Shown piece after piece: positions 1-64,000 of a DNA stretch of 64,000 nucleotides (its first letter is position 1; each line of letters begins with the position of its first letter). A program made the translations under genes and the position numbers. The notes beneath the pieces were generated by a model. The model was not told the origin of the DNA. It made no database searches and worked only from the letters and a program-made list of their open reading frames with translations. Source of the DNA: Vulgatibacter incomptus (GTDB lineage: Bacteria > Myxococcota > Myxococcia > Myxococcales > Vulgatibacteraceae); assembly GCF_001263175.1 (NCBI RefSeq), contig NZ_CP012332.1:3473501-3537500 (forward strand). Reading direction: 5' to 3'.

Positions 1-606
1 CGGGCCGGACGAGGCCGTGTATCCCTCGCTGAAGATCAGATAGAGCACGTGCAGCACGGCCCCCAGCCGCTCGGCGCGTTCCTCCTTCGTCGGCTCCTGG
101 AAGGCGATCCCCGAAGCCTGGATGCTCTGCTTGGCCCGGCTGATCCGCTGGGCCATGGTCGCTTCCGGAACCAGGAACGCCCTGGCGATCTCGAGCGTGG
201 TCAGGCCGCCCACCGCGCGAAGCGTGAGGGCGATGGCCGACGACGGCGAGAGCGCCGGGTGGCAGCACATGAAGAGGAGGTCGAGGGAATCGTCCCGACC
301 GGCTCCATCCTCGTCAGGGGCGAGGGCGATCTGCTCCTCCGGAGGCACGAGGCTGACCACGATCGCCTCGCGGTGGCGGCGCGCCGCCTCGGCCCGGACC
401 TGATCGGTCAAGCGCCGCGCCGCGACGCGGATCAGCCACGCCCGGGGGTTCTCTGGAAGACCGTCACGAGGCCATTGGGTGGCCGCGGCGAGGAGCGCCT
501 CCTGGACCGCGTCCTCCGCCGCGGCGAAGTCGCGGAAACGACGGGTGACCGCGCCCAGCACCTGGGGCGCGATCTCCCGAAGCAGGGTCCGCAAATCCTC
601 GGGCAT
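1..606 (-). CDS. ECF42-type RNA polymerase sigma factor (3' end outside window)
   Basis: Read on the minus strand from the ATG at 606, the visible 202 codons give a sigma-70 family protein. Region 2 spans about residues 20-70 (FAAAEDAVQEALLAA, then a WLIRVAARRL segment). Region 4 spans about 112-160 and includes LTLRAVGGLTTLEIARAF and VPEATMAQRISRAKQ, the wording of the DUF6596/ECF42 group. That group carries a C-terminal TPR-like extension instead of an anti-sigma partner; the extension begins here (RLGAVLHVLYLIFSEGY) but is cut by the window edge. The start codon shares one base with the stop of the YCII gene upstream (TGATG), so the two are probably translationally coupled. Known for the family: ECF42 factors are encoded with YCII/DGPF proteins and recognise TGTCGA promoters, and one lies upstream (1048-1076). 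Confidence 0.93.
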   Translation of the reverse strand, partial: MPEDLRTLLREIAPQVLGAVTRRFRDFAAAEDAVQEALLAAATQWPRDGLPENPRAWLIRVAARRLTDQVRAEAARRHREAIVVSLVPPEEQIALAPDEDGAGRDDSLDLLFMCCHPALSPSSAIALTLRAVGGLTTLEIARAFLVPEATMAQRISRAKQSIQASGIAFQEPTKEERAERLGAVLHVLYLIFSEGYTASSGP

Positions 607-998
607 CAGAGCTCGTTGGGAGGAGGACTCATCACCTGGCGCACCTCGATCGCCATGTTGAGAGGCGCCCCACCAGGACCTGGCGCCGCAGATGCCTCCG
701 CGGCGATCTCGTAGGCACGCTCGGGGCTTTCCACGTCCACGATCCAGTACCCCGCGAGGAACTCCTTCGTCTCGGGGAAGACGCCGTCCGTGATCGGCGC
801 GCCGTCCTTCCCGGCTCGCACGAGTCGAGCCTGATCCGGGCCGGCGAGCCCCTCCCCCGCAACGAGCTCCCCGGATTCGGCCAGCTTCTTCGAGAAGCGG
901 ATCATGAAGTCGATGTGGGCCCGGAAGTCCTTCTGCGGCCAGTTCATGATCTGGTACGGCCCCCCGCTCGGCGTGTGCATCATCAGCATGTACTTCAT
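606..998 (-). CDS. YCII/DGPF-domain protein, copy 1 (ECF42 partner)
   Basis: A 130-residue protein starting MKYMLMMHT and carrying the YCII core around residues 65-95 (GKDGAPITDGVFPETKEFLAGYWIVDV), the usual length for this small dimeric ferredoxin-like fold. The biochemical role of the family is not established; YCII proteins resemble muconolactone isomerase and in ECF42 loci are the conserved target and partner of the sigma factor. The gene runs straight into the sigma gene (one-base overlap) and is 497 bp from a close paralogue in the same orientation. Family and operon assignment are secure; function is unknown. Confidence 0.93.
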   Translation of the reverse strand: MKYMLMMHTPSGGPYQIMNWPQKDFRAHIDFMIRFSKKLAESGELVAGEGLAGPDQARLVRAGKDGAPITDGVFPETKEFLAGYWIVDVESPERAYEIAAEASAAPGPGGAPLNMAIEVRQVMSPPPNEL

Positions 999-1047
999 GG
1001 TCGACTCCCTTCGTGCGAGCGCCCCAATCTGGAGCGCGGTCTACCCG

Positions 1048-1076
1048 TAGTCGGAGCCGGGCCGCGTCTCTCGACA
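1048..1076 (-). promoter_or_regulatory. ECF42-type promoter of YCII copy 1 and sigma factor
   Basis: On the minus strand TGTCGA (1076-1071) is followed by 17 bases and CGACTA (1053-1048). The published ECF42 target is TGTCGA at -35 and CGA/TC at -10. It lies 50-78 bp upstream of the YCII start, so the sigma factor probably activates its own operon. Confidence 0.72.
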
Positions 1077-1104
1077 TCGGCCCCGAAATTTTTGTTCCTG
1101 GGCA

Positions 1105-1494
1105 TCAGAGCAGGTCTTCGGGAGGACCGCTCATCACCTGACGCACCTCGATCGCCAGGTTGAGGGGCGCCCCGCCAGGTCCTGGCGCCGCAGAGGCCTC
1201 TGCGGCGATCTCGTAGGCACGCTCGGCGTGGTCGACGTCCACGATCCAGTAGCCCGCGAGGAACTCCTTCGCCTCGGGGAAGACACCGTCTGTGACGGGC
1301 GCGCCGTCCTTCCCGGCTCGGACGAGTCGGGCCTGTTCCGGGCCGGCCAGCTCTTCCCCCGCCACGAGCTCCCCGGCCTCGCCCAGCTTCTTGGTGAAGC
1401 GGGTCATGAACGCCATGTGCGCCTGGAGGTCCGTCTGCGGCCAGCTGAGCACCCGATACGGCCTCGGCGTGTGAATCATCAGCATGTACTTCAT
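1105..1494 (-). CDS. YCII/DGPF-domain protein, copy 2
   Basis: A 129-residue paralogue of the neighbouring YCII protein (MKYMLMIHT start; DGAPVTDGVFPEAKEFLAGYWIVDV core). Differences cluster near residues 10-35 and at the C terminus. It ends at TGA beside a leftover copy of the sigma factor start region, but no sigma gene follows it directly. It has its own ECF42-type promoter at 1546-1574. It may be a second regulon member specialised for another substrate or a redundant duplicate; the sequence does not decide. Confidence 0.92.
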   Translation of the reverse strand: MKYMLMIHTPRPYRVLSWPQTDLQAHMAFMTRFTKKLGEAGELVAGEELAGPEQARLVRAGKDGAPVTDGVFPEAKEFLAGYWIVDVDHAERAYEIAAEASAAPGPGGAPLNLAIEVRQVMSGPPEDLL

Positions 1495-1545
1495 GGTCGG
1501 CTCCCTTCGTGTTCCAGCGCCCTACCCTGGAACGCCCTCTACCGG

Positions 1546-1574
1546 TAGTCGGAGCCGGGCCGCGTCTCTCGACA
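1546..1574 (-). promoter_or_regulatory. ECF42-type promoter of YCII copy 2
   Basis: TGTCGA (minus strand, 1574-1569), a 17-base spacer and CGACTA (1551-1546). About 40 bases around it are nearly identical to the promoter of copy 1, as expected from the duplication. Confidence 0.7.
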
Positions 1575-1659
1575 TCCGCCGCATTTTTCGCCAACCCGGA
1601 CTCGAGGCGCCGATCCCGCCTTCAGGCGAGGCGGTCCGCCACGGCAATGCGCAGGTGTT

Positions 1660-2466
1660 TCATGGTGCGGGTCGCTCTGGCGATTTCGGCGGGATCTCGC
1701 CGCGGAGCTGGAAGAGCTCGAAGCGGAGCTCGGCGCCGCCCTCTCGCAACAGGTTCGCGAGCCGGGGCTCCATCACGGTCAACGAGATCCTCTCGACGCC
1801 CGGTGCGTGCGACTGCAGCGCCGCAAGCATCGGACGCGCGAGCGTCAGCCTCTCCACGCCAAAGAACGACGCACCAGGGAACGATGGGCTGAAGAGGGCC
1901 AAAGCCTCGAGAGTGCCATCCAGGCGGACGGGCAGCTCGCCTCGTGCGCGGGCCGCCGAGACGCTGCCGGGCAATAGCGACCATCGCTCCTCGAGCGCCG
2001 CGTCGTCCTCCGGATCCGCGAGCCCCGTGGCTGCGCCCTCCCCGTCGCGCGGGAGCGAGTCCATCACCGACCAGGAAACACGGAGCACGGTGGTCTCCCG
2101 ATGGACGTGGAATCCGAAGGACGAGTAGAGCCGCAGCGCCACCTCGTTGTCGCGCTTCACGTTGAGGTACCAGCTCGTGCAGCCCGCGCGCCGCACCTTC
2201 TCCGCGAGAGCGTCCATCACGCGTCGGCCCACCCCCTGGCCCTGGTGCTCCCGCGCGACCATCACATGGACGACGTGTCCCCAGCGACCTACGAGGCGCG
2301 CCCAACCGCCGCCCAAGACACGGCCGTCCGACTCCACGAGGATCGCGCCGGGCATGACGTTGTCGATCCAGGCCTCGCGGCTCGGAACGGGATCGCCGGT
2401 CTGTAGCTCCGGCAAGAGCTGGCAGTACGATTCGTAGTCATCGGCTGCAGCGTCTCGGATCTGCAT
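1660..2466 (-). CDS. GNAT family N-acetyltransferase
   Basis: A 268-residue protein with one clear GNAT domain in the first 150 residues. The acetyl-CoA loop is VAREHQGQGVGRRVMDALAE (about residues 70-90), followed by the beta4-alpha3 segment with LNVKRDNEVALRLYSSFGFHV. The remaining 120 residues look like a degenerate second GNAT-like half without an acetyl-CoA loop. The substrate cannot be told from sequence. It stands alone between the YCII duplication and the ArsR operon; the start ATG at 2466 begins directly with the domain (MQIRDAAADDYES). Confidence 0.88.
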   Translation of the reverse strand: MQIRDAAADDYESYCQLLPELQTGDPVPSREAWIDNVMPGAILVESDGRVLGGGWARLVGRWGHVVHVMVAREHQGQGVGRRVMDALAEKVRRAGCTSWYLNVKRDNEVALRLYSSFGFHVHRETTVLRVSWSVMDSLPRDGEGAATGLADPEDDAALEERWSLLPGSVSAARARGELPVRLDGTLEALALFSPSFPGASFFGVERLTLARPMLAALQSHAPGVERISLTVMEPRLANLLREGGAELRFELFQLRGEIPPKSPERPAP

Positions 2467-2590
2467 GGTCTTTCCTCGGACTTGAATCCGCCGAATCTAG
2501 CAGAGTGCAAACCGCGCTGGCGAAGGCCGGGCGAGCGGGACCACATCGTGGACGCAAACACCCCGCCCGGAGCGCCGCCCTGCCCTTCAC

Positions 2591-2606
2591 GCAACCAATT
2601 GGTTGC
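2591..2606. promoter_or_regulatory. operator 1 (GCAACC-N4-GGTTGC) for the ArsR-SRPBCC operon
   Basis: GCAACCAATTGGTTGC is a perfect 16-bp palindrome 44 bp upstream of the SRPBCC start. A second site with the same arms and spacing lies 41 bp further on, about four helical turns. Probable binding site of the ArsR repressor encoded downstream. Confidence 0.65.
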
Positions 2607-2631
2607 TCATCATCGAGCGGGCGAATAACGT

Positions 2632-2647
2632 GCAACCAGGAGGTTGC
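2632..2647. promoter_or_regulatory. operator 2 overlapping the ribosome binding site
   Basis: GCAACC-AGGA-GGTTGC repeats the arms of operator 1. Its centre and right arm contain the Shine-Dalgarno AGGAGG (2638-2643) of the SRPBCC gene. The DNA site could bind ArsR, and the transcript could form a 6-bp hairpin that hides the ribosome site. Confidence 0.6.
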
Positions 2648-2649
2648 CC

Positions 2650-3108
2650 ATGTCCGAAACGAGCCCCGACAAGATCGATCGATCCATCGTCCTTCGCGCG
2701 CCGCGATCCCGGGTCTGGCGTGCGCTCACCGACGCCGCCGAGTTCGGCGAGTGGTTCCGCGCGAAGCTCGAGGGCGCCTTCACAGTCGGCCAGCGCACGC
2801 GCGGCACGATCACCCATCCCGGCTTCGAGCACGTGGCGATGGAGCTCGACGTCGTCCGGATGGAGGGCGAACGCCTCTTCGCCTTCCGCTGGCACCCCTA
2901 CGCCGTCGAGCCGGGTGTCGACTACTCCTCCGAGCCGATGACACTCGTCGAGTTCCACCTCGAAGACGTCGAGGGAGGAACCCACCTCCGCGTCACCGAG
3001 TCGGGCTTCGACCAGCTACCGCCCGAGCGTCGCGCGACGGCCTTCCGCATGAACGACGGGGGCTGGGCCCAGCAGCTCGAGAACATCCGCCAGCATGTCG
3101 AGGCCTGA
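2650..3108 (+). CDS. SRPBCC (AHSA1-like) domain protein
   Basis: A 152-residue single-domain START/Bet v 1-like protein. IDRSIVLRAPRSRVWRALTD at the start, then EFGEWFRAKLEG and a C-terminal helix (PPERRATAFRMNDGGWAQQLENI) are the usual landmarks of the AHSA1 branch, which forms a hydrophobic ligand pocket of mostly unknown ligand. The ATG at 2650 is chosen because AGGAGG sits 7 bases before it; a TTG two codons earlier falls in the ribosome site. The 3' end overlaps the ArsR gene by 14 bp. The SRPBCC-plus-ArsR pairing is a common autoregulated operon in bacteria. Confidence 0.93.
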   Translation: MSETSPDKIDRSIVLRAPRSRVWRALTDAAEFGEWFRAKLEGAFTVGQRTRGTITHPGFEHVAMELDVVRMEGERLFAFRWHPYAVEPGVDYSSEPMTLVEFHLEDVEGGTHLRVTESGFDQLPPERRATAFRMNDGGWAQQLENIRQHVEA

Positions 3109-3430
3109 CAAGCTCGCGGCGAAGAAGGCCGCACCTCTCTTCTCCGCGCTGGGCGACGAGACGCGCTTGAGGCTGCTTCGACAGCTCGCCGCGGGGGAAA
3201 CGGCCACGAGCGCGAGGCTACACGCCCGATTCCGGATCTCCCGCCAGGCCGTGACGAAGCACTTGCAGGTGCTGGAGGACGCCGGGCTGGTGCGAAGCCA
3301 TCGCCGCGGGCGCGAGCGGCTCTGGGAGCTCGAGCCCAATCGAATCGGCGAAGCCCGCGCCTACCTCGACTCGATCGCCCGAGAGTGGGACGACGCCCTC
3401 GAGCGGCTGCGCGCCTTCGTCGAAGGTTGA
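3095..3430 (+). CDS. ArsR family winged-helix regulator
   Basis: A 111-residue ArsR/SmtB-type protein with the full winged helix: FSALGDETRLRLLRQLAAGE, the recognition helix FRISRQAVTKHLQVLEDAGL, and the wing RSHRRGRERLWEL. No CxC or other thiol metal site is visible in helix 3, so it is not an obvious arsenic or metal sensor; this subtype typically accompanies an SRPBCC protein. It overlaps the SRPBCC gene by 14 bp and is probably the repressor acting at the twin palindromes upstream of the operon. Confidence 0.93.
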   Translation: MSRPDKLAAKKAAPLFSALGDETRLRLLRQLAAGETATSARLHARFRISRQAVTKHLQVLEDAGLVRSHRRGRERLWELEPNRIGEARAYLDSIAREWDDALERLRAFVEG

Positions 3431-3596
3431 TCGCCCTCCGAGGATGCGGGCCGCTCACGAATCCCTCCGCACCCGCGCCTCCGCTCCCGGTAGAAGCGTT
3501 GGTCGCAAAAAGTGTCAGCCGGGTTGAATTCGAGCGGCGGTTCTTCGTCCTCGCCCAGCCGGGCGCATGTCGCGCTCGCCTTCGCTCCGGTGCATC

Positions 3597-4562
3597 ATGC
3601 TGCGTCCGCGTGCCGCGTCTCTCCTCCGCTCGGCGTCGATTTTCGTGTTCGCCGTCCTCGCCCTATGTCCGGCAGGGGCGCTCGCTGCAGGCCGGATCGG
3701 CCTCCTCGACGTGGAGGGCATCGGCGTCGGCGACGAGATCCTCGAGTGGACCACCGACGAGATCCGCGCCGGTCTCGAAGGCGCCCTCGAAGGGGGCGAC
3801 TGGATCGTCGTGAGCGAGCAAGAGAGCTGCCAGGACGGGCCCTGCGAGTCGATCGACTACCTGGTGACCTCCCTGCTCACGGGGAATCAGGGCGGTCTCG
3901 ATCTGCGCGTCGAGCTCGTCCGGACGTCCGACTACGCGACGCTGGCGGAGCAGACGATTCGCGCAGCCGACCAGGACGAGCTCCTCGGCGCGGTCCGCTC
4001 GGCAGCCAACCGACTCCCGATCGACGGCCGCCTCCTCGAAGGGCGCTCGACCTTCCTCGAGCCGAGCACCGTCGTGCTGAGCCTCGACAACTTCGACCTC
4101 CGGAACACGAGCCTCGTCCTGATGGGAGAATCGAAGGGCGATCCATGGCGCCTCGCCCTCGGTGTGGGCGTTGGAATCCCTTCCATCGACACGCGCCAGC
4201 CCGGCTTCGACGGCTTTGCGTTCAACGCCGACCTCTTCGTCGGCGTCATCCGGAGGATCGTCGGGCCGCTCGACCTCATGGCGACGACGGCGATCGGCTT
4301 CGTCAGCATCGACTGCAAGGTCTCGCAGGGCTGCAGCGGCGCAGGCGAAGCGCAGGAGGACGGCTCCTATGCCTACGGCTTCGGGCGATGGTCGAACGCG
4401 TTGCTGCTGCAGCTCCGCATGGGCCCCGCGAAATTCCGGGCGGGATACGGCTACCAGCTTCCATTCGGTGACAAACACCTCGGCATCGGGCCGAGCTGGG
4501 GCCCATATTTCAGCTTAGGCTGCGACTTCGCAGGCGTGGAGCGGTTGATGGGCGAACCGTAG
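3597..4562 (+). CDS. exported protein of unknown function, beta-rich C-terminal half
   Basis: The first 31 residues are a signal peptide (basic start, then SIFVFAVLALCPAGALAA). After cleavage the mature protein begins GRIGLLDVEGIGVGDEI, resembling N-terminal parts of myxobacterial proteins that compute a stress or capability score, but no named domain can be assigned. The C-terminal 130 residues alternate hydrophobic and polar residues and end in phenylalanine-rich strands (WGPYFSLGCDFAG), suggesting an outer-membrane or periplasmic beta structure. An in-frame ATG at 3567 would add ten residues. It is monocistronic between the ArsR operon and a membrane protein gene. Confidence 0.75.
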   Translation: MLRPRAASLLRSASIFVFAVLALCPAGALAAGRIGLLDVEGIGVGDEILEWTTDEIRAGLEGALEGGDWIVVSEQESCQDGPCESIDYLVTSLLTGNQGGLDLRVELVRTSDYATLAEQTIRAADQDELLGAVRSAANRLPIDGRLLEGRSTFLEPSTVVLSLDNFDLRNTSLVLMGESKGDPWRLALGVGVGIPSIDTRQPGFDGFAFNADLFVGVIRRIVGPLDLMATTAIGFVSIDCKVSQGCSGAGEAQEDGSYAYGFGRWSNALLLQLRMGPAKFRAGYGYQLPFGDKHLGIGPSWGPYFSLGCDFAGVERLMGEP

Positions 4563-4626
4563 CCCCGCCGCCTGCCGGACGGCTGCGCAGGTCTCATGTT
4601 CGAGGAAGGCGCGAGGGGAGGTCGAC

Positions 4627-5271
4627 GTGGACGCCGAGCGAAACCGCATCCGGGAAATGCTCGCCGCAGGAAAGATCAGCCCCGAGGAGGCGAACAAGCG
4701 CATGGCCGAGCTGGACTCTCCTCCCGCGACCGCGAAGAGCTTGCTCACCCGACCGATCGAGCATCTTGGGACCCGACAGGCCCTCATCATCTCGACCGTC
4801 GTGGCGGTGCTCCAGCTCGTCGTGTCCCGGCTGCACGTTCGCTTCGATGGGGCGCTCGACGCGCACCTGTCTGCAATGCCCGTCTCCTGGCCCCAGGCGA
4901 TCATCGATCTGGTCCTGGCGTGGCCGGTCGTCGCGCTCATCTTCTGGGGCGCGGCCCGTCTCATTGCACACCGCGGCGAATTCGTAGACCTCCTGGCAGT
5001 CGTGGGCGTGGCGAGGGCTCCTCTCGTGGTGGCGGGGGCGGTGGCCGGCTTCCTCCGGCACGCGTTCGAAGAAGCGACGACCGGGAGAGCGAACCCGGGG
5101 ATGATCATCGGAGCGATCCTGATGATCGTGCTCGTGATCTGGTTCATCTCCTTGCTGGTCACGGGCTTTCGAGCCGTCTCCCGCCTGAGTGGCGCAAAGC
5201 TCGCGCTCACGTCCATCGGCGCGATCATCGTCGCGGAAGTGGTCACGAAGGTCGTGCTCGCGATCCTCTGA
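4627..5271 (+). CDS. membrane protein with short-helix N terminus and Yip1-like segments
   Basis: A 214-residue protein. Residues 1-30 form a SHOCT-like short helical hairpin (RNRIREMLAAGKISPEEANKRM), a module usually found at the ends of membrane or oligomeric proteins. About five transmembrane segments follow (near residues 50-70, 92-115, 123-145, 160-182, 194-214), with the layout of Yip1-type proteins. A GTG start is preceded by GGGGAGG. The family has no defined enzymatic role. Confidence 0.72.
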   Translation: MDAERNRIREMLAAGKISPEEANKRMAELDSPPATAKSLLTRPIEHLGTRQALIISTVVAVLQLVVSRLHVRFDGALDAHLSAMPVSWPQAIIDLVLAWPVVALIFWGAARLIAHRGEFVDLLAVVGVARAPLVVAGAVAGFLRHAFEEATTGRANPGMIIGAILMIVLVIWFISLLVTGFRAVSRLSGAKLALTSIGAIIVAEVVTKVVLAIL

Positions 5272-5416
5272 TCCGCAGCCCGCCCGAGCCCTCGTCGCGC
5301 ATCCGGCCGACCGTTGCATCCGCAGGCGCCTTCCCTCCGCATCGTTGCGCACCCGCCCGGAGTCCCCAAATTGGGTTCATCGGGCGCGGGACGGACGCGC
5401 CATGGAGGCCTGCGGC

Positions 5417-6325
5417 ATGAAAGCCATCGTCCTGACCGATTTCGGAGACGCCAACCAGCTCGAGCTCCGCGAGATCTCCGAGCCGTCCGCAGGGACGGGG
5501 CAGGTGAAAATCCGCACCGCCGCCACGAGCGTGAACCCGGCCGACTGGAAGATCCGGCAAGGCGGCCTCTCGAAACGCCCGTCCCCCGAGGCACCGGCGG
5601 TGCTCGGCTTCGACGTCGCGGGCGAAGTCGTCGAGCTCGGCACTGGCGTCGACTCGCTGAAGGTGGGCGATCGCGTCATGGGCTTCGTCCCGCACTGCTA
5701 CGCCGAGTACGTGGCCGCCGATGCCGACAAGCTCACGAAGATCCCGGACGGGCTCAAAGACGTGGAAGCGGCGGCTCTTCCCCTCGTGGTGACGACGGGC
5801 GTGGAGCTCATCGACGAGCAGACGAAGCCTGGCCCCGGCGAAACGGTGCTCGTGACCGGAGCCGTGGGCGCCGTCGGGCGCAGCGCGGTCTACGCCGCGA
5901 AAAAGCGAGGCGCCCAGGTTCTCGCAGGTGTTCGGTCAAGCCAGAAGGAGGAGGCCGAGGCGCTGGGCGTCGACGAGGTGATCGCGATCGACGACGACAG
6001 CGAGATCGACGATCTGCCGGACCTGGACTTCATCGCCGACACGGTGGGCGGCAAGACGCTCGAGAAGCTGCTTCCCCACGTGAGGAAAGGCGGGACGATC
6101 GGCACCGTCCTCGGCGCGCCGGCCGGAGCGTCGAAGCACGATCTCGAAGTACATGCCTTCAAGGCCCACCCGGACGCGGAGATCCTCGAAAGGATGGCGG
6201 TGGCGGCGAGCCGCGGCGAATTCCGGATCCCGATCGGCCGCACGCTGCCCTTCGAGAGGGCAGCGGAGGCACATCGGGAGGCCGAGAAGGGTGGCACCGG
6301 GAAGATCGTGCTCACAATGAGCTGA
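5417..6325 (+). CDS. NADPH:quinone reductase-like medium-chain dehydrogenase
   Basis: A 302-residue zinc-independent MDR enzyme. The N-terminal GroES-like domain has SVNPADWKIRQGG and VLGFDVAGEVVELG; the Rossmann domain has VLVTGAVGAVGRSAVYAAKKRGAQVLAG around residues 140-170. No catalytic or structural zinc cysteines are present, as in quinone oxidoreductase and crotonyl reductase branches. Start ATG 5417 follows GGAGG by eight bases; another in-frame ATG at 5402 would add five residues. It probably reduces quinones or enones with NADPH; the true substrate is unknown. It is monocistronic. Confidence 0.92.
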   Translation: MKAIVLTDFGDANQLELREISEPSAGTGQVKIRTAATSVNPADWKIRQGGLSKRPSPEAPAVLGFDVAGEVVELGTGVDSLKVGDRVMGFVPHCYAEYVAADADKLTKIPDGLKDVEAAALPLVVTTGVELIDEQTKPGPGETVLVTGAVGAVGRSAVYAAKKRGAQVLAGVRSSQKEEAEALGVDEVIAIDDDSEIDDLPDLDFIADTVGGKTLEKLLPHVRKGGTIGTVLGAPAGASKHDLEVHAFKAHPDAEILERMAVAASRGEFRIPIGRTLPFERAAEAHREAEKGGTGKIVLTMS

Positions 6326-6412
6326 CAGGGATCAGGCGCTGGCCGCGATCTGGCGCAGCGGACGGAATAGCCTCCGCCTCGCCGCGATCCTCCGTTCGCC
6401 GCTCGGGGCTCC

Positions 6413-7162
6413 TCACGCCGTCAGGATCTCGCAACCGTCCTCGGTCACCAGCACGGTGTGCTCGAACTGGGCGGACAGGCTTCCGTCGGCGGTAACCACC
6501 GTCCACCCGTCGTCGAGGAAGCGGACCTCCGGACCGCCCAGGTTCACCATCGGCTCTATGGTGAAGACCATCCCCGCCCGAAGCCGCAGGCCGGTGCCCG
6601 CCCGGCCGAAGTGCGGCACGTGGGGGTCCGCGTGCATCGTCCGGCCGATGCCATGTCCGCCGAGCTCGCGCACCACGCTGCACCCTTCCCGCCTCGCCTG
6701 CTCCTCGATGGCCGCGCCGATGTCGCCAAGCCGCGCGCCCGCCCGGACCGCTGCGATCCCTGCGTCCCGGCAACGCCGCGCCGCCTCGACCACGTGGCGC
6801 GCCTCCGGCGACGGCTCGCCGATGAAGAACGTCGCCGAGGTGTCTCCGTGAAATCCATCGACACCGGTCGTGACGTCCACGTTCAGGATGTCGCCGCTCT
6901 GCACCCTCTCGCGCGGGCTGGGGATCCCGTGACAGACCACGTGGTTTCGGCTGGTGCAGACGGCCGCCGGAAAGCCCTCGTAGCCGAGCTGACTGGGTGT
7001 GCCGCCCCGGCGGGCGGTGTCCGCGCGCACCCAGTCGTCGATGTCCGCGGTCGTGATGCCCGCGGCCAGGCGGGCCGCCACGTATTCCAGCGTTTCCTTC
7101 GCAGCGCGTCCCGCTCGCCGCAGCGCTGCGTAATCCTTCGGTCCGAAAATCTCGATCGCCAT
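6413..7162 (-). CDS. map: methionine aminopeptidase type I
   Basis: A 249-residue protein with the whole pita-bread fold and all five metal ligands in context: Asp and Asp in LNVDVTTGVDGFHGDTSATF (split here by residue order), His in GHGIGRTMHADPHVPHF, Glu in FTIEPMVN and Glu in QFEHTVLV. It removes the initiator methionine from nascent proteins in the cytoplasm. Length is right for a compact type Ia enzyme without an N-terminal zinc-finger extension. It is not beside rpsM or adk as the housekeeping map usually is, so it may be a second copy; that cannot be decided from one window. It is divergent from a LysR-head gene. Confidence 0.95.
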   Translation of the reverse strand: MAIEIFGPKDYAALRRAGRAAKETLEYVAARLAAGITTADIDDWVRADTARRGGTPSQLGYEGFPAAVCTSRNHVVCHGIPSPRERVQSGDILNVDVTTGVDGFHGDTSATFFIGEPSPEARHVVEAARRCRDAGIAAVRAGARLGDIGAAIEEQARREGCSVVRELGGHGIGRTMHADPHVPHFGRAGTGLRLRAGMVFTIEPMVNLGGPEVRFLDDGWTVVTADGSLSAQFEHTVLVTEDGCEILTA

Positions 7163-7199
7163 GCTCCCAAGGTTGCCGCTGCGGCGGCCCCAGAATCCA

Positions 7200-7214
7200 A
7201 TACCCTTTCGGTAT
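7200..7214. promoter_or_regulatory. LysR-type box (ATACC-N5-GGTAT)
   Basis: A perfect 15-bp palindrome in the 98-bp region between map and the LysR-head gene. It also fits the T-N11-A rule for LysR-type regulators, and lies 46 bp upstream of the regulator start. Confidence 0.6.
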
Positions 7215-7260
7215 CGGGAGGCAGGGAGAGGCCAGCGCCCACACGTGCTACGTTCCGACC

Positions 7261-7548
7261 ATGAGCTTGAACCAGCTCCGCTACTTCGTCGCCATCGCAG
7301 AGGAAGGACACATCGGCCGGGCCTCCCAGCGGCTCTTCGTGTCCCAGCCTCCGCTGAGCCGACAGATCCGATACCTGGAGGAGGAGCTGGGTACGCCGCT
7401 CTTCGAGCGGACGCCCCGCGGGGTCCGGCTCCTCGAAGCCGGCGACACCTTCCTCATCCACGCCCGGCGGGTCCTGGCGGAGGTCGACGCCGCCATCGAG
7501 GCGGTTCGCCCGCCGCGCGCCGCAGGCCCGCCGAGCGAGCCAGACTGA
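7261..7548 (+). CDS. LysR-type DNA-binding head without effector domain
   Basis: Ninety-five residues holding a complete LysR HTH (LRYFVAIAEEGHIGRASQRL, SQPPLSRQIRYLEEELGTPLF) and the start of the linker helix (FLIHARRVLAEVDAAIEAV). Full LysR regulators are about 300 residues; the substrate-binding part is absent, and the next gene begins on the other strand 43 bp on. Either a truncated remnant or a stand-alone dimeric DNA binder. The retained LysR box upstream and the intact reading frame argue that it can still bind DNA. Confidence 0.82.
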   Translation: MSLNQLRYFVAIAEEGHIGRASQRLFVSQPPLSRQIRYLEEELGTPLFERTPRGVRLLEAGDTFLIHARRVLAEVDAAIEAVRPPRAAGPPSEPD

Positions 7549-7591
7549 CTCCGACCGCGACCGGCGCCCAGCCGGTGGCAAATCGACCGCT

Positions 7592-8593
7592 CTACGAGCC
7601 GACGACGTCCCCGGCGCTTGAGCCAGGCCTCTGGTTCAGATCGGGAACGCCGTCCGGGAAGATGAGATCCATCGGGCTGTCGAGCCACGACGCGTACGCG
7701 GCATCGTCGGCGACCGGCGCTCGACCGTACTTCTGCTCGAAGTAGGCGCCCCAATCCGGGCGGGAGCCGTCCAGATCCGTGAGGCCGTACTCGCGGGCGA
7801 GGCCCCAGGAGCTGAGGACGCGGCCGGCCTTTCGGCGGACGAGCGGATCCGCGGCGAGGGCCGCAATGGCACGGCCGACGAAGCACGGCGTCTCGGAGGA
7901 CACGTAGTCGGGCGTGTGGGAGATCGCGTCCCGCCAGTTGGCCTCGGTGACGCCGAAGTGATCGAGCATCGCTTCCGATCGCAGGTATCCGGGCGTCACC
8001 GCTAGCGCCGTCACCGGCGTCTCGCGCAGCTCGCGGGAGAGTGCGAACGCCAGGCGGATGAGGGTCATCTTCACGAGGTCATAGAGCACGTTCCCGCGGT
8101 AGCCGAAGAAGTCGCCATCCGTGACCTCCACCAGGAGCCCCCGCTCCGCACGAAGGAGCAGCGGGAGCGCATGTCGGCTCGTGAGGAGATGCGAGAAGAT
8201 CGCCCGCTCGAGCAACGAGCGAGCGTTCCCGGGGGTGGTCTCCCAGAACGGCTTTCCCCACTCGATCAGCGCGTCGCCGCCCCAAACGTCGTTGACGAGG
8301 AGGTCGAGCCGCCCCGACTCCCGCTCGATTCGTTGGCAGAGCGCGACTACCTCCGACTCCACAGTGTGATCCGTGCGGACGGCGATCCCTCGCCCGCCTC
8401 GCGCACCGACCAGCTCCGCGGTCTCCTCGATCGTCTCCGGCCGGCCCTCTCCGCTGGCGAGCTGTCCCCGTACGCTGCGCCCGCTACACCACACCGTCGC
8501 GCCCGCTTCGCCGAGCATGAGCGCGATCCCCCTTCCGACGCCGCGAGTTGCCCCCGCCACCAGCGCGACCTTTCCTTCCAATGCCTTGCCCAT
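7592..8593 (-). CDS. short-chain dehydrogenase/reductase
   Basis: A 333-residue SDR. The cofactor motif is VALVAGATRGVGRG (TGxxxGxG type) at residues 8-21 and the active-site YDLVK gives the Tyr-x3-Lys pair; the usual upstream Ser appears replaced by Thr (VEVTDGD). It is longer than classical SDRs (about 250), the extra length being a C-terminal tail rich in Asp/Trp/Tyr. ATG 8593 is chosen because the Rossmann motif begins directly after it; longer readings lack a domain. Divergent from a WYL regulator across an 85-bp region with a 23-bp palindrome, so probably its target. Confidence 0.9.
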   Translation of the reverse strand: MGKALEGKVALVAGATRGVGRGIALMLGEAGATVWCSGRSVRGQLASGEGRPETIEETAELVGARGGRGIAVRTDHTVESEVVALCQRIERESGRLDLLVNDVWGGDALIEWGKPFWETTPGNARSLLERAIFSHLLTSRHALPLLLRAERGLLVEVTDGDFFGYRGNVLYDLVKMTLIRLAFALSRELRETPVTALAVTPGYLRSEAMLDHFGVTEANWRDAISHTPDYVSSETPCFVGRAIAALAADPLVRRKAGRVLSSWGLAREYGLTDLDGSRPDWGAYFEQKYGRAPVADDAAYASWLDSPMDLIFPDGVPDLNQRPGSSAGDVVGS

Positions 8594-8635
8594 CTCGTGC
8601 CTCCATTTTGAGTACGGATGGATGATGCGCGGCCC

Positions 8636-8658
8636 TTCCTGACATCTCCTGTCAGGAA
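8636..8658. promoter_or_regulatory. operator TTCCTGACA-N5-TGTCAGGAA for the WYL regulator
   Basis: Nine-bp perfect inverted arms with a five-base spacer, midway between the divergent SDR and WYL genes. TGACA-N-TGTCA-type palindromes are typical next to YafY-like regulators. Confidence 0.68.
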
Positions 8659-8678
8659 TCCGTGCTACTTCTCGGCTC

Positions 8679-9617
8679 ATGCGCGCCGACCGCCTCGTTC
8701 GTCTTCTCCTGCTGCTCCAGAGCCGAAGCGGGTGGACCGCGGCAACTCTCGCAGACCAGCTCGAGGTCTCCGAGCGCACGGTGTATCGGGACCTCGATGC
8801 GCTCTCCGCGTCGGGCATTCCTGTCCAGGCGGTTCGTGGTCCAGGTGGCGGCGTCTCCCTGATGGACGGCTTCCGCACGGAGCTCACAGGTCTCACCCGA
8901 GCCGAGGTCCACGCGATCGCGTCCGTCGGCGAATCGCCGGCCCTCGGCGACCTGCAGCTCCGGCTCCCGCTCCGCAGCGCCCTGGCCAAGCTCGGCTTCG
9001 GTCTCCCTCCTGCGCAGCAGCAGGTGATCGCCTACGCCCGTCAGCGCCTCCACGTGGATCCAACGCCGTTCTTCGGCGAACCGGAGGAGGTTCCCCACCT
9101 CGAAGCGCTCCGCGAGGCGGTCTGGCAGAACCGCCGCATCCGCCTCGCCTACGTCGACTTCGACGGAACGCGGAGCCGTCGCCTGATCGATCCCCAGGGC
9201 CTCGTGGTGAAGGCCGACCGCTGGTACCTGGTGGCGATCACGTCGCGTGGCCCAGCGGTCTTCCGAGGGTCTCGGATCGAGAGATCAACCCTCCTCGACC
9301 AGACCTTCGAGAGGCCGGCCGACTTCGATCTGCCGACGTTCTGGCGGCAATGGAGCGCCCGGTTCGCGGAGAAGCGCGCCGTGTACGAAGTGCGGCTCCG
9401 CCTCACCGAGGAAGGAGCTGCGGCGCTCCGCGCGCTCCGGCCTCGGGCGGAGCACGGCCACATCGCCGCGGGCGAGACCGTCGTCGACTTCGAACGCGAG
9501 AGCATCGCGGTCTCGCAGCTCTGCCATGCGCCGACGGGCGTCGAGGTGCTCGCCCCCGATGACCTGCGGAGCCGGCTCCGTGCGATCGGAACCGCCTTCA
9601 ATGCCACCTACGGTTGA
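8679..9617 (+). CDS. YafY-family regulator with HTH and WYL domains
   Basis: A 312-residue one-component regulator. Residues 1-60 are an HTH_11 winged helix (RADRLVRLLLLLQSRSGWTA, SERTVYRDLDALSASGIPV); the WYL domain in the C-terminal half includes KADRWYLVAI near residue 180, and a WCX-type end follows. WYL domains sense nucleic acids or small ligands. It is divergent from an SDR gene and likely controls both through the palindrome between them. Its stop overlaps the convergent monooxygenase gene by 10 bp. Confidence 0.92.
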   Translation: MRADRLVRLLLLLQSRSGWTAATLADQLEVSERTVYRDLDALSASGIPVQAVRGPGGGVSLMDGFRTELTGLTRAEVHAIASVGESPALGDLQLRLPLRSALAKLGFGLPPAQQQVIAYARQRLHVDPTPFFGEPEEVPHLEALREAVWQNRRIRLAYVDFDGTRSRRLIDPQGLVVKADRWYLVAITSRGPAVFRGSRIERSTLLDQTFERPADFDLPTFWRQWSARFAEKRAVYEVRLRLTEEGAAALRALRPRAEHGHIAAGETVVDFERESIAVSQLCHAPTGVEVLAPDDLRSRLRAIGTAFNATYG

Positions 9618-10801
9618 AGCGCCGGCTGAGAAGGCAAGGTGAAGTCGGTCGCGCTCGCCTTCACCATCTTCTCGAACTGCCCGATGAGCGGGCGTGAGGT
9701 GAGCGCGCGGTACGCGAGGTCACGCAAGAGCCGCCCCGCGCGCGTCTTCGGAGCGAAGAAGGAGCCGGCTCGCTCGGCGCCCTTCTGGTTCTCCCGGGCA
9801 TAGGGAGCCATGGCCGCCTCGTATCGAGCGAGCGCGTTCTCGACGTCGGCGCCCGCACTCGTCAGCTCGGAGGCAAGCACGTACGCGCCGACGATTCCCA
9901 GGGACGTCCCCTGCCCACCGAGGGTTCCGCCCCAGGCGGCGTCCCCGAGCAGCACCACCCGTCCCTGACAGAAGCGGTCCAGCCTCACCGTGGCGATCTG
10001 ATCGACGTAGAGATCGGTCGACTTGTCGAGCTCCTCCAACACGCGAGGCACCTCCCATTCCAGGTTCCTGTAGGCCTCCCTCACCCGACGCCGCAGCGCC
10101 CTCGCGTCGCTGCGTTCGCCGCGGGAGAGCGGAGCCCCTGCGAAGATCAGCTGCGCGCGGCCGACCTCACTGCCGTCGCCCGAGATCATCACCGAACGCC
10201 CGGGCACGCTGTACGCCAGCGCCTCCCCGGAAAGCCGCAGCACGTTCCGCATCGAGAACGTGGCCAGCAGGTAGCCGTGGTGGCGCAGGAACTTCGATTC
10301 GTCCCCGAACTGCACCGCGCGCACGCCCGAGTGGATGCCGTCGGCGCCGACCACCAGGTCGAAGGTTTCCTTCGAGCCGCTCGCGAAGCCGACCTCCACG
10401 CCGTCCGCGTCCGCTCGAAGTGCGGCAATGCGATCGGAGAATCTGTACTGCACGCCCGCGCTGGCACTTCGGTCGACCAAGAGGCGCGAGAGGTCGCCCC
10501 GCAGGATCTCCACGTCTCCGCTCATCATCACCGAGGGCATCCGGGCGACGGGCTTGCCCGATCGTCCGAGCAACACGAGATCGGTTCCCCGGGTTCGACG
10601 CTCCCAGATCGGACCCCAGAGGTCGAGCCGGTCGAGCACTTCGCGGTGAACGGGCCCACGGAAGTCGACGGCCTGCCCGCCAGGGCGGAGCTCCCGAGCG
10701 CGTTCGACCACCGTCACGTCCCAGAGTCTGGGGTCGAGTGCACAGGCGAGAGCCGGACCGGCGATGCCGGCGCCTGAGATGAGAATCCGTCGTCGCGTCA
10801 T
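9608..10801 (-). CDS. FAD-dependent monooxygenase (PHBH/TetX-like), copy near GntR-TetR
   Basis: A 397-residue class A flavoprotein monooxygenase. The dinucleotide motif ISGAGIAGPALACAL is at residues 6-20, VVERARELRPGGQAVDFRG follows, and the second FAD motif is VVLLGDAAWGGTLGGQGTSLG near residue 285. Such enzymes hydroxylate aromatic or polyketide-like substrates, or inactivate drugs, with NAD(P)H. ATG 10801 is taken because the FAD motif follows immediately. Divergent from a GntR-TetR fusion regulator, which probably controls it. Confidence 0.9.
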   Translation of the reverse strand: MTRRRILISGAGIAGPALACALDPRLWDVTVVERARELRPGGQAVDFRGPVHREVLDRLDLWGPIWERRTRGTDLVLLGRSGKPVARMPSVMMSGDVEILRGDLSRLLVDRSASAGVQYRFSDRIAALRADADGVEVGFASGSKETFDLVVGADGIHSGVRAVQFGDESKFLRHHGYLLATFSMRNVLRLSGEALAYSVPGRSVMISGDGSEVGRAQLIFAGAPLSRGERSDARALRRRVREAYRNLEWEVPRVLEELDKSTDLYVDQIATVRLDRFCQGRVVLLGDAAWGGTLGGQGTSLGIVGAYVLASELTSAGADVENALARYEAAMAPYARENQKGAERAGSFFAPKTRAGRLLRDLAYRALTSRPLIGQFEKMVKASATDFTLPSQPALQP

Positions 10802-10817
10802 GGGAACCTCCGGAGCA

Positions 10818-10832
10818 GTGCGTACGTCGCAC
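10818..10832. promoter_or_regulatory. palindrome GTGCG-N5-CGCAC in divergent promoter region
   Basis: Five-bp inverted arms with a five-base spacer, 16 bp upstream of the monooxygenase start. A second short site, TGTTAGTACA at 10907-10916 (TGT-N4-ACA), is close to the regulator start. Both are candidate operators; neither is certain. Confidence 0.4.
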
Positions 10833-10922
10833 GCAATCGGTGCTCCGAATTTACGAGTCGATTCCCCGAATTTCACGCCACATCATGCCAAACATGGAAG
10901 ATTCTGTGTTAGTACAGATCGC

Positions 10923-11810
10923 ATGAGGACCACCTACGTGACCATCGTGGAGGACCTGCGTCGACGCATCGACGCGGGAGATCTCGCGCCCGGAGAGCGA
11001 GCACCCTCGACGCGCGCGCTGGCCCGCCGCTGGAAGGTCGCCAACGCCACCGCGGCCCGGGCACTACGCGAGCTCACCCAGGCCGGGCTCCTCGAGGCCG
11101 TCCCTCGCTCGGGGATGGTGGTCGCGAGCCAGGAGCTCTCGAGAGAGCGAATCGTCGCCGCGGCCATACGAGTGGCCGACGAGGAGGGGCTGGCGACGTT
11201 CTCGATTCGTGGCGTCGCTGCCAGGCTGGACGCGCCGGTCACGTCGCTCTATCGGCACGTCCGAAGCAAGGACGAGCTGCTCGCGCTCATGGTCGACCAG
11301 GCTCTGGGCGAGCTGCCCCTCCCCGAACGACCGCCGAGCGGGTGGCGGGCCCAGATCGAGCTTTCGGCGCGGACGGAGTGGCAGATGATGAGGCGGCATC
11401 CGTGGCTCGCTCGGCTCATGCAGATCGGTCGCCCCACGGCGCTCCCGAGCTCGCTCGGGTTCGTCGACTGGGTGATGCGCGCTCTCGACGGCACCAGGCT
11501 CGACGCCGCGAACAAGCTCCTCGTGCACATCCTCCTCCACGGCTTCATCCAGGGGCTCGCGGTCAACCTCGAAGCAGACGCGCAGGCGACGGGAGAGACC
11601 GGCCTCTCCGAAGACGACCACATGCGCACGCAGGAGGCGGCGTTCCGAGCGGCGATGTCGAGCGGCGCCTACCCGCATTTCGCCGCGATCTTCGCCGAGC
11701 TCAGCGAGGGCTTCGACCCGGACCTCGACGCGCTCTTCGAGCTGGGCCTCGGAGCGCTCCTCGATGGCTTCACGCCCATGTTCGAGGGCAAGCGGCAGCG
11801 ACGCAGCTGA
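10923..11810 (+). CDS. GntR-TetR fusion regulator
   Basis: A 295-residue protein with two DNA-binding modules in series. Residues 1-68 form a GntR winged helix (DLRRRIDAGDLAPGERAPST, NATAARALRELTQAGLLEAV). Residues 73-120 form a TetR helix-turn-helix (ERIVAAAIRVADEEGLATFS, APVTSLYRHVRSKDELLALM). The rest is a TetR-type ligand-binding C terminus. This architecture is known mainly from actinobacteria. It is divergent from the FAD monooxygenase, suggesting control of a drug- or aromatic-modifying enzyme. Confidence 0.9.
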   Translation: MRTTYVTIVEDLRRRIDAGDLAPGERAPSTRALARRWKVANATAARALRELTQAGLLEAVPRSGMVVASQELSRERIVAAAIRVADEEGLATFSIRGVAARLDAPVTSLYRHVRSKDELLALMVDQALGELPLPERPPSGWRAQIELSARTEWQMMRRHPWLARLMQIGRPTALPSSLGFVDWVMRALDGTRLDAANKLLVHILLHGFIQGLAVNLEADAQATGETGLSEDDHMRTQEAAFRAAMSSGAYPHFAAIFAELSEGFDPDLDALFELGLGALLDGFTPMFEGKRQRRS

Positions 11811-11903
11811 CGCTCGGCTTCGATGGACCAGGGAGCGGTCGCCCATCGAGGGGACTCTCCAGGGATTGCTCAGGCGCCCTCCCTTGCCAACCCTTGTTCG
11901 GCC

Positions 11904-12752
11904 ATGCCCTTCCGACGCGCCCTCCTCGTGGGCTGGATGCTCCTGGTACCCGCTTGGGCATTGGCGGATTCCGACGCGGGCGATTCTAAAGAACCGCAGC
12001 GGTGGGAGAACCTCGTCTTCCCGATGCCGATCATCGGCTTTCCGCCCAACCTCCAAAATCAAATCCAGATCTTCAACAACACGTTCACCGGCAACCTGGG
12101 CAACGGCAATGTCCCCACATTGGAGCTCTCGTACGTCACCGATCGCCACCTCGCTCTGATAGCGATCCTTCCCTTCCAGATCGGCTCCGATGGCCAGCCC
12201 AACGGTTTTCGTGACCTGGCTCTTTTCGTCCAGTACCTCGCCGCAGGCTCGCTTCGAATGGACAACATGCTGTCGGTCGGGATCACGACGGTGCTTCCGA
12301 CCGGCCGCGGGAGTCTCAGCTTGCGCGATTGGTACGTCGGCCCTTTCGCCTTCGCGGGCCAACGCTTCTGGCATCGGCTGACTCTCGAGCTGAACGTCGC
12401 CGCGCTGGTGCCAATCACGAGAGGGGAATCGGCGAGGCAGCTGGGAGCAGACGGGCTGATCGCCCTCTTGCTGACGAAGCAGCGCGCGGGCTTGCCGCTC
12501 TATCTGCAGGTCGAAGCGAACACCACGACCTTCCTGGGCGGAACCTCCGGACTGCCACAAGGCGCGACTCGGTCGCCCGTCGAGTCCGTTTTCATCGCCC
12601 CGGAGCTCTCCGCGGGGCCCTTTCATACGCCCCTCAGCGACGGCACGTGGATCGCTGGCGGCGTCTTCGTCAACCTGGCCGGCGATCCGGCCCATCGGCT
12701 CATCTACACCCTGACCGTCGCCTTCGGGATCCCCAACCGCTACGGCTACTGA
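11904..12752 (+). CDS. exported outer-membrane-type protein, function unknown
   Basis: A signal peptide (MPFRRALLVGWMLLVPAWALA) precedes a mature part of about 260 residues built of alternating strands with aromatic girdle-like residues (LALIAILPFQIGSDG, DWYVGPFAFAGQRFW, IYTLTVAFGIPNRYGY). The terminal aromatic-rich strand and lack of helices suggest a small beta-barrel of the transporter/phenol-degradation meta type, but no family is certain. ATG 11904 is preferred to an upstream in-frame ATG because it starts the signal peptide. Tail-to-tail with the chromate transporter. Confidence 0.7.
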   Translation: MPFRRALLVGWMLLVPAWALADSDAGDSKEPQRWENLVFPMPIIGFPPNLQNQIQIFNNTFTGNLGNGNVPTLELSYVTDRHLALIAILPFQIGSDGQPNGFRDLALFVQYLAAGSLRMDNMLSVGITTVLPTGRGSLSLRDWYVGPFAFAGQRFWHRLTLELNVAALVPITRGESARQLGADGLIALLLTKQRAGLPLYLQVEANTTTFLGGTSGLPQGATRSPVESVFIAPELSAGPFHTPLSDGTWIAGGVFVNLAGDPAHRLIYTLTVAFGIPNRYGY

Positions 12753-12762
12753 AGTGGCCGAG

Positions 12763-14013
12763 TCACGCAGGGAGAAGCCACTGCCCCGCCGCGGCCATGC
12801 CAACCACTACGAGCCATGGCGGCGCTCTCCAGTGCTCGAGGAGGCCGAAGCCGACCAGGGCCGCGACCGCGTCGGCCCCTCCTCGAACACCCTCCGTGAA
12901 CACGGGGTTGTAGAGAGCGGCGAGGAGTATGCCGACGACCGAGGCGTTCGCTCCTGCAAGAGCGGCCTGCGCCCAGCGCTTCGCGCGCAGGCGATGCCAG
13001 AACGGGAGCGCGCCTCCGATGAGCAGCCAGGCCGGCAGGAAGATCGCGAGCAGGCACCAGATCCCGCCGAGCCAGCTCCGATCCCCCGGATTCATGGCGC
13101 TTCCGAGATACGCGGCGAAGGCGAACATCGGGCCGGGCAGGGCCTGCGCCGCGCCATATCCCGCGAGAAATTGCTCGTCGGTGAGCCAGCCTCTCGGCAC
13201 GACCTCCGCTCGCAGCAGCGGGAGCACGACGTGCCCGCCTCCGAAGACCAGCGATCCCGAGCGGTAGAAGCTATCGAGCTCGGCGATCGCGCGCGATCCC
13301 GTCGCCGACGAGAGCGCGGGCAGCACGACCAGGAGAACGAGGAAGACGAGGAGCGCGGATCCGGCCACCGCGTGTCCGCGCCATCCGCCCGCGCGAGTCG
13401 GCGATGGAGCGGGCGTGAGGTCGTTCCGGTACAGCCTCAAGCCGACGACGCCGGCGCCCGCGATCACCCCGAGCTGCGCGAGCGCGCTTGGGAACGCGAG
13501 CACTATCGCGGCCGCCGCCAGGCAGAGCGATACGCGCGCTCGATCGGTGCAGAGCTTCTTTCCCATGCCCCACACGGCCTGGGCGACGACGACGACCGCG
13601 GCGAGCTTGAGGCCGTGCAACCAGCCCGCGCCCTGGAGGTTCCCCACGGTTGCGACGCCGTACGCGAAGCCCACCATAAGCAACGCGGAAGGCAAGGTGA
13701 AGCACGCGGACGCGAGGAGCGCTCCGGGGAGGCCGGCGCGCTGCATCCCCATCGCGAAGACGACCTGGCTGCTCGCGGGGCCTGGCAGGAACTGGCACAG
13801 CGCTACGAGGTCGCCGAGCTGCGCGTCGTCGATCCAGCGGCGCTTCTCGACCAGCTCCGCGCGCAGGTAACCCAGATGCGCGATCGGCCCGCCGAACGAC
13901 ATGCAGCCTAGCCGCAGGAAGACCGCGGCCACCTCGGCGACGCTCCCCGCCGTCGCGCGGTGGAGGTGGTCGCCGGGAGACGGGTCGGATACCGGGAGCG
14001 CCGGGGTCATCAT
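12763..14013 (-). CDS. chrA: chromate efflux transporter, long-chain type
   Basis: A 416-residue inner-membrane protein built from two homologous halves, as in bidomain ChrA. The first half has LRLGCMSFGGPIAHLGYLR and LCQFLPGPASSQVVFAMG; the second repeats this as FGGGHVVLPLL and YGAAQALPGPMFAF. About twelve transmembrane segments can be drawn. It exports chromate by a CHR-family mechanism, though some members may move other anions. The linker between halves has a Pro-rich stretch (LTPAPSPTRAGGW). Start at 14013 or the next codon; no chrB regulator is adjacent. Confidence 0.94.
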   Translation of the reverse strand: MMTPALPVSDPSPGDHLHRATAGSVAEVAAVFLRLGCMSFGGPIAHLGYLRAELVEKRRWIDDAQLGDLVALCQFLPGPASSQVVFAMGMQRAGLPGALLASACFTLPSALLMVGFAYGVATVGNLQGAGWLHGLKLAAVVVVAQAVWGMGKKLCTDRARVSLCLAAAAIVLAFPSALAQLGVIAGAGVVGLRLYRNDLTPAPSPTRAGGWRGHAVAGSALLVFLVLLVVLPALSSATGSRAIAELDSFYRSGSLVFGGGHVVLPLLRAEVVPRGWLTDEQFLAGYGAAQALPGPMFAFAAYLGSAMNPGDRSWLGGIWCLLAIFLPAWLLIGGALPFWHRLRAKRWAQAALAGANASVVGILLAALYNPVFTEGVRGGADAVAALVGFGLLEHWRAPPWLVVVGMAAAGQWLLPA

Positions 14014-14086
14014 CGATCCTTCGGTCGAACGTGCGCGCAACCTGGCACAGGGTGCCTGGTCTCGACAAGCCGACCTCCAGATCCTT

Positions 14087-14196
14087 CAGAGCGTGTGAAG
14101 AAATCGGTCCCGCCGAAGCGGGCCCGATTTCTTCAGCCGCGCTCCGCGCGGAAACGCTCTTCTTTTCGTCTGCTCCGCCTTCGGCTCCGCGAGAGC
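14087..14196. repeat. 110-bp palindrome-rich dispersed repeat, copy R1
   Basis: Matches 31933-32042 in the same orientation at 104 of 110 positions with no gaps (my alignment). It contains a long hairpin, GAAGAAATCGG paired with CCGATTTCTTC around a CCCGC-N4-GCGGG stem, then CCGCGC-TCC-GCGCGG. This copy is intergenic, 11 bp past the stop of the F420-type oxidoreductase gene and 73 bp before the chromate transporter start. Confidence 0.85.
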
Positions 14197-14207
14197 CTCG
14201 TAAAAGC

Positions 14208-14903
14208 TCACGCGGGATGGCTGAACGTGCCCGGACTGTCCGCGGTGCCGCGGAACTCGGGCTGACGCTCGCGGCTCGCGTCCGCCAGCGCGCGCCGAAC
14301 GCCGGCCGCGTCGTGATCCGAGGCGTAGACGGGCGTTCCGGGCTGCTGGCGCCAGGAATCGTCGAGCCCGCCCGCGTCCACCGCATCGAAGCCGAGCTCG
14401 TCCACCAGCCGCGTCACGATCGCCTTGGCGGCCGGATCGTCGCCGGCCACCGGGAGCGCGATCCGTCCCTTCGCGCCGGGCGGCTTGCCCGACTTCGCCA
14501 GGTGATCGGCGTAGATGTTGTTGAATGCCTTCACGACCGGCCGCCCGATCATGTGAGAAGCGAATCCACTCTCGGTCGATCCTGCCTCGATCGCCTCGAT
14601 CGTCCCGTCCCGTTGCCTGGGGTAGTAGTTGCCCGTGTCGACCACGACGACGTCGTCCGGCACCCCGTCGAAGAGATCCGGAGGGAGCTCCATGTAGCTT
14701 CGCTCGGGGATCGCGATGATCACGACCGCGCCAGACCTCGCCGCCTCGCTCACGGTGACAGGCTTCGCGCCGGTCTCAGCCGCCAGCTCTCCGAGGGTCC
14801 GAGGCCCCCGGGAGTTCGCCACGCACACCTGGTGTCCGAGCTTGGTGAAGCGGCGGGTCAACGTTCCGCCGATGTTCCCTGCGCCAATGATCCCAATCTT
14901 CAT
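14208..14903 (-). CDS. NADPH-dependent F420 reductase-like NAD(P)-binding protein
   Basis: A 231-residue protein opening with MKIGIIGAGNIGGTLTRRFT, the dinucleotide motif of the F420_oxidored family, followed by VCVANSRGPRTLGELA and VVVDTGNYYPRQRDG. These proteins reduce F420 or other small acceptors with NADPH; many bacterial homologues lack F420 and act on unknown substrates. It is close to the usual length (about 210-230). CCTCCC/GGGAGG arms (14908-14927) flank its ribosome site. The stop is followed within 11 bp by repeat R1, which may act as its terminator. Confidence 0.85.
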   Translation of the reverse strand: MKIGIIGAGNIGGTLTRRFTKLGHQVCVANSRGPRTLGELAAETGAKPVTVSEAARSGAVVIIAIPERSYMELPPDLFDGVPDDVVVVDTGNYYPRQRDGTIEAIEAGSTESGFASHMIGRPVVKAFNNIYADHLAKSGKPPGAKGRIALPVAGDDPAAKAIVTRLVDELGFDAVDAGGLDDSWRQQPGTPVYASDHDAAGVRRALADASRERQPEFRGTADSPGTFSHPA

Positions 14904-15002
14904 GTCGCCTCCCTCCGAAACGGGAGGGGAGCATGGACGCGATTTCCGTTGGCCGCCCATCCCCCGTGCGGGCGGACGAGTCGCCGCCATGTGGGCCTCG
15001 CT

Positions 15003-15443
15003 CTACCGCTTCGCACGCCGGAGCGGGAGGAGCGCCCGCAGCCTCTCGTCCCGCAGCCACAATCCGCCCCAGACGAGGACCGCGATGTAGATCGGGAACA
15101 GCGTGTGCGTCGCGAGCGGGTTGGCGAGGCGCAGGTGGGTCGCGATCGCCCCGCCGAAGTATCCGGTCCAGAGGACGGCCCCGAGGATCGCCGTTCGGGG
15201 GATCAGGTACAGGACCAGGCAGGCGAGACCGATCAGCCCGATCGGGAGGACGGAATGGCTCGGGTAGCCGAGGTCCACCGTTCCCTCGATGGCCTGGTGG
15301 CTCAGGGAGATCTTGATGGCGACGTCGAAGGTCAGGAAGGCCACCGCGAGCCCCTGCAGGACTCTGCCGGTCCAGAGGGCTGCCATGGACGGCGTAGCAG
15401 GAAGGGAACGAGCGCGGGCGGATTCGGCGGATGAGGTGGTCAT
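15003..15443 (-). CDS. DoxX family membrane protein
   Basis: A 146-residue protein with four predicted transmembrane helices (LWTGRVLQGLAVAFLTFDVA; VLPIGLIGLACLVLYLIP; AILGAVLWTGYFGGAIATHL; LFPIYIAVLVWGGLWL). The wording, ending with LRDERLRALLPL, is that of DoxX-like proteins, whose role in stress or thiol redox is only partly known. GGAGG lies six bases before the ATG at 15443. An inverted repeat at 15451-15477 overlaps this ribosome site. Confidence 0.86.
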   Translation of the reverse strand: MTTSSAESARARSLPATPSMAALWTGRVLQGLAVAFLTFDVAIKISLSHQAIEGTVDLGYPSHSVLPIGLIGLACLVLYLIPRTAILGAVLWTGYFGGAIATHLRLANPLATHTLFPIYIAVLVWGGLWLRDERLRALLPLRRAKR

Positions 15444-15450
15444 GGGTTCC

Positions 15451-15477
15451 TCCAAGGGTTGATGGACATCCCTTGGA
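15451..15477. promoter_or_regulatory. inverted repeat TCCAAGGG-N11-CCCTTGGA before DoxX gene
   Basis: Perfect 8-bp arms whose near arm ends in the DoxX Shine-Dalgarno region. Candidate repressor operator or ribosome-site hairpin; the cognate regulator is not adjacent. Confidence 0.5.
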
Positions 15478-15678
15478 CGGCCCGGCCCCGCCGAACTCAT
15501 CGGTCGATTCGACATCGCTGCACGGCACCGCAGCTCGAGAGGCCACCGCTCTCGGGCGGCCTCTGGGGCCGCGCATCCCCGGGTGGGCGCGAGATGTACG
15601 AAATCACTCGTGCCTGCGCCGCCGGGAGGAGACGTCGCCTTGACTCGTCTCCCGCGCCGGAGGGATGACGCCGATCAA

Positions 15679-17256
15679 ATGAAAACTCCTCTGCGTAATG
15701 CTTGCCTCATGGGGCTCGTGCTTCCTTTGTGGCTCCTCGGGTGTGGGAAGGACTCCAGCTCCACTGGAGCATGCACCGAGGGCGCCTGCATCGACATTTG
15801 CGAGCCGGGCTCGAAGCGGTGCGAGGGCCCCGTCCGGCAGAGCTGCGGCTCAACGGGGGCGTGGCAGGACGAAGCGCGTTGCCGCTTTGCGTGCAGCGAA
15901 GGCGAATGCACCGGCGTCTGCGTGCCCGGCGAAAAGCAATGCTTCGGTCTGATCCCGCAGAGCTGCGACGCGGAGGGAGCCTGGCGGAGCGAAGAGCCAT
16001 GCCTCCACTCGTGCATCGAAGGCGAGTGCACCCAGTGCGCCCCCGGGGATCGACAGTGCGACGGCCTGGCTCGGCAGAGCTGTGACACGGCGGGCATTTG
16101 GCGAGATGAAGAGTCGTGCGACTACGCGTGCAGCGAGGGAGAATGCACCGTGTGTCTCCCGGGGGACCACCGCTGTGCCGACGTAGCGACGCTCGAGACC
16201 TGCGATGCGACAGGCACCTGGCGGTCCTCGACCTGCGCCCAGATCTGCTCTGCGAGCGCACGCACGTGCGCATGTGCGCCCGGCTACACGGGTGACGGGA
16301 CGACCTGCACGCCGATCGATTTCTGCTCCGCGCCGAACGGCGGCTGTTCGCCGAACGCGACGTGCTCGCAGATCGGGATCACGCCGACGTGCACCTGCAA
16401 GCCAGGCTACCTCGGGGATGGTTGGTCCTGCACCGACGCCCATTGGCTGGTCGTCACCGAAGGCTTCGACGACATCACAGCGCTCCCACGATTGGGATGG
16501 CTGATGGAGAACCGAAGCGTGCCGCTCGGACCCTCCAGCTGGACCCAGGGCGTTGGGCTGCTCACGTCCTGGGACGGTCCGAGCAACGCATTCCTCGGCG
16601 CGTTCTTTCGGGCAACGGGGCCTAGCGGCACGATCAACCTATGGATCGCTACCCCTCTCCTCTCGTTCGGTGCGTGGAACAGAATCTCGTTCCTCACGAT
16701 CGCCTTGGGTCAGGGATATCCAGATCGGCTCGAGGTCCGCCTCTGTGACACCCCTCCATGCCAGCTGCCCGACGACGACGGAGTCGGGAGCTACTCGACT
16801 CTTCTCGGATCCGTGAACCCGAATTTGGCGGTAGGCGGGTACCCCGAGATCTGGACCTGGCTCTCGTTCGCCAATGAGGACGGGATCCCGTATTCGGGCA
16901 TGGGGCGCATCGCGCTTCGCTACTACGTGACGGACGGAGGTTTGGCAGGCGCCAACGGCAACATGATCGGCATCGATCGGCTCGCGGTGGAGACCTCCTA
17001 TCCCGTCTATCTCGTGAAGGGTGCGGTCAGTGGACTCTCGGGCGACGGCCTCGTGCTCTGGTTGAACGGGAACGTCGAGCTTCCGATCGATCACGATGGA
17101 GCCTTCTCGTTCCCGCGCCGGCTCGACATCGGCACGCCGTACTCGGTGAGCGTGGAGCGGCAGCCCGAGGGACAGATCTGCGTCGTCGCGAACGCGACCG
17201 GAACCATCGCGATCGCCGACGTCGAGAACGTGCAGGTGACCTGCACGCCCGAATAG
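15679..17256 (+). CDS. Cys-rich repeat and EGF-like lipoprotein
   Basis: A 525-residue surface lipoprotein. The lipobox LLGC ends at Cys22. Residues 30-190 hold four tandem repeats with the pattern CxPGxxxCxG...QSCxxxGxWxxE..C...C.EGEC, then two EGF-like modules (CACAPGYTGDGTTC and CSPNATCSQIG..CTCKPGYLGDGWSC). The rest (about 260-525) is a beta-rich globular part with no recognised fold (WLVVTEGFDDITALPRLGWL), perhaps a jelly roll, ending in an Ig-like strand set. Such proteins are typical of myxobacterial cell surfaces and serve adhesion or recognition. A hairpin follows the stop. Confidence 0.82.
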   Translation: MKTPLRNACLMGLVLPLWLLGCGKDSSSTGACTEGACIDICEPGSKRCEGPVRQSCGSTGAWQDEARCRFACSEGECTGVCVPGEKQCFGLIPQSCDAEGAWRSEEPCLHSCIEGECTQCAPGDRQCDGLARQSCDTAGIWRDEESCDYACSEGECTVCLPGDHRCADVATLETCDATGTWRSSTCAQICSASARTCACAPGYTGDGTTCTPIDFCSAPNGGCSPNATCSQIGITPTCTCKPGYLGDGWSCTDAHWLVVTEGFDDITALPRLGWLMENRSVPLGPSSWTQGVGLLTSWDGPSNAFLGAFFRATGPSGTINLWIATPLLSFGAWNRISFLTIALGQGYPDRLEVRLCDTPPCQLPDDDGVGSYSTLLGSVNPNLAVGGYPEIWTWLSFANEDGIPYSGMGRIALRYYVTDGGLAGANGNMIGIDRLAVETSYPVYLVKGAVSGLSGDGLVLWLNGNVELPIDHDGAFSFPRRLDIGTPYSVSVERQPEGQICVVANATGTIAIADVENVQVTCTPE

Positions 17257-17263
17257 CGCTCGA

Positions 17264-17288
17264 GAGCCCGCCGCGCTCAGGCGGGCTC
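17264..17288. terminator. hairpin between convergent genes
   Basis: GAGCCCGCC and GGCGGGCTC pair perfectly around a seven-base loop. It lies between the Cys-rich lipoprotein and the SRPBCC gene and includes the latter's stop codon. No T-run, so termination efficiency is uncertain. Confidence 0.5.
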
Positions 17289-17840
17289 CGCCTTGGGCGG
17301 CCAGCCCGGAACCTCGACGCCGAACTGCTTGGCGTACTCGGCGTTCAGGCGGGGCCACCCGAACTTCATCGCGTCACCCGCGACGATCCGGCCGATGGGC
17401 TCGTCCGCGAGGAAGCGCTCGAGCACGTCGAAGCAGATGTGCCAGCCCGCTGCGCCCATCGAGATGAAGCCGCGATCGATGCAGTGCCAGAGCGTCAGGC
17501 GCGTACCGCTGTCGTGCGGCTTCAGCTCCCACCGCATGTCCTTGCCGCCCCACGTGTACTCGAGGAGCCGCGCCTCATCCGCTCGCGTAACGCGCGTCTC
17601 GTCGACCACGGTCTTCGGAGTCCCGACCGTCGAGAGCTTCACCGGGCCCGTCGTCCCGAGGCTGCGATCCGCGTCGAAGGGAGCCCACTCGCGCAGCTGC
17701 GAGGGATCGGTCAGCGCCTTCCAGATCCTCTCAGGCGGATGCCGGAGGTCGCGGACCAGGATCAGCGTCCACGTCTCTCCGTCCTTGCGGACCTCTGCGC
17801 CGGCTGCGGCGCCCGCTGCGTACGATTCTCGGCCACTCAT
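17277..17840 (-). CDS. SRPBCC (AHSA1-like) domain protein
   Basis: A 187-residue START-like protein. TLILVRDLRHPPERIWKALT and QLREWAPFDADRSLGTTG mark the AHSA1 fold, and WHICFDVLERFLADEP is the long C-terminal helix. It carries about 20 extra N-terminal residues compared with the ArsR-linked paralogue at 2650. No ArsR gene is attached here. Ligand unknown. Confidence 0.9.
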   Translation of the reverse strand: MSGRESYAAGAAAGAEVRKDGETWTLILVRDLRHPPERIWKALTDPSQLREWAPFDADRSLGTTGPVKLSTVGTPKTVVDETRVTRADEARLLEYTWGGKDMRWELKPHDSGTRLTLWHCIDRGFISMGAAGWHICFDVLERFLADEPIGRIVAGDAMKFGWPRLNAEYAKQFGVEVPGWPPKAEPA

Positions 17841-18024
17841 CGCTTCTGCCCTCTCATGGGTGGTGACGCCTGCTCCACGCGTCGATCCAACGACGCCGCA
17901 TATTCCCCGTCAGGCATATGCCTGTCAAGACACGCTCGCGGAGCCGTTGCCTCGGCCAGGGATTCTCCTTCGGCGATCGGGGACGGTTGGAGCCAATATG
18001 GGGGTTCCCCGCAGCGGAGGCCGA

Positions 18025-18537
18025 ATGTCGATCGTGCTCGAAACACCGCGGCTGGTCCTGCGCCACCTCGAAGAGCGCGATGCCGCCTTCATCCTTGGTC
18101 TGCTCAACGACCCCGACTGGCTCCGGTTCATCGGTGACCGCGGCGTGCGGACGCTCGACGGTGCGCGCGCCTACCTGCGCAACGGGCCGATCGCCATGTA
18201 CGCGAAGGTCGGCTTCAGTTTGTTCTGCGTGGATTCGAAGACGACGCGGGAGCCGATCGGGATCTGCGGGCTGATCAAGCGCGACACGCTCGACGACGTC
18301 GACCTGGGTTTCGCCTTCATGCCGCTGGCTCGCGGCGCCGGCTACGCCCATGAAGCCGCGGCGGCGACCATGGCCTACGCGCGCGACACCCTCGCCCTGC
18401 AGCGCATCGTGGCGATCGTGTCGCCGGAGAACGTGCGCTCGATCGCGCTCCTCGAAAAACTCGGTTTCCGCTTCGAGCGGTCCCTGCGCTTGCTCCCGAC
18501 GGACACGCAAGAGACCCTGCTGTACGCTTCCGAGTAG
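18025..18537 (+). CDS. GNAT acetyltransferase, RimJ/RimL type
   Basis: A 170-residue single-domain enzyme: IVLETPRLVLRHLEERDAAF at the start, the acetyl-CoA loop around MPLARGAGYAHEAAAATMAY, and NVRSIALLEKLGFRFERSLR at the end. These acetylate protein N termini or small amines; the target is not predictable. ATG 18025 follows GCGGAGG. Confidence 0.92.
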   Translation: MSIVLETPRLVLRHLEERDAAFILGLLNDPDWLRFIGDRGVRTLDGARAYLRNGPIAMYAKVGFSLFCVDSKTTREPIGICGLIKRDTLDDVDLGFAFMPLARGAGYAHEAAAATMAYARDTLALQRIVAIVSPENVRSIALLEKLGFRFERSLRLLPTDTQETLLYASE

Positions 18538-18566
18538 CGATCCGCACCCGCCAAGGCGGTAGGCTT

Positions 18567-19379
18567 TCATTTCGCCGGAGGGAGCCACTCCATCTCGAGC
18601 TGCGAGAGCGCAGTTCGGGAGAAGCCGTTCTTCGCGAGGAATCCGTCGAGGAGCCCCTCGGGAAAGATGGCACCGAGCTCGACGCGCCCGTCGGGATGGA
18701 GCGCCGCCAGAGCGCGAAGCAGGCGGCACCCCGCGCCCTGCCCTCGCCACGACGGCTCGACCGCGATCGCGCGGATCCGAATCGAAGCGCCCGCGGAGGC
18801 ACCAACGACCGCAACCGCGGGACCGAGGCGGAACGCACGCGACGGCGTCGAGATCGCCTCGATCGAGGCGGGCTCGAGCTGCCACGGCAAGCCCTCGGGC
18901 AGAAGCGCTGCACAGACCCGCGGCTCCACCTCTTCGAGCTGGGCGGGCTCCGGCGGGAGCAAACCGGAGAAGCCCACCAGCCGCCGCATCACCGTGAAGC
19001 CTGCCGAGCGATAGAGCCGCACCGCGGGCTCGTTGCTCTCGATCACTTCGAGGCGCATCCGCACGTCGCCGCGGGCCCGTGCCTCGTCGAGGAGCCGCGC
19101 GAGGAGCTCGCGACCGATCCCCCTTCCGCGGAACGCGGGAGTGATCCCCATCGCAGCCAGGCGGCTCTCCCTGCCGCGGCGTGAGACGAGGAGCAAGGCA
19201 GCCGGCCCTTCCGCGTCGATGGCGACGCGGCTGTCCACGAGCGAGATTGCCTCGCCGCGGATCCGCGCGTCGAGGAGCGCAGGATCATCGGGCCAAGGAA
19301 CGAAGTAGCCCTCGAAGGCCCTCGCGAAGAGGGTCGAGAGCTCGCGAAGGGAGAAGTCGGCGGTCGAAGCGAAGTCCAT
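18567..19379 (-). CDS. double GNAT acetyltransferase
   Basis: A 270-residue protein with two GNAT halves. The first has a canonical loop AMGITPAFRGRGIGRELLAR and ESNEPAVRLYRSAGFTV. The second has IRAIAVEPSWRGQGAGCRLL and ends FLAKNGFSRTALSQLEMEW. Two loops suggest that both halves may bind acetyl-CoA. The start at 19379 (MDFASTADFS) is chosen since residues before it lack a domain. Substrate unknown. Confidence 0.87.
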   Translation of the reverse strand: MDFASTADFSLRELSTLFARAFEGYFVPWPDDPALLDARIRGEAISLVDSRVAIDAEGPAALLLVSRRGRESRLAAMGITPAFRGRGIGRELLARLLDEARARGDVRMRLEVIESNEPAVRLYRSAGFTVMRRLVGFSGLLPPEPAQLEEVEPRVCAALLPEGLPWQLEPASIEAISTPSRAFRLGPAVAVVGASAGASIRIRAIAVEPSWRGQGAGCRLLRALAALHPDGRVELGAIFPEGLLDGFLAKNGFSRTALSQLEMEWLPPAK

Positions 19380-19467
19380 TGAAAAGAGGCTACACTGCCG
19401 TTGAACGGTTGTCGGGAGACGGCCGCGTTCGAGATCTGCGCAATTGCCGCAAAGCGGCTCGCCCGGA

Positions 19468-20229
19468 TCAGCCCAGCTCTTCCTGCTCGAAGAAGCGCCT
19501 CGGTGCGGTTCCCGTCGCTTCGCGGAAATCGCGGATGAAGTGAGATTGATCGTAGTAGCCGGCATCGAGGGCAAGCTGTGCCAAGCTCTCGCCCGGCCCG
19601 TACGAGTCGATCGCGCTTCGAAGGCGTAGCATCGACGCGAACCGTTTCGGTGACGCGCCGATCTCCCGGCGAAAGCGCTTCTCCAAGGCGTCCTGGCTCA
19701 GGCCGAGCTCATCGGCGAGCGCACGGACCCGGATCGACGGTGTCGCCTGGATCGCTCGGGCCGCCGCCAGGGCGACGCGATCCCGAGCCCGGCATCGCCG
19801 CTTCAAAAGGAACGCCTCGAAGGCCGCGACGCGGTCCTGGTGATCCCCAGCGAGTGCAATTCGATCTTCCACCTCGTCGAGCTCATCACGCGGGAACAGC
19901 TCGTCGAGCGAGCAGGTCGCGCCGAAAAGCTCATGTAGACCAAGCTCGACGAACGGCGCCGCGGCTCCGGTGTGGAACTTGGCGAGCACCATTCCCCCGC
20001 CGGCGGAGGTACGCATCCTGCGCACGCTCGAGCGCAGCCCGGTCACGACTCTGTCTGGCACGCGCAGGTCTTCGCCGAGCAGAGTCGCTGCGCCGGAGAA
20101 GCGAAAGCCCACGATCAGGCCCGCCTCCGGGAGCAACGTGCGCGTGGTCTCCTCCCGCGCCTCCACGACCTCGAATGCCCGCACGTAGGGGGCGAGGACA
20201 TGGCACGGCGCAAAGGTCGTCACGTTCAT
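19468..20229 (-). CDS. AraC family regulator
   Basis: A 253-residue regulator. The N-terminal 140 residues match the DUF6597-like sensor (PYVRAFEVVEAREETTRTLL, GFRFSGAATLLGE). The C-terminal pair of HTHs includes IRVRALADELGLSQDALEKRFRREIGASPKRFA and LAQLALDAGYYDQSHFIRDFREATGTAP. It is divergent from an antibiotic-biosynthesis-monooxygenase-like gene, a possible target. Confidence 0.92.
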   Translation of the reverse strand: MNVTTFAPCHVLAPYVRAFEVVEAREETTRTLLPEAGLIVGFRFSGAATLLGEDLRVPDRVVTGLRSSVRRMRTSAGGGMVLAKFHTGAAAPFVELGLHELFGATCSLDELFPRDELDEVEDRIALAGDHQDRVAAFEAFLLKRRCRARDRVALAAARAIQATPSIRVRALADELGLSQDALEKRFRREIGASPKRFASMLRLRSAIDSYGPGESLAQLALDAGYYDQSHFIRDFREATGTAPRRFFEQEELG

Positions 20230-20350
20230 GCTCCGAAGGGACCACGGACGCCCTCGAGCTGCAAGGATCCGCTGACTTCGTCCAATTCCGGCACGGACGT
20301 GGCCGCTACCTTGCTCCTCGCCGTCACGAAGCGGCCAGAGGAGATTTCTC

Positions 20351-20707
20351 ATGCACGAGGTTCACATCGATCCCAGCAGCCACCCCAACCATATCTACCG
20401 GATCGACAACTTCTCGATTCCGGAGGCCGCACGCAGCGAGTTCGAGCGCGCCATGCGGAGGAGCCTCGCGTTCCTCCAGACGCAACCGGGATTTCGGGGC
20501 CACGTGGCCTTTTCCAAGCTGGGCGGCCCCACGAAATTCCAGTACGTCACCATTGCGGTCTGGGAGAGCCAAGCTGCGTTCGAACACGCAAAGGACGCGA
20601 TGAAAGTCTACGCGAAGGAGATCGGCTTCGACGCTGCCGCCAAGCTGGCCGAATGGGGTGCCGAAGCCGAGCTCGGCGCCTACCTCGCATCGCCGGACCT
20701 GCAGTAG
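20351..20707 (+). CDS. ABM-domain (antibiotic biosynthesis monooxygenase-like) protein
   Basis: A 118-residue dimeric ferredoxin-like protein: IYRIDNFSIPEAARSEFERA, then FRGHVAFSKLGG and TIAVWESQAAFEHAKDAM. Members are cofactor-free oxygenases or heme-degrading or signalling proteins. Divergent from the AraC regulator and convergent with the aldehyde dehydrogenase. Confidence 0.87.
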   Translation: MHEVHIDPSSHPNHIYRIDNFSIPEAARSEFERAMRRSLAFLQTQPGFRGHVAFSKLGGPTKFQYVTIAVWESQAAFEHAKDAMKVYAKEIGFDAAAKLAEWGAEAELGAYLASPDLQ

Positions 20708-20716
20708 ACCCCAACG

Positions 20717-22276
20717 TCAACGGTTGTCGGTCGGCAGCAGCGTCCGGTCCGGGAAGTTGCCGTAGAGCGGCTCGCCCGGCTCGCCCTGCGTCAGCGCGTG
20801 GACGAGGTACTTCCCGCCCACGAAACAGCCCTTCCAGGAAGCGCCGATGCCGCCGAAGGTCTCCTCCCGGTCGCCCCGCGATCTCGTCCGGTTGATCCCG
20901 ACCTTGAAGGCGCGCAGCTCCCCGGCGATCTCCTGGGCCTCCGTGGGGTCGTCGCACGCGATCGACGCGACGAGCGCGCCGTTGGAGACGTTCATCTCGG
21001 CAACGAGCTCCTCGACACCGTTCACGAGCACGAAGGTGTCGACGGGCCCGAACGGCTCTGCGTGGTAGAGCTTGCACGGCCTCGGCACGTTCATCAGCGC
21101 GACGGGCGCGAAGTAGGCAGAGGTGTCCTGACCGGGCAGGAAGTGCCCGTCGTCGAGGCTCCTCTCGTGGATGGCGACGGCGCCGAGGCTGAGGGCTTCG
21201 CTGACCTTCGCGTTCAACGCCTCGACCGAGCGATCGTTGATCAGCGGGCCGAAGGCGATCGTCGGCGGCGGATCGCCCGGCTGGCCGACCAGCAGCGGGT
21301 GGCCGAACCGGAGCTCTCCCACGAGCTCCAGGTACATCTCGAGGAACTTCGGAAAGAGCCTCTTCTCGACTACGTAGCGTGTATAGGCAGTGCAACGCTG
21401 CTTGCCGTACTCGAAGCCCTTTCGGAGCTGGGCCTTCAGCCCCTTCCAGTCGGAGAAGTGCCAGATGCCGTACGCGTTCACGCCCTCCATCTCGAGCATG
21501 TAACGCTTGTTCCGATCGAGCAGGCTGGCGACGATGTCCCGGCCCGTGTCCTTGCCTCCGACGAACGAGAGGCAGTCGACCGCGTCGCCCCGGACCAGCG
21601 CCTCGCTGAGCTGGCGCCCGGAGCCGCTCACGAGCGAGACCGGCAGGCCTTCGCGCCTGGCCATTGCCATCGCGAGCGTCAGGGTGAAGAGGCCGCCGTC
21701 ACTCGGGGTCTTGGCGATCGCGACGTTGCCGACGAGGAGCTGCACCAGCACCGCGTGCATCAAGACCGACATCGGATAGTTCCACGACGCGATGTTGGAG
21801 ACGAGCCCGAGCGGCTTGCGGCTGCCAAGCAGGCTCTCGGCCTGCTCCACGTACCACTCGACTCCGGCGACGCATCGATCGACGCTCACCAGCGCCTGGT
21901 CGTACGGCTTGCCGATCTCCCAGACGAGCAGGCCGGCGAAGAGCTCCCGGTGAGCGCGCATCTGCGAGAGGCAGGCGGAGATGCGCCGGCGCCGCTCGTC
22001 GAGATCGACGCGCTTCCAGCCATCGAACTCCGCTGCCGCCGCTTGCACGGCGCTCCGTGCCGTCTCGGGATCGAGCATCGGGAAGGAGCCGAGCGTCGAG
22101 CCGTCCACCGGCGAATGGAAGGCCTTCGGACGTCCGTGGGCCTCCCAATCCCCTCGGATGAGGTTGAGCGGATCGCCGTCCGAGGCGAAGGCCTCGGGTG
22201 CAGCCGCCCGCGCCTTGCCCGCCAGCGTGTCCCAGTCCAGCCCCTGCGCGAGTTGCAGGATCCCTTCCTTCCTCAT
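20717..22276 (-). CDS. aldehyde dehydrogenase family protein
   Basis: A 519-residue NAD(P)-dependent dehydrogenase. The catalytic cysteine is in FEYGKQRCTAYTRYVVEK, and the general base is probably the Glu in MLEMEGVNAYG, which replaces the common ELGG wording. The start ATG 22276 gives MRKEGILQLAQGLDW, an N terminus found in long ALDH paralogues. It is 126 bp downstream of prpB in the same orientation, so a joint role in propionate or short-chain aldehyde use is possible. Exact substrate unknown. Confidence 0.88.
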   Translation of the reverse strand: MRKEGILQLAQGLDWDTLAGKARAAAPEAFASDGDPLNLIRGDWEAHGRPKAFHSPVDGSTLGSFPMLDPETARSAVQAAAAEFDGWKRVDLDERRRRISACLSQMRAHRELFAGLLVWEIGKPYDQALVSVDRCVAGVEWYVEQAESLLGSRKPLGLVSNIASWNYPMSVLMHAVLVQLLVGNVAIAKTPSDGGLFTLTLAMAMARREGLPVSLVSGSGRQLSEALVRGDAVDCLSFVGGKDTGRDIVASLLDRNKRYMLEMEGVNAYGIWHFSDWKGLKAQLRKGFEYGKQRCTAYTRYVVEKRLFPKFLEMYLELVGELRFGHPLLVGQPGDPPPTIAFGPLINDRSVEALNAKVSEALSLGAVAIHERSLDDGHFLPGQDTSAYFAPVALMNVPRPCKLYHAEPFGPVDTFVLVNGVEELVAEMNVSNGALVASIACDDPTEAQEIAGELRAFKVGINRTRSRGDREETFGGIGASWKGCFVGGKYLVHALTQGEPGEPLYGNFPDRTLLPTDNR

Positions 22277-22402
22277 CGATCTCCCTCCCGGATGCGGCGG
22301 TACACTTGCCTCCGGTCCGCTGTGGTCCGCCAGCCCCAAACCGGGGGCTTGGCGTGCAGCCACTTCGTGCCGAAGCGGGCGGCGGCCGGCTCGCGAAGGA
22401 GC

Positions 22403-23287
22403 TCACGGCTCTCCTCCCTTCCGGAAAAGGGCGTCGAGCTTCTCCTCGAACGCCTGATAGCCGATAACTTCGTAGAGCTCGGCGCGGGTCTGCATCGCTT
22501 CGACGACGTGCTGCTGCGTGCCGTCCCGGCGGATGGCGCGGTAGACGCCGTCCGCCGCCTGGTTCATGGCCCGAAACGCCGACAACGGATACAGCGCCAT
22601 CGACACGCCGGCGGAGGCGAGCTCGGCGGTCGTGAATAGGGGCGTCACACCGAACTCGGTGAGGTTCGCGAGGATGGGGACCTTCACCGCGTCGGAAAAG
22701 CGGCGGTAGAGCTCGAGGCTCGGGATGGCCTCGGGGAAGACCATGTCCGCGCCGGCCTCCACGCAGGCGACGGCGCGCTCGATGGCCGCCTCCTCGCCTT
22801 CGACCGCGACCGCGTCGGTGCGCGCCATGATCACGAAGCTCGGATCGGTGCGCGCGTCGACGGCCGCCTTGATGCGATCGACCATCTCCTCGCGCGAGAC
22901 GATCGCCTTGTGCGGCCGGTGTCCGCAGCGCTTCGCGCCCACCTGATCCTCGATTTGCATCGCGGCGGCGCCGGCCTTGATTACGGCGCGGGTCGTGCGC
23001 GCGATGTTGAACGCGCTCGGTCCGAACCCCGTGTCCACATCCACGAGGAGGGGGAGCTCGCAGACGTCCGTGAGCCGGCGAAGGTCGATCAGGAGATCGT
23101 CGAGCGTCGTGATCCCGAGGTCGGGCAACCCAAGCGAGCTCGCCGCGAGCCCACCGCCGGAGAGATAGATGGCCCGGAAGCCCGCGCGCTGCGCGAGCAG
23201 CGCATGGAGGGCGTTGATCGCGCCGACGACCTGCAGAGGGATCTCTTCTCGAACCGCCGCTCGAAAGCGTTCGCCGGGAGAGCTCAT
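22403..23287 (-). CDS. prpB: methylisocitrate lyase / PEP mutase family
   Basis: A 294-residue ICL/PEPM-superfamily protein, matching PrpB in length. The active-site loop is [12 protein letters not shown] with Cys121, metal-site acids lie in LVDVDTGFG and QIEDQ, and [19 protein letters not shown] is at residues 40-58. It splits 2-methylisocitrate into pyruvate and succinate in the methylcitrate cycle. No prpC or prpD is in the window. ATG 23287 is preferred because it aligns with the family start. Confidence 0.88.
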
Positions 23288-23455
23288 GGCAAGCTCCTGG
23301 TGGATGGGCTGGCGAAAGGGAGGGTATGGCAGGCGCCACGACGCCGCCACCGCTCAGGCCGGCCACGACGCCGACAGCAGGAGGAAGTTCGGTTTCGCTC
23401 GAATCATCCTCGCCGGAACGCGGACCTCCGCTTAAGCTTCGAGCCGGAGACTCGA

Positions 23456-23989
23456 ATGCCGCCGCCGATCAAAGTGAAACTCGTCCCACACGATCCGCGT
23501 TGGGCCGAAGCCGCCGCCGAGGAAACCGAGGACCTCGCGAAGGCGCTCGGGTCAGTCTTGCTGCGCGTGCACCACGTCGGGTCTACGGCGATTCCCGGCA
23601 TCCGCGCGAAGCCGGTCCTCGATCTCATGCCGGTGGTCTCGTCGCTGGCAGAGCTGGACGCGAAGAGGAGCGCTCTCGAGGCGCTCGGCTTTTCCTGGTG
23701 GGGAGAGTACGGCTTGCCGGGTCGGCGCTACTGCACCAAGGATGATCCGGTGACGGGGGATCGACTCGTGCAGCTCCACTGCTACGTCGAGGGCTCCGAG
23801 GAGATCGAGCGGCACGTCGCGTTCCGCGACTACATGCGTGCGCACGCCGACGTCGCTCACGCATACGACGAGGAGAAGGCGCGATGCCAGCGCCTCCATC
23901 CCGACGACTCGCACGCCTACAGCGATTGCAAGAACGACTGGATCCAGCGCGCCCAGGCCGAGGCGCTCGCCCGCTTTCCGCGGAGCTGA
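23456..23989 (+). CDS. GrpB/UPF0157 nucleotidyltransferase-like protein
   Basis: A 177-residue protein with the family hallmark HVGSTAIPGIRAKPVLDLM at residues 41-59, plus HPDDSHAYSDCKNDW near the C terminus. GrpB proteins have a nucleotidyltransferase fold; some are fused to CoaE. The activity is not proven. It has its own promoter space next to divergent prpB. Confidence 0.92.
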   Translation: MPPPIKVKLVPHDPRWAEAAAEETEDLAKALGSVLLRVHHVGSTAIPGIRAKPVLDLMPVVSSLAELDAKRSALEALGFSWWGEYGLPGRRYCTKDDPVTGDRLVQLHCYVEGSEEIERHVAFRDYMRAHADVAHAYDEEKARCQRLHPDDSHAYSDCKNDWIQRAQAEALARFPRS

Positions 23990-24014
23990 GGCGCCGTCCC
24001 CAGGTGGACGGCCG

Positions 24015-26219
24015 TCATCGGTGAATGGCCTCGCACGTGACCGCCGGCCAGGCATGCAGGGGAACGAAGCCGGCGGGCTCCCTGCTGCAGTCGACGCCGC
24101 TGCCCTTGCAGATCAGCTCGCGCCAGTCACCTCCACCCTGGTAGGGCTTCGCCAGCCCGTCGATCCAGGCCGGACAAAGCACCTTGCAGAAGCCGCCGAG
24201 GCCACCGACGAATGAGCCGTCCAGCAGGGAGCGGGCGATTTTCGACTCGTATTCCTTGCGGCAAGAAGCCCCGGAGCCGGAGCACCACTTCGACGCGCAG
24301 TCGAGGCGGGCCAGCTCCCGGGTGTAATGGTCCGCGCAGGCGACGCCACACGCCTGCGGAAAGGAGATGCCCAGCTCGTAGGTGAGCGGGCTCGGGCCGA
24401 AGTTGGTGAGCGTCGCCAGCACGTACCGCGGCAAGGCGCCGTGCTCGCTGGTTCGGAACGGGAACTCGCGATTGAGAACCTTGTCCGAGGTCCAAACCCT
24501 GCCCCGGGAATCGCCGAAGGAATCCGTTCCCCGGTGCATGGTCGCAGGGCCCTGACTGCCGGCATCGAGGGCGACGTAGTTGAAGGATACGCGGGGCGAC
24601 GACGCGCTCCGGATCACGAGCGAGACGTTGTCGTAGTTCATCACGGGATCGCCGGCGCCGGCCTCCTGCGGCACCTCGATCAGCATGCGGTGGGTTCCGC
24701 CCGGCGGAATGGGTAACGAGCGCGCATCGCCCTGTTTCAACGCCGAGCGGGAAACCACGTCTCCGGGGGCTGCCCGGAACGCAGGGCCGACTGCCTTCAG
24801 CCGGTCCGCCTCCGCATGGAAGGTGTAGCGGGCGGATTCACCGGGAGCTGCGTCCAGGGTGGCTTTTCCAGCCCGGAACGAGGCCCTGTCGTCGGGATCG
24901 AAGGCCGATCGTTCGGGAGGATCGGCCAGGAGCGCCAGCTGGAATTCCGCGAGCTCGTCCTGGGCCAGCACCTTCGAGGGATCGGCGTCCGCGGCGGCGT
25001 AGCTCTCCCAGAAGTCCTTCATCCGCCAGAAGTGGTTCCGCATGAGGTGTTTGACGAGCACGAACTTGCTGTAGTCGCCCGGGTATCGGGTTCGCAGGGC
25101 ATCTCTGCGATTCTTGCAGCGGCCGTGGTGGTTCGAGTGCATCGGCTCCTCCGGGCATCGAAACGAGCGATCCATGGGATCCAGCATCCCTTCCGGACCG
25201 AGGGTCTTGTGCGCGAAGCGACCGCTCCAGCGCCGCAAGCCCGGGGCAATCTCGTCCTCGATCGCCGTCGCGGCCGCTTCGAACGGCCAGCAGGCGTGGC
25301 CGTCGCCGCAGAACGTGTAGCCGAACTCGAAGAGATGGAAGATCTCGTGGGGAATGACCACCCGCCGGAGGTCCTCGTCCTCGAGGGCCAGCTGCACGCT
25401 GGAGATGATGAAGCCATAGGGCGAGGCGGATGCGTTGTTCATGCCTCCGTCGCAAGTGGTGACGTAGAGCGGGATTCGAGGCTGGCCGTCCTCGCCCTTG
25501 TTGCGCGCGGCGACCTCGAGCTTCGAGCGGGGGTCGGCCATTCCCAGTCGATCGCGGTAGTATTCGAACGACTGATCGAAGTACTCCCGGAGCGTTACCT
25601 GGGCCTTTCCTCCGACGCCGGGAACCTTCGCCGCGAGGGCGGCCTGCAAGCGATTCTCGATCTCGTGTTGGCGCTGGACCTCCCCGGCGATCGGCAGGAG
25701 CGCGCGAATTCGGAAGTATCTGGTGTCGACATGACGGCCCAGATACCGCCCCCCGACCGATTGCGCGCCGATCCCGAACAGCTCCCAGCAGCTCTTGCCG
25801 GTCGGCGTGAAGTTCGAGAGACGGTCGAATCGGAGCCAGTTCGGATCCTCCGGATCCGCCAGGAGCGCCTCGACCTCTGCACGCTCCTCGGGTGGGTATT
25901 CGTCCAGGTGCGCCATGGCCACGAGGGCCGACGAGACGGAGGGCGCACCGTGCAACGGCACCTCGGCACGGTATTCGGCCGGCAGGAGACCGGGCGCATG
26001 GATCGCGAGCAGCTCGTAATGCGCTGCCGTCCTCGCCGGAATTCGTTCCGCCTCGAGCGCGTCGGCGATCAAGTCGGCCGAGGTGGGGGGCGACGCGATC
26101 TCCTCCTCGTCGCCCCCGCCGCCCGCGCCCCCTGCTCCCATTGGCCCGTCGGCCGAGGCACATGCCGCGATCAGTGAGGCGAACAGCAGCGCGGGGGGAA
26201 TGAACGTCCGAACTTCCAT
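24015..26219 (-). CDS. lipoprotein with HExxH metallopeptidase-like motif
   Basis: A 734-residue lipoprotein. Lipobox LIAAC ends at Cys20 and is followed by a Gly-rich linker. H291-E-I-F-H295 in VVIPHEIFHLFEFGY is a zincin motif; the likely third ligand is not obvious but WPFEAAATAIEDE follows 25 residues later, as in gluzincin-type arrangements. The last 250 residues are beta-sandwich-like and end in a Cys-rich region (CGVACADHYTRELARLDCAS). It is probably a surface-bound peptidase or an inactive relative. It shares a cluster with the lipoprotein at 26286, 66 bp upstream. Confidence 0.78.
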   Translation of the reverse strand: MEVRTFIPPALLFASLIAACASADGPMGAGGAGGGGDEEEIASPPTSADLIADALEAERIPARTAAHYELLAIHAPGLLPAEYRAEVPLHGAPSVSSALVAMAHLDEYPPEERAEVEALLADPEDPNWLRFDRLSNFTPTGKSCWELFGIGAQSVGGRYLGRHVDTRYFRIRALLPIAGEVQRQHEIENRLQAALAAKVPGVGGKAQVTLREYFDQSFEYYRDRLGMADPRSKLEVAARNKGEDGQPRIPLYVTTCDGGMNNASASPYGFIISSVQLALEDEDLRRVVIPHEIFHLFEFGYTFCGDGHACWPFEAAATAIEDEIAPGLRRWSGRFAHKTLGPEGMLDPMDRSFRCPEEPMHSNHHGRCKNRRDALRTRYPGDYSKFVLVKHLMRNHFWRMKDFWESYAAADADPSKVLAQDELAEFQLALLADPPERSAFDPDDRASFRAGKATLDAAPGESARYTFHAEADRLKAVGPAFRAAPGDVVSRSALKQGDARSLPIPPGGTHRMLIEVPQEAGAGDPVMNYDNVSLVIRSASSPRVSFNYVALDAGSQGPATMHRGTDSFGDSRGRVWTSDKVLNREFPFRTSEHGALPRYVLATLTNFGPSPLTYELGISFPQACGVACADHYTRELARLDCASKWCSGSGASCRKEYESKIARSLLDGSFVGGLGGFCKVLCPAWIDGLAKPYQGGGDWRELICKGSGVDCSREPAGFVPLHAWPAVTCEAIHR

Positions 26220-26285
26220 GAAGATACCTCGCAAGGTTCGAGCTTCGGTACGAAGGGGCGTCACCTGGGGTTGATTGCTCGGCCC

Positions 26286-27095
26286 TCAAGGCGCCACGGT
26301 CAGCTCGACCCGTCGCGAGAGCCAGCAGATCCCGTTGTTCTCTCCGCCTTCTGCGTTCTTCTGCAGAACGAACTTGCCGGGGACGTCGAGCTCGATTGCC
26401 AGCGCGCCGGCATCGACCTCCGGCACGGTGACCTCGATCCGATCCTGACCCTTGGGAACGACGGCACCCTTGCCGAAGATCTCCGCCCAGCGGCCGCTGA
26501 ACTCGTTGACGGCCCAGAACTGGACGTTCGGGGCCATGACGAACTCCTGGTTGTGTGCGTGCACGTCACCGGACCACGTGACCGTCAGCACCTCTCCGGG
26601 ACGCACGCGGGTGCCAGGGGCCGGCGAGGTGATTCGGACCTCGGCAGGGCAGGGAAGGTCGAGGCTCGTCGATCCGCCGGCGTCGCTCCCCCGGATCTCG
26701 AGGGTCTTGCCGGCCCCGACCTCGGCGAACCGGCTGTCGAGCGGCGGCTCGAAGAATCCCTGGAGAATGACGTTCTCCGAGAGCGCCGTCCCGTTGATCG
26801 CCATGGCACCCTCGCTCGTCCACTCGCCATTCCGCAGCAGGCTGACGATGCCAGTGAGGTTCGACTCGCCGGGGAAGGGGGTATCGACGATCCGCAGCCC
26901 GAGGGCTGCGCTGAGAACGAGGCCCCGGCTGTCATTCTCCCCGTGCGACCCGCCCTCACCCGGTCCGGATCCGCCACGCCCGCCACTCCCGCCTCGCCCC
27001 CCGGTTCCTCCCGGGTCGTCTCCGCCTTCCCCGCTCCCTGCGCCGCAGCCCGAAAGGAAGCCCACCGCAGCCGCCACTGCCATCCAACGCGTCAT
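26286..27095 (-). CDS. lipoprotein of unknown function
   Basis: A 269-residue protein. The lipobox FLSGC is at residues 13-17, followed by a Gly/Ser/Thr linker (about 18-55) typical of myxobacterial surface lipoproteins. The mature part is beta-rich with VRITSPAPGTRVRPGEVLTV, an Ig-like opening. Only two cysteines are left in the mature part (LPCPAEV and GICWLSR). It precedes the HExxH lipoprotein in the same direction and is probably co-transcribed. Divergent from the ATPase regulator at 27257. Confidence 0.75.
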   Translation of the reverse strand: MTRWMAVAAAVGFLSGCGAGSGEGGDDPGGTGGRGGSGGRGGSGPGEGGSHGENDSRGLVLSAALGLRIVDTPFPGESNLTGIVSLLRNGEWTSEGAMAINGTALSENVILQGFFEPPLDSRFAEVGAGKTLEIRGSDAGGSTSLDLPCPAEVRITSPAPGTRVRPGEVLTVTWSGDVHAHNQEFVMAPNVQFWAVNEFSGRWAEIFGKGAVVPKGQDRIEVTVPEVDAGALAIELDVPGKFVLQKNAEGGENNGICWLSRRVELTVAP

Positions 27096-27256
27096 GACCG
27101 ATCTCCCACCGAGAGTGTGCGGGCTCTCTCCCATGGGGCGCCGGCGGACCAATAGGAGATTTCGGACGTCGCCGCCGAGCTCGACCGCGGCGCGATTCCT
27201 CCAACGGGACGGATCCTTGTGTCAGGATGCGTACACCGCACGACAGGGGACGGCGC

Positions 27257-29158
27257 ATGGACTGGAGGCTGCAACTGCTGCGGCAGGCGAGGCTCTACGG
27301 GCCCGACGGCGCCTCGGTGGAGCTCGATCGGAAGACGGCGGCGCTCCTGGCCTATCTCTCACTCGAGGGTCCCTCCTCGCGCTCCCGCATCGCGGGTCTG
27401 CTCTGGCCCGATTCCGGCGACGCGCGGGCCCGCGCCAACCTGCGGCAGGCGCTCTCGCGGCTCCGCCGGCTCGCCGGTGGACCGCTCGTGGAGTCCGGCG
27501 ATCCGCTCCGTCTCGCCGCCCGGGCGGAGGTGGACGTCCTCCGGCTCCAGACCAGCGCCTTCGCTGGCGCGCCGGTGGAGACGCCCTTTCGCGATCGGAT
27601 CCTTCCGGATTGCGAGTTCCCCGACTGCCCCGAGCTCTCCGATTGGCTCGCGGCGTCTTCCGATGACCTGCGCCGGTTGGTGCTCTCGGCCTGGGAGGCC
27701 GAAGCGGATCGGCTCGAGCGCCTGGGCGAGGCGCGGGCTGCCCTCGATCGGGCCCAGCGCGCTCTGGCGCTCGACTCGTTCTCCGAGCGGGCCCACCGCC
27801 GCGTCATCCGGCTGCACTACCTGCTCGGAGATCGTTCCGCGGCCCTCGGGTCCTACGAGCGCTGCCGGCAGGTGCTCGCCGAGGAGCTCGGCGTCGAGCC
27901 GCTTCCCGAGACCCGCGAGCTGGCCAGGCTGGTGGAGCGCGGCGCGCTACCGACCGCCGCAGGCAGGGAAGGGCCCGAAATTCCGGTGTCCGTTCTCCGG
28001 CCCCCGCGCATCGTCGGCAGGGAGCGTGAGCTCGCTCGCATGGAAGCTGCGTGGAACGCCGGCCGCATCGTCTTCCTCGCCGGGCCGGCGGGTATCGGCA
28101 AGAGCCGGCTCGCTCTCGATTTCGCCGCCTCGAAGGGCGCCGTCCTGGTGGTGGAGAGCCGCCCGGGCGACGTCCGGGTTCCGTATGCCTCCCAGAGCCG
28201 CGGTGTCCGGCAGGTGCTTTCGTCGTACCCCGACGTGGTCCTTCCGGATTGGGTGCGCCGCGAGCTCTCCCGGATGATTCCGGAGCTGGCCCGTGGGGAG
28301 GCGCCGATCCCGCGCCTCGGCGATCGCGGCGGCCGGCTTCGCTTCTACCAGGCCCAGGTCGAGCTTCTGCGGCTGCTGCGGGGCAGCCGACCGGTCCTCT
28401 TCGTCGACGACCTGCAGTTCTGCGATCCCGACAGCGGCGAGATCGGCCACTTCATGTTTTCCAACCATCCCGTCGATGGGGAGGAGGGGGCGATCCGGCC
28501 GATCATCACCTTCCGGCCGGCGGAGCTCGCCGCGCCCCTCGCGGAGAGCGTGCGGCAGCTCGTCGCCGCCGATCTCGCGGAGGTGGTCGAGCTGCAGCCC
28601 CTCGACCAGGACGCCGTGACCGAGCTGCTGCGCGAGCTGGAGCTCTCCGATCTCGCCGAGCACGGAGCCGCGCTCTCGGGCGCGGCCGGAGGAAATCCCG
28701 CTCTCCTCCTGGAGCTCGTCAGGAACTCGATCCTCGAGGGCTGGCCAGCGCGGCCCGTACCGCTCCCGCGGGAGCTCCTCCGCTCCCGCTTCGCACGCCT
28801 CTCCGCTTCCGCTTTGCGTCTCGCCCAGGTCGCAGCCGTTGCCGGTGAGCTTCTCTCCCCGGACCTCGCCGCGTCCGTTCTCGGCCGCGATCCGCTCGAT
28901 CTCGCCGAGGCGTGGCGCGAGCTGGAGGAGGCGCAGATCCTCCGAGGCAACCGCTTTTCCCTCGACATGCTGCAGGAGGCCCTGCTCTCGGACCTTCCGA
29001 GGCCGCTGGTCGCCCACGTCCATCGGCGGATCGCGTCGTTTCTAGAGCAGAGCGGCGCGGACCCCACCAGCATCGCCCTCCATTGGCAGGGTGCGGGCGA
29101 CACGGACCGTGCCGCCCCTTACCTCCTGGTCAAGGCGGAGCCTGTCACACCCGGGTGA
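27257..29158 (+). CDS. SARP-like transcriptional activator: BTAD plus ATPase, short C terminus
   Basis: A 633-residue protein. Residues 1-100 are an OmpR/SARP-type winged helix (GASVELDRKTAALLAYLSLE, DARARANLRQALSRLRRL). A BTAD helical repeat follows (100-250; LALDSFSERAHRRVIRLHYL). The P-loop GPAGIGKSR is near residue 275 and Walker B (PVLFVDDLQF) near 380. Family members normally continue with a long TPR region after the ATPase. This one stops soon after the first helices (CAGDTDRAAPYLL-type wording, ending EPVTPG), so it looks shortened. Start ATG 27257 gives MDWRLQLLRQ. Confidence 0.85.
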   Translation: MDWRLQLLRQARLYGPDGASVELDRKTAALLAYLSLEGPSSRSRIAGLLWPDSGDARARANLRQALSRLRRLAGGPLVESGDPLRLAARAEVDVLRLQTSAFAGAPVETPFRDRILPDCEFPDCPELSDWLAASSDDLRRLVLSAWEAEADRLERLGEARAALDRAQRALALDSFSERAHRRVIRLHYLLGDRSAALGSYERCRQVLAEELGVEPLPETRELARLVERGALPTAAGREGPEIPVSVLRPPRIVGRERELARMEAAWNAGRIVFLAGPAGIGKSRLALDFAASKGAVLVVESRPGDVRVPYASQSRGVRQVLSSYPDVVLPDWVRRELSRMIPELARGEAPIPRLGDRGGRLRFYQAQVELLRLLRGSRPVLFVDDLQFCDPDSGEIGHFMFSNHPVDGEEGAIRPIITFRPAELAAPLAESVRQLVAADLAEVVELQPLDQDAVTELLRELELSDLAEHGAALSGAAGGNPALLLELVRNSILEGWPARPVPLPRELLRSRFARLSASALRLAQVAAVAGELLSPDLAASVLGRDPLDLAEAWRELEEAQILRGNRFSLDMLQEALLSDLPRPLVAHVHRRIASFLEQSGADPTSIALHWQGAGDTDRAAPYLLVKAEPVTPG

Positions 29159-29224
29159 CGCTGCCCCCCCACCGTGGCGCAAACGCTTCGCGATCGGGAA
29201 ACCGATCCACGGGAGCCGCTGCCC

Positions 29225-30133
29225 ATGGTCGTCCATCGCCCGCTGCCGGAGCCAGAGCGCATGGCTCCGCCTCACGAGCTTCGGGGCCTCACGAACTTCG
29301 GTTACACCGCCCTCTTCGGACGGGACGGGCCGGGAGCCTTCGAGCTCTGGCGGCTGCCCGCTGCCGGCGCCCAGCTCGTCTTCGCCGAGCCGCGGGATGG
29401 ACCCCCACGCCTCTTCGCCTCCGGTCCCCTGCCTCGCGCGCAGCGGCTCTTGCCTTCCCGCGGCCCGATCCGGGCGGCGGGGATCGAGCTCCGCCCGGCA
29501 GCGACCTCGCTCCTGCTCGGGGGGATCGCAGCTTCGATCCAGGGCCAGCCTGCCGTGCCCCTCGCCGAGCTCTGGGGGCAGGCGGCGCTCGAGCTGACAC
29601 ATCGACTCGGCCGAGCGCCGCCCGGGGCCCGGCCGGCGATCCTCTTCGAGGCCCTCGAACAGCGGATGCGGCGCGAGCCGCCAGCCAACGTTCTCGTCGT
29701 CGCTGCGGTCGAGTTAATCGAGACGACCGCAGGCACCATGCGGATGGATCGAATCGCCGAGCGGATCGGCGTCACCACCCGCCACCTGCTACGCCTCTTC
29801 GATCGCCACGTCGGATGCAGCCCCAAGCAGGTCGCGAGGCTCGCCCGATTCGCCAGGCTGCGCTCCCACTTGGCGGGATCCGCGGCCATCGACTGGGCAG
29901 GGCTGGCGGCCGAGCTCGGCTATGCCGACCAATCCCACCTAATCGCAGACTTCCGGCGGCTGCTCGGGGAGACACCCGAGCAGTTCCTGTCCCGCCCGCT
30001 GCAGCAGCGCGCCCTCGACCTCGGCTGGCTGATCCGACTCCAACTCGGTGCGAAGCCCAGTCCCGAGCTCGTTCAGCCCGCCGCCTTCGCCGGTGCTTCC
30101 TGCCGCTCCTCCTGGGAGAACTGCAGCCGGTAG
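29225..30133 (+). CDS. AraC family regulator
   Basis: A 302-residue regulator whose AraC HTH pair is at about 165-265 (MDRIAERIGVTTRHLLRLFD and WAGLAAELGYADQSHLIADF). The N terminus (PPHELRGLTNFGYTALFGRD) is the sensor part of a DUF6597-like group. A GTG 51 bp upstream is an alternative start. The last 20 codons overlap the convergent ABC transporter gene by 61 bp, so the C-terminal tail after FLSRPLQQR may be read-through. It begins 67 bp after the SARP-like gene in the same direction. Confidence 0.85.
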   Translation: MVVHRPLPEPERMAPPHELRGLTNFGYTALFGRDGPGAFELWRLPAAGAQLVFAEPRDGPPRLFASGPLPRAQRLLPSRGPIRAAGIELRPAATSLLLGGIAASIQGQPAVPLAELWGQAALELTHRLGRAPPGARPAILFEALEQRMRREPPANVLVVAAVELIETTAGTMRMDRIAERIGVTTRHLLRLFDRHVGCSPKQVARLARFARLRSHLAGSAAIDWAGLAAELGYADQSHLIADFRRLLGETPEQFLSRPLQQRALDLGWLIRLQLGAKPSPELVQPAAFAGASCRSSWENCSR

Positions 30134-32067
30134 AGCGCGGCGTAGGTTCCACCGCGGGCGAGGAGCTCCTCGTGCCGGCCGACCTCGACCACCTTGCCCT
30201 TGTGGAAGACGGCGATCCGGTCCGCGGCGCGGATGGTCGACAGCCGGTGCGCGATGACGATCGACGTGCGCCCTTCCATCACCGCGTCGAGCGCGACCTG
30301 GAGCCTCGCCTCGGTGTCGGAGTCGATGCTGGCGGTCGCCTCGTCGAGGATCAGGAGCGGCGCGTCCCGATAGACCGCCCGGGCGAACGCCAGGAGCTGA
30401 CACTCTCCCGCGCTGAAGTTCGCGCCCCGCTCGTCCACCCGCGCGTCCAGCCCGCCCTCGCGGCTCAGGAAGAGCTCGAGCGCGCCGATCCGGGCCAGCG
30501 CGCGCTCGGCCTTCTCGCGATCGGGCTCCGCGTCGGTCATCGCGATGTTGGAGAGCACCGTGCCCGAAAAGAGGAACACGTCCTGCGGCACCACGGAGAA
30601 GAGGCGCCGGAGCTCCTGTGGCGAATAGCTCCGCACGTCCCGACCGAGGACGCGCACGGTCCCGGATCCAGCCTCGTAGAGCCGGAGCAGCAGGCTCGCG
30701 ACCGTCGTCTTTCCCGCGCCGGTGGCGCCTACCAGCGCGAGCTTCTCGCCGCGGCGTGCCGACAGGCTCACCCCGCGCAACACCGGGACGCCCGGCTTGT
30801 ACTCGAAGCTCACGTCTTCGAGGGCGACGGCCTCGCCGGACAGGTCTCCCTCCGCTGCGACAGCGTCGGCGGGCTCGGGCGCGAGGACATCCGTTTCGTC
30901 CAGCAGGCCGAAGACCCGCTCCGCGCCCGACATCGCGCTCTGCAGCACGGTGTAGCGGTTCGAGAGCAGGCTCACGGGCTGGAAGAACTGACGTACGTAC
31001 TGGGTGAAGGTGACGATCAGCGCGAAGTCGACCGCGTTCGCACCCAGGCGGTGGAAGCCCGCCCACCATAGGATGCTCGCCAGGCAGAGCGTGCTCACCA
31101 TCTCGATGGCCGCGTCCAGAACGGCCTCGTAGTAGACGGCCCGCTTGTTCGCATCGCGGTAGGGGACGTTGATCCCGTCCAGCTCGGCCGCCATCGCCTC
31201 TTCGCGAGCGAAGGCCTGCACGACGGCGATGCCGGTCACCTGCTCGCCGAGGAACGCGTTCAGCCTCGCCGTCTTCGCGCGGATCTCCCGGTAGGCGGCG
31301 CGCGACCTTCGACGAACGAAGTCGACGATCACGCCCACCACGGGCAGCGAGGCGAAGGTGATCAGCGAGAGACGCCAGTCCAGCACCAGCATCATCGCGA
31401 CGATCGCAACGAGCGACACCAAGTCGCCGACCGCGTTCAGCACGCCGGACGAGAACATCTCGCCCACCGCGTCGACGTCGTTCGTCGATCGGGTCACCAG
31501 CCGGCCGATGGGGGTGCGATCGAAGTAGCGGAGCGTGAGGCGCTGGTAGAAATCGAAGACACTGGCGCGCAGGTCCGCCATCGCCCGGGCGCCGGCGAGC
31601 TGCATCGTGTACGTCTGCAGGAAGGTGAGGAGCTGGATGACGACCAGCAGCGCGGCGAGGACCACGCCGTTCCGCAACAGGCCCGAGGCGTCCTTCTCCG
31701 CGGCGCGGTTCACCACGTCGCCCATCAGCAGGGGCTGAAAGAGCTGGAGTCCCGTCTGCACGAGGAGCGCCGCCAGCGAGAGGGCGAGCACCTTGCGGTG
31801 GGGGCGGATATAGGGCCAGAGCCGGCGCAGCATCCGTCCGTCGTAGGCCTTGCCCATCGCGCCTTCCTCGTGGAAGGCGCGGAGCTTCTCCGTGGCGCCG
31901 CCCGCCGGCGCGCTTCGAACGGCAGGCGCGCTCAGAGCGTTTGAAGAATTCGGTCCCGCAGGAGCGGGCCCGACTTCTTCAGCCGCGCTCCGCGCGGAGA
32001 CGCTCTTCTTTTCGTCTGCTCCGCCTTCGGCTCCGCGAGAGCTCGCGATTTCATCCCGAGCTCTCAT
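30073..32067 (-). CDS. ABC exporter half-transporter, MdlB-like, with repeat-encoded N terminus
   Basis: A 664-residue half-transporter: six transmembrane helices, then an ATPase. Walker A is GATGAGKTT near residue 448, signature FSAGE (degenerate from LSGGQ) near 551, Walker B LLILDEATASID near 575 with the catalytic Glu. The ATG at 32067 overlaps the upstream transporter stop by ATGA. Residues about 9-45 are encoded by the dispersed repeat R2 and are poor in hydrophobics; the transporter proper starts near LRRLWPYIRPHRK. A later start at MGKAYDG (about 31859) would skip the repeat. It probably pairs with the next gene as a heterodimer exporting drugs or lipids. Confidence 0.92.
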   Translation of the reverse strand: MRARDEIASSRGAEGGADEKKSVSARSAAEEVGPAPAGPNSSNALSAPAVRSAPAGGATEKLRAFHEEGAMGKAYDGRMLRRLWPYIRPHRKVLALSLAALLVQTGLQLFQPLLMGDVVNRAAEKDASGLLRNGVVLAALLVVIQLLTFLQTYTMQLAGARAMADLRASVFDFYQRLTLRYFDRTPIGRLVTRSTNDVDAVGEMFSSGVLNAVGDLVSLVAIVAMMLVLDWRLSLITFASLPVVGVIVDFVRRRSRAAYREIRAKTARLNAFLGEQVTGIAVVQAFAREEAMAAELDGINVPYRDANKRAVYYEAVLDAAIEMVSTLCLASILWWAGFHRLGANAVDFALIVTFTQYVRQFFQPVSLLSNRYTVLQSAMSGAERVFGLLDETDVLAPEPADAVAAEGDLSGEAVALEDVSFEYKPGVPVLRGVSLSARRGEKLALVGATGAGKTTVASLLLRLYEAGSGTVRVLGRDVRSYSPQELRRLFSVVPQDVFLFSGTVLSNIAMTDAEPDREKAERALARIGALELFLSREGGLDARVDERGANFSAGECQLLAFARAVYRDAPLLILDEATASIDSDTEARLQVALDAVMEGRTSIVIAHRLSTIRAADRIAVFHKGKVVEVGRHEELLARGGTYAALYRLQFSQEERQEAPAKAAG
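31933..32042. repeat. 110-bp palindrome-rich dispersed repeat, copy R2, in frame inside an ABC gene
   Basis: Second copy of the element at 14087-14196, six mismatches and no gaps. Read on the minus strand it is open and encodes about 37 residues (SSRGAEGGADEKKS, then VSARSAAEE, then GPAPAGPNSSNALS). It is inserted after the eighth codon of the exporter gene. Hairpin arms GAAGAATTCGG and CCCGACTTCTTC lie at its left end. Confidence 0.85.
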
Positions 32068-33857
32068 TCGGTCCCTCCGCTCGCGCGCGAGGGCGCGAAT
32101 TCCTCCAGCTCGCCTTGACGCTGCTGCTCCGCGGCGAAGGCGGCGTAGATGCCGTTCGCGCGGAGCAGGCTCTCGTGCGAGCCGCGCTCCACTACCCGCC
32201 CCTCGTCCAGGACCAGGATCGAGTCGCAGCGGGCGGCGGCCGCGACCCGGTGGGTGATCAGCACCACCGTCCGCCGCTGCGCCTGCCGCTCGATCGCGTC
32301 GAGGATCGCCGCCTCCGTCCGCGCGTCCACCGCGCTGAGCGGATCGTCGAGGATCAGGATCCGGGGTTCCCACACCATGGCGCGGGCGAGCGCGACCCGC
32401 TGCTTCTGGCCGCCCGAGAGCTGCACGCCGCGCTCCCCCACCACCGTGTCGAAGCGCTCGGGGAGCGAGAGAACCTCTTCGAGCACCTGGGCGTCCGTGG
32501 CGCCTTCGCGGATCCGCTCGACGGATTCGGCCGAATCCGGCTCGTCGAAGGCCAGGCCGATGTTCCTCGAGACGGTGGTCGAGAACAGGAAGGCGTCCTG
32601 CTGGGCGTAGCCGATCGCAGACCGCACCGCCGACAACGGCAGCGCGCAGATGTCGCGGCCGTCGATGCGCACCGTCCCGGCCGGGGTCGCGAGCAGCCGC
32701 GCGAGGAGCTTCGCCAGCGTGGACTTGCCTGAGCCCGTCCGCCCGACGATCGCCAGCGAGTGGCCCGCGGGGACCTCGAACGACACGTCCCGCAGAACGT
32801 CCTTCGCGCCGTGGGCGTACCGCAGTCCCGTCACCGACAGCGAGCCCTCGACCCGGTCGGGCGCGGGCTCGTGGCCGTCGACCACCTCCGGCTCTGCGTC
32901 GAAGATCTCGCGGATTCGCGCGAAGCTCGCCCTGCCCCGCTGGAGGACCGACAAGGAGAATCCCAGCGCGAGCATCGGCCAGGTCATCCGCGCGAGCGCC
33001 AGCCAGAACGCGAAGAACGATCCCGGCGAGAGGCCACCGTCGTCCGGCCCGCGCAAGAGCAGCGCGCCGCCGTACCAGAAGAAGATCAGGATCCCGAGGG
33101 CGCTGACCGCGCCCATCAGCGGCCCCAGCGATCCGCGCAGGCGGGCGAGCGCGAGGCTGGCGTCCAGGTAAGCGCGGTTGGCCTCGTCGAACCGCTCGCG
33201 CTCGCGATCCTCGATGCCGAAGCTTCGCACCACCCGCACGCCGGCGAGGTTGGATTGCACCACCTCCGTCAGCCGGCCCAGCGCGGCCTGGTTCTGGCGC
33301 ATTCGCGTGTAGAGGCCGCGCGAGAGGGTGCGGGAGGCCAGAATCAGCAGCGGCATGGTCGCCATGCAGGCGAGCGTCAGCATGCCGGAGACCGACGCCA
33401 TCACCTGCAGCGCGCTGGCCGTCGCGAACGCGACGTTCACGAGGTTCAGCACGCCGAAGCCGAGGAGCATCCGGACCTGCTGCAGGTCGCTGGTGGCGCG
33501 GCTCATGATCTCGCCGCCGCTCATCCTCCGGAAGAAGCCGGTTCCCAGCAGGTGCAGCCGGTCGAGCAGCCTGGCCCTCAGGTCGTACTCGGCGTCGCGC
33601 CCGGCGTTGAAGAGGAACCAGCGACTCGCCACCCGGGTCGCGAACGCCGCAGCCGCAAGCCCGAGCATGAGGGCGGCCGGCACCCAGGCCGCCGTCGAGT
33701 CCTCGCCGAAGATCGCGTCGATGGCGGCCTTCGCCTGCCAGTCGATCCGATTCATCGCCGCCTGGAAGAGGGCGAGCGCCACCGTGCCTGCCGCGTAGGC
33801 AGGCAGGTACTGACGAAACTGACCGCCGAGGGTTGGCGGGACGGGATGGGAACGCAA
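32064..33857 (-). CDS. ABC exporter half-transporter, MdlA-like
   Basis: A 597-residue half-transporter. Walker A GRTGSGKST near residue 375, canonical signature LSGGQKQRVALARA near 479, Walker B RILILDDPLSAVD near 500 where Asp replaces the catalytic Glu. The sequence order and ATGA overlap with the next gene match MdlAB/SmdAB-type heterodimers in the inner membrane. The start is TTG at 33857, since no ATG precedes the first transmembrane helix. Substrate unknown; related systems export drugs. Confidence 0.92.
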   Translation of the reverse strand: MRSHPVPPTLGGQFRQYLPAYAAGTVALALFQAAMNRIDWQAKAAIDAIFGEDSTAAWVPAALMLGLAAAAFATRVASRWFLFNAGRDAEYDLRARLLDRLHLLGTGFFRRMSGGEIMSRATSDLQQVRMLLGFGVLNLVNVAFATASALQVMASVSGMLTLACMATMPLLILASRTLSRGLYTRMRQNQAALGRLTEVVQSNLAGVRVVRSFGIEDRERERFDEANRAYLDASLALARLRGSLGPLMGAVSALGILIFFWYGGALLLRGPDDGGLSPGSFFAFWLALARMTWPMLALGFSLSVLQRGRASFARIREIFDAEPEVVDGHEPAPDRVEGSLSVTGLRYAHGAKDVLRDVSFEVPAGHSLAIVGRTGSGKSTLAKLLARLLATPAGTVRIDGRDICALPLSAVRSAIGYAQQDAFLFSTTVSRNIGLAFDEPDSAESVERIREGATDAQVLEEVLSLPERFDTVVGERGVQLSGGQKQRVALARAMVWEPRILILDDPLSAVDARTEAAILDAIERQAQRRTVVLITHRVAAAARCDSILVLDEGRVVERGSHESLLRANGIYAAFAAEQQRQGELEEFAPSRASGGTE

Positions 33858-33935
33858 GGCGCGGAGTTCTAACCCGTCACCCGGCTGCCCGCACGCCGAT
33901 TCGCACGGCGGGCCTGGCGCCCGTCGGCAGGGCGA

Positions 33936-34397
33936 TCATCCCCTCTTTCGCTCCCACTCGTCGTAGAGCCCGTCCTCGTCGGCGGGGCGCAGCGGGCGCA
34001 AGGCGAGGGACCGCTCACGTGGCTCCCGGGCCATCTGCTCGTAGATCGGTGCCGTGGAGAGTCCGTAGGCCTCGCCCTCCTCGTTGGAGTAGGCGAACCA
34101 GGCGGCCTCGATCCCGCTGAGGTACATGGCGGCCAGGCACATGGGGCACGGGTGGCCGCTGGCGTAGACGACGCAGCCGGCCAGGGTGGCGCTGCCGAGG
34201 ATCTGGCTCGCCTCGCGGATGGCCAGGAGCTCGGCGTGGGCGGTCGGATCCTTCATCCGGTTGACCTGGTTGACCCCCCGGGCGACCACCCGGCCGTCGC
34301 GCACCAGGACGGCCCCGAATGGACGGCCTCCGGCCTCGATGTTCTCGCGGGCAAGGGCGATGGCCTCGCGCATGAAGTCTTCGACAGGCGTCTCCAT
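33936..34397 (-). CDS. nucleoside deaminase, guanine deaminase-like
   Basis: A 153-residue cytidine-deaminase-fold enzyme with both zinc motifs: TAHAELLAI (HAE, residues about 55-57) and HPCPMCLAAMY (PCxxC). The C-terminal region EAYGLSTAPIYEQMAREPRERS resembles bacterial guanine deaminase. It deaminates a free base or nucleoside in the cytoplasm. ATG 34397 starts METPVEDFM. Divergent from an SRPBCC gene. Confidence 0.9.
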   Translation of the reverse strand: METPVEDFMREAIALARENIEAGGRPFGAVLVRDGRVVARGVNQVNRMKDPTAHAELLAIREASQILGSATLAGCVVYASGHPCPMCLAAMYLSGIEAAWFAYSNEEGEAYGLSTAPIYEQMAREPRERSLALRPLRPADEDGLYDEWERKRG

Positions 34398-34523
34398 CAA
34401 CGACCTCCGGCGGCTACCAGCATCTTGGCTATTCCGTTCCGCACCCCCAAGGGAACCACGATCACCTCAGAAGGTTTGCCTTGGCGGTGGACCATCCAAA
34501 GTCGGGCTCGGTAGAGTCCTCGC

Positions 34524-34925
34524 ATGGCCAAACTCCGACCCTCGCGAACGCTATCCGTTGCGATCGATCGACCGCCGGCGGAGGTCTACGCCTTCGCGGC
34601 GAATCCGGAGAAACTCCCGCGGTGGTCCTTCATCACCTCGGTCGCGCTCGAGGACGGCGTCTGGCGGGCGCAGACTCCCGCGGGCACGGTGGGCATTCGC
34701 TTCGTGGATCCGAATCCGCTCGGTGTGCTCGACCACTTCGTCACCGTGGGCCCGGACAACGTGGTCTACTCGCCCATGCGCGTCATCTCGAACGGCGCCG
34801 GCAGCGAGGTGCTCTTCACGCTCTACCGACTCGACTCGATGTCCGACGAGGACTTCGAGCGCGACGCGCAGACCATCGCGGGCGACCTGGCGAAGCTGAA
34901 GGAGGTCCTCGAGGCGTCTGCCTGA
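34524..34925 (+). CDS. SRPBCC family protein
   Basis: A 133-residue Bet v 1-like protein: LSVAIDRPPAEVYAFAANPE and LPRWSFITSVALEDGVW, closing with a helix (DEDFERDAQTIAGDLAKLKE). It differs from the AHSA1-type paralogues and is closer to polyketide cyclase/dehydratase-like members. Function unknown. Confidence 0.9.
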   Translation: MAKLRPSRTLSVAIDRPPAEVYAFAANPEKLPRWSFITSVALEDGVWRAQTPAGTVGIRFVDPNPLGVLDHFVTVGPDNVVYSPMRVISNGAGSEVLFTLYRLDSMSDEDFERDAQTIAGDLAKLKEVLEASA

Positions 34926-34973
34926 TCGTCGTGGTGCGCGTGCGGGCAGCGTTGGCCCCGCGAAACCGCGGTG

Positions 34974-35813
34974 CTACTCGCGATCTCGTGCTACGCGCAG
35001 TCGCTGGGCGAAGAACTCGAGAATCTCGTCGCGCGCTGCGCGGGTGGGCTCGCCGGCGGCGTCGATGAGGTGCGCCGTCACCACGCTGTGGGGACCGCCG
35101 ATGACCTGCGCGAAGAAGGGCGGCGGGTTCGTGTTCGCGGCCGTAGAGGGCAGCACCCTTGGCTCGAAGCGTGGGCCCAAGGCGGCCGCATAGGCCGCAA
35201 AGCGCTGCGCCGTGCAGAAGCGATCGCCCTCGAAGCGGTAGGCGCGCACGGTCAGGCCTTCGCGCTCGAGCCGCGCTTTCACCGCCGCCGTCTCCTCGGG
35301 CGCGATCTGGATCGCCCCGGGTTGGTCTAGCGGCAGCGACGGTTGGCAGAGGACGGGCGCCAGCATCGCGGGCTCGAGCATCATGCTCAGCGCGAAGTTG
35401 CCGGTGAAACACATGCCGATGGCGCCCACGCCGGGTCCACCGCACTCCTCGTGCGCGAGGCGGGCGAGCGCCCGCAGCCATCGGGTCACGGGGCTCGACT
35501 CGCTCGCCGCGAGCGCACGGAACTCGGCGCTCACGCACGCACCCTTCAGCACGGCGAGCCCTTCCTCCGCACGAGGGTAGGCGCCGTCCCTGCCGAACAA
35601 CGAGGGCATGTAGACGGTGAAGCCGGCGTCTCTCACCCAACGTGCGAAGCGCGCGACGTGCGGGCTGATGCCGGGCATCTCGGCCATGACGATGACGCCA
35701 GGGCCGCGGCCCGCGACGTAGACGGCCCGCGTGGCCCCTTCGAGCGTGATCGGGCGGTGCTCGAAGTCGTGGAGAGGGTCGTCGGCGGTCGATTCGGCAA
35801 CAGGAGCGGTCAT
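34974..35813 (-). CDS. dienelactone hydrolase family protein
   Basis: A 279-residue alpha/beta hydrolase. The nucleophile elbow GAIGMCFTGNFAL has Cys as in dienelactone hydrolase; GVIVMAEMPGISPHVARFAR is the oxyanion region and GGPHSVV carries the His. Family members open lactones of aromatic degradation or act as carboxylesterases. ATG 35813 begins MTAPVAES. Divergent from a GlxA-like regulator over a 73-bp region with an operator-like inverted repeat. Confidence 0.9.
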   Translation of the reverse strand: MTAPVAESTADDPLHDFEHRPITLEGATRAVYVAGRGPGVIVMAEMPGISPHVARFARWVRDAGFTVYMPSLFGRDGAYPRAEEGLAVLKGACVSAEFRALAASESSPVTRWLRALARLAHEECGGPGVGAIGMCFTGNFALSMMLEPAMLAPVLCQPSLPLDQPGAIQIAPEETAAVKARLEREGLTVRAYRFEGDRFCTAQRFAAYAAALGPRFEPRVLPSTAANTNPPPFFAQVIGGPHSVVTAHLIDAAGEPTRAARDEILEFFAQRLRVARDRE

Positions 35814-35849
35814 GCCTGGAACCTGCCTCGAAGAAGCGGCCGCAACCAG

Positions 35850-35884
35850 TGGCAGGAATGACATTCTTCGGTCTATTCTTGCCA
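35850..35884. promoter_or_regulatory. operator-like inverted repeat TGGCAGGAAT-N15-ATTCTTGCCA
   Basis: Ten-bp arms with one mismatch, between the divergent hydrolase and GlxA-like genes and three bases before the latter's GTG start. Arms of this kind (TGGCA-GAAT) are common next to DJ-1/AraC regulators. Confidence 0.6.
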
Positions 35885-35886
35885 TC

Positions 35887-36894
35887 GTGATCACGCACGT
35901 GTTGCTCGACGGAGTGTCCGACGGCTCGCTGGGCGTCGGCCTGGACGTGGTCGGCACTGCCGCTCAACTCGCGGAGGCCGGACTTGCCGCTGGTCCCATC
36001 CGAGCGACGTCGTTGCGACAGCGCGTAGTGTCGCTCGACGGCCGGCCGGTGCGCTCGGGGACGGGCCGCTCCGTCGCGGTGGACGGCGCGCTCAGCGTCC
36101 GCAGCGTGAAGGCGGGAGACGTGTTGATCATGCCGGGCCTCTCGGCAGCCAGCGAGCCGGCCATCGATCGGCTGCTCTCGCGCGACGACACGGCTCGCGG
36201 CATCGAGCTCCTCGCTCGAGCTTCCGCCAAGGGCGCGATGGTCGCGGCGTCCTGCTCGGCGACCTTCGTCCTCGCCGCGTCCGGTCTCCTCGCGGGACGG
36301 AGCGCGACGACGACGTGGTGGCTCGTGCCCGTCTTCGCGCGCCGATTCCCCGACATCCACGTGTGCGCGGACCGGATGGTCGTCGAGGCCGAAGGCGTCC
36401 TCACCGCGGGCTCGGCTTTCGCACACGCGGACTTGATGCTCGCCATCGTCTCGCGCGTGGCGAGCCCGTCGCTCGCACACCTGGTGGCTCGCTACCTGGT
36501 GCTCGACGAGCGCGCCTCACAGGCGCGCTACATGGTGTTGGAGCACCTCCGCACCTCGGACCCAGCGCTGCGAGCGATGGAGCGCTTCATCGCCACGAAC
36601 CTCGATCGACAGCTCACGCTCGACGAGCTCGCTCGTGCCGCTCGGCTCTCGACGCGCACGCTCGCACGGCGGGTCCAGGCCGGCCTCGGCATGACTCCGA
36701 TCGAGCTCGTGCAGCGCAGGCGCGTGGCCCACGCTGCGCACCTCCTCGAGACGACCCGGGAGTCGGTAGACGAAGTAGCCGCGAGGGTGGGCTACTCCGA
36801 CGCTGCCGCGTTTCGACGGGTGTTCCGACGCTACGTCGGCGAGACCCCGCGGGGACGGCCCGTTGCGACGCGCTCCAGTCCAGAAGACGATTGA
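35887..36894 (+). CDS. GlxA-like regulator: DJ-1/PfpI plus AraC domains
   Basis: A 335-residue regulator. Residues 1-190 are a DJ-1/PfpI amidotransferase-like sensor with the elbow GAMVAASCSATFVLAASGLL and TTTWWLVPVFARRFPDI. Residues 230-325 form the AraC HTH pair (LDELARAARLSTRTLARRVQ and VDEVAARVGYSDAAAFRRVF). GTG 35887 is the start because the sensor begins there (ITHVLLDGVSDGSLG). It probably controls the divergent dienelactone hydrolase. Confidence 0.9.
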   Translation: MITHVLLDGVSDGSLGVGLDVVGTAAQLAEAGLAAGPIRATSLRQRVVSLDGRPVRSGTGRSVAVDGALSVRSVKAGDVLIMPGLSAASEPAIDRLLSRDDTARGIELLARASAKGAMVAASCSATFVLAASGLLAGRSATTTWWLVPVFARRFPDIHVCADRMVVEAEGVLTAGSAFAHADLMLAIVSRVASPSLAHLVARYLVLDERASQARYMVLEHLRTSDPALRAMERFIATNLDRQLTLDELARAARLSTRTLARRVQAGLGMTPIELVQRRRVAHAAHLLETTRESVDEVAARVGYSDAAAFRRVFRRYVGETPRGRPVATRSSPEDD

Positions 36895-36897
36895 GCG

Positions 36898-37332
36898 CTA
36901 CTTCGGCGCAGCGCGGGAGCGCATTGCAGGGACGACCGCCACGGCCTTCCCATCGCTCCCGGCGCGCTCGCCGCTCACGAACGCTGCATATTCGGCCGAC
37001 TCGACGCCGTAGAGCGCGACACATCCGGTCCCGTCGCTGTGAACGCCCCAGCCGTACCTCTTGCCGAGGTCGGAGGCGCGAAGGCACGCCTGCCCCTTGG
37101 AGAAGAACGCTCGCCGGGCCTCTTCGCGGTCCTGCTGCCGGATGCCGTTCCGATCCGCGTAGACCGTGAAGATCACGTCGTCCGAGGTGTAGCGGTACGG
37201 GTTCTCGCGAATCATCCGGTAGGTTCGGAGCGCGATCGAGGGGTTCTCGGCTTCGCGCGGCGCAATGCCGCGATCCGCCGCGCTGTCCGGCGCGATGGCG
37301 ATGAAGGTGTCGACGTAATTCGTAGTTCCCAT
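36898..37332 (-). CDS. DUF6157 family protein
   Basis: A 144-residue protein matching the family throughout: MGTTNYVDTFIAIAPDSAAD, NPYRYTSDDVIFTVYADRNG and FFSKGQACLRASDLGKRYGW, then VALYGVESAEY. No function is established for DUF6157. The stop is 4 bp from the convergent GlxA-like gene. Confidence 0.9.
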   Translation of the reverse strand: MGTTNYVDTFIAIAPDSAADRGIAPREAENPSIALRTYRMIRENPYRYTSDDVIFTVYADRNGIRQQDREEARRAFFSKGQACLRASDLGKRYGWGVHSDGTGCVALYGVESAEYAAFVSGERAGSDGKAVAVVPAMRSRAAPK

Positions 37333-37417
37333 CGGACGTCCATCCTACCGTGAATCCGGACCGCTCACGCTCAGATCCCCTTCGCCCTCCGCGATCTCGA
37401 GGTGCTAGGCTCCGATC

Positions 37418-37843
37418 ATGAAAACAGGATCAAGAATCCTCTTTTTCTCCGCGGTTGCGATTGGTGGCCTCGTGGCCGCGTTTAACATTGCGTTGTACAC
37501 TCTGCGCTCAATGGTGGACTCTGTGTGCGAGAACGAAGAGATCTACCGTGTCGCGAACCCTGGGCAGACGAGGGAATACGTCCTCTATTTGCGCGATTGC
37601 GGTGCGATTGCCGCGACCAGAGGACACGTTTCCATCGTCCCGTACGGAGAGGCCCTGGACGTCCGCAGGGGTTACGTGGTCGACCTTGGCCGACCCGTCC
37701 GCGGAAGCGTGATGCAAGGCGTTTCGATTCAGTGGCGTGACGATCACAATCTCGCGGTCTGCACCAAGCGGATGACGACGGGTGAAGAGCTCGACGACCG
37801 GGTCGAAGACGTGACGGTCACTTTTTCCTCCTGCGAAGAATAG
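37418..37843 (+). CDS. small membrane-anchored or exported protein, unknown
   Basis: A 141-residue protein with one hydrophobic N-terminal segment (RILFFSAVAIGGLVAAFNIA). The rest is soluble, beta-rich and has four cysteines (VCENEE, LRDCGA, VCTKRM, SSCEE) that could form two disulfides outside the cytoplasm. It resembles small DUF-type periplasmic proteins but no family is named with confidence. Base composition is slightly less G+C-rich than neighbours. Confidence 0.65.
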   Translation: MKTGSRILFFSAVAIGGLVAAFNIALYTLRSMVDSVCENEEIYRVANPGQTREYVLYLRDCGAIAATRGHVSIVPYGEALDVRRGYVVDLGRPVRGSVMQGVSIQWRDDHNLAVCTKRMTTGEELDDRVEDVTVTFSSCEE

Positions 37844-38041
37844 CGGCTAGTCGGGGCCGCGCGACCGATTGGTATCCCATGATTGAGGGAGCAAAGCTCA
37901 CGCCAAGCGGTGAGAGACGCCCTCCCGCGGCCTCAAGCAACCACCGCCGAAGCTCGAAACAACGTTCGCTAATGGTGTGATCGTCTGGCACTTTGCCGCG
38001 CCCGGTGGGGACCTCATCCCTCCGAAAAGAGAGACGACACC

Positions 38042-39289
38042 ATGCAGTTGCGTTCCCTTATGTTCGTAGCGACCGGCGTGTCTGCCCTGGTCACTGCCTG
38101 CTCCGATCCTGCCCCCGAGGTGCTCTCGCCCGTCGCCCACTCGGGCGAATACGGCGATCTATCGGGAACGCCGGATCTAGCCCCCTACGTGAAGTCCTCC
38201 GAGCTCCACGCGCTCGCACGGTCTGGATCGTACGACGACCTCTCGGGGACCCCGGACCTCAGCGTCTACGCGACACGCGAGGAGCTTCCTGCGGTCGCGC
38301 TGTCCGGTGAGTACGCCGATCTGCAGGGCACCCCCGACCTCTCGGTCTATGCGCCCGCCGAGAGCTTCTCCCTGGTCGCCTTCTCCGGCCGTTACGCAGA
38401 TCTTACCGGCACGCCCGACCTCTCCGCCGTCGCCCTCTCCGGAAACTATGCGGATCTGGGCGGCACCCCCGACTTGTCCGTCTACGCAAGCGTTGCGGGA
38501 CTCTCGCCGGTGGCGAGCTCGGGCCACTACGACGATCTCGGCGGCAGGCCCTGGACAGGTGATGCCTCGCAGATCCGCACGAGCGCCGGCGTGACCTTCG
38601 GAGAGACGGCACGCGAGCCGCTCAACGTCCTTGTCGCCGACTACGGGAGAAGCGAGATCGATCAAGCCAGCGACCAGGACGGGGGCGCCTACGGCCCATA
38701 CGGCTCCCATTGGCAGTCGTTCACCAACACGGTCGAGGGAGTCCTCGACGGGATCGACGTCGACCGATGGTGGGATCCCGGCGTCGATTCCGGCTACACG
38801 CTCAACGTCTACGAGGGCGACGGGACGGGCGGGATGCGCATCTATACGGAGTCCGAAGTCTCGGTCTCCAACGGCTTCCACACGGTCACGCTCTCCAACC
38901 CGGTGCGGCTCGAGGCATACAAGAAGTACACCTGGGAGCTCGTGAATCCGTCGCCGTTCACTCTCGTCGGCTACAACTGGTCGACCTACACGGGAGGACG
39001 CGGCGGCACGAACATCCCCGAGATGTCGTACCACTTCTCCACCCGGATGCGGCAGGACCTCGGGACGTCGCGCCCGGCCCTCGCCGTCACGGCCCTCGGC
39101 AAGGTGGGCGTGGGTACCTCTACGCCGACCGCCGCCCTGGACGTTGCGGGCGACCTGCGCGTGCGCGCGTCGTCGTCGCCCGCCTCCAACGACCCCTGTA
39201 GCCCGGGCCAGATCTCGTGGGACGCCGGCTACGTCTACGTCTGCGTCCAGGCCAACACCTGGAAGCGCGCGGCGCTCTCTTCGTACTGA
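38042..39289 (+). CDS. lipoprotein with tail-fibre-like SGxYxDLxGTPDL repeats
   Basis: A 415-residue protein. Lipobox VTAC ends at Cys20. From residue 31 to about 180 there are seven imperfect repeats with SG-x-Y-x-D-L-x-G-T-P-D-L, the same rhythm as SGSYNDLTNKP repeats in phage tail fibres and bacterial adhesins. A 110-residue DUF4082-like or jelly-roll part follows (SHWQSFTNTVEGVLDGIDVD), then VGVGTSTPTAALDVAGDL, a motif of trimeric tail-fibre heads. This suggests a trimeric, lipid-anchored surface fibre. A strong hairpin follows the stop. Confidence 0.78.
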   Translation: MQLRSLMFVATGVSALVTACSDPAPEVLSPVAHSGEYGDLSGTPDLAPYVKSSELHALARSGSYDDLSGTPDLSVYATREELPAVALSGEYADLQGTPDLSVYAPAESFSLVAFSGRYADLTGTPDLSAVALSGNYADLGGTPDLSVYASVAGLSPVASSGHYDDLGGRPWTGDASQIRTSAGVTFGETAREPLNVLVADYGRSEIDQASDQDGGAYGPYGSHWQSFTNTVEGVLDGIDVDRWWDPGVDSGYTLNVYEGDGTGGMRIYTESEVSVSNGFHTVTLSNPVRLEAYKKYTWELVNPSPFTLVGYNWSTYTGGRGGTNIPEMSYHFSTRMRQDLGTSRPALAVTALGKVGVGTSTPTAALDVAGDLRVRASSSPASNDPCSPGQISWDAGYVYVCVQANTWKRAALSSY

Positions 39290-39298
39290 GACGCCTCA

Positions 39299-39326
39299 GG
39301 CCGCCGCCTTCGCCGGGGCGGCGGCC
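39299..39326. terminator. strong hairpin between convergent genes
   Basis: GGCCGCCGCC and GGCGGCGGCC, perfect 10-bp arms with an eight-base loop, between the fibre-like lipoprotein and ada. No clear T-run. Confidence 0.55.
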
Positions 39327-40394
39327 CTATCCGCGTTCACGCTGGAGCAGCTCGCGCTTTCGTTCCACGCCCCAGCGGTAACCGGAGATGTCGCCGTCTC
39401 GGCGCACCACCCGGTGACAAGGGATGGCCACGGCGATGGTGTTGGCCCCACACGCCTGCGCGACGGCTCGCACCGACTTGGGCGAGCCGATGCGCTCGGC
39501 GAGCTCGGTGTAGCTCACCGTCGTTCCCGGAGGAATTTCGCGGAGCGCCTGCCAGACCCGCTCCTGGAAAGCCGTGCCGCGCACATCCAGCGGCAGGTTG
39601 AGGCCGATAGAGGGAGACTCGACGAAGCCGACGACTTCGGCGACCAGCTGCTCGAAGCTCGGATCGCCGCCGATCAGCTCGGCTTTCGGAAACTGGTCCT
39701 GCAGATCGCGCACGAGCCGCTCCGGATCGTCGCCCAGGAAGATGGCGCAGACGCCGCGCTGGCTCCGCGCCACCAGGATCGCCCCCAACGAACACTGGCC
39801 GACGGCGAAGCGAATCGCGGCTCCGGCGCCGCCTGCGCGGTAGTCGCGCGCCCGCATGCCGAGCATCTGGTCCGACGCCTCGTAGAAGCGGCTGCTGGAG
39901 CCGAAGCCCGCTTCGTAGATCGCCTCCGTCACCGAGCCATCGGTTGCGCTCAGCTCCTCGCGGAGCCTTCTCGCGCGCTGCGCCGCGGCATACGCCTTGG
40001 GCGTCAGTCCCGTCTCGGCCTTGAAGACCCGGTGCAGGTGGAACGGGCTCATCCCTGCCTGGTCCGCCAGCTCGTCGAGCGTGGGGAGCGTCTCCGACGC
40101 CTCGATCCGCCTGCAGACCTCGGCCACGAGTGTGGCCCGCTCGGTGGCGGCGATCGTCTGGTCACCCTTGGTGCGGCGGCTCGGCCGAAACCCGGCCGCC
40201 TCGGCGGCAGCGGACGTGTCGAAGAACTCCACGTTCTCTCGCCTGGGGAGGCGAGCCGAGGAGCTCGGGCGGCAGTACACACCCGTGGTGCGAACCCCAT
40301 ACACGAAGTGGCCATCGGCGCCGGGATCGCGCGCCTGGACGGCACGCCAGCGCGCCTCGTCGGTGTCGTACGGGAAGGATGAGGTCGAGTTCAT
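39327..40394 (-). CDS. ada: Ada-type DNA methyltransferase/AraC regulator with degenerate zinc site
   Basis: A 355-residue protein with the whole Ada layout: an N-terminal phosphotriester-methyl acceptor domain, an AraC helix pair (LDELADQAGMSPFHLHRVFK; VTEAIYEAGFGSSSRFYEAS) and the C-terminal O6-methylguanine methyltransferase with AVAIPCHRVVRRDGDISGYR, Cys326 as acceptor. In the first domain only Cys41 (E. coli Cys38, methyl acceptor) remains in GVYCRPSSSARLPRREN; the positions of Cys42, Cys69 and Cys72 are Ser45, Ser72 and Thr75. O6-alkylguanine repair should be intact; zinc-dependent phosphotriester repair and activation are doubtful. An in-frame GTG at 40403 would add three residues. Confidence 0.93.
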   Translation of the reverse strand: MNSTSSFPYDTDEARWRAVQARDPGADGHFVYGVRTTGVYCRPSSSARLPRRENVEFFDTSAAAEAAGFRPSRRTKGDQTIAATERATLVAEVCRRIEASETLPTLDELADQAGMSPFHLHRVFKAETGLTPKAYAAAQRARRLREELSATDGSVTEAIYEAGFGSSSRFYEASDQMLGMRARDYRAGGAGAAIRFAVGQCSLGAILVARSQRGVCAIFLGDDPERLVRDLQDQFPKAELIGGDPSFEQLVAEVVGFVESPSIGLNLPLDVRGTAFQERVWQALREIPPGTTVSYTELAERIGSPKSVRAVAQACGANTIAVAIPCHRVVRRDGDISGYRWGVERKRELLQRERG

Positions 40395-40479
40395 GGTCGC
40401 CACTCTACGGCCGAGTTCGATCGCAAGAACTCCGCTTCTTGCGGCCGAATTCTACCCGCTTGGCGGGCCATCTCGGCCG

Positions 40480-41076
40480 TCAAGCCGGCGGATGCAGCTC
40501 TTCCGGCGACGCGCTCGGCGCCTCGGCGGCTTCGAGCTTCTCGACGCGCAGCGAGACGTCGGTTCCGTTCGAGACCACGTCGAGGACGGGGGAAAACCGG
40601 ATGAGCTCGGCGAGCTCCTCCTCCGTTCCATCGCCCTCCACCCGGAACGTGGCCTCGATGTGCTGAAAGCCGTTTCGAATCTGGTCGGAGATCCCCAGGA
40701 AACCACGCAGATCGATCTCGCCACGGAGCTCCGACTCGATTCGATCCAGACGGATGCCACGAGCGGCGGCGTGATAGGCCAAGGAGCCCGTCATGCACGT
40801 CGCGAGCGCGTTCAACAGGTGCTCCACCGCGTTCGGCGCCCGATCCTCTCCGAGCAGGACCGGGGCCTCGTCCGCCTCGAGGGTGAACGGTCGGTTGTCG
40901 GAGGTCTGCTCCGCGCCCGCACCGTAGAAGCCATCGATCGTCGTCTCGCTGTGGCCTCCCTCGTCCCATCGGTTGGACACGCGAAACCGGAACCGTGCGA
41001 GCGAGGGATCGGCGCGAACCTTCTCGATGACCTCGCCCAACGCGTGGACGTCGACGCCGTTGACGAGCTCTTCCAT
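40480..41076 (-). CDS. OsmC family peroxiredoxin-like protein
   Basis: A 198-residue OsmC/Ohr-like protein. The core has PNAVEHLLNALATCMTGSLA with the first active Cys, and the second Cys of the OsmC pair is not present in the expected later helix, so thiol peroxidase activity is uncertain. Start 41076 (MEELVNGVDVHALGEV) is chosen; an upstream extension lacks homology. It stands beside ada, both stress-related. Confidence 0.82.
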   Translation of the reverse strand: MEELVNGVDVHALGEVIEKVRADPSLARFRFRVSNRWDEGGHSETTIDGFYGAGAEQTSDNRPFTLEADEAPVLLGEDRAPNAVEHLLNALATCMTGSLAYHAAARGIRLDRIESELRGEIDLRGFLGISDQIRNGFQHIEATFRVEGDGTEEELAELIRFSPVLDVVSNGTDVSLRVEKLEAAEAPSASPEELHPPA

Positions 41077-41298
41077 CGCGCCTCCTTTGCAGCGAACCTG
41101 CGGCAGAATTCCCACACCCGCAACCGGGGCGGCCTTGCTCGGCCGCGGTATCCGCATGATGCGAGGCTCGTGACGGCAGACCGTCACCCGTCAGCTCCGC
41201 CTGGCAGGCCGCCAGCCCCTGGGTCGCCCGGGCGATTCCTGCTGGAACTCCGCCCGCGCCTTCCTTACAAGCCGTGGCCGACCGAGAGAGGGCGCCAA

Positions 41299-41811
41299 AT
41301 GGAGTTGCGAGAGCGGATCCGGGACGTCGTCGACTTCCCGCACGAAGGGATCGTCTTCAAGGACATCACCCCCCTGATCGCCGATCCCGTGGCCTTCCGG
41401 ACCGCGATCGATCGCCTGGCCGAGGCCATTTCAGGCGAAGACGTCGATCGAATCGTCGGCATCGAAGCGCGCGGCTTCATCTTCGGCTCGGCCCTCGCGT
41501 GCGTGATGGGCAAGGGCTTCTCCATCGTCCGCAAGCCCGGGAAGCTCCCCTGGCGCACCGATCGGGAGGAGTACAGCCTCGAGTACGGCAAGAGCGTGCT
41601 CGAGATCCACGAGGACGCAGTCCAGGCCGGCGAGCGCGTGGTGATCGTCGACGACCTGCTGGCGACCGGCGGCACTGCAGGCGCGGCGAGCCGCCTCGTC
41701 GAGCGGCGGGGAGGCGTGGTCACCTCCCTCGCCTTCGTCGTCGAGCTCGCCTTCCTGGGAGGCCGGGAGCAGCTCGAGGGCCGGCGGGTCCACTCCCTCG
41801 TCGAGTACTGA
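41299..41811 (+). CDS. apt: adenine phosphoribosyltransferase
   Basis: A 170-residue purine-salvage enzyme making AMP from adenine and PRPP. IVFKDITPLIADP is at residues 19-31, EARGFIFGSALA at about 55, and the PRPP loop VVIVDDLLATGGTAGAASRL near 115. The ATG at 41299 aligns with the family start. Complete and unambiguous. Confidence 0.96.
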   Translation: MELRERIRDVVDFPHEGIVFKDITPLIADPVAFRTAIDRLAEAISGEDVDRIVGIEARGFIFGSALACVMGKGFSIVRKPGKLPWRTDREEYSLEYGKSVLEIHEDAVQAGERVVIVDDLLATGGTAGAASRLVERRGGVVTSLAFVVELAFLGGREQLEGRRVHSLVEY

Positions 41812-41840
41812 CCCTCGGCGCGGGCGCGCGATGCGGAGGC

Positions 41841-42746
41841 CTATTCGGGGTCCAGGACGACGAGCATCACCTGGGCCGTCATGCCGGCCTGCGACGCTGC
41901 GAGGTTGAAGATCGACGAGTATTTCGTCCCGACCTCGAGGAATGCATCGATATTGACGAAGCGGGTCTCGCCCGGCGGGATGGGGAAGCTCACGTGCAGA
42001 GGATCCGTCAGTCCGGCGCCCGTCACATCATCCTTCTCGCTCCATTTCACGCCAGGGGTGTCCTTGTGGCGCACGGAGAAGAGCTCGAGACGCCCTGCCC
42101 GGGTGACGAGACCGCGCGAGTCGAACACCATGAGGTCCACGCCTCCCCGGCACCATGCCAACGGCTCTGCGCCGACGAATCCCTCGCGGATGCCCAAGAC
42201 CGAAAGGTGCCAGACCGCATCCCACCTGATGAGCGGCGCTACCCGCAGCGTCTGACCGTCGCGAAGGCCCGTCGATTTGGCGGTGACCCGGATCCCCACG
42301 AAACCAGTTCCGCTCGCGTCGTCGGAGTTGGCGCCACGGATGTGGCCCGCTCGCCCAGCGAGGCCCACCGTCCCGGTCGATGAGTCGGCCTTCACCATGA
42401 TTTGTTCGGCGTTCTGGCCGCTGAAGTCGAAGGGGGGAACCCTCACGCGGGGCTTTTGCGGGATCGTGACCCACTTGGGATCCAGCTGGAACCGAGAAGG
42501 ATCCACGTGGACCCGAGACGAGAGATCGAGATGCTGATCCCGAACCGGCGTCCCTCGAACCGCAGAGGTGATTTCGTTGATCACCTTGCTCGCTCCCGGA
42601 TGCTGCTTGATCACATCGAAGAACTCCGCGGTGACCGCCTTCGTCCCCGGGCTATTCAGGCCGAGGCCCGGAAAATTCGACTCGATCTTCGAAACGCGGC
42701 TCATCGTCGACTGAAGATCATCGGAAACCACGTGCAGATCCCTCAT
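41841..42746 (-). CDS. unrecognised 301-residue protein
   Basis: Not recognised. The first 60 residues are helical with no signal peptide (MRDLHVVSDDLQSTMSRVSK, FFDVIKQHPGASKVINEI), like a small helical hairpin. The remaining 240 are beta-rich, with a conserved-looking run of short strands (GIRVTAKSTGLRDGQTLRVA, LIRWDAVWHLSVLGI) and a final VMLVVLDPE. There are no cysteine pairs beyond one Cys. A 14-bp palindrome lies 88 bp upstream of the start. Confidence 0.6.
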   Translation of the reverse strand: MRDLHVVSDDLQSTMSRVSKIESNFPGLGLNSPGTKAVTAEFFDVIKQHPGASKVINEITSAVRGTPVRDQHLDLSSRVHVDPSRFQLDPKWVTIPQKPRVRVPPFDFSGQNAEQIMVKADSSTGTVGLAGRAGHIRGANSDDASGTGFVGIRVTAKSTGLRDGQTLRVAPLIRWDAVWHLSVLGIREGFVGAEPLAWCRGGVDLMVFDSRGLVTRAGRLELFSVRHKDTPGVKWSEKDDVTGAGLTDPLHVSFPIPPGETRFVNIDAFLEVGTKYSSIFNLAASQAGMTAQVMLVVLDPE

Positions 42747-42833
42747 TTCACCCTCCGGATGAGGCTCTCACACAGAAAGCCCCTGGCAAGGACCAACCAC
42801 TCCAATCCGACCTGATCACGAGACCGAAATGAT

Positions 42834-42847
42834 TTCAGGCGCCTGAA
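42834..42847. promoter_or_regulatory. palindrome TTCAGGCGCCTGAA
   Basis: A perfect 14-bp palindrome upstream of the unrecognised gene at 41841, in an otherwise featureless 155-bp gap before the exported pirin. Possible operator. Confidence 0.35.
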
Positions 42848-42901
42848 GTGGTGGTCAAGCCGACCCGGATCGACGAGCGCGCCCCGGACGGGCCGTTCGG
42901 C

Positions 42902-43843
42902 TCAACCCCGGTCGAGGACACCAGCGCGGTAATCGGCGAAAGCCTGCCGGATCTCCGCCTCCGTGTTCATCACGAACGGGCCGTACTGCACGATCGGCTC
43001 GTTGAGCGGCTTGCCGGCTGCGACGAGGATCTCGCTACGCTGGGATGGCGAGCGTACCTCGAGGCTACGGCCCGAGCCGAGGAGGGCGATCGCGCCCTCG
43101 GGGACCGGCGTCGCGTCGGGGCCGATCTCGACGCCGCCGCTGCCGACGAAGACGAAGGCGGTGTGACCCTCGGGCGTGTCGATGGAGAAGGGGCGATCGT
43201 CTTCCAGGACCGCCGTGAAGAGCAGGGGCTGCGTCGGCCGCTCGCGGACCGGGCCCACGAGCCCGTCGAGCTCGCCCGAGATCACGGAGACGCGTGACCC
43301 TGCCCGTCCGAGCGTCCCCTGGGCGAGCTGCGCGGGACCGAGGTCCTGGTAGAACTGCGGGCCCATCTTCTCCCGCGCCGGCAGGTTCACCCACAGCTGG
43401 AAGCCCGACATCAGGCCCTTCTCCTGCTCGGGCATCTCCGAGTGGATGATGCCGCGGCCGGCGGTCATCCACTGGGCACCGCCTCCTCCGATCACGCCGT
43501 GGTTCCCGCGGCTGTCGCGATGGCGCATCCGGCCCTCGAGCATGACCGTCACGGTCTCGAAGCCGCGGTGGGGGTGGTCGGGGAAGCCGCGGATGTAGGC
43601 GTCCGGATCGTCCGAGTGGAAGCGGTCGAGGAGGAGGAAGGGGTCGAGGTTGCGCAGCGCGGGCTGGCCGATCACGCGGGTCAGCCGCACTCCATCGCCG
43701 TCCGAAGTGGGGATCCCGTACTGGATCCGCTCGACGCGGCGCCCGGAGCGAGGAAGGAAGACAGGGGACTTCTGGCAGCCAGCCACTGCGAAAGCGGCGG
43801 CGGCTGCTGATCCGGCGAGGAAGCGGCGGCGGTTCTCGTCCAT
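42902..43843 (-). CDS. exported (Tat-lipoprotein) pirin family protein
   Basis: A 313-residue bicupin. Metal ligands are in DHPHRGFETVT (two His) and IHSEMPE (His, Glu), and the C-terminal cupin includes EPIVQYGPFVMNTEAEI. Pirins normally are cytoplasmic or nuclear quercetinase-like proteins. Here the N terminus NRRRFLAGSAAAAAFAVAGC joins a twin-arginine motif to a lipobox (Cys23), so the folded, metal-loaded protein is probably exported by Tat and lipid-anchored. Confidence 0.9.
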   Translation of the reverse strand: MDENRRRFLAGSAAAAAFAVAGCQKSPVFLPRSGRRVERIQYGIPTSDGDGVRLTRVIGQPALRNLDPFLLLDRFHSDDPDAYIRGFPDHPHRGFETVTVMLEGRMRHRDSRGNHGVIGGGGAQWMTAGRGIIHSEMPEQEKGLMSGFQLWVNLPAREKMGPQFYQDLGPAQLAQGTLGRAGSRVSVISGELDGLVGPVRERPTQPLLFTAVLEDDRPFSIDTPEGHTAFVFVGSGGVEIGPDATPVPEGAIALLGSGRSLEVRSPSQRSEILVAAGKPLNEPIVQYGPFVMNTEAEIRQAFADYRAGVLDRG

Positions 43844-43931
43844 GACGCGATCATAGTCGGCGAAGGTTCAGCCGCAATCCGCGCGCGGCAGGACGCACCG
43901 TCTCTCGGAGCGGAACAATCCCGCGATCCAC

Positions 43932-44681
43932 TCACCCGCCGAGCAGGGATCGAACGACGCCCAGCGAGTACCGGCTCGCGATCTCGCGGACGAAGCGAGC
44001 GAAGTCGACCGGAGCTCCCTCGTCGGCGGCGTCCGAGATCGTACGAATCACGGTCAGCGGCACGCCGTACTCGTGGCAGACCTGGGCGACGGCGGCGCCC
44101 TCCATCTCCACGCAGGCGACGTCCGGCAGACGCCCCCGCAGCTCGCCGAGCTCGGCTCCGTCCGCGAAGAACTTGTCGCCGCTGGCGATCGCTCCCTCCA
44201 CCACCTTCGGCGCCGCGATCCCGAACTCCGAGGCGACCTCGTCCGGGATCCACTCCCGGCGCCGAGCCAGGAACCGCTCGACCGCCAACGCTGCCTCGCG
44301 CCGAGCCGACGCCTCCGTTTCGAAGCCGCTCACGCCGAGCAACGGGATCTCGTGACGGGGGAAGAGGGGCGAGCCATTCATGTCGTGCTGGTAGAGCGTG
44401 CTCCCCACCACCACGTCGCCCACGCGGAGCGCCGGGCTGACGGCTCCGGCCACGCCAGTGAAGATCATCCGCTCGACGCCATGGCGAGCCAGCAGCTCCG
44501 TGGCGGTCGTCGCCGCCGCCACCTTCCCCCAGCGAGAGAAGACGATCACCACCTCGCGCCCGTAGAGCTCGCCCACGTGGTAGGTGCGCCGCCCCACCTC
44601 CACCTGCTCCCGCCGCGATCCCATCGCGTCGACGAGGCCGGCGATCTCCTCCGTCATCGCGCCCATGATGCCGATCTTCAT
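43932..44681 (-). CDS. mtnN: 5'-methylthioadenosine/S-adenosylhomocysteine nucleosidase
   Basis: A 249-residue enzyme that hydrolyses MTA and SAH to adenine and the thio-sugar. MKIGIMGAMTEEIAGLVDAM holds the base Glu, MIFTGVAGAVSPALRVGDVV the substrate loop, and VACVEMEGAAVAQVCHEYGV plus IRTISDAAD the Met/Glu and Asp catalytic residues. ATG 44681 aligns with the family. Its adenine product could feed the apt gene 2.9 kb away, though they are on opposite strands. Confidence 0.95.
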   Translation of the reverse strand: MKIGIMGAMTEEIAGLVDAMGSRREQVEVGRRTYHVGELYGREVVIVFSRWGKVAAATTATELLARHGVERMIFTGVAGAVSPALRVGDVVVGSTLYQHDMNGSPLFPRHEIPLLGVSGFETEASARREAALAVERFLARRREWIPDEVASEFGIAAPKVVEGAIASGDKFFADGAELGELRGRLPDVACVEMEGAAVAQVCHEYGVPLTVIRTISDAADEGAPVDFARFVREIASRYSLGVVRSLLGG

Positions 44682-44740
44682 TGCTGCTCCCTCGAGCTGA
44701 CGCGGGCGGAGTCTACCGGCCGCCACGCCTGCGCTCGACC

Positions 44741-45694
44741 TTACCGAGAACCGGGTGCAAAGCGAGCGAGGGCCTCGACCATCCGCGCCATCATCGCCTC
44801 ACCGCCTGAGTGGCCGACAGGGAGGAGCTCGAGCTCGGCCCCAGGCCAAGCCTGCGCTACGAGCCAGGGCATGTCGCAGGGGCCCTGAATGTCGAAGCGC
44901 CCGTGGATCAACACGCCAGGGATGCCGGCCAGGCGGCCCATGTTTCGAAGCAGCTCGTCCTCGCCGAGCCAGGCCGCGTTCGAGAAGTAGTGCGCACACA
45001 GACGCGCGAAGGTCATACGGAACGCGGGGTCGGAGAAGCGATCCCACGGCTTCCATCCCTCCTCGAGGGAGAGGACGGCGTCCTCCCAGGCGCACCAGTC
45101 CGCTGCCGCCTTCGCGCGAACCTCGGGATCCGGTTGCTCGTTCAGGAGCCGATCGTAAGCGGCCACCAGGTCATGGCGATCGCCCTCGGGTGCTCCTTCG
45201 CGAAACCGGGCCCACTCTGCGGGGAAGAACCGGCCCGCCTCGTGGTAGAGCCAGTGCACGTCCGAAGGGCGCGCCAGCGTCACCGATAGCAACACGAGCT
45301 CGCTAACCCTCTGCGGAAAGCGCTGCGCGTACGCGAGCGCAAGCGTCGTTCCCCACGAAGCGCCCCACACCAGCCACCTCTCGATCCCGAGGTGCTCACG
45401 GAGCCGCTCGATGTCGTCGATGAGGTGGTGCGTCGTGTTGTGCTCGAGGCCGACGCTCGGATCGGAGACCGACGGCGTGCTCCGCCCGCAGCCCCGCTGA
45501 TCGAACTGCACCAGACGGTAGCCCGCGGAAGCGAACGCGCGCCTGCGCCCCGGCGAGCTTCCCACACCCGGCCCGCTGTGCAGCGCGAGGGCCGGCTTGC
45601 CGTTCGGATTGCCAGAGGCCTCCCAATAGACGAGCTGCCCGTCCCCCACGTCCAGCATTCCCGTCTCGGTGGGCTCGATCGCCGGATGCACCAT
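44741..45694 (-). CDS. pip: proline iminopeptidase
   Basis: A 317-residue alpha/beta hydrolase of peptidase family S33. LALHSGPGVGSS is the oxyanion motif, GASWGTTLALAYAQRF the nucleophile elbow (GxSxG), and the Asp and His are in HGRFDIQGP and PVGHSGGEA. It removes N-terminal proline from peptides. The start at 45694 (MVHPAIEPTETG) fits the family length of about 315; codon 45709 is an alternative. Confidence 0.95.
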   Translation of the reverse strand: MVHPAIEPTETGMLDVGDGQLVYWEASGNPNGKPALALHSGPGVGSSPGRRRAFASAGYRLVQFDQRGCGRSTPSVSDPSVGLEHNTTHHLIDDIERLREHLGIERWLVWGASWGTTLALAYAQRFPQRVSELVLLSVTLARPSDVHWLYHEAGRFFPAEWARFREGAPEGDRHDLVAAYDRLLNEQPDPEVRAKAAADWCAWEDAVLSLEEGWKPWDRFSDPAFRMTFARLCAHYFSNAAWLGEDELLRNMGRLAGIPGVLIHGRFDIQGPCDMPWLVAQAWPGAELELLPVGHSGGEAMMARMVEALARFAPGSR

Positions 45695-45787
45695 CGCGAA
45701 GCCTCGCATTCCACGGGCGTTCGCGCCCACCTCCCCGGGGTAACCCAGCGGAACCCGTGGCGCAACGGGCGTACTCTCGTCGCCGAT

Positions 45788-45827
45788 CGGCGGCCGTCCT
45801 GCGATCCGGGATCGAGGGCGGCCGCCG
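45788..45827. terminator. hairpin downstream of the lamin-tail lipoprotein gene
   Basis: CGGCGGCCG and CGGCCGCCG, nine-bp perfect arms with a 22-base loop, 18 bp past the stop at 45845 on the minus strand. No T-run. Confidence 0.42.
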
Positions 45828-45844
45828 AAGAGACGACCTCGAGT

Positions 45845-47995
45845 TTAGCGGTACCTACCGCAGGGAATCGTGTCCTGGCGGAGCGCGAAGCCGTTGAGCT
45901 CATCGTCGTCCGCCCAGATGAACGTCTTGTACCCGTTCACGCACTCGGACTCCGGCGCCATGGCGATCCCCTCGTTGTTGGTGTTGGGCATCGTGGAGGG
46001 CCGAGCGAAGCCCGCCAGGATCCGGAAGGCCCCGTGGGTCGCCGAGCCCGGGAGCGTGTCGACGTCGAGGAGGGTCAGCTTGTTCCCGCAGGTGTTGTCG
46101 CACTGCGCGTACAGGTAACCGTTCTCCCGATCGAAGGAGAGGTCCATCACCGCCGGGAAGCCGCTGTCGATCGTCGCGACGCGCTGGTAGCCGTTCGTCA
46201 CGTGGTCGAAGGCGTAGGCGTAGATGATGCCGTTCGCCTCGATGCCCACGAAGAAGATCCCGGTGCCGTGGTTGGGATAGCGGTCGGGGTCGTAGGCGAG
46301 GCCGGTGCTCTCGTCGATGAAGCCGCGGCTCACGAGGAAGCTATCGGGGATCCAGGCGACGCCCTCGGCGCCGAGGTTCGCGCCGAGCACCGGGAGGTCG
46401 CTCGTCAGGTTCCAGTCGTTGGTCGCGACGAGGGTCGTTCCGGAAGCGTCGAGGTCGTAGCGGAGCACGGCCGGGCGGCTCACGTTCTTGTTGTCGTTGT
46501 CCCGCTCCGTAGCGACGTAGATCGCCGACGAGTCGAGCTCGGCCCTGGTGATTCCCTCGGAGTCCGGGCCACCGAGGCCGTTCATGTAGGTGATCGTCTT
46601 GCCCGCGCCCCAGCCGTTCGTCGTGGTGTTCTCCCAGGTGCTTCCGTTCCAGACGAGGCGGTAGAGCATCGACGGGCCGTTCTGGATCCCCCACAGGATG
46701 GCCGGCGAGCTCGAGGTCGCCGGCTCGTAGAACAGGCCGCTGAGGTTCGTGCCGAACTGGTGGAAGGTGCTGACGACCCGAACCTGATCGGTCCCTGGCC
46801 ATGCCGCGAACGCGATGCCGCCGGAGCCACCCGCGCCGCCCGTACCGCCCGTACCGCCCGTTCCTCCGGTGCCACCGGTGCCGCCGCTACCTCCGGTGCC
46901 GCCGGTTCCACCGCAGTCGTTCGCCGCGCCCTTGGTCACACGCGCGGTGTTCGCCCAAGCACCGGTCCCGTTCGGGCAGCGACCCCAGCTCGGATTACCG
47001 TGAGCCGTCCAGTAATAGGAATCGACGAGGTGCATCGCGGGATCGAAGATCCGCACCGCGTCCTTGGCGCCGAGCCCGAATCCGAACGCCGCCTCTTCGA
47101 GCACGTAGTAGCCGCCGGGAGGAATCACCGTGCCCGCGGGGATGGCGTAGTGGTGCGCGTCATCGTCGTCCTTGAACACCCAGCCCGAGACGTCCGCCGG
47201 GAACGCGCTCGCGTTGTAGAGCTCCGCCCAGTCGCCGGGCACGCCGTTCGTCGACACCGCCTCGTTGAGGCGAACGTCCGGCAGAACGCAGGTGACCCAC
47301 ACCGAAGTCGACTCGGTGCAATCGCCATCCGAGACGGTAAGCGAGACGGCAACGATACCGGACGAAGCGCACTTGAACGAAGCGCTCGCCGACGTGCCGT
47401 TCGAGATTGCGCCGGAGGTCGCGGTCCAGGCGTAGGTGATCGGAGACGGCGCGAGATCTCCGTCCGATGCGGTGGCCGAAAGCGCCACCGGCTGACCGAC
47501 GATCGCCTCCACGGGCATCACGCTCAGGAAGTCGATCACGGGACAGAGATTGAGCGTGCCATTCACCAACACGCTGCCCGTACGCGGAGCCATCCGGCAG
47601 TTCAACGAGATCCTCACCGAGGTCGTCGACCCGGCCTCGATGTCGAAGATGGCGGAGCCGACGCAGTCGATACCGGTTCCGTAGGCCTCGAGCGTGATCA
47701 CGTAGCCCGCGCCGGCCGGAATGCCGCCGATTCGAGCGGACACGAGGTCCCTCCCGACCACGCCGATCGATCCGCGATCCCGGAATCCATTGCCTTCGAT
47801 GGTGTACTGGACCGTCGAGATCTCGACGTCACCGAACTGCAGCTCGAAGCCCAGGGTGCCGAAGGCGGTCTCGCCCTCCGGTCCGGTGTGAGCTCGAGAC
47901 GATCCTCCGCAAGCCTGGAGGCCGAGCCCGCCGCCGAGCGCTGCGACGACGAGCAACGCCGACGCGAGGCGCGCAATCCACGTCTTTCCGTTCAT
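45845..47995 (-). CDS. lamin-tail-domain lipoprotein with PKD-like and esterase/phytase-like parts
   Basis: A 716-residue lipoprotein; lipobox GLQAC, Cys29. A PKD-like Ig fold follows (VGQPVALSATASDGDLAPSP), then a lamin-tail domain (VRLNEAVSTNGVPGDWAELY, GYYVLEEAAFGFGLGA), a Gly-Thr linker, and an esterase-like or phytase-like beta-propeller segment (LGGPDSEGITRAELDSSAIY, DSGFPAVMDLSFDRENGYLY). Multi-domain extracellular proteins of this kind are common in myxobacteria. Enzymatic activity is not certain. Confidence 0.8.
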   Translation of the reverse strand: MNGKTWIARLASALLVVAALGGGLGLQACGGSSRAHTGPEGETAFGTLGFELQFGDVEISTVQYTIEGNGFRDRGSIGVVGRDLVSARIGGIPAGAGYVITLEAYGTGIDCVGSAIFDIEAGSTTSVRISLNCRMAPRTGSVLVNGTLNLCPVIDFLSVMPVEAIVGQPVALSATASDGDLAPSPITYAWTATSGAISNGTSASASFKCASSGIVAVSLTVSDGDCTESTSVWVTCVLPDVRLNEAVSTNGVPGDWAELYNASAFPADVSGWVFKDDDDAHHYAIPAGTVIPPGGYYVLEEAAFGFGLGAKDAVRIFDPAMHLVDSYYWTAHGNPSWGRCPNGTGAWANTARVTKGAANDCGGTGGTGGSGGTGGTGGTGGTGGTGGAGGSGGIAFAAWPGTDQVRVVSTFHQFGTNLSGLFYEPATSSSPAILWGIQNGPSMLYRLVWNGSTWENTTTNGWGAGKTITYMNGLGGPDSEGITRAELDSSAIYVATERDNDNKNVSRPAVLRYDLDASGTTLVATNDWNLTSDLPVLGANLGAEGVAWIPDSFLVSRGFIDESTGLAYDPDRYPNHGTGIFFVGIEANGIIYAYAFDHVTNGYQRVATIDSGFPAVMDLSFDRENGYLYAQCDNTCGNKLTLLDVDTLPGSATHGAFRILAGFARPSTMPNTNNEGIAMAPESECVNGYKTFIWADDDELNGFALRQDTIPCGRYR
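46817..46914 (-). repeat. GGT-type low-complexity repeat coding a Gly-Thr linker
   Basis: About ten imperfect nine-base units coding GGTGGTGG-like linker between the lamin-tail and propeller domains. Length likely varies between strains by slippage. Confidence 0.75.
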
Positions 47996-48294
47996 TCCTC
48001 TTCCCTTCTCTTGGTCCTGCCGTTTCAGCAGCGGACCCTAGGAGGGAGTGGGAACGACGCGACGACCAGCATGAAACTTTCTTGCGGCATGCCCTCGCGG
48101 TAGCGACGCCGTCTGACGCGTGCGCGTCACACAGGCGATCGAGAGCGCCTCGGGGGTCACGACCTCGAGCGGCAGCGAACGTGCACTGTTCCAAGGAATC
48201 GGGCCAATCTGCTGCGGAGGTTGCTCGCGGAGTGAGCGTACAATGGCCGCAGGGTCAGCTCGAGAATCACTCGTTCAGGCGCCGTCGGCCATAC
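47996..48294. other. intergenic region with no recognised gene
   Basis: Just under 300 bases between the lipoprotein start and the ATPase stop. It must hold the lipoprotein promoter, but no clear -35/-10 or palindrome is visible. No open frame with family-like wording. Confidence 0.5.
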
Positions 48295-49515
48295 TCAAGC
48301 CCGTGAGCCTCCCCGCCTCGCCCTCCGCAAGAGGTACTGGCGGAACTTCGGGGCCGTGTAGTCGTATTGCCCCATCCGAACTCGATAGATCACGCCAGAC
48401 TCGACCATCCTGCCGAGCAAAACGTTGATATTTCCGGAGCTCTTGTCGCTCACGTCCTTGATGTCCGCCGCGTGCAGGGGCGGATAGGACTGGACGAATG
48501 CGGTGTCCAAAAGGACCTGCTGTTCCGCCGGCGTCAGTGTCGAGATGCGAGGGTCGTAGAACTCCAGGTCGAGCCGCCGGTAGACCTCGGCGGACGTCAC
48601 GTCGAACATCGCGGGCGAGATCTGCTCGGCCGCCGCCATGAACGCCGTGTCCCAGAGCTCGGCTCCCCAGAGCTGAACGAAATAGGGGTATCCCTCCACT
48701 TCGTCGACGACCCTCTCCACGACGGAGTCATCGATGCGAATCGGACCATCCTTGAGCGGCTCCGCGAGGGCCCGCCTCGCCTCGTCGTGAGCGAGCGAAC
48801 CGATCTCTTCGGCTCGGAACATCCGCTCGGTATAGGAGCGCGCCTTCAGGAGGTTTCCCGTCAATGTGGGCAGCCCGCAGAGGACCATGCCCAGCGGCAC
48901 CATCTGTTTCTGGATGGCGACCACCGCCGAGACCAGGATGGACAGGGGATGCTCGCCCTTTCGATCCCTGTCGTCCCGGATAACCTGGGCTTCGTCGAGG
49001 AGGAGGGTCACCCCATTCATCCCTTTGCCTACCGCGAACTCGCAGAGGTCGAAGAGAGTCTTCGCGATACCTTCGGTCCCAGGCTTGGCCCACGCTGGGT
49101 CGATGGCGAGCGTCACATCGCTCCACGTCACCGAGAGAGTCCCAGCCCCTCGCATCACCCCGCCGATCGCCGCCTTTACGCGCTCTATCCGCGAGACTCT
49201 CAGGCGCGCTTGCTCCGCGAGGCCCGAGACCGCGGCGGCGATGCCGGCATCGGTATTGTGTGACGGGCCCAGCTCGAGCACGGCGGCGACCCAGCCCTGC
49301 TCGGCCGCACGGTCGGCGAACTCCTGCAATAGAACGGTCTTTCCAACTCCGCGAAGCCCGGTGAGACGCATGTTGGCGGGCTGCTCCGGCGCCGCGCGGA
49401 GCATGGAATCGAACCGGCGCAGCGAAGCCTCTCGACCGGCGAGGTAGGGCGGGCGGATTCCGACCCCGGGGCGAAACGGGTTTTTGGCTGGAGCCTCCAC
49501 GATTACATCCTCCAT
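48295..49515 (-). CDS. lone AAA-type ATPase (archaeal ATPase/ORC-like)
   Basis: A 406-residue ATPase. Walker A is LTGLRGVGKTVLLQEFADRA near residue 50, Walker B GVTLLLDEAQVIRDD near 180, with sensor-like LCGLPTLTGNLL. The last 80 residues are a winged-helix-like cap (ALHAADIKDVSDKSSGNINV, VLLGRMVESGVIYRVRMGQY). It resembles prokaryotic orphan ATPases that couple nucleotide hydrolysis to DNA or protein binding. No partner gene is adjacent. The ATG at 49515 lacks a Shine-Dalgarno; TTGACA lies 37 bp upstream, so translation may be nearly leaderless. Confidence 0.82.
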   Translation of the reverse strand: MEDVIVEAPAKNPFRPGVGIRPPYLAGREASLRRFDSMLRAAPEQPANMRLTGLRGVGKTVLLQEFADRAAEQGWVAAVLELGPSHNTDAGIAAAVSGLAEQARLRVSRIERVKAAIGGVMRGAGTLSVTWSDVTLAIDPAWAKPGTEGIAKTLFDLCEFAVGKGMNGVTLLLDEAQVIRDDRDRKGEHPLSILVSAVVAIQKQMVPLGMVLCGLPTLTGNLLKARSYTERMFRAEEIGSLAHDEARRALAEPLKDGPIRIDDSVVERVVDEVEGYPYFVQLWGAELWDTAFMAAAEQISPAMFDVTSAEVYRRLDLEFYDPRISTLTPAEQQVLLDTAFVQSYPPLHAADIKDVSDKSSGNINVLLGRMVESGVIYRVRMGQYDYTAPKFRQYLLRRARRGGSRA

Positions 49516-49825
49516 GTTATTCTCGCCAAGAACAACAGAGTCTATGTAACTTGTCAAACTTCGACCAAACTACACCTTGGGCTGTAGCCTCGTGCCTCCT
49601 ATCGGCTCAAAGGACGCCAGGGCGAACGGTTGGAGGCCCGGAGCAACAGAACTTACAGCAACGCTGTAATCGTCGAAGCGCTCCTCTCATCGTTGGCCAG
49701 TGACCTGCGCGCTTGCTCCGGAGGCTCAGGTATTGGAACACGCTCATCCTCCTCCATCGGGCGCGCGCCGGTCGAAGTCCCGAGCGAAGACCGCCTCCTC
49801 CTCGCTCGGGTCGATTCTGTCTCGC
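49516..49825. other. 310-bp less G+C-rich intergenic region
   Basis: The region upstream of the ATPase. It contains TTGACA at 49557-49552 on the minus strand and a perfect palindrome at 49653-49669. No gene is supported; short open frames lack family wording. Confidence 0.5.
49653..49669. promoter_or_regulatory. palindrome TTACAGC-AAC-GCTGTAA
   Basis: Perfect seven-bp arms with a three-base centre, about 140 bp upstream of the ATPase start. It looks like an Xre- or TetR-type operator, but no such regulator gene is next to it. Confidence 0.5.
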
Positions 49826-50452
49826 TCAGCCCAGCGCCTTCGCGAGCGCCTTGGCGGCCTTTCTGGTACCGGCGCGCTCGTCCTCGACGAACGAGGCAGC
49901 GGCGTCTCGCAGTTCCCCTACGAGTCGCGGCTGCAGGGCGACGAGGGCGGCGCCGTGCCCCAGTATTCGATGCGCGTGCCGTCCGTCCCATGCGGTGAGG
50001 GCGTCGCGCAGAATCTCCCACGCCCGGCTCGCGCGGGCGGGCGCCGTGGTCCCCCACCGGGCGATCGAGTCGATCGCGTAGTCGCGCACGATCACGCCGT
50101 CGTGGTTGCACACCAGCCCCTCTAGCGTCGGGAGCGCGGCCTCGACCACCTTCGCTGCGCGATCGGCGACGAGCGCCAGCGCATGTGCGGACTCCCATCG
50201 GACGCGGCCATTCTTGTGGCCCAGCGCCAAGACGAGCGCCTCGGCGTAGGGCGCGGTCACTTCAGGGCGCCGCTCCCCGACCTTGGTCATCACCTCGGCG
50301 CAGTCGCCGGCCAGCCGCGCGTCCCGGCTGGCCAGCCCCGTGGCGATCTCCTCCAGCAGCTCAGGCGATTCCAGGCAGAGCGCGGCGGCCTCTTCGTTGG
50401 GCTCCTGCGTGCGAAGGCCCTGCGGCGACGCGAGACGTTCGAGGATGCTCAT
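49826..50452 (-). CDS. HEAT-repeat protein
   Basis: A 208-residue all-helical protein of stacked HEAT units with VRWESAHALALVADRAAKVV, VRDYAIDSIARWGTTAPARA and EDERAGTRKAAKALAKALG. HEAT arrays mediate protein binding. The start 50452 (MSILERLASPQGL) is chosen over an upstream codon. Same orientation as the lone ATPase but 310 bp away, so an operon is unlikely. Confidence 0.8.
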   Translation of the reverse strand: MSILERLASPQGLRTQEPNEEAAALCLESPELLEEIATGLASRDARLAGDCAEVMTKVGERRPEVTAPYAEALVLALGHKNGRVRWESAHALALVADRAAKVVEAALPTLEGLVCNHDGVIVRDYAIDSIARWGTTAPARASRAWEILRDALTAWDGRHAHRILGHGAALVALQPRLVGELRDAAASFVEDERAGTRKAAKALAKALG

Positions 50453-50539
50453 GGGCACGGAAACTACCACCCCGTCGAAGCGGAAGCTCTCCAACGGAGT
50501 GGCCGCCGGAATCGGTTCAGGGGTCGCGCCGCCAAGCCG

Positions 50540-50974
50540 TCACGCCCTTCGCTGACGATCGACCTGGGCGCGAAGCAGCTCCTCCTGCTCCTTCATCCCG
50601 GGGGTGAGCGCCTCGCCGAAATCCTCGGCCTCGACCACCGGCCGGATCTCGAGGATCGCCTCCTCGCCCGGCATCGGGTTCGGACAGCGCCGCGCCCATT
50701 CGAGCGCCTCCTCCATCGACTTCACCTCCCACAGCCAGAAGCCGGCGACGAGCTCCTTGGTTTCCGCGAACGGGCCGTCGACCACCGCCTTCTTCCCGCC
50801 CGAGAAGACCACGCGCTTGCCCGTCGAGCTCGGCCGGAGGCCCTCGCCCGCGACGATGACGCCAGCCTTCACCAGCTCCTCGTTGTACTTCCCCATATCG
50901 GTGAGGAGCTGCTCGCTCGGCATCGCGCCGGCCTCGGAGTTTTTCGTCGCTTTCACCAGCACCATCACGCGCAT
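50540..50974 (-). CDS. YCII/DGPF-domain protein, third copy
   Basis: A 144-residue YCII protein with the canonical DGPF core (VVDGPFAETKELVAGFWLWE), more typical than the DGVF of the pair at the left edge. MRVMVLVKATKNSEAGAMPS is the start. No sigma gene adjoins it, but TGTCGA-N17-CGTC lies 65-93 bp upstream, so the ECF42 sigma factor 50 kb away could control it. Confidence 0.92.
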   Translation of the reverse strand: MRVMVLVKATKNSEAGAMPSEQLLTDMGKYNEELVKAGVIVAGEGLRPSSTGKRVVFSGGKKAVVDGPFAETKELVAGFWLWEVKSMEEALEWARRCPNPMPGEEAILEIRPVVEAEDFGEALTPGMKEQEELLRAQVDRQRRA

Positions 50975-51038
50975 CGCTTCTCTCCCTGGGAAGCGCGCTG
51001 CGTCGCCGGAAATGGCGACGATCTCGCGCTTCAAGTGG

Positions 51039-51067
51039 ACGACGAACGAGACTCTGCCGGATCGACA
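51039..51067 (-). promoter_or_regulatory. ECF42-type promoter of the third YCII gene
   Basis: TGTCGA (minus strand 51067-51062), 17 bases, CGTC (51044-51041). Same motif and spacing as the two left-edge promoters with otherwise unrelated flanks, which makes chance less likely. The rest of the 330-bp gap (50975-51304) shows nothing else. Confidence 0.68.
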
Positions 51068-51304
51068 CGCCGATGGTCGATTTCCGGGCCACGTCGAAAT
51101 TGGCACGGCCATCACTCTTGGCGCCGGGATCCCAAACTCCGAGGCGACCCGTCCGGGCTCCACTCCCGTCGCGATCCGAGCGTCGGTTCGACGCGCCGCG
51201 CCACGCCCAGCCGCCGATTCGATTGACGGAGCGCTCTGTGCTTCCTATGGCTGAGGCCAAGGAAGCGCAGTGTCGCGCGCCCCCTTCATGCGGAGAAGAA
51301 TTTC

Positions 51305-51517
51305 GTGAACGTGAAAGACGCCCATGGAAGCACGCTGGCCGATGGTGATTCCGTGACGGTGATCAAGGATCTGAAGGTGAAGGGGACGTCCGTCACGCTC
51401 AAGCGCGGCACCCTGATCAAGAACATCCGCCTGACCGATGTCGAGACCGAGATCGAGTGCAACGCCGAGAAGGTGAAGGGCCTGGTGTTGAAGACGGAGT
51501 TCCTGAAGAAGGCCTGA
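51305..51517 (+). CDS. PhnA/YjdM C-terminal-domain protein without zinc ribbon
   Basis: Seventy residues matching only the C-terminal barrel of PhnA-like YjdM (VKDAHGSTLADGDSVTVIKD, TLIKNIRLTDVETEIECNAE, GLVLKTEFLKKA). The usual N-terminal zinc ribbon is missing, so it is a stand-alone small barrel. Despite the name, PhnA is not needed for phosphonate use. GTG 51305 is the only fitting start. Confidence 0.85.
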   Translation: MNVKDAHGSTLADGDSVTVIKDLKVKGTSVTLKRGTLIKNIRLTDVETEIECNAEKVKGLVLKTEFLKKA

Positions 51518-51587
51518 CCCGGCGGATGGAGCGCGCACGGCTCGCCTCCACCACAGTATGCGGTTCGGCTCCACCGCTCGGATCCAG

Positions 51588-52580
51588 ATGGACAACCTCA
51601 CCCACGGCCTTCTCGGCCTCGCGATCGGCGCGCTGCGCAGGCCGGATGGCGGACCGGGGACGGGCCGGCCGTTCTCGGCGACGGACAAGGCGGTCCTCTG
51701 CGCCTCGCTTGTGGCCGCGGAGCTGCCCGACCTCGACACGCTCCTCCCGGCAGCGAACGAGGCGATGCACGCGCTCCACGCGCACCGAGGGATATCCCAC
51801 GCGATCGTGGTCACGCCGCTTTGGGCCTTGGTCGCCACCGGCCTCGCCTGCGCCCTGTTCCGCGGCGCCCGGGCGCTGCCGACCTTCGGCTTCGCGCTCG
51901 GCGCCGTGCTCTTCGCGCACCTCGCCCCGGACCTCTGGACGGGATGGGGAACGCGCGCCCTGCTCCCGTTCACGGACGCACGGCTGCATTGGGATCTCAC
52001 CGGCGTGGTCGACCCACTCGTCACGCTCCCGCTCCTCGCGGGGCTGATCTTCGCGTGGGTGAAGCGCGCGTCTTGGCGCAAAGCGCTGACCATCGGCCTC
52101 GCCGTCTCCTGCGCCTACCTCGGATTCCGCGGGATCTCGCGCGAGATCGTGAAGGGCCGGCTCGAGGCCGCCTACCCGACCGCCTCGAGGATCGAGGTCT
52201 TCCCCTCGCTGCTCTCCGCGCATCGCTGGCGCTGGGTCGCGGAGGTCCCGGAGGGATACGAGGCCGGCGTGGCCCAGCTGTTCGGCGCAGTCGAGTCGCA
52301 GCGGCGGATCCCAATGTCACCGCCGCTCCCCGCGGACCTCGGCGCGAACGAAGCGGTGCGGGAGGCGCTCGCCTGGGCACGCTTGCCCACGGTCTCGGTC
52401 GAGCCTCTCGAGGACGGCGGCCACCAGGTGCGGATTGCCGACTTGCGCTACCACCTCGGAGGCGAGCCCACCCTCTCGATCGTGGTCGACGTCGACCGCG
52501 AGGGCGCCACCCGGGACGCCCGCCTCGATCGCGGCGGGACCAGCGCCGAGATCGTCGAGCGGTGGAAGTCGAGCCGATAG
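51588..52580 (+). CDS. YdjM-like membrane-bound metal-dependent hydrolase
   Basis: A 330-residue protein opening with MDNLTHGLLGLAIGALRR, the DUF457/YdjM signature, with later acidic/His motifs ELPDLDTLLPA and HRGISHAIVVTPLWAL that would bind metal. Four or more membrane segments fill residues 80-195; the last 130 residues are soluble and periplasmic or cytosolic. In E. coli, YdjM is under LexA control. Start 51588 rather than an ATG 30 bp earlier. Confidence 0.87.
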   Translation: MDNLTHGLLGLAIGALRRPDGGPGTGRPFSATDKAVLCASLVAAELPDLDTLLPAANEAMHALHAHRGISHAIVVTPLWALVATGLACALFRGARALPTFGFALGAVLFAHLAPDLWTGWGTRALLPFTDARLHWDLTGVVDPLVTLPLLAGLIFAWVKRASWRKALTIGLAVSCAYLGFRGISREIVKGRLEAAYPTASRIEVFPSLLSAHRWRWVAEVPEGYEAGVAQLFGAVESQRRIPMSPPLPADLGANEAVREALAWARLPTVSVEPLEDGGHQVRIADLRYHLGGEPTLSIVVDVDREGATRDARLDRGGTSAEIVERWKSSR

Positions 52581-52691
52581 GCCGCACTCCGGCCCGGCTC
52601 GCGACTCTGCGCCCGAGCCCGGGGCGCGCTTCCTAGCCAAGCAATTGGAATCGTTGCCGCTTCCCCCGCTACCTTGTCGCAGCCGGCCTTG

Positions 52692-52726
52692 TGGCGTATC
52701 TTTTCTTCGGAAGGATTCATACGCCA
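52692..52726. promoter_or_regulatory. inverted repeat TGGCGTAT-N19-ATACGCCA at the toxin-antitoxin promoter
   Basis: Perfect eight-bp arms; the second arm ends at the A of the antitoxin start codon. AbiEi antitoxins autoregulate by binding inverted repeats at their promoter, and this is the obvious candidate. Confidence 0.65.
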
Positions 52727-53298
52727 TGTCGACTCCGCACCTCGAGCCCGGCCGCGTTTACCGCACGCGGGACCTGGCCAGCTGGAGCGCGAACGCGCCC
52801 CGGCTCGCCAAGCGCCTGGTCGATCAGGGGGAGCTCGTGCCGCTGGCACATGGCCTGTTCGCGCATCCGAGGCAGAGCCGGTTCGGTCCCGTGCCCCCGC
52901 TCGACGAGGAGATCATGCGCGCCTTCCTCGATGGCGGCCCATTCGTGTTCACCGGGCCGGAGCGCTGGAACGCGCTAGGCCTCGGCACTACCGCCGTGTT
53001 CGCGGTGCCGCTCGTGTACAACACGAAGCGGTCGGGCACGTTCACCTTCGGCAACCGTCGATTCGTCCTCCGGCGCGTGGCGTTTCCTGAAAACCCGCCT
53101 GCCGAGTGGTTCGTCGTGGACCTGCTCGAGCACGCCGACCAAGCCGCAGCGTCTCCCATCGAGATCGCCGAGGTGCTCGCCCACGCCCTCGCTCGCGGGC
53201 GATTCGACCGTGAGCGGCTGCGGGACATGGCGAAGCGTTACGGCTCCCGAGCGACACGCGCGCTCGTCGACGAGGCACTCCGAGAGAGCGCCTCGTGA
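52726..53298 (+). CDS. AbiEi-like antitoxin (DUF6088-type), type IV toxin-antitoxin
   Basis: A 190-residue protein. The first 45 residues are a winged HTH (VYRTRDLASWSANAPRLAKR, ELVPLAHGLFAHP); the remainder is the AbiEi C-terminal part (GGPFVFTGPERWNALGLGTT, TFTFGNRRFVLRRVAFPENP). In AbiE systems this protein represses the operon and prevents the effect of the nucleotidyltransferase toxin without contacting it. It overlaps the toxin by four bases (GTGA). Some members defend against phage by abortive infection. Confidence 0.85.
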   Translation: MSTPHLEPGRVYRTRDLASWSANAPRLAKRLVDQGELVPLAHGLFAHPRQSRFGPVPPLDEEIMRAFLDGGPFVFTGPERWNALGLGTTAVFAVPLVYNTKRSGTFTFGNRRFVLRRVAFPENPPAEWFVVDLLEHADQAAASPIEIAEVLAHALARGRFDRERLRDMAKRYGSRATRALVDEALRESAS

Positions 53299-54260
53299 GC
53301 TTCGTCCACGAGAACAACGAGGAATTTGCCGACCTCGTGAGGATCGTCGCCGGCGAGCGAGGCATGAGCCGGTCGATCGTCGAGAAAGACTACTGGGTGA
53401 CGCACACCCTGTGGGCCTTGTCCGTTGGCGGCCTCGAGGTCTGGTTCAAGGGAGGCACCTCGCTCTCGAAGGGCTTCGGTCTCATCGAGCGCTTCTCCGA
53501 GGACCTCGACCTGAAGATCGAGCCGGGCACGGTGGCCGCGCTGCCGACAGTGTCGAACTGGAAGAGCGAGGGCACGAAGGCGACCTCCGAGCGACAGGCC
53601 TATTTTGAGCAACTCTCGAAGTCGCTCGTAGTGCCCAGCTGCAAGGTCGAGCTGGATCAGGAAACCGCCGACAAAACCTGGCGCGGTGCGAACTTTCTCG
53701 TCCTCTATCCCGGCCTCTACTCCAATGAGCTCCCAGGGATGATCTCGAGCCACGTACGCCTCGAAGTGGGCAGCGCCCGTGTCACACCGTACGTTGCCCA
53801 AGACCTGACATCCTGGGTCCATGAGAAGCTGGTCGCGACCGGAACGCTCACGGCGTTCGACGACAACCGCGCCAAGAGCGTTCGGTGCGTCCACCCTCTC
53901 GTGACACTTCTCGAGAAGCTCGACGCGCTCCACCGACGCTTCCGGAACGAGAATGCGTTTCCGCAGACCTTCGTGCGCCACTACGAGGACGCGGCCAAAT
54001 TGGCCGAGGCGAGCGCGAGGCTTCCGCCGCTAGTCGGCTACGACAGCGTGCGCGCGTTGGCCGACGAGATGCTCGCGCAGAAACAGATCGTCGCGATGCC
54101 AGCCGCCGACGATCCAGCCTTTGCACCTGCAATCGGCTCCCGCTGGGACGGGATTCGGAGCGCCCACGCAGCGCTTCAGGAGATGTTCTGGGGACCACGG
54201 CTGAGCGTTGAGCAGGCGAGCGCCACGATCCGCACATGGATCGCTTCCAATCTCGGCTGA
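53295..54260 (+). CDS. AbiEii/AbiGii-type nucleotidyltransferase toxin
   Basis: A 321-residue DUF1814-family nucleotidyltransferase. FKGGTSLSKGFG (residues 51-62) and FSEDLDL (67-73) give the GS...DxD-type active site; EKDYWVTHTLWAL is the usual N-terminal signature and VRCVHPLVTLLEKLDALHRR a conserved helix. In this family the toxin transfers nucleotides, for example onto tRNA, and stops growth. GTG start overlaps the antitoxin stop. Complete and plausibly active. Confidence 0.9.
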   Translation: MSFVHENNEEFADLVRIVAGERGMSRSIVEKDYWVTHTLWALSVGGLEVWFKGGTSLSKGFGLIERFSEDLDLKIEPGTVAALPTVSNWKSEGTKATSERQAYFEQLSKSLVVPSCKVELDQETADKTWRGANFLVLYPGLYSNELPGMISSHVRLEVGSARVTPYVAQDLTSWVHEKLVATGTLTAFDDNRAKSVRCVHPLVTLLEKLDALHRRFRNENAFPQTFVRHYEDAAKLAEASARLPPLVGYDSVRALADEMLAQKQIVAMPAADDPAFAPAIGSRWDGIRSAHAALQEMFWGPRLSVEQASATIRTWIASNLG

Positions 54261-54291
54261 ACGACTCCGCGAAAAGCGTTCGTTCCACGGT

Positions 54292-54315
54292 TCGGAACAG
54301 TCCATCCCGTTCCGA
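54292..54315. promoter_or_regulatory. inverted repeat TCGGAAC-N10-GTTCCGA upstream of the second pirin
   Basis: Seven-bp perfect arms in the 162-bp gap between the toxin gene and the pirin, with additional GTTCC/GGAAC copies nearby. Candidate operator for the pirin gene. Confidence 0.45.
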
Positions 54316-54422
54316 CTCCATTGTGCCATCCGTTCCCGTACGCATGATGGCTCGGCCGGCGCGGCGGCTCGCAACGAAGGGCCGTCGCCGGCATCGAAAC
54401 CACGCGAATCAGGAGGAACGAA

Positions 54423-55343
54423 ATGTCGACGCAGACCAGCATGGAGCGCGCGCGAACCGACTCCGCAAGAGAAGCGGCCCCGCGGCTCATCGATGGCATC
54501 TACCATCAGCCGCCCCTCCACTGGGTCGGCGACGGCTTCCGCGTCGCGGGCTACTTCCACGCGATCCCGGACGCGGCGAAGAAGCTCAGCCCGTTCGTGC
54601 TGATGGACTACCACCCGGAGTACAAATACCCGCCGAGCGAGCGGCCGCGCGGCGTGGGCGTGCACCCGCACCGGGGCTTCGAGACCGTCACCTGGGCGTG
54701 GCAGGGAAGCGTCGCGCACCACGACAGCGCGGGCGGCGGTGGCGTCATCGGCCCGGGCGACGCCCAGTGGATGACCGCGGCGTCGGGCGTGCTTCACAAG
54801 GAGTATCACGAGGAAGGCTGGTCCCGGCGCGGCGGTCCCTTCCAGATGGTGCAGCTCTGGGTGAACCTCCCCAAGGCCGACAAGATGGGGCCGCCTGGCT
54901 ACCAGGCCATCGAGTCGAAGGACATGGGCGTCGTCACGCTGCCCGAGGGAGCCGGCACCGTCCGCATCCTCGCCGGCGAGTACGGAGGCGTGCGCGGCCC
55001 GGCGAAGACGTTCACGCCGATCGACGTATTCGACGTGGCGCTCGCGGCGAACGGCCGCACCTCCTTCGACTTCCCGGCGCGCCGTAACCTCGCGGTGCTC
55101 GTCATGAAGGGAACGGTGTCGCTGAACGGCCAGCGCGCGAACCTCCACGACTTCGTGGTCTTCCAGAACGTGGGCGATCGCCTGGACATCGTCGCGAGCG
55201 AGGACGCGCAGCTCCTGGTCCTCAGCGGCGAGCCCATCGACGAGCCTGTCGTGCAGTACGGCCCGTTCGTGATGAACACCATGGCCGAGATCCAGCAGGC
55301 AATGGTGGACGTCCGAAGCGGCAAGTTCGGCTACCTGGACTGA
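54423..55343 (+). CDS. pirin family bicupin protein
   Basis: A 306-residue cytoplasmic pirin. HPHRGFETVTWAWQG and GVLHKEYHEEGW contain the metal-binding residues, though the second motif has Lys between His and Glu, unlike HSE in the exported paralogue. EPVVQYGPFVMNTMAEIQQA is the conserved end. AGGAGG sits six bases before the ATG. Pirins may degrade quercetin-like flavonoids or act as redox-sensitive co-regulators; the role here is unknown. Its 3' end is duplicated as a fragment at 56381-56484. Confidence 0.93.
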   Translation: MSTQTSMERARTDSAREAAPRLIDGIYHQPPLHWVGDGFRVAGYFHAIPDAAKKLSPFVLMDYHPEYKYPPSERPRGVGVHPHRGFETVTWAWQGSVAHHDSAGGGGVIGPGDAQWMTAASGVLHKEYHEEGWSRRGGPFQMVQLWVNLPKADKMGPPGYQAIESKDMGVVTLPEGAGTVRILAGEYGGVRGPAKTFTPIDVFDVALAANGRTSFDFPARRNLAVLVMKGTVSLNGQRANLHDFVVFQNVGDRLDIVASEDAQLLVLSGEPIDEPVVQYGPFVMNTMAEIQQAMVDVRSGKFGYLD

Positions 55344-55360
55344 GCCTTTCGGTCAGAGGG

Positions 55361-55386
55361 GTCGGCGACGCGAGGTCGTCGCCGGC
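55361..55386 (+). terminator. hairpin after the pirin gene
   Basis: GTCGGCGACG and CGTCGCCGGC pair over ten positions (one G-U), loop six bases. The same structure follows the pirin fragment at 56506-56537, evidence that the two 3' ends share ancestry. Confidence 0.5.
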
Positions 55387-55621
55387 CTCGCGCCTCGCCA
55401 GTCATCCAAGCGACAAAGGAGGGCTTCGCTTGCCGGCAAGGGAGCCAGACGAGCGATCATCCACATCCACTGGCGGGGCGCCATTCCGTCTTGCGCGGCC
55501 GGCGATCATGCGGACATGCCGGCCATTCAAACCTTGGCAGCTAGCCGGCCACTCGAAATTGATCCGCGGGCGGCCTATGTTGTACGAAGAGGCTCCGGCT
55601 GGAGCCGGTAGGAAGCGCTTC

Positions 55622-55837
55622 ATGTCCAAGCTCGCATCCAAGCTTCTCGCATCCTCGACACGCGGCCGTGCCATCAAGCGGCCGGTTGTGGATCCGGTAC
55701 GGCGTGCGATGGACCGCGCGCCGCTCGACGACGAGCCCTTGACCGAAGAGGACGTGCGTTCTCTCGACGAAGCCGAAGCCGAAGGCGGTCCCCGTCTTTC
55801 GTCGGCTGAAATGCGCCGCGCCCTTGGTTTGGACTAA
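55622..55837 (+). CDS. candidate antitoxin convergent with a RelE-like toxin
   Basis: A 71-residue acidic-tailed protein. The N terminus is basic (MSKLASKLLASSTRGRAIKR) and the C-terminal half PLDDEPLTEEDVRSLDEAEA followed by SSAEMRRALGLD has the wording of type II antitoxin tails that wrap RelE/ParE toxins. An upstream in-frame ATG at 55577 would add 15 residues. Its last four bases overlap the toxin gene, which is on the opposite strand. A hairpin-like GGCTCC-GGCT-GGAGCC lies at 55591-55606 just before its start. Antitoxin identity is inference. Confidence 0.6.
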   Translation: MSKLASKLLASSTRGRAIKRPVVDPVRRAMDRAPLDDEPLTEEDVRSLDEAEAEGGPRLSSAEMRRALGLD

Positions 55838-56079
55838 CGGTAGACCTCTTTTCGATCCATGACCCGAAGGACGCGAACGATCCGGCCATCGGGACTGTAA
55901 ATCGCGCGCCAGTTTCCCCACCGAAGCGCCCACCGATCTCGCTGTCCCTTCAACTTCCGCAAGTCGCCGGCGCCGGTTTCGGCAAAGCGATCGAGAGCAG
56001 CGATCATGCCTGCGGAATCCTGCTTCGGCATGGCTGCGAGGTCTCGTTGAGCGGCTGGCAGATACTCGACCGTTCGCAT
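55834..56079 (-). CDS. RelE/ParE family toxin-like protein
   Basis: An 81-residue RelE-fold protein: MRTVEYLPAAQRDLAAMPKQ, then RKLKGQRDRWALRWGNWRAI and YSPDGRIVRVLRVMDRKEVY. These are the standard elements of RelE/ParE toxins (mRNA cleavage on the ribosome, or gyrase poisoning). It is tail to tail with the antitoxin candidate (overlap CTAA), whereas type II pairs are normally co-directional. It may depend on another antitoxin. ATG 56079 is chosen. Confidence 0.8.
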   Translation of the reverse strand: MRTVEYLPAAQRDLAAMPKQDSAGMIAALDRFAETGAGDLRKLKGQRDRWALRWGNWRAIYSPDGRIVRVLRVMDRKEVYR

Positions 56080-56267
56080 GGACAACCACCCTAAGCGTGC
56101 GGGCGTCCGACGAACAAATCGAACCTGTGGAAAGACTGTGCGGGACCGCGTCACCCCCGCACGGTTGCCCCCCCTCCGGCACCCTTGGGGTGACGTCGCC
56201 CCCGATCACGCCCCCTCGTCCTCACCCGGACGTCGCCGCGCGAAGAGCTCGTCGAGGAGGCGGTCCT

Positions 56268-56380
56268 GGAACCACCGTCAGCCGACAGACCAACGTTTCG
56301 CGAGTTGCACGCCGGGCAACGCGACGCGCCGGAGACCTGCCTGCGGGACCAGCTCACCGCGGTGAAAGGCGTAGCTCTCG
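56268..56380 (-). pseudogene. internally deleted remnant of the FAD monooxygenase gene
   Basis: Positions 56268-56350 match 57332-57414, the 3' end of the intact monooxygenase, with four mismatches. Positions 56351-56380 match 58180-58209 of the same gene with one mismatch. About 765 bp between these parts are missing, so this is a decayed partial copy about 1 kb from the intact gene. Confidence 0.82.
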
Positions 56381-56484
56381 ACGAGCCCGTCGTGCAGTAC
56401 GGTCCGTTCGTGATGAACACCATGGCCGAGATCCAGCAGGCGATGATGGACGTCCGGAGCGGCAAGTTCGGCTATCTAGAGTGA
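56381..56484 (+). pseudogene. pirin gene 3'-end fragment
   Basis: Thirty-four codons almost identical to the end of the pirin at 54423 (DEPVVQYGPFVMNTMAEIQQ, then AMMDVRSGKFGYLE and stop). No start codon or upstream cupin remains. It is joined directly to the monooxygenase remnant. Confidence 0.85.
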
Positions 56485-56505
56485 TCAGCGCCCCTCGGCC
56501 CGAGG

Positions 56506-56537
56506 GCCGGCGACGTCCTCGCGAGCTCGTCGCCGGC
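56506..56537 (+). terminator. hairpin after the pirin fragment
   Basis: GCCGGCGACG and CGTCGCCGGC, perfect ten-bp arms, loop of 12 bases; homologous to the hairpin after the intact pirin gene. Confidence 0.55.
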
Positions 56538-56616
56538 CTCGCGCCCGGGTCCACGATCCGTGGGACAGCAAGCCCACGCACTTTGCGGCTGGGTCCGCAT
56601 GGAGACCAAGGACCAA

Positions 56617-57267
56617 ATGACCGCAAGGAACTCCCGACAGAAGCACTGGTCGAAGGTGGAATATCTTCACGAGGCGGTCACCAATCCGAACATCCATGTT
56701 CGCGGCACGCACAGCTATTACAGCGATGCATGGACAGGCGGCTTCGAGGAAAGCGTGGTGCGCTACCTCTATGGAGACGCCTACAGCCTCCAGGCGTGGG
56801 AACCGAAGTGGCCGATCGATCAGCTCTACATCGGCGATTTCGTCTGCATCGGCGCGGAGGCCGTCATCCTCATGGGCGGCAACCATACCCACCGGACCGA
56901 CTGGTTCAGCCTCTACCCCTTCGTCGAGTCCATGCCCGAGTCCTACGTCGGCAAGGGAGATACGCGAATCGGTGACGGGGCATGGATTGGGATGCGCGCC
57001 ATGCTGATGCCCGGCGTCACGATCGGAGAGGGCGCGGTCATTGCGTCCGGCGCAATCGTAACGAGGGACGTGGCACCCTACACGGTCGTTGCCGGCAATC
57101 CCGCCGCACCCTTGCGCACGCGTTTCCCTGCGGAGACGGTCGAGAGGCTGCTCCGGCTCAAAATCTACGACTGGCCGAGCGAAAAGCTCGAGGCGCTGAG
57201 GTCCAGGCTTTGCTCGAGCGATGTCGACGCGCTGGAGGCTGCCGTCCGCGAATACGACCTGCAATAG
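56617..57267 (+). CDS. xenobiotic acetyltransferase (CatB/Vat-like)
   Basis: A 216-residue left-handed beta-helix acyltransferase. [16 protein letters not shown] holds the catalytic His of the XAT family; [20 protein letters not shown] and [20 protein letters not shown] are the hexapeptide coils. Members O-acetylate chloramphenicol or streptogramins, but many chromosomal ones have unknown substrates. ATG 56617 follows AAGGA by five bases; ATG 56599 would add six residues. It lies between the pseudogenes and the monooxygenase. Confidence 0.9.
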
Positions 57268-57341
57268 CGCTGCGTCGACCTTCGGGCAAGGCCGGCCTGG
57301 GCGCTCGTCTGCTCGCGGCGCGGTCCCTCGCGGAACCGCCG

Positions 57342-58490
57342 TCAGGCGACAGACCAACGTTTCGCGAGTTGCACGCCGGGCAAGGCGACGCGCCGGAGAC
57401 CTGCCTGCGTGACCGAATCGGGCGTGAGCCGGAATGCCGTGTTTCGCGCCCACCGGAGCGCGGGATTTCCCACGCGTGCCACGACGCCGAAGCGGCGTGA
57501 GCCCTCCTTGATGTCCGCGACGCGGGCGTGGCGGGTGGCTTTGTACGCGGCGAAACCAGCCTCGAGGTCCGCCGAGACCGCGCGCGCGAGGGCAGCGGCG
57601 TCCTCGATCGCCATGCCCGCTCCCTGGCCCAGGTTCGGCGTCATCGCGTGGGCAGCGTCCCCGAGGAGCCAGACCCGCGGCGTACCCCACTCGATGCGCT
57701 CCAGCTCGTGCAGGTCGTGGTGGATCAGCGCCTCCGGCGTGACGCCCGGCCAGGCCGACGCGGCGAGCCCGCCGAATGCGCCGAAGCGCGCCGAGAGCTC
57801 GCTCCACGACGGTGGCCGCGATCCCGCCTGGCAGGGAAGCACGAGGAACACGTAGGCGCGCCCGCGGGCCAGCGGCACCGTCCCGAAGCGCGCGCCGTTG
57901 CGCCCCCAGGCCTCCGCCGCTGTCGTGCCGCCGGTGCCGGAAACGGGGACCACCGCGCGCCAGCAAGTGTCGCCGCTGTAGCGCAGCGGGACGTCGCACC
58001 CGGCGAGCGCCCGCACCCGGGAGCGGATTCCGTCGGCACCCACCACGAGATCCCAGCGTCCCGAGGAGCCGTCTACGAAGCGCGCGTCGACGCCGTCGGC
58101 CCTCGTCTCCAGGCCGCAGAGCTCCGTGCCCAGCCGCAGCTCGACGCTCGGAGGGAGCGCCGCGGCCAGGGCTTCGTGGAGCTCGCCGCGGTGAAAGGCG
58201 TAGCTCTCGCCGAGCTCGTCGCGAAACGCCGACAGGTCGATGCTCGCGAGCGGACGTCCGGCCTCGTCGGCGGTGTCCATGCGCAGGAGGCGGTGCCCGG
58301 CTGGGCGGACGTCCACTCCCATCGCCTCGAGCACAGCGATCGCGTTGATGGAGAGGATGATGCCCGCGCCCACCGCCTCGAAGCGCGGTGTGCGCTCGAC
58401 CAGCGTGACGCGGTGGCCGCGCAACGCGAGCGCGCGCGCAGCGGTGAGGCCGCCGATACCGGCGCCGACGACGAGGATCTTCTGAGACAT
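57342..58490 (-). CDS. FAD-dependent monooxygenase controlled by TetR
   Basis: A 382-residue flavoprotein: VVGAGIGGLTAARALALRGH at residues 7-26, LVVGADGIRSRVRAL, and VWLLGDAAHAMTPNLGQGAG near residue 270. It likely hydroxylates an aromatic or hydrophobic compound, or inactivates an antibiotic. The start lies two bases past the TetR gene stop, so they form an operon. A truncated copy lies at 56268. Confidence 0.92.
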   Translation of the reverse strand: MSQKILVVGAGIGGLTAARALALRGHRVTLVERTPRFEAVGAGIILSINAIAVLEAMGVDVRPAGHRLLRMDTADEAGRPLASIDLSAFRDELGESYAFHRGELHEALAAALPPSVELRLGTELCGLETRADGVDARFVDGSSGRWDLVVGADGIRSRVRALAGCDVPLRYSGDTCWRAVVPVSGTGGTTAAEAWGRNGARFGTVPLARGRAYVFLVLPCQAGSRPPSWSELSARFGAFGGLAASAWPGVTPEALIHHDLHELERIEWGTPRVWLLGDAAHAMTPNLGQGAGMAIEDAAALARAVSADLEAGFAAYKATRHARVADIKEGSRRFGVVARVGNPALRWARNTAFRLTPDSVTQAGLRRVALPGVQLAKRWSVA

Positions 58491-58492
58491 GG

Positions 58493-59074
58493 CTACTCCC
58501 GAGTTCGAAAGAACTGGACGAGAAAGGCGTGGAACAAGGACGCGCGCGCTTCGGGCGGAAGCTCGCCGCGCAGCCCAGAGAGCAGCAGGCCGAGGTAGCT
58601 CGAGAAGAACGTCGCGAACGCGAGCTGCGGGTCGATCGGGGGCACCTCGCCCGCGGCCAGCCCGGCGGCCAGACGCTCGACGAACCAGCCCTGGAACCGC
58701 GCGAGCTGCTTCGCCAGCGGGCGCTCGGGATCGCTCAGGAAGAGCGTCTGGGCGATGAGCACCCGCGAGAGGTCCGGGCGCGAGTCGTAAGCGGCCCAGA
58801 GCGCCTCTGCGACGTGCGCGAGCTGGTCCACGAAGCCCGCTGGGAGCGTCGCGAGCGCCCCGTCGAGCGCGCGCTCGATGTGCTCGTGGAGCAGGGCTTC
58901 GTAGAGGCTCGCCTTGTCGGGGAAGTGCGCGAAGACCGTGCCCGCGGCGACGCCGGCTGCCCGGGCGAGGTCGCGGGTGGTGGCAGCCTCCGCGCCGCGC
59001 TCGGCGACGAGACGAGCGGCTGCTTCGAGGAGGAGAGCGCGGGTGGCTTCCCGCTGGCGGTCACGAAGATTCAC
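58493..59074 (-). CDS. TetR family regulator
   Basis: A 193-residue repressor. The HTH region is LLEAAARLVAERGAEAATTR, DLARAAGVAAGTVFAHFPDK; the rest is the ligand-binding all-helical part. GTG at 59074 is the start (NLRDRQREATR). It is the first gene of the operon with the FAD monooxygenase and has a palindrome upstream. Confidence 0.93.
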   Translation of the reverse strand: MNLRDRQREATRALLLEAAARLVAERGAEAATTRDLARAAGVAAGTVFAHFPDKASLYEALLHEHIERALDGALATLPAGFVDQLAHVAEALWAAYDSRPDLSRVLIAQTLFLSDPERPLAKQLARFQGWFVERLAAGLAAGEVPPIDPQLAFATFFSSYLGLLLSGLRGELPPEARASLFHAFLVQFFRTRE

Positions 59075-59109
59075 GCGGTTCGCTCCTCCATTGAGCGCGC
59101 CTCACTCAC

Positions 59110-59121
59110 TGAGCACGCTCA
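59110..59121. promoter_or_regulatory. TetR operator candidate TGAGC-AC-GCTCA
   Basis: A perfect palindrome 36 bp upstream of the TetR start, with a further TTGAGC half at 59091-59096 and flanking ACTGA/TCAGT. It lies in the promoter of the TetR-monooxygenase operon. Confidence 0.6.
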
Positions 59122-59168
59122 ATCAGTACGCATGTGAGCGCCGCGCGTCAAGCCCGCCGCTCTGGTCG

Positions 59169-60566
59169 CTACTCCGTGTCCGAGCGCGAGCCGCTTCCGG
59201 TGGACGCGATCGAGATCGCCTTGCGGTTCACGAACTCGAGGATGCCGTCGCGAGCCAGCTCCCGCCCGTAGCCGGATCGCTTCACGCCGCCGAACGGGAG
59301 GCGGGGATCGGAGGCGACCATCGCGTTCACGAACGTCATGCCCGCCTCCAGCTCGTTCACGAAGCGCTCCTGCTCGAACGGGTCCTCCGTCCACACGCTC
59401 GACCCCAGGCCGAGGTCGGTCGCGTTCGCTAGCGCGATCGCCTCGTCGCAATCCTCTACCCGGAAGATCGAGGCGACCGGCCCGAACATCTCCTCCGAGA
59501 AGGCGCGGGCGTCCTTGGGGATGTCGGTGAGGACGGTAGGCGCATAGAACCATCCCCGGTCTCCAACGCCCGTTCCGCCCGTGAGCACGCGCGCGCCCTT
59601 CTGCACGGCGTCCTCCACCTGCTGCGCCACACCGTCGCGGATGCTCTGGGTCGCGAGCGGCCCGATCGTCGTCTCCTCGGACATCGGATCGCCGACCTTC
59701 ATCTTCGACAGCTCGTCGAGGAAGCCCTCCAGGAACCGCGCGTAGACCGTGCGATGAACGATGAACCGCTTGGCCGCGATGCACGACTGGCCGGCGTTGA
59801 TGTTCCGCGCCGCCACGGCGACCTTCGCCGCGGCCTCGACATCCGTGCTCGGCATCACGATGAAGGGATCGCTCCCGCCGAGCTCGAGCACCGTCTTCTT
59901 CAGCAGCTTCCCCGCGAGCGCCGCGACCGACGAACCGGCGGGACCGCTGCCGGTCAGCGTGGCCGCCACCACCCGCGGATCTCCGAGCACCTTCGACGCC
60001 TTCCGGTGGCCGATGAGCAGCGTCTGGAACGCGCCCTCCGGGAACCCCGCCTGGAGGAGGACCTCTTCGATCGCGAGCGCGCACTGCGGCACGTTCGAAG
60101 CGTGCTTCAGCAGCCCCACGTTGCCCGCCATGAGGCCAGGCGCCGCGAAGCGGAAGACCTGCCAGAACGGAAAGTTCCACGGCATCACGGCGAAGACCGG
60201 GCCGAGCGGAAGGTTCCGCACGAACGAGCGGGCGTCGCCGGTCTCGACCGGCGTATCCGCGAGGAAGCGCTCGGCATTCTCCGCGTAGTACCGGCACACC
60301 CACGCGCACTTCTCGACCTCGGAGCGCGCGGCGGCGATGGGCTTGCCCATCTCCTCGACCATCAGGCGCGCCAGGCGCTCGCGCTCGGCGAGGAGGACCT
60401 CGACCGCCTTCGCCAACGGTTGGGTGCGCTCCGAGACGCTCGTCCGCTTCCAGCGCGAAAAGGCCGCCGCCGCCTTGCCCAGCTTCCGATCGAGCGCCAT
60501 GTCGTCCAGCTCTTCGAACGTCCGGAGCGTCTCGCCCGTCGTGGGGTTGATCGTGGCGATGCCCAT
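59169..60566 (-). CDS. NAD(P)-dependent succinate-semialdehyde dehydrogenase-like
   Basis: A 465-residue aldehyde dehydrogenase. VLELGGSDPFIVMPSTD has the general base Glu and INAGQSCIAAKRFIVH the catalytic Cys; MPWNFPFWQVFRFAAPGLMA is the cofactor-binding segment. These features fit the GabD/YneI group oxidising succinate semialdehyde. GAGGAGGAAGG precedes the ATG at 60566. Same direction as the TetR operon but separated by a promoter region. Confidence 0.92.
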   Translation of the reverse strand: MGIATINPTTGETLRTFEELDDMALDRKLGKAAAAFSRWKRTSVSERTQPLAKAVEVLLAERERLARLMVEEMGKPIAAARSEVEKCAWVCRYYAENAERFLADTPVETGDARSFVRNLPLGPVFAVMPWNFPFWQVFRFAAPGLMAGNVGLLKHASNVPQCALAIEEVLLQAGFPEGAFQTLLIGHRKASKVLGDPRVVAATLTGSGPAGSSVAALAGKLLKKTVLELGGSDPFIVMPSTDVEAAAKVAVAARNINAGQSCIAAKRFIVHRTVYARFLEGFLDELSKMKVGDPMSEETTIGPLATQSIRDGVAQQVEDAVQKGARVLTGGTGVGDRGWFYAPTVLTDIPKDARAFSEEMFGPVASIFRVEDCDEAIALANATDLGLGSSVWTEDPFEQERFVNELEAGMTFVNAMVASDPRLPFGGVKRSGYGRELARDGILEFVNRKAISIASTGSGSRSDTE

Positions 60567-60773
60567 GCGCCTTCCTCCTCGAGGCTCTCCGACGCCGCGA
60601 CGCGTCCCCACGCTTCGCGGGTGGGATCCGATCCACCCGGATCATGGCAACGGCTCGGCGATCTCGTGCCGAGGCGTCGAGCATCGCTTAGTTCGGCGGC
60701 CATAGGCCTCCCGCGCACGCTCCCCGCCCCCAAGTTATGGGGACGCCCCACACGATGCCCAGAGGGGAGAGCC

Positions 60774-61136
60774 ATGTCCCACAGCATCTCGACCTTGCTG
60801 ACCCGCAATCTCAGCGACGTCTTCGGTGAAAACGACCCGGCGCGCCGGCGCGCGGCGATAGACGAGCTCCTCACCGAAGATTGCGTGTTCTACGAGTCCA
60901 AGGGCGTCTACCGGGGCCGGGACGAGATCGATCGCGTCGCGGGCGCGATCCGGGCCACCCACCCCGACTTTCGCTACAAGCCAATCGCCGAGCCCGAGGA
61001 ACTGGGCCGTGGCGGACGGATCAAATGGGTATCGGGCCGTCCTGGAGAGGCGCCTGCCTACGCCGGGACTGATTTCATCACGACCCGGGACGGTCGGATC
61101 GCCTCCATTTATCTGTTCTTCGACGAGCTCCCCTGA
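60774..61136 (+). CDS. SnoaL-like (NTF2-fold) protein
   Basis: A 120-residue protein: LLTRNLSDVFGENDPARRRA and AIDELLTEDCVFYESKGVYRG, then GRIASIYLFFDELP. NTF2-like folds include cyclases and ketosteroid isomerases. AGGGGAGAG precedes the ATG. Its single Cys and acidic pocket do not identify the reaction. Confidence 0.86.
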   Translation: MSHSISTLLTRNLSDVFGENDPARRRAAIDELLTEDCVFYESKGVYRGRDEIDRVAGAIRATHPDFRYKPIAEPEELGRGGRIKWVSGRPGEAPAYAGTDFITTRDGRIASIYLFFDELP

Positions 61137-61242
61137 GGTGCCCGAGTTGCCCGCAGGTCGGCGGGACGCCAGCTCCGCCGGCAGTTGAGGGACCCGCCCG
61201 CTGCAGGTTGGCGGGCACGCCCCATGTCCCTACGGTTGCCCC

Positions 61243-62658
61243 ATGGGAGATCGCGTCGAGAAGGACAGCCTGGGCGAGGTCTCGGTCCCGTCGGACAAGC
61301 TGTGGGGTGCGCAGACTCAACGCTCTCTCGAGCATTTCAGCATCGGCGACGACCTGATGCCCCGAGAGCTGATCGACGCGTACGTCATCCTCAAGAAGGC
61401 GGCCGCGAGTGCGAACCACAAGGCCGGCCGTCTGACCGACGAGCAGCACGGCCTCATCGTCCAGGTCTGCGACGAGATCCTCGCCGGCAAGCATAGGGAC
61501 ATGTTCCCGCTCCACGTGTGGATGACCGGGAGCGGGACCCAGTTCAACATGAACGTCAACGAGGTCATCTCCAATCGGTGCTGCCAGCTCGCCGGCACGC
61601 CGCTCGGCTCGAAGACGCCCGTTCACCCGAACGACCACGTCAACATGTCCCAGTCGTCGAACGACACCTTCCCGTCGGTGATGTACATCGCGGCCGCGCT
61701 CGCGACCCGTCAGCGCCTCCTGCCCTCGCTGAAGCAGCTCCGCGACGCGATCGCCTCCAAGGCGGACGCCTGGTCCGACATCGTGAAGACCGGCCGCACG
61801 CACATGCAGGACGCGACCCCGCTGACGCTCGGCCAGGAGTGGTCGGGCTACGTCGGCATGCTCGACGAGGCTCGGGACAACATCGAGCACGCCCTCCCCG
61901 CCGTCCACCGTCTGGCGCTCGGCGGAACCGCGGTCGGCACGGGCTTGAACGCGCCCAGGGGATTCGCCGAGGCCGCCGTGGCCGAGATCGCCCGCCTGAC
62001 GGGGCTCCACTTCGTCTCCGCGGCGAACAAGTTCACCGTGCAGGGCGCCCACGACGCGCTCGTCATGCTCTCGGGGACCCTCCGCACCCTCGCCGTCTCG
62101 CTCTTCAAGATCGCCAACGACATCCGCCTCCTGGCCTGCGGACCGCGCTGCGGCTTCCACGAGCTCGACCTGCCCGAGAACGAGCCCGGTTCTTCCATCA
62201 TGCCCGGCAAGGTCAACCCCACGCAGTGCGAGGCGTTGACCATGATCGCGGTGCAGGTGATGGCTAACGACGTCGCAGTTGGGTTCGCCGGCGCGTCGGG
62301 CTACCTCGAGATGAACGTCTACAAGCCGCTGATGATCGCCGGCGTGATGCAGTCGCTCCGCATCCTCGCCGACGGCTGCCACAACTTCCGGCGCTTCCTG
62401 ATCGAGGGGACCAAGCCGAATCGAAAGCAGATCGATCGGGATCTCGAGAGATCCCTCATGCTCGTGACGGCGTTCTCTCCGGTGATCGGCTACGACAAGG
62501 CGTCGAAGATCGCCCACCTCGCCGAGGAGCAGGATCTGACGCTGAAGAAAGCGGCGCTGCGCCTCGGCTACGTCGACGAGGAGGAGTTCGATCGCATCGT
62601 CGATCCGCGCAAGATGGTCCATCCCGATGGCGCGGACCAGGAAGGAGCGGGGCGATGA
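61243..62658 (+). CDS. fumC: fumarate hydratase class II
   Basis: A 471-residue homotetrameric, iron-free fumarase. [40 protein letters not shown] and [19 protein letters not shown] are the three conserved substrate loops of the fumarase/aspartase family; [12 protein letters not shown] is typical of FumC rather than AspA. It hydrates fumarate to malate in the TCA cycle. The stop overlaps the malic enzyme start by ATGA. Confidence 0.94.
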
Positions 62659-64000
62659 AGACCGACCTGCGCGGAACGGAGCTCCTCCTCGACCCACGGC
62701 TGACCAAGTCGACGGCGTTCACGGCGAAGGAGCGCGAATCGCTCGGCCTGGTCGGGCTCCTGCCTGACGCGGTCGAAGACGAGGACCTACAGATCCGGCG
62801 CGTCCATCAGCAGCTCGGCCACAAGAACACGGACCTCGACCGCTACATCTATCTCAACGCCCTCCTCGATCACGACGAGACCCTCTTCTACAAGGTCCTC
62901 ATGAGCGATCCGGCGCACTTCCTGCCGATCGTTTACGACCCCACCATCGCCGAGGCGTGCCTGAAGTTCGGCCACATCTACCGCGGCCCCCGCGGGATGT
63001 ACCTCTCGCTGAGCCGAAAAGGACACGTCCGCGACGTGCTGAGAAACTGGCCCGAGAAGGACGTCCGGGTCATCTGCGTCACCGACGGAGGCCGCATCCT
63101 CGGCCTCGGCGACATCGGCGCCAACGGCATGGGCATCCCCATCGGCAAGCTCCAGCTCTACACCGCCACCGCCGCCGTCCCTCCTCGCGTGCTCCTGCCC
63201 GCCTTCCTGGACGCGGGGACCAACAACGACGAGCTCCTCCACGATCCCCTCTACCTGGGTCTGCGCCGGACTCGCCCGCGCACCGAGGAGCTCTACGAGT
63301 TCGTCGACGAGTTCGTGAGCGCGGTGCAGGACGTCTTCCCCCTCTGCTGCATCCACTTCGAGGACTGGACCGGGGTCGACGCCGTCCACCTCCTGAAGCG
63401 CTACCGCGACAAGGTCTGCTGCTACAACGACGACATCCAGGGTACGGCGGCGGTCACGCTCGCCGGCCTCATGAACGCGGTCCGCATCAAGGGAAGCAAG
63501 CTCTCCGAGGAGAGGATCCTCTTCCTCGGCGCCGGCTCTGCGGGGATCGGCATCGCCGACCTGGTTGCGTCCGCCATGCGCCAGGAGGGCTTGAGCGAGG
63601 AGGAGGCCCGGGGGCGGATCTCCCTCTTCGATATCCACGGGCTGATCGAGTCGAGCCGCAAGGACCTCGAGGACTTCCAGAAGCCCTACGCCCACTCCAT
63701 GAAGCCAACGAAGGACTTCGTCGAGGCGATCGAGGCCTTCAAGCCGACCGCGATCATCGGCGTCAGCACCGTCGGGAAGGCGTTCAATAAGAAGGTCGTG
63801 GAAGCGATGGGCCGTCTCAACCACCGGCCGATCATTTTCGCGCTCTCCAACCCCACCGACCACGCCGAGTGCACGCCGCGGGAGGCCTACGGCTGGACCA
63901 ACGGCCGCGCGATCTACGCAGCCGGCGTGCAGTTCCCGCCCCTGCACCTCGACGGCAAGACCCTCGTTCCGTCCCAGGCGAACAACGTCTACATCTTCCC
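62655..64000 (+). CDS. maeA: NAD-dependent malic enzyme (3' end outside window)
   Basis: About 448 codons of a malic enzyme are visible. [20 protein letters not shown] and [21 protein letters not shown] open it, [20 protein letters not shown] contains the malate site, [20 protein letters not shown] the metal and Lys region, and [17 protein letters not shown] the NAD site. The enzyme decarboxylates malate to pyruvate. The four-base overlap with fumC suggests coupled translation. Family members of this type are about 540 residues, so 90 or so lie beyond the window. Confidence 0.94.

What the first reader, a model, noticed from the sequence alone, without database searches (positions are those of the whole stretch)
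38042..39289. Lipid-anchored tail-fibre-like protein without phage genes nearby
Seven SGxYxDLxGTPDL repeats and a VGVGTSTPTAALDV motif are typical of phage fibre shafts and heads, but the protein has a lipobox and no structural phage gene adjoins it. This suggests a surface fibre borrowed from a phage-like repeat.
Basis: partly seen in the sequence, partly recalled or inferred. Interest (0 to 1): 0.5.

Follow-up and report, generated by a model that had tools for sequence, protein, structure and literature searches.

The report
Lipid-anchored protein with phage-fibre modules
A soil myxobacterium carries a lone gene for a lipid-tagged protein whose shaft and closing cap match bacteriophage tail fibres, probably a small sticky fibre on the cell surface, and its cap shows a cysteine pattern that seems to mark bacterial as opposed to virus-borne versions of this module.

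Summary
The ORF (38042-39289, 415 aa) is real and lipoprotein-like (lipobox VTAC, Cys20). It has six, not seven, SGxYxDLxGxP repeats; five carry the full GTPDL. Genome length equals that listed for Vulgatibacter incomptus.

It is a mosaic. The shaft (periods 27 and 18) matches jumbo Pseudomonas phage proteins, 46% over 125 aa. A middle beta-domain has no phage match and only sub-threshold family hits. The VGVGTSTPTAALDV collar matches Bdellovibrio MAT fibre structures by profile. The last 41 residues are an end-cap that Pfam lacks; it lies at the stop codon in 41 of 41 pattern-found viral contigs and also ends bacterial proteins with export leaders.

Among 86 distinct caps, a Cys about 15 residues before the invariant Cys occurs in 20 of 24 from bacterial genomes and 3 of 62 from viral sources. 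The window protein has this pair. Pfam finds no phage structural gene in 20 nearby ORFs, and the genome has no sheath or portal match.

Best reading: a lipid-anchored trimeric adhesive fibre, not a virion part. MAT-like, but without the MAT N-terminal domain. Trimerisation, exposure and ligand are inferred. New variant of a known kind.

The parts
38042..39289 (+). whole gene, 415 aa; no second match to it in the genome at E <= 0.01
38042..38101 (+). lipoprotein signal peptide; lipobox VTAC (38090-38101), lipidated Cys20 expected
   Evidence: read from sequence
38141..38221 (+). shaft repeat 1, 27 aa
38222..38302 (+). shaft repeat 2, 27 aa
38303..38383 (+). shaft repeat 3, 27 aa
38384..38437 (+). 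shaft repeat 4, short form of 18 aa
38438..38518 (+). shaft repeat 5, 27 aa
38519..38557 (+). shaft repeat 6, degenerate core (SGHYDDLGGRPWT)
38609..39061 (+). middle beta-domain (about aa 190-340), candidate ligand-binding head; sub-threshold DUF4082 / Lectin_like
   Evidence: limits approximate
39062..39163 (+). beta-helix collar with capping-loop motif VGVGTSTPTAAL (39104-39139)
   Evidence: limits approximate
39164..39286 (+). C-terminal end-cap, 41 aa, with Cys386 (39197-39199) and Cys401 (39242-39244)

Best explanation
A lipid-anchored, homotrimeric adhesive fibre of the cell envelope, built from phage-fibre parts. Shown by sequence: a lipoprotein leader, a shaft of six phage-fibre-type repeats, a middle beta-domain, a MAT/phage-type beta-helix collar, and a C-terminal cap. 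Inferred: Sec export, lipidation at Cys20 and transfer to the outer membrane put the N-terminus at the membrane; three chains wind into a shaft that lifts the middle domain from the surface; the collar and cap close and register the trimer at the distal end, the cap being held by a Cys386-Cys401 disulphide suited to the oxidising outside; the middle domain and/or collar binds a ligand, most likely a glycan of a neighbouring cell, its own matrix or a substratum. It is not part of a virion or of a resident prophage.
For: Lipobox. Shaft homology and shared 27/18 spacings with phage Callisto and with a 1,177-aa open frame of another Myxococcota genome. Collar profile hits Bdellovibrio MAT structures, best 8OND E 1.9e-11. 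Cap is at the stop codon in 41 of 41 viral contigs found by pattern, and 12 of 12 cap members match PHROG tail family 17312. The same beta-domain+collar+cap follows a collagen-like shaft in L016, i.e. shaft exchange. Synonymous change between repeat cores is near saturation (pS 0.75) with low amino-acid change (pN 0.17). The protein's only cysteines are 20, 386 and 401, and the 386/401 spacing is the one that marks caps from bacterial genomes (20 of 24) against viral sources (3 of 62). Genome G192 has two further proteins, lipobox by eye, that end in this cap.
Against: No trimer model; the full-length monomer model failed. The middle domain has no significant family. A lipoprotein may face the periplasm; surface exposure is not shown. 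The repeat cores were picked by their shared residues, which lowers pN by choice: over whole 27-aa units pN/pS is 0.48 and in the 14-aa linkers 0.84. With the single sequence the collar's PDB match is weak (E 0.014-0.028); only profiles make it strong. The gene is rare: of 195 Myxococcota genomes including its own, the whole C-terminal half is matched in 2, the shaft in 2, the cap in 4. The Cys association is not corrected for relatedness, and one lipobox protein with the cap (L176) lacks the first Cys.
Confidence: 0.58

Rival explanations
1. A periplasm-facing outer- or inner-membrane lipoprotein: same trimer, but inside the envelope, as a spacer or scaffold and not an adhesin.
For: The lipobox shows anchoring, not topology; no export gene was recognised among the 20 nearby ORFs scanned.
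Against: Shaft, collar and cap relatives include proteins that reach outwards: phage tail proteins and MAT fibres, reported on the predator surface in PMC10769870 (passages read).
Confidence: 0.2
2. A MAT-type prey-recognition fibre as in Bdellovibrio, used for predation.
For: Collar homology to four MAT proteins in the PDB (five chain sequences, E 1.9e-11 to 0.028); mosaic architecture with exchangeable shafts.
Against: No N-terminal ~130-aa MAT domain: only 13 residues separate Cys20 from the first repeat (definition in PMC10769870, section read). One copy found in the genome. A passage of PMC11509652 excepts Vulgatibacteraceae from predation.
Confidence: 0.1
3. A remnant of a lost prophage: a stranded tail fibre, drifting.
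For: Phage homologues of shaft and cap; sporadic distribution; whole-repeat pN/pS of 0.48 is only moderately low and linkers are near 0.84.
Against: Lipoprotein leader; intact frame with GC3 0.85; cap with the cysteine pair of bacterial, not viral, caps; no phage match for the middle domain at E <= 1; no phage structural genes found nearby and no sheath or portal match in the genome. Selection on the repeats may in part predate arrival, so it counts little here.
Confidence: 0.09

Closest known systems
Fibre-like tail proteins of Pseudomonas jumbo phages (Callisto, genus Wroclawvirus; also PA5oct and MIJ3)
   Same: Shaft repeats 46% identical over 125 aa; 6 of 17 spacings in Callisto are 27 or 18.
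   Different: 2,236 aa, phage-encoded, other spacings too; its C-terminal 250 aa as printed show no collar-cap of this type.
Mosaic adhesive trimer (MAT) fibres of Bdellovibrio bacteriovorus (PMC10769870)
   Same: Signal peptide, long shaft, beta-helix collar with the capping-loop motif, exchangeable parts.
   Different: MATs share a ~130-aa N-terminal domain that is absent here; here a lipid anchor, a different shaft, a 41-aa cap, and one copy, not 21.
C-terminal ends of cyanophage structural and Klebsiella phage tail proteins (PHROG 17312, 21017, 37350)
   Same: The end-cap, at the protein's C-terminus in the cases examined.
   Different: Viral caps mostly lack the Cys386 equivalent (3 of 62 viral or phage caps have it).
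L016, MAG Deltaproteobacteria SZAS-2: collagen-like shaft + same C-terminal half
   Same: Beta-domain, collar and cap, 37% identical over aa 38-231 of the C-terminal query.
   Different: Collagen shaft (Pfam E 6.4e-28); N-terminus cut off by the contig end.

Membership tests
Phage tail fibre | Sequence homology to virion fibre proteins | tested here: met
   shaft: 13 of 50,697 phage records at E <= 1e-5; cap region: 121 records at E <= 0.01
Phage tail fibre | Encoded with phage structural genes | tested here: not met
   20 nearby ORFs in Pfam, 10 of them in PHROGs; no sheath or portal match in the genome
Phage tail fibre | Part of a virion | not testable with these tools
   export leader and lipobox speak against it
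MAT superfamily | Beta-helix with capping-loop motif | tested here: met
   motif aa 355-366; profile match to PDB 8OND E 1.9e-11, 8OML 6.4e-6; sequence level only
MAT superfamily | Conserved ~130-aa beta-rich domain right after the signal peptide (PMC10769870) | tested here: not met
   13 residues between Cys20 and the first repeat at aa 34
MAT superfamily | Homotrimer displayed on the cell surface | not testable with these tools
   no multimer prediction; monomer model poor
S74 intramolecular-chaperone fibres | C-terminal S74 peptidase domain | tested here: not met
   Pfam scan at E <= 10 lists only DUF4082; 49 residues remain after the capping loop
YadA-type trimeric autotransporters | C-terminal outer-membrane barrel anchor | tested here: not met
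   no such Pfam hit; the C-terminus is the cap
Bacterial lipoprotein | Leader with lipobox [LVI][ASTVI][GAS]C near residue 20 | tested here: met
   VTAC at aa 17-20
Bacterial lipoprotein | Lipidation and outer-membrane location | not testable with these tools
   inference from the leader only

The most novel reading that the evidence does not exclude
The collar-cap is a portable, still unnamed C-terminal closing module that moves between virions and exported bacterial proteins, and a cysteine pair (Cys at -15 and 0) is the mark of its use outside the cell: phages, which assemble in a reducing cytoplasm, mostly do without it, and exported forms lock it with a disulphide. Myxococcota have more than once lipid-anchored phage receptor-binding-type proteins by this route (this gene, and two tailspike-like genes of G192).
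Probability: 0.33. Interest if true: 0.6.

Novelty: new variant of a known kind. Interest (0 to 1): 0.45.

Why it matters
Bdellovibrio MAT fibres showed that bacteria can use phage-like fibres as adhesins. Here is a different build: a lipid anchor, a jumbo-phage-type shaft and a short cap, in a myxobacterial family that one paper excepts from predation (PMC11509652, passage). If the cap's cysteine pattern holds, it gives a sequence mark that separates bacterial exported from virion-borne fibres, useful for annotating orphan 'tail fibre' genes and for asking how often phage adhesion parts are re-used by cells.

Tried and rejected
Full-length AlphaFold model from 11 sequences: mean pLDDT 44.9, no use for the shaft or middle domain; its fold matches (best Z 4.5, rows of unrelated proteins) were not used. 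C-terminal half in the viral collection with two patterns from the middle domain: 81 matches, none confirmed. Shaft in the viral collection: 2 loci confirmed of 11 matches; L034's frame is broken and L035 was not followed beyond its printed translation. Plasmids: no match at E <= 1e-3. Weak coagulation factor V hit to the shaft, E 0.14: taken as a repeat-composition match. Second cap hit in the genome, E 0.31, lies in an ORF that by eye is an oxidoreductase-like enzyme: rejected. Cap against PDB sequences: nothing below E 1.1; its weak fold likeness to pacifastins and chitinase C (Z 2.7 or less) is a lead only. YadA-type and S74-type fibres: no Pfam support. Promoter scan: none; terminator scan: one site against 0.6 expected. 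Literature (listings only): no paper holds the string AANTWKR; one search returned none; others (4 papers; 10 of 11 listed; 8 of 21 listed) show nothing on this protein as far as titles and abstract starts go, apart from the MAT paper.

Repeat-number variation between strains could not be tested: I searched one genome of the species, and the only other genome of its family among the 60 (G001) has no match.

Full report
What is there. The ORF at 38042-39289 codes for 415 aa. Its GC3 (0.85) lies within that of nearby ORFs. The genome is one contig of 4,350,553 bases, exactly the size listed for Vulgatibacter incomptus GCF_001263175.1 in a table of PMC11509652 (passages read); I take it to be that species. 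No second match to the protein was found in the genome.

Anatomy. A leader with lipobox VTAC puts Cys20 at the mature N-terminus. Six repeats start at aa 34, 61, 88, 115, 133 and 160, spaced 27, 27, 27, 18 and 27; five carry the full SGxYxDLxGTPDL, the sixth is degenerate. None of 20,000 shuffles holds even one copy. Between the 13-residue cores of the five full repeats, synonymous change is near saturation (pooled pS 0.75) and amino-acid change low (pN 0.17, ratio 0.22). The cores were chosen by their shared residues, so this ratio is low in part by choice: over whole 27-aa units of four repeats it is 0.48, and in the 14-aa linkers 0.84. The repeats are old, and constraint sits in the cores; part of it may predate arrival in this genome. 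A middle beta-domain (about aa 190-340) gives only sub-threshold hits, DUF4082 E 0.004 and Lectin_like E 0.066, and no phage match at E <= 1. Then comes a collar with VGVGTSTPTAAL (aa 355-366) and a cap of 41 aa that ends the protein. The only cysteines are 20, 386 and 401.

Shaft. In 50,697 phage records the shaft hits 13: 11 records of Pseudomonas jumbo phages (40-41% identity) and 2 records of one cyanophage, under features called hypothetical, structural, tail, minor tail or long tail fibre protein, or baseplate wedge/tail pin. Against phage Callisto's 2,236-aa protein the best stretch is 46% over 125 aa. With a looser expression that protein has 18 repeat cores; 6 of the 17 spacings are 27 or 18, the rest differ. 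Among 195 Myxococcota genomes including this one, 2 hold the shaft at E <= 1e-5; the other, G075, has a 1,177-aa open frame in which 20 cores (looser expression) stand at 27 or 18 residues in 19 of 19 spacings.

Collar. A profile of collar and cap (24 rows) finds, among PDB chains, five sequences of four Bdellovibrio MAT proteins: 8OND 1.9e-11, 8OML 6.4e-6, 8ON4 0.0023, 8OJN 0.0042, 8OL4 0.028 (proteins named). The window protein alone reaches only E 0.014-0.028. In PMC10769870 (sections 10-12 and passages read) the motif is the capping loop of the trimeric beta-helix. AlphaFold gives collar and cap alone pLDDT 80; the PDB matches are led by MAT fibres, 8OND Z 4.6 (rmsd 12.2, 80 residues) and 8ONC Z 3.0 (rmsd 2.4, 36 residues, 39% identity), modest values. 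Viral structure matches are weak too (5 at E <= 0.001, best 1.7e-4, TM 0.43) but include phage structural and tail fibre proteins.

Cap. None of 12 members meets a Pfam family at E <= 1. All 12 match PHROG 17312 (tail protein) and 21017; for the window's member the matches run to positions 792 of 792 and 140 of 143. In phages, 121 records match the C-terminal 66 aa at E <= 0.01; the 30 rows listed all run to the last query residue, and in the two I fetched the stop follows. An exact pattern for YVCVAANTWKR found 41 viral contigs, and in 41 of 41 the frame stops within 6-8 residues. In the genome-contig scan 18 loci were confirmed of 71 matches, many with export leaders by eye. In the wider set, 156 of 157 caps lie at a stop codon. 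So the cap is a C-terminal module shared by virion proteins and bacterial proteins with export leaders.

Cysteine pattern. In 86 distinct caps (157 ORFs, duplicates merged; one further ORF dropped), the invariant Cys is joined by a Cys 13-18 residues earlier ('-15') in 23, or 7-11 residues earlier ('-9') in 18, never both (Fisher p 0.002). The -15 form is in 20 of 24 caps from bacterial genomes and 3 of 62 from viral or phage sources (p 9e-13). Two of the 24 also occur on viral-collection contigs; counted there, the figures are 18 of 22 and 5 of 64 (p 1e-10). A crude leader test marks 12 of 23 with the -15 Cys and 4 of 63 without; many frames are cut at the contig end. Limits: no correction for relatedness; the query that confirmed hits itself has the -15 Cys (the same query confirmed the viral scan, and one search used none); viral-collection contigs may hold host genes. 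Of the four bacterial-genome exceptions three look like phage or prophage fibres by eye (L018, L019, L029); the fourth (L158, read whole as L176) is a lipobox protein by eye and a true exception. The window protein has the -15 form.

Mosaic and anchoring. L016 carries the same C-terminal half (37% identity) behind a collagen-like shaft; the same sequence lies in G023, of the window's order. Genome G192 has two proteins with, by eye, a lipobox, a short collagen-like stretch and a pectate-lyase-like body, both ending in this cap (Pfam PF12708 E 6.4e-11 for L177, the only one scanned). So of the 5 cap proteins found in 195 Myxococcota genomes three have a lipobox (two by eye), one (G078) has a signal-peptide-like leader by eye, and one is cut off.

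Context. The 20 nearby ORFs scanned include a DUF6157 protein, an unassigned small membrane-type protein, Ada, OsmC, pirin, a phosphorylase and ABC transporters. No phage sheath or portal match is in the genome; other phage genes were not searched genome-wide.

Function. I commit to a lipid-anchored trimeric adhesive fibre (0.58). Leader, shaft, collar and cap homology are shown; lipidation, trimerisation, surface display, the disulphide and the ligand are inferred. A predation role is less likely: the MAT N-terminal domain is absent, and a passage of PMC11509652 excepts Vulgatibacteraceae from predation; another paper says the species fits neither usual feeding category (PMC12397197, passage). 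A prophage remnant is unlikely given the leader, the cap's cysteines and the absence of other phage genes among those searched. It works like a MAT fibre but is not a MAT by the tested definition. Direction of transfer between phages and bacteria is open.

Noticed in passing
42902-43843 (-): A pirin-family protein with a twin-arginine leader and lipobox (RRRFLAGSAAAAAFAVAGC by eye), i.e. an apparently exported, lipid-anchored pirin.
   Followed up: no
45845-47995 (-): A large lipoprotein-like protein (leader with QACGG by eye) with lamin-tail and weak PKD domains.
   Followed up: partly
37418-37843 (+): Small membrane-type protein just upstream, no Pfam or PHROG hit, GC3 0.70 against mostly 0.8-0.9 around it; possibly foreign.
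   Followed up: partly
L176 and L177 (genome G192): Two lipobox proteins (by eye) with pectate-lyase-like, tailspike-like bodies ending in the same cap; one lacks the -15 cysteine.
   Followed up: partly
L010 and L179 (genome G075): A 1,177-aa open frame with 20 shaft repeats spaced 27 or 18 residues and, before them, a beta-rich-looking N-terminal region that by eye and recall resembles leader-proximal domains of other bacterial fibres.
   Followed up: partly
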